Source: Chloroflexota bacterium
GTDB lineage: Bacteria > Chloroflexota > Anaerolineae > UBA1429
Assembly: GCA_012513595.1 (NCBI GenBank)
Contig: JAAZBY010000057.1
Location: 1-5,129, forward strand
Length of the DNA: 5,129 bases
Direction of reading: 5' to 3'
Positions 1 through 5,129 of the stretch are shown piece by piece. Both the position numbers and the translations under genes were made by a program. The notes under the pieces are model-generated. The model ran no database searches, was not told the origin of the DNA, and worked only from the letters and a program-made list of their open reading frames with translations. The stretch's first letter is position 1, and each line of letters opens with the position of its first letter.

Positions 1-194
1 ACCACGGCATAGAGCGCCCCGCGCGGGCAGGCCGGCACGCAGGCCTGGCAGCCGTCGCAGCGCGCCGCGTCGACCACGGCCAGGCCGCCGCGCAGGGCGA
101 TGGCGCCCGCCGGGCAGGCCGCCGCGCAGGCGCCGCAACCGTCGCAGCGGGCCGCGTCAACGGCCGCCTGCACGTGGGGCTGTATGGCGTTCAT
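1..194 (-). CDS. 2[4Fe-4S] ferredoxin-like protein, C-terminus cut off by the window edge
   Basis: Only the first 64 codons are visible and the gene runs off the left edge. Two classical CxxCxxCxxxCP motifs are present: C17, C20, C23, C27 with P28, and C46, C49, C52, C56 with P57. This is the signature of a bacterial-type ferredoxin domain holding two [4Fe-4S] clusters for electron transfer. The two halves are near copies (DAARCDGCGACAAACP and DAARCDGCQACVPACP) with a 29-codon period, the internal duplication typical of the family. The ATG at 194-192 is chosen because GGAGG (204-200) lies 5 nt upstream. It is the last visible gene of the padR operon, 138 bp after the DUF5320 gene. It could be a free ferredoxin or the N-terminal domain of a larger Fe-S protein; the visible part cannot decide. 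The ferredoxin-fold call is very secure. Confidence 0.9.
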   Translation of the reverse strand, partial: MNAIQPHVQAAVDAARCDGCGACAAACPAGAIALRGGLAVVDAARCDGCQACVPACPRGALYAV

Positions 195-263
195 GGCTGC
201 CTCCGCATCCGCCCCGCCGGGGCTTGCCGCCCCAGGGGGCGCGTTGTACGATGGGGCTATCCG

Positions 264-295
264 GGCGGGGAGGGGGCCGCTACCCCCTCCCCGCC
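264..295. other. Perfect 13-bp inverted repeat between the DUF5320 and ferredoxin genes
   Basis: GGCGGGGAGGGGG (264-276) pairs perfectly with CCCCCTCCCCGCC (283-295) around the 6-nt loop CCGCTA. It sits in the 138-bp gap between two operon genes. Neither strand has a T-tract after the stem, so it is not a standard Rho-independent terminator. It may stabilise or separate the upstream mRNA, or reduce read-through into the ferredoxin gene. The structure is seen directly; the role is inferred. Confidence 0.55.
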
Positions 296-332
296 GGACG
301 GGATCGCGGGCGGGTGCTAAGGCGTCAGTCCC

Positions 333-752
333 TCACCCGCCCCGGTCTTCCTCAGCGGCCGGTCCGGCCGGGCCGCCGCGCAGGTCGGCGAGGCGCGCCT
401 TGAGGGCGTCCAGCTCGCCGCGCAGCCAGGCAGCCTGGTTCTCCAGATATGCCGATTCTTCCTCGGCCGTGGGCGGAGCGGGCGGCGGGCCAAAGGCCGG
501 CCCATAGCCACAGCGGGCCCAGCCGGGCAGGCCGGTGGCATAGAACCAGTGACGGTACCCCCAGCCGCCCCCGGGGCCAAAGCGCCGGGCGCCAAAGCCA
601 CGTCCCCCGTACCCGCCCCAGCCCCGGCCCCAGCCACACGGGCCACCGGCCGGGTTCGCGTACCCGGGCGCCGGGTAGCCGGCGCAAATGCCGGCGCCCC
701 GCCCCGTCAAGGGGCCCGCGCCCCACGGTCCTGTGCGATCTCCTCTGGGCAT
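333..752 (-). CDS. DUF5320-type Gly/Trp-rich small protein with C-terminal coiled coil
   Basis: The 139-residue protein opens with MPRGDRTGPWGAGPLTGRGA, the hallmark N-terminus of DUF5320 proteins. A low-complexity Gly/Arg/Trp/Tyr region follows at about residues 31-78, including FYATGLPGWAR (70-80), which is also characteristic. A charged heptad-like segment at about 96-125 (ESAYLENQAAWLRGELDALK) is probably a coiled coil for oligomerisation. There is no signal peptide or membrane segment. The reading frame extends further upstream, but the ATG at 752 is chosen because AGGAGG (765-760) lies 7 nt before it and the family N-terminus starts there. The gene lies 46 bp after a shorter paralogue and 138 bp before the ferredoxin gene. 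The family has no assigned biochemical function that I know of. It often sits beside NifX-like and Fe-S genes, so a role with metal clusters is plausible but unproven. Confidence 0.88.
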   Translation of the reverse strand: MPRGDRTGPWGAGPLTGRGAGICAGYPAPGYANPAGGPCGWGRGWGGYGGRGFGARRFGPGGGWGYRHWFYATGLPGWARCGYGPAFGPPPAPPTAEEESAYLENQAAWLRGELDALKARLADLRGGPAGPAAEEDRGG

Positions 753-798
753 CTGTCTTCCTCCTGTGCTGATCTTCCGTTCTTTCTCTAGAGCTCGT

Positions 799-1041
799 CT
801 ACCAACGGCCGCGGCCGAATCCGCCGCGGCGCCGCCGCCGGCCGCCCCGGGCCCGCCGGAAGCGGCCCCCCGGGCGCAGGGGCATTGCGGCGGGCCCCGG
901 CAGCACCGGGTAGGCCGCCGCGCCAACGACCCCGTAGGGCGCCGCGCCCGGCCCCTCGGGCAGTACCACGGCGCAGTACCCGCGGCCGCCCCCCGTCAGG
1001 GGTCCTCGGCCGCGCAGCCCACGCCCATCAAAACCTGGCAT
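799..1041 (-). CDS. Short DUF5320-like protein with Arg-rich tail
   Basis: This 80-residue protein begins MPGFDGRGLRGRGPLTGGGR, the same N-terminal signature as the following gene, so the two are probably diverged paralogues. The middle (about 24-55) is Ala/Pro/Gly-rich. The C-terminus (58-80) is strongly basic, with a run of five arginines at 68-72 and a final GFGRGRW. It lacks the coiled coil of the longer neighbour. The ATG at 1041 is fixed by a perfect anti-16S match, GGAGGTGA (1054-1047), 5 nt upstream. The frame is open upstream of this, but the family signature begins here. It follows the NifX-like gene by 110 bp and precedes the longer DUF5320 gene by 46 bp in the same operon. The basic tail could bind nucleic acid or an acidic partner, which is speculation. 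Family assignment is good; function is unknown. Confidence 0.82.
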   Translation of the reverse strand: MPGFDGRGLRGRGPLTGGGRGYCAVVLPEGPGAAPYGVVGAAAYPVLPGPAAMPLRPGGRFRRARGGRRRRRGGFGRGRW

Positions 1042-1086
1042 TCTGCTCACCTCCTCTGTGCGAACTCGTGTGTGCACCACGGCGGA

Positions 1087-1146
1087 CGCATCGGGCCTGG
1101 CACGGGCGCCATAAACCCCGGGTCTCTTGGCAGCCGCCCGGATGCG
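1087..1146 (-). other. Possible long-range hairpin in the gap after the NifX-like gene
   Basis: CGCATCGGGC (1087-1096) is complementary to GCCCGGATGCG (1136-1146) apart from one bulged base. This gives a ten-pair stem closing a 39-nt loop in the 110-bp gap before the short DUF5320 gene. No T-tract follows. It could be an mRNA processing or stabilising structure, but in DNA this GC-rich such pairings arise by chance. Confidence 0.25.
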
Positions 1147-1151
1147 GCCCA

Positions 1152-1565
1152 TCAGGCGCCGCGCCGCCCGCGGCCGCCGCCCGCCCCGCGCCCGCCAGGG
1201 GCGCCCTTGCCAAAGTCGGTCGGGACGGTGGGCCCGCTCTGCGGCGCCAAGGTGCCGGCCCGGAAGGCCTCGACCGCGGCGCGCACCGTGCCCCCCGCGA
1301 CGGCGTAGAACGGCACCCCGGCGCCCTCGATCACGCGCATGGCGTTGGGGCCCAGGTTGCCGCTCAGCACCGCCCCGGCGCCCTCGCGGATGACCAGCTC
1401 GGCGGCCTGGATGCCGGCGCCCCCGCTGGCCCCCATAGCGGGGTTGGGGACGGCCCGCGCCTCCATCGTCTCGGTATCGACGAATAGGAACACGGCGCAG
1501 CGCCCGAACACCGGGCTCACCGCGGCATCCAGGGTGTTGCCGCTGCTGCTGACGACGATCTGCAT
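1152..1565 (-). CDS. NifX/NifB-C-terminal (dinitrogenase Fe-Mo cofactor biosynthesis, DIMA) family protein
   Basis: The 137-residue protein is a single dinitrogenase iron-molybdenum cofactor biosynthesis domain, an RNase H-like fold that in NifX, NafY and the NifB C-terminus carries Fe-S or Fe-Mo cofactor precursors. Hallmarks in order are VSPVFGRC (16-23), NP (41-42), GAGIQAAELVI (50-60), GNLGPNA (69-75), GAGVPFYAV (81-89) and VRAAVEAF (94-101). A VPTDFGKG segment and a Gly/Arg-rich tail (about 121-137) match stand-alone family members in anaerobes. C23 is the only cysteine. The ATG at 1565 is chosen over upstream open frame because AGGAGGTCA (1580-1572) precedes it and the conserved domain starts at once. 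No nif structural genes are visible. Stand-alone members occur in many non-fixing organisms, so nitrogen fixation should not be inferred. A role in carrying metal clusters is likely by family. Confidence 0.93.
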   Translation of the reverse strand: MQIVVSSSGNTLDAAVSPVFGRCAVFLFVDTETMEARAVPNPAMGASGGAGIQAAELVIREGAGAVLSGNLGPNAMRVIEGAGVPFYAVAGGTVRAAVEAFRAGTLAPQSGPTVPTDFGKGAPGGRGAGGGRGRRGA

Positions 1566-1592
1566 GACTCTTGACCTCCTCCGTGGCCTGGT

Positions 1593-1612
1593 GCCGGGCG
1601 AAATGGCCCGGC
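1593..1612 (-). other. Intercistronic hairpin before the NifX-like gene
   Basis: GCCGGGC (1593-1599) and GCCCGGC (1606-1612) form a perfect 7-bp stem with a 6-nt loop. It lies between the zinc-ribbon stop codon and the Shine-Dalgarno of the NifX-like gene. There is no T-tract. It may tune differential mRNA stability or translation of the two genes; the role is inferred. Confidence 0.35.
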
Positions 1613-1620
1613 GCTGCGAT

Positions 1621-1827
1621 CTACTCGCGCACCATGCGCGTGCCGCACGCGGGGCAGGCGCTAGCGGTGCAGGGCACCCCGCGGCGATGCGGCTCCCGCC
1701 GCCCGCACTGGGGGCAGCGGCACATGCCGCCCGGGCCGGCTGCCGTGCCGCCCATGCGCCCCCCGCGGGGGGCTCCGTCGCTGCCGCCGCGCCCGCGGCC
1801 GCCTCCTCTACCAAAGAACCTCAGCAT
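1621..1827 (-). CDS. Small zinc-ribbon-like protein with Gly/Arg-rich N-terminus
   Basis: The 68-residue protein has a Gly/Arg-rich N-terminal half (about 7-34). Its compact C-terminal half holds six cysteines (C36, C38, C41, C53, C58, C61) in the pattern CRCPQCG, then PHRRGVPC, then CPACGTRMVRE. Two CPxCG knuckles are the mark of a zinc ribbon (rubredoxin-like Zn or Fe site). C36 and C53 add further possible ligands. The PHxxGVPCxxxxCPxCGxxM motif recurs, as I recall, in short proteins next to DUF5320 and NifX-like genes. The ATG at 1827 is supported by AGGAGG (1840-1835) 7 nt upstream. The gene starts 24 bp after the padR stop, so it is almost certainly co-transcribed. It may sense or traffic metal or bind a partner protein. 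The zinc-ribbon call is good; function is unknown. Confidence 0.85.
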   Translation of the reverse strand: MLRFFGRGGGRGRGGSDGAPRGGRMGGTAAGPGGMCRCPQCGRREPHRRGVPCTASACPACGTRMVRE

Positions 1828-1851
1828 ATGCCTTCCTCCTACAGGTGGGTG

Positions 1852-2313
1852 CTATTCCTGGCCGCCGGCCTGCCCTGGCGAGGGCACGCCGGCCTCGTGG
1901 CTCTGGCGGTGCGCGTCGTACGCGGCGATGTAGCGGTTCAGCAGCCGAGCCGTCTCACGCAGGTCCTCGGCCCAGGCGCGCAGGTACTCGTCCCCCTGGG
2001 GGGTGAGGGCGTACACCCGCCGCGGCGGCCCGCCGCTCTCGGCGCTCTCCTGGCGCGAGGTCAGCATGCCGGCCTCCTCCAGGCTGTTCAGGGCGCGGTA
2101 GATGGCCGAGATGTCGGCCGGATAGTCCTCCAGCCCCAGGGCGCGCAGCTCCTCGAGGAGCCCGTAGCCGTGGGCCGGCGCCGAATGCAGCGCCAGGAGG
2201 ACCACCGGCTCAAGAAAGCGCTGGATGCGCCGCGGACGGGGCCCGCGCCGGCCCGCCCCCCGCGGCCCGCCGTCCGGCCCACCCTGCCCGCGCCCACCAT
2301 GCCAACCGTGCAT
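1852..2313 (-). CDS. PadR-family transcriptional regulator
   Basis: The 153-residue protein starts with a Gly/Arg-rich leader (1-29), followed by a PadR winged helix (about 30-105). The first helix region is FLEPVVLLALHSAPAHGYGL (33-52). The recognition region is ISAIYRALNSLEEAGMLTSR (68-87). The wing is RRVYALTPQGDEYL (98-111). A C-terminal helix (about 110-136, WAEDLRETARLLNRYIAAYD) is the dimerisation helix typical of the short PadR class. The ATG at 2313 is preferred because AGGAGG (2323-2318) is 4 nt upstream and the promoter lies just beyond; the longer open frame would start upstream of the promoter. As first gene of the operon with a dyad over its own -10, it probably represses itself and the downstream metal-protein genes. 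The ligand is unknown. A Gly-rich leader is common in PadR proteins of this genomic context, by recollection. Confidence 0.93.
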   Translation of the reverse strand: MHGWHGGRGQGGPDGGPRGAGRRGPRPRRIQRFLEPVVLLALHSAPAHGYGLLEELRALGLEDYPADISAIYRALNSLEEAGMLTSRQESAESGGPPRRVYALTPQGDEYLRAWAEDLRETARLLNRYIAAYDAHRQSHEAGVPSPGQAGGQE

Positions 2314-2350
2314 CGTTCCTCCTGTCCGCGTCGCGTCTATGTGCGATCTG

Positions 2351-2371
2351 CTATTAGTATAGTGCAAATAG
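2351..2371. promoter_or_regulatory. Candidate PadR operator dyad
   Basis: CTATT (2351-2355) and AATAG (2367-2371) form an inverted repeat with 11 bp between the arms. It covers the whole -10 hexamer and the adjoining part of the spacer of the padR promoter. Arms spaced about 1.5 helical turns apart suit a dimeric winged-helix repressor, and PadR proteins usually regulate themselves. The dyad is seen; its use as an operator is inferred. Confidence 0.45.
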
Positions 2372-2384
2372 TCGGGCGTGTCAA
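2356..2384 (-). promoter_or_regulatory. Sigma-70-type promoter of the padR operon
   Basis: On the minus strand a perfect -35 TTGACA (2384-2379) is followed by exactly 17 bp and then -10 TATACT (2361-2356), five of six matches to TATAAT. Transcription would begin near 2349, giving a leader of about 36 nt before the padR ATG with its AGGAGG. In such GC-rich DNA a match this good is unlikely by chance. It probably drives the run of genes down to the ferredoxin. Confidence 0.85.
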
Positions 2385-2463
2385 GGGGTCGGGCGGGCAA
2401 TCCGCTGATGTGCAGGGGGCCGACGGTGGGTGGCTCCGGGAAAAGGGCGGGAGAGGAGGGGAA

Positions 2464-2499
2464 GGACAGGAAGGACAGGATCTACAGGATTTACAGGAT
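2464..2499. repeat. Tandem 9-bp repeat (ACAGGAT-type), four units
   Basis: Four consecutive 9-mers, GGACAGGAA, GGACAGGAT, CTACAGGAT and TTACAGGAT, lie in the gap between the padR promoter and the CRISPR array. All share ACAGGA. The stretch around it (about 2435-2520) is purine-rich and visibly lower in GC than the rest of the window. ACAGGAT-type strings recur between genes in many environmental bacterial genomes, by recollection, so this may be one copy of a dispersed element. No promoter could be assigned here with confidence. Confidence 0.6.
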
Positions 2500-2574
2500 T
2501 GGAAGAGTGCTGTAGAGAGTTGGGTTGCCAGCAAAAGGGGCGAACCCCATGCCCAGCGCGGGCCAGCCGGCTCC

Positions 2575-2973
2575 CGCGCCATCCCCAGATACGTGGGGAG
2601 AACCACAACCTCGGCTACTATCGCGGCTACACCGACGGGCCATCCCCACGCGCGTGGGGAAAACTCCGGGCCAGCCGCCGGTGCCGATGGCAAAATCGGG
2701 CCATCCCCACGCGCGTGGGGAAAACGTCCTCCCCGTCGACCCAGTCGGGCACCTCGTCGGGCCATCCCCACGCGCGTGGGGAAAACGGGTGGCTACTGTA
2801 CCGCAGGCGGGCCCTCCCTTCACGGGCCATCCCCACGCGCGTGGGGAAAACCTGTACCCGTGCTCTTTGAGGTACGTCACTAGCGGGCCATCCCCACGCG
2901 CGTGGGGAAAACTGGGGTTACGCCTACCTCGAGCAGGGGAGGAACGGGCCATCCCCACGCGCGTGGGGAAAAC
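2575..2973 (-). CRISPR. CRISPR array, type I-E-like repeat, seven repeats and six spacers
   Basis: Six identical 29-nt repeats lie at 2636-2664, 2697-2725, 2758-2786, 2823-2851, 2884-2912 and 2945-2973. A diverged copy lies at 2575-2603 (about 6 mismatches, five in the loop and right half). The six spacers are at 2604-2635, 2665-2696, 2726-2757, 2787-2822, 2852-2883 and 2913-2944; all are 32 nt except the fourth, which is 36 nt. The core is a perfect 16-nt palindrome, CCCCACGCGCGTGGGG. Read on the minus strand the repeat starts GTTTT and ends ATGGCCCG. That fits the type I-E pattern in which Cas6e leaves an 8-nt 5' handle (E. coli AUAAACCG, Thermus-like AUGGACCG). This places crRNA transcription on the minus strand and the diverged repeat at the distal end, where decay is usual. 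No cas genes are in view, so effector type rests on the repeat alone. All plus- and minus-strand open frames here are artefacts of the repeats. Confidence 0.95.
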
Positions 2974-3004
2974 CCTTGCGTCGGCGGGCGCAACCGGCAG
3001 CGCA

Positions 3005-3033
3005 TGCGCCATCCCCCGCGCGCGGCCAGTGCC
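3005..3033 (-). repeat. Possible decayed CRISPR repeat at the predicted leader end
   Basis: Beyond the last perfect repeat, 31 nt further on, GCGCCATCCCC (3006-3016) followed by CGCGCGCGG matches the left and central part of the repeat with one base missing. The rest (about 3026-3033) has no match. The 11-mer GCGCCATCCCC is identical to the start of the diverged repeat at 2576-2586. The spacing argues for a real remnant, while the GC-rich simple sequence allows coincidence. Confidence 0.35.
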
Positions 3034-3182
3034 ACGCGGCCATGGCGCGCTGCCCCAGGGGACCTGTGGCGACCGGGGTAACGCAACGCGCCGGGGCGTA
3101 CCGGAGTTGAGCCGGCACCCCCGGCCCGGCAGGGTCGGCGAGAATGGCAGGGTCGCGTGAACGAGGAGGTCGGCCGGGGGCC
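3034..3182. other. Intergenic stretch where the CRISPR leader is expected; nothing clear found
   Basis: This gap lies between the array remnant and the end of the pilin gene. If crRNAs are made from the minus strand, the leader should be here, but I see no AT-rich leader or convincing -10. An AGGAGGT string on the plus strand (3167-3173) has no start codon in reach. No supported open frame, tRNA or small RNA was recognised. Confidence 0.4.
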
Positions 3183-3206
3183 CGGCGCCGCTATCCGAAG
3201 GCGCCG
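3183..3206 (-). terminator. Hairpin directly after the pilin stop codon, possible terminator
   Basis: CGGCGCC (3183-3189) and GGCGCCG (3200-3206) form a perfect 7-bp stem with a 10-nt loop, only a few bases downstream of the pilin stop on the minus strand. There is no T-tract, so it would be a weak terminator or a 3'-end stabiliser. Its position right after a stop codon is the main support. Confidence 0.35.
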
Positions 3207-3209
3207 CCC

Positions 3210-3572
3210 TTACGGCTGGGCCAGGGCAGCCCCCTCGGCCCCCCAGGCGTAGGCGTACACCGTCGGGCGCTTTAGGTAGTGGGCAAAGGGCGCATCGGCG
3301 TCACCCGGGGTGATGGCGGCGGCCGCGGCGCGCGGCGGGATCGCCGCGGCCCCTTCGGCCACGTCAAAGGTGTTGTAGGCCTCGATCGCCGTCTGCACCA
3401 CCTGCCACTCGGCGGCCGGCTCCCCCGCGGGCATCTCGCCCAGCGCCGCCGGTGCCTCGGCCAGCGCCGGGGCGTCGGCCTGGAACGACATGGCCACCAC
3501 GCCCACCATCACGGCGACGATGCCCAGCACAATCAGCAGCTCCACGAGCGTAAAACCGTCATCCTTGCGCAT
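3210..3572 (-). CDS. Short type IV pilin or pseudopilin-like protein with class III (prepilin) signal
   Basis: The 120-residue protein carries a textbook prepilin N-terminus. A short charged leader MRKDDG is followed by FTLVELLIVLGIVAVMVGVV, with the PilD cleavage site between G6 and F7 and the conserved glutamate at E11 (position 5 of the mature protein). Residues 8-29 form the hydrophobic helix that anchors in the membrane and packs in the filament core. The rest (30-120) is a small Ala/Pro-rich globular part without cysteines. It includes EWQVVQTAIEAYNTFD (55-70) and a C-terminal YLKRPTVYAYAWGAEG (99-114) of the style seen in Chloroflexota pseudopilins, by recollection. The ATG at 3572 has AAGGAG (3584-3579) 6 nt upstream. 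It lies 248 bp downstream of the pilT-like gene but beyond a terminator, so it is probably transcribed separately. It could be a minor pilin, a major pilin or a secretion pseudopilin. Confidence 0.9.
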   Translation of the reverse strand: MRKDDGFTLVELLIVLGIVAVMVGVVAMSFQADAPALAEAPAALGEMPAGEPAAEWQVVQTAIEAYNTFDVAEGAAAIPPRAAAAAITPGDADAPFAHYLKRPTVYAYAWGAEGAALAQP

Positions 3573-3689
3573 CCGTCGCTCCTTGCGGCTCCTGGGCCCC
3601 CGGATTCCTCAACAGGGACACATCCGTTGCCGGCGGCGGGAGGCTTGGCCCGCACGCTGCACCCCCAGGATAGCAGGGCCCGCCCGCCC

Positions 3690-3711
3690 CACCGTAAAGG
3701 CACCCTAAAGG
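3690..3711 (-). promoter_or_regulatory. Tandem 11-bp direct repeat upstream of the pilin gene
   Basis: CACCGTAAAGG (3690-3700) is followed immediately by CACCCTAAAGG (3701-3711), differing at one base. On the minus strand this reads CCTTTA-N-GGTG twice, about 120-140 bp before the pilin ATG. Direct repeats with an 11-bp period are the usual layout for head-to-tail binding by OmpR/PhoB-type response regulators. A weak -10-like TATCCT (3672-3667) lies 17 bp downstream. The repeat is seen; the regulatory role is inferred. Confidence 0.4.
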
Positions 3712-3749
3712 CTGCGTAAGGATGGGGTGAAGGCCCCCGCCCGGCACGC

Positions 3750-3777
3750 AAAAGGCCGCCGCATCTCTGCGGCGGCC
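3750..3777 (-). terminator. Rho-independent terminator after the pilT-like gene
   Basis: On the minus strand a perfect 10-bp stem, GGCCGCCGCA and TGCGGCGGCC (3777-3768 and 3763-3754), closes a GAGA tetraloop. TTTT (3753-3750) follows directly. It starts 43 bp after the pilT-like stop codon. Stem, GNRA-type loop and T-tract make this the clearest terminator in the window, and it separates the pilT-like transcript from the pilin gene. Confidence 0.85.
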
Positions 3778-3820
3778 GTATCACTACCCGGTTCGCGCGG
3801 GTTCGCGCCCGCGCCGGCGC

Positions 3821-4960
3821 CTAGGCGCTCATGCGCCCCTGAGACAGCGCCTGCAGCCGCTCCGGGTTGGCCGAGCGGGACAGGATCTCCTCAAACGTCA
3901 CCGTGCCACGCCGGTAAAGGTCCAGAAGCGCCTGGTCCATGCTGCGCATCCCCAGCCGCTGGCTCGTCTCGATCAGGCCGGGGATCTGCTGCGTCTTGCC
4001 CTCGCGGATCAGGTTGCGCACCGGGGCCGTCCCCAGCAGCACCTCCACCGCGGCGACGCGCCCCTGCCCGGCCGCGGTGGGCAAGAGCGCCTGCGACAGG
4101 ATCCCCTCCAGCACGTTGGCCAGCTCCACGCGGATCTGCTGCTGCTTGTGCTCCGGAAAGACGTCGACCAGCCGGTCCAGCGTGGCGGCGGCGCCGGTGG
4201 TGTGCAGCGAGGAGAGCACCAGGTGGCCCGTCTCGGCGGCGACGAGGGCCGCCTCGATGGTATCGACGTCGGCGAGCGCGCCGACCAGGATGACGTCGGG
4301 GTCCTGGCGGAGCGCGGCGCGGACGGCGTCGGCATAGGAGGGCGTGTCGCGCCCCAGTTCCCGCTGGGTAATAAAGGCGCGCTTGTCGGCGAACACGTAC
4401 TCGATGGGGTCCTCACAGGTGACGATGCGCACGGCGCGGCGCTCGTTGAGGTACTCGACCATGGAGGCCAGCGTCGTGGAGCGGCCCGAGCCGGCCGGCC
4501 CGGTCACCAGGATCAGCCCGCGCGGGCGCATCACCAGCTCCTTGCAGACGGAGGGGAGGCGCAGGTCGTCGAGGGGGGGGATGGCCGCCAGCAGCCGCCG
4601 GATGGCCAGGGTGAGCGTACCGCGCTGCCGGGCGACGTTGACGCGGAAAGGCGCCGCGCCGTCGGGCGCGCACGACACGTCCAACACGGAGGTGGCCGCA
4701 AAGCGGGCGCGCTGCTCCTCGTTGGTGACCTGGAAAAGGATGGCCTCCAGGTCCTCCGCAGAGAGGGGGGGCAGGTCATCCAGGCAGTGGAGTTCGCCCC
4801 ACACGCGCAGGGCCGGCGGGCGGCCGACCTTGAGGTGCAGGTCCGAGGCGTCCAGCTCAGCGGCGCGTTGCATGAGGTCGCCGATCTGCACCCGGCCGTT
4901 GGCGGGCGGGGCGCTGGGCGAGGTGGGTAAGGCGGTACCGTGGCCCGAGGCTCTCGGCAT
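3821..4960 (-). CDS. pilT: PilT-family type IV pilus ATPase with substituted catalytic motifs
   Basis: The 379-residue protein aligns by eye with PilT retraction ATPases over its length. After a Pro/Ser-rich extension (1-23) comes the N-terminal PAS-like domain (about 24-145), with SDLHLKVGRPPALRVWG (39-55) and FRVNVARQRGTLTLAIRRL (105-123). The RecA-like ATPase domain runs from about 146 to 379. The Asp box CEDPIEYVF (182-190), the SYADAVRAALRQDPDVILVG region (208-227), the His box GHLVLSSLHTTGAAATLDRL (245-264) and the PilT-specific APVRNLIRE (312-320) are intact. However, the Walker A motif reads GPAGSGRST, with Arg160 in place of the invariant Lys. The usual Walker B-end GEMRD reads GALAD, replacing the catalytic Glu at 228 and the Arg at 230 by Ala. 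The frame is clean, so this is not an obvious pseudogene. The ATG at 4960 has GGGAG (4972-4968) 7 nt upstream; the ATG at 4967 is out of frame. Motor function is doubtful; the symbol denotes family only. Confidence 0.92.
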   Translation of the reverse strand: MPRASGHGTALPTSPSAPPANGRVQIGDLMQRAAELDASDLHLKVGRPPALRVWGELHCLDDLPPLSAEDLEAILFQVTNEEQRARFAATSVLDVSCAPDGAAPFRVNVARQRGTLTLAIRRLLAAIPPLDDLRLPSVCKELVMRPRGLILVTGPAGSGRSTTLASMVEYLNERRAVRIVTCEDPIEYVFADKRAFITQRELGRDTPSYADAVRAALRQDPDVILVGALADVDTIEAALVAAETGHLVLSSLHTTGAAATLDRLVDVFPEHKQQQIRVELANVLEGILSQALLPTAAGQGRVAAVEVLLGTAPVRNLIREGKTQQIPGLIETSQRLGMRSMDQALLDLYRRGTVTFEEILSRSANPERLQALSQGRMSA

Positions 4961-5036
4961 GGGGCATCTCCCGACTTGGCTTACAGCGGGCAGCGGGCCA
5001 GGCGCGCGACGCGGACCTAGCGCCCGGCACAGGCTC

Positions 5037-5045
5037 AGTATACCA
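5037..5045 (-). promoter_or_regulatory. Extended -10 promoter of the pilT-like gene
   Basis: On the minus strand TGGTATACT (5045-5037) fits the extended -10 form TGnTATAAT with one mismatch in the hexamer, and uses the same TATACT hexamer as the padR promoter. No -35 is recognisable; a run of seven C (minus strand, 5067-5061) lies where it would be. Transcription would begin near 5030, leaving a leader of about 70 nt. No gene is visible between here and the right edge; an AT-rich patch at 5075-5093 could aid the polymerase. Confidence 0.5.
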
Positions 5046-5129
5046 GAAGAGGGGCGAGAAGGGGGGGCCTCCTGAGTAAATATCCCGGAAAATCTGCCAG
5101 GGCAGGGCGGGCGGCTCCGTCACGACCCC

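Follow-up and report, generated by a model that had tools for sequence, protein, structure and literature searches.

The window, by which we mean the whole 5,129-nucleotide stretch of Chloroflexota DNA analysed here, encodes a full-length PilT-family protein that lacks both the Walker A lysine and the catalytic Walker B glutamate. Judged by sequence comparison, this double loss is old and shared by a lineage, and is not a fresh mutation. We give a probability of roughly one in two to the reading that the protein is a pseudo-ATPase PilT, which would fold, likely form a ring and not power retraction, its ring probably being tied to the pilin encoded next to it. The gene has likely been kept as a ring or switch that burns no ATP, and not as a motor.

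A full-length PilT homologue with an altered nucleotide pocket

The open reading frame (4960-3821, minus strand; Table 1) extends over 379 codons without interruption. Its product scores 415.9 bits against the TIGR01420 PilT/PilU profile (cut-off 319.1), and the solved structures nearest to it in sequence are those of PilTs. The AlphaFold2 model (pLDDT 88.7, pTM 0.84) has the PilT fold, with Geobacter PilT4 as its best structural matches (TM 0.72-0.85 by query). By descent and fold, the protein belongs to the PilT/PilU family, but it falls outside the PilT retraction ATPases when judged on the catalytic residues that define them.

In V. cholerae numbering, K136 corresponds to Arg160 of the window protein, E204 to Ala228 (codon GCG, 4279-4277) and R206 to Ala230 (GCC, 4273-4271). 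Compared with the PilT retraction ATPases of type IVa pili (TIGR01420; PDB 2ewv, 3jvv, 6ojx), the protein is alike in length, profile score, predicted fold, Asp box, His box and RNLIRE motif, but it carries arginine for lysine, alanine for glutamate and alanine for the next conserved arginine. Of the features that define a retraction ATPase, the two catalytic residues are thus absent, and both boxes and the AIRNLIRE-type motif are present in the window copy. P-loop Ser161/Thr162 and Asp-box Glu183 are also retained.

The preliminary description had reported a full-length homologue without the lysine and the glutamate, and the reading frame, the codons and the TIGR01420 score bear this out. Its statement that the frame, both boxes and the C-terminal motif are kept is likewise correct for the window copy; extended to conservation in general it holds only in part, as three relatives of the same branch show erosion of the His box or the Asp box.

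Table 1. Features of the window around the PilT-family gene
Feature	Position	Strand	Basis or remark
PilT-family protein, full length, 379 aa, without Walker A Lys and Walker B Glu	3821..4960	-	ORF, TIGR01420, PDB sequence matches, AlphaFold2
Walker A GPAGSGRSTT, Arg160 replacing Lys	4472..4501	-	Arg160 codon CGC, 4483-4481
Asp box EDPIEY, intact	4397..4414	-	within TCEDPIEY
Walker B region DVILVGALAD	4268..4297	-	Ala228 for catalytic Glu, Ala230 for conserved Arg
His box HLVLSSLH	4202..4225	-	H246 and H253 both present in window copy
C-terminal PVRNLIRE, kept	4001..4024	-	AIRNLIRE-type motif
Shine-Dalgarno-like GGGAG	4968..4972	-	7 bases before ATG; putative ribosome site
Terminator-like hairpin after pilT	3754..3777	-	10-pair stem and TTTT
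Pilin-like protein, 120 aa	3210..3572	-	class III signal GFTLVE; PF07963
Upstream 169 bases, no pilD gene end	4961..5129	-	three frames read, tblastn

A double loss shared by a lineage

Arginine at position 160 and loss of Glu228 are common to P0001, P0002, P0013, P0003, P0004 and P0017, with identities to the window protein from 99.7% down to about 61%. P0001 differs from it by one residue, and P0013 is a partial, 236-residue piece. Residue 228 is alanine in P0001, P0002, P0013 and P0004 and cysteine in P0003 and P0017, and position 230 is alanine, arginine or aspartate across the branch. Among the 120 homologue clusters listed, Arg160 occurs in 10, Glu228 is absent from 9 and both lesions coincide in 7; six of these seven go with the window, and the seventh, P0082, belongs elsewhere. 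A profile search built from the branch returned no additional member, and a scan of viral contigs gave no relative of the window protein.

Since six separate records carry both lesions, a private recent mutation is excluded, as is a sequencing or assembly error, an explanation that is refuted and keeps a negligible chance. The preliminary description had regarded canonical residues in sister orthologues as evidence against its reading; the sister branch does have both, yet this counts only in part, since the losses are long-standing and common to the branch, not private to this sequence. It had also asked whether R160 and A228 are conserved in close orthologues: Arg160 is found in all six, but residue 228 varies between alanine and cysteine and is never glutamate.

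Phylogenetic placement and repeated lysine-to-arginine change

A maximum-likelihood tree of 89 rows was built with the motif columns removed; it left out P0001, P0013, L006 and most of P0062-P0123. The window protein, P0002, P0003, P0004 and P0017 form one branch with support 97/96, five of the seven members being placed. Its sister branch (support 100/100), made up of P0005, P0007, P0008 and the G001 copy (L001), keeps both the lysine and the glutamate, although P0005 has glycine in place of the conserved arginine. At L001, pilT is followed by an orthologue of the window pilin gene, which identifies it as the same locus as the window's.

Two further PilT lineages with Arg160 occur in the order of G001. 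One contains G013 and G014 together with P0083 and P0088 and retains the glutamate. In the other, G005 with P0082 and P0085, His253 is gone from all three, and the catalytic glutamate is replaced by aspartate or glutamine in G005 and P0082 and kept in P0085; P0080 and P0099 group with G005 yet retain lysine. Four changes at position 160 are required on the tree. A topology uniting all Arg160 PilTs in a single clade was rejected (p-AU 2.3e-05, in a test that did not separate G005 from G013/G014), so Arg160 arose more than once.

Signs of selection since the catalytic residues were lost

Of the 90 family-invariant columns, 22 vary within the branch, compared with 142 of 262 others (Fisher p 8e-7); most of the conserved core is therefore still held. 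About 457 amino-acid changes have accumulated without a stop, against a neutral expectation of 3.3 to 13.6 stops depending on mutational GC, with p 0.035 in the strictest case; the ORFs listed span 0.55 or more of the query length, which means that shorter broken copies could be missed. The five full-length members used are predicted full-length ORFs, and the branch is represented at the DNA level by the window only. These counts indicate continued selection against stops and core changes. The pilT genes of G013 and G014, both encoding Arg160, show a dN/dS of 0.073, and the comparison of the window gene with G001 pilT gives 0.40 at a high dS between distant DNAs.

Relaxation of constraint is visible as well. 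Family-invariant columns deviate at 24 of 90 positions in the branch and at 12 of 90 in the sister branch, which is represented by four rows, two of them nearly identical; many of the deviating positions lie in or near the nucleotide pocket. Constraint thus looks weaker than in canonical PilT. The 119 rows taken as canonical were picked after their motifs had been seen, and part of the invariance at the catalytic columns follows from that choice.

The main rival explanation is slow decay, in which the retractable pilus was lost, catalytic constraint went first and the gene is drifting to loss with no new role. We regard it as possible but doubtful. The twofold excess of deviating columns is what it would predict, and so is the variation of catalytic residues at 228 and 230. 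It is also favoured by the absence of His- or Asp-box residues in three branch members; the first histidine of the His box is lost in P0003, P0004 and P0017. The full-length frames that persist despite so many changes speak against it, with the reservation about short broken copies noted above, as do the conserved state of the conserved columns and the low dN/dS of the G013/G014 lineage. The preliminary description had proposed selection for a role without hydrolysis; the conserved double loss, the intact frame and the retention of most of the PilT core agree with this, but the mixed-hexamer or brake role that it attached to the proposal does not fare as well (see below).

Expression signals and gene neighbourhood

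Of the expression signals claimed previously, the ribosome site (a putative one, GGGAG lying seven bases ahead of the ATG) and the terminator (3777-3754, minus strand) were recovered; the scan found three terminator-like sites where 0.6 were expected. The claimed promoter was not. No sigma-70-type promoter was found between 3000 and 5129, against 0.2 expected, in a scan for that promoter type only and with 169 bases upstream of the pilT ATG present before the window ends.

The pilin-like gene downstream of pilT is, by alignment, the orthologue of the gene that follows pilT in five relatives, and 12 of its 13 listed homologues fall outside its own cluster. A candidate case of a lost or broken pilT, on a 1.94-Mb contig with pilin P0125 (89% identical to the window pilin), was dropped because the contig columns appear to describe the cluster representative only. 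Upstream, pilD directly precedes pilT in seven of the relatives examined. In the window, tblastn with five PilD proteins gave no credible match to a pilD end in 4961..5129 (the best upstream match, E 0.22, spanned 17 residues of the opposite strand); a more distant pilD would fall beyond the window.

Elsewhere in the window, a CRISPR-like array occupies 2575-2973. Between 2637 and 2973 it has six identical copies of a 28-base repeat, spaced 61-65 bases apart, preceded by a degenerate first copy at about 2576, and its repeats may resemble those of type I-E systems. No cas gene stood out on inspection of the window. On the minus strand, three neighbouring genes (333-749, 1152-1565 and 1852-2310) code for a DUF5320 protein, a dinitrogenase FeMo-cofactor-type protein and a PadR regulator, with a second glycine-rich, DUF5320-like candidate ORF at about 799-1040.

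Rarity of the lesions and pilus genes in relatives

Loss of catalytic residues is rare among the PilT proteins surveyed. We sampled 400 genomes of the phylum to which G001, a Chloroflexi metagenome-assembled genome, belongs and scored five candidates per genome; PilT exceeded the cut-off in 56 genomes (97 rows). We read 71 of these rows, at least one per genome, the other 26 being further copies in genomes already sampled. In 69 loci, Lys160, Glu183, Glu228, Arg230 and His253 are all present, and one locus is without His246; of the remaining two, G001 is intact and G005 carries lesions, making it the only one of the 56 PilT genomes to do so. G477, an 18th PilT genome from outside the phylum sample, has one locus with intact motifs.

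Several other peculiarities were noted in this survey. The second half of the His box, usually TLHT, reads TGHAP in L196, L210-L213 and L216 and TSHAP in L215, loci that belong to G670, G663, G726, G774, G586, G813 and G853. Genomes G548, G579, G593, G607, G677, G732 and G744 (1.7-2.1 Mb) each contain at least five PilT-family matches. A PilT-like stretch at G579:C1:1088363-1089352 contains six TGA and two TAA codons within the matching region; G579 has four further PilT matches.

Pilus gene order is recognisable in relatives with a full set. G002, G009 and G010 share the order pilM-like, pilD, pilT, pilin; G008 has pilD, pilT, pilin on a contig that ends at pilD, with pilM on another contig. 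In G005, G013 and G014, the Arg160 pilT stands immediately after pilD, and these genomes gave no PilB, PilC, PilM or class III pilin match. Their PilD proteins (loci L112, L116 and L117, respectively) keep VIDLEH and GDGD. G001 has pilT and pilin with intact residues on a contig that begins at pilT, no PilB or PilC match and at most a weak PilM match.

Across the 17 PilT genomes of the order and class samples, a lesion was defined as a change at K160, E228, R230 or H253. Lesions were present in 4 of 5 genomes without PilB (G005, G013, G014 and G071, not G001) versus 0 of 12 with PilB and PilC (Fisher p 0.002; for Arg160 alone, 3 of 5 versus 0 of 12, p 0.015), an association that was defined after seeing the data and in which G013 and G014 are close kin. 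G071 has R230S as its only lesion; its PilC-family matches number three, all weaker, and two of these lie next to a Tad-type ATPase. The confinement of lesions to PilB-less relatives among these 17 genomes is a further point in favour of slow decay. Pilus loss alone does not bring lesions, as G571, G710, G738, G750, G768 and G808 each have one intact PilT and no PilB row (in a sample scored for five candidates per genome, with no PilB profile).

A putative non-hydrolysing ring

In the related order, 8 of 15 genomes have PilT, and each of the eight has exactly one (E <= 1e-30); the relatives include metagenome-assembled genomes and may be incomplete, with G001, G005, G014 and G071 selected under a 90% completeness floor. 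This count bears on the earlier suggestion of mixed hexamers with, or a brake on, a true PilT, which finds no support in it. With a partner motor unsupported, a non-motor ring associated with the pilin is favoured.

A related explanation places the protein as a helper ring in a working pilus, where it would dock on the platform and hand retraction to a PilU-like protein or a second PilT, or act as a brake through mixed hexamers. There is precedent for it: V. cholerae PilT with K136A, E204A or both needs PilU and still supports retraction (PMC6821130, PMC6762196), so that an ATPase-dead PilT suffices for PilU-driven retraction. The AIRNLIRE-type motif kept in the window protein is a further point in its favour. 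We nevertheless consider a helper ring unlikely, given the single PilT in all eight PilT-bearing genomes and the Arg160 relatives G005, G013 and G014 without a PilB or PilC match.

The V. cholerae K136A, E204A and double mutants lack the same two catalytic residues as the window protein, but they are engineered changes in a background where PilU and a full pilus are present, whereas the loss in the window is natural and lineage-wide. The natural R206S change in PilT of V. cholerae MO10, described in PMC6762196, removes the arginine beside the Walker B glutamate, as does Ala230 in the window and serine in G071; it concerns one strain and that single change only. PilU is a paralogue that works alongside PilT and, according to the same source, carries both the lysine of Walker A and the glutamate of Walker B, whereas the window protein lacks them and groups among PilTs. 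Among the papers listed for searches of the open literature, which omits most subscription papers, none concerned a natural PilT lineage deprived of both catalytic residues; they included engineered dead PilTs and the one natural R206S strain.

Applied to the window protein, the pseudo-ATPase reading would work as follows. Arg160 keeps a positive charge and, together with Ser161/Thr162 and Glu183, may still allow nucleotide to bind. Without E228, the general base, and R230, normal ATP turnover would be prevented, so that the ring may bind nucleotide without cycling. The V. cholerae mutants are a precedent for a PilT that remains useful when its own ATPase is dead. The outcome would be a static or nucleotide-sensing ring, most likely acting on the pilin of the adjacent gene, in a role possibly adopted once the retractable type IVa pilus had been lost or reduced in this lineage.

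One point against the pseudo-ATPase reading is that Asp231 could in principle serve as a substitute carboxylate. A still-active ATPase would use Arg160 and a nearby carboxylate (Asp231 or Asp-box Glu183) in place of the usual residues. Lysine to arginine is a conservative change, Asp231 is kept in six of seven branch sequences (glutamate in P0017) and Glu183 in all seven. Three pocket residues are altered together in the window copy, however, and P. aeruginosa no longer twitches when E204 has been removed by engineering (PMC6858323). Activity of this kind seems to us very improbable.

Extending the pseudo-ATPase reading from the window to this Chloroflexota group is more tentative, and we hold it with less than even confidence. 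PilT may have outlived the pilus at least twice: after loss of PilB and PilC, the single PilT, with lysine changed to arginine at the same site in separate lineages, would have dropped hydrolysis and turned into a pseudo-ATPase ring, itself conserved, whose new function is not that of a motor and is connected with a solitary pilin or with prepilin peptidase.

Significance

PilT mutants show that the protein has roles beyond its own ATPase. A stable natural PilT that does not hydrolyse ATP, if true, would allow what the ring does in docking or regulation to be told apart from its role as a motor. It would also carry a warning for genome interpretation, namely that finding pilT in a metagenome-derived genome does not mean twitching or retraction.
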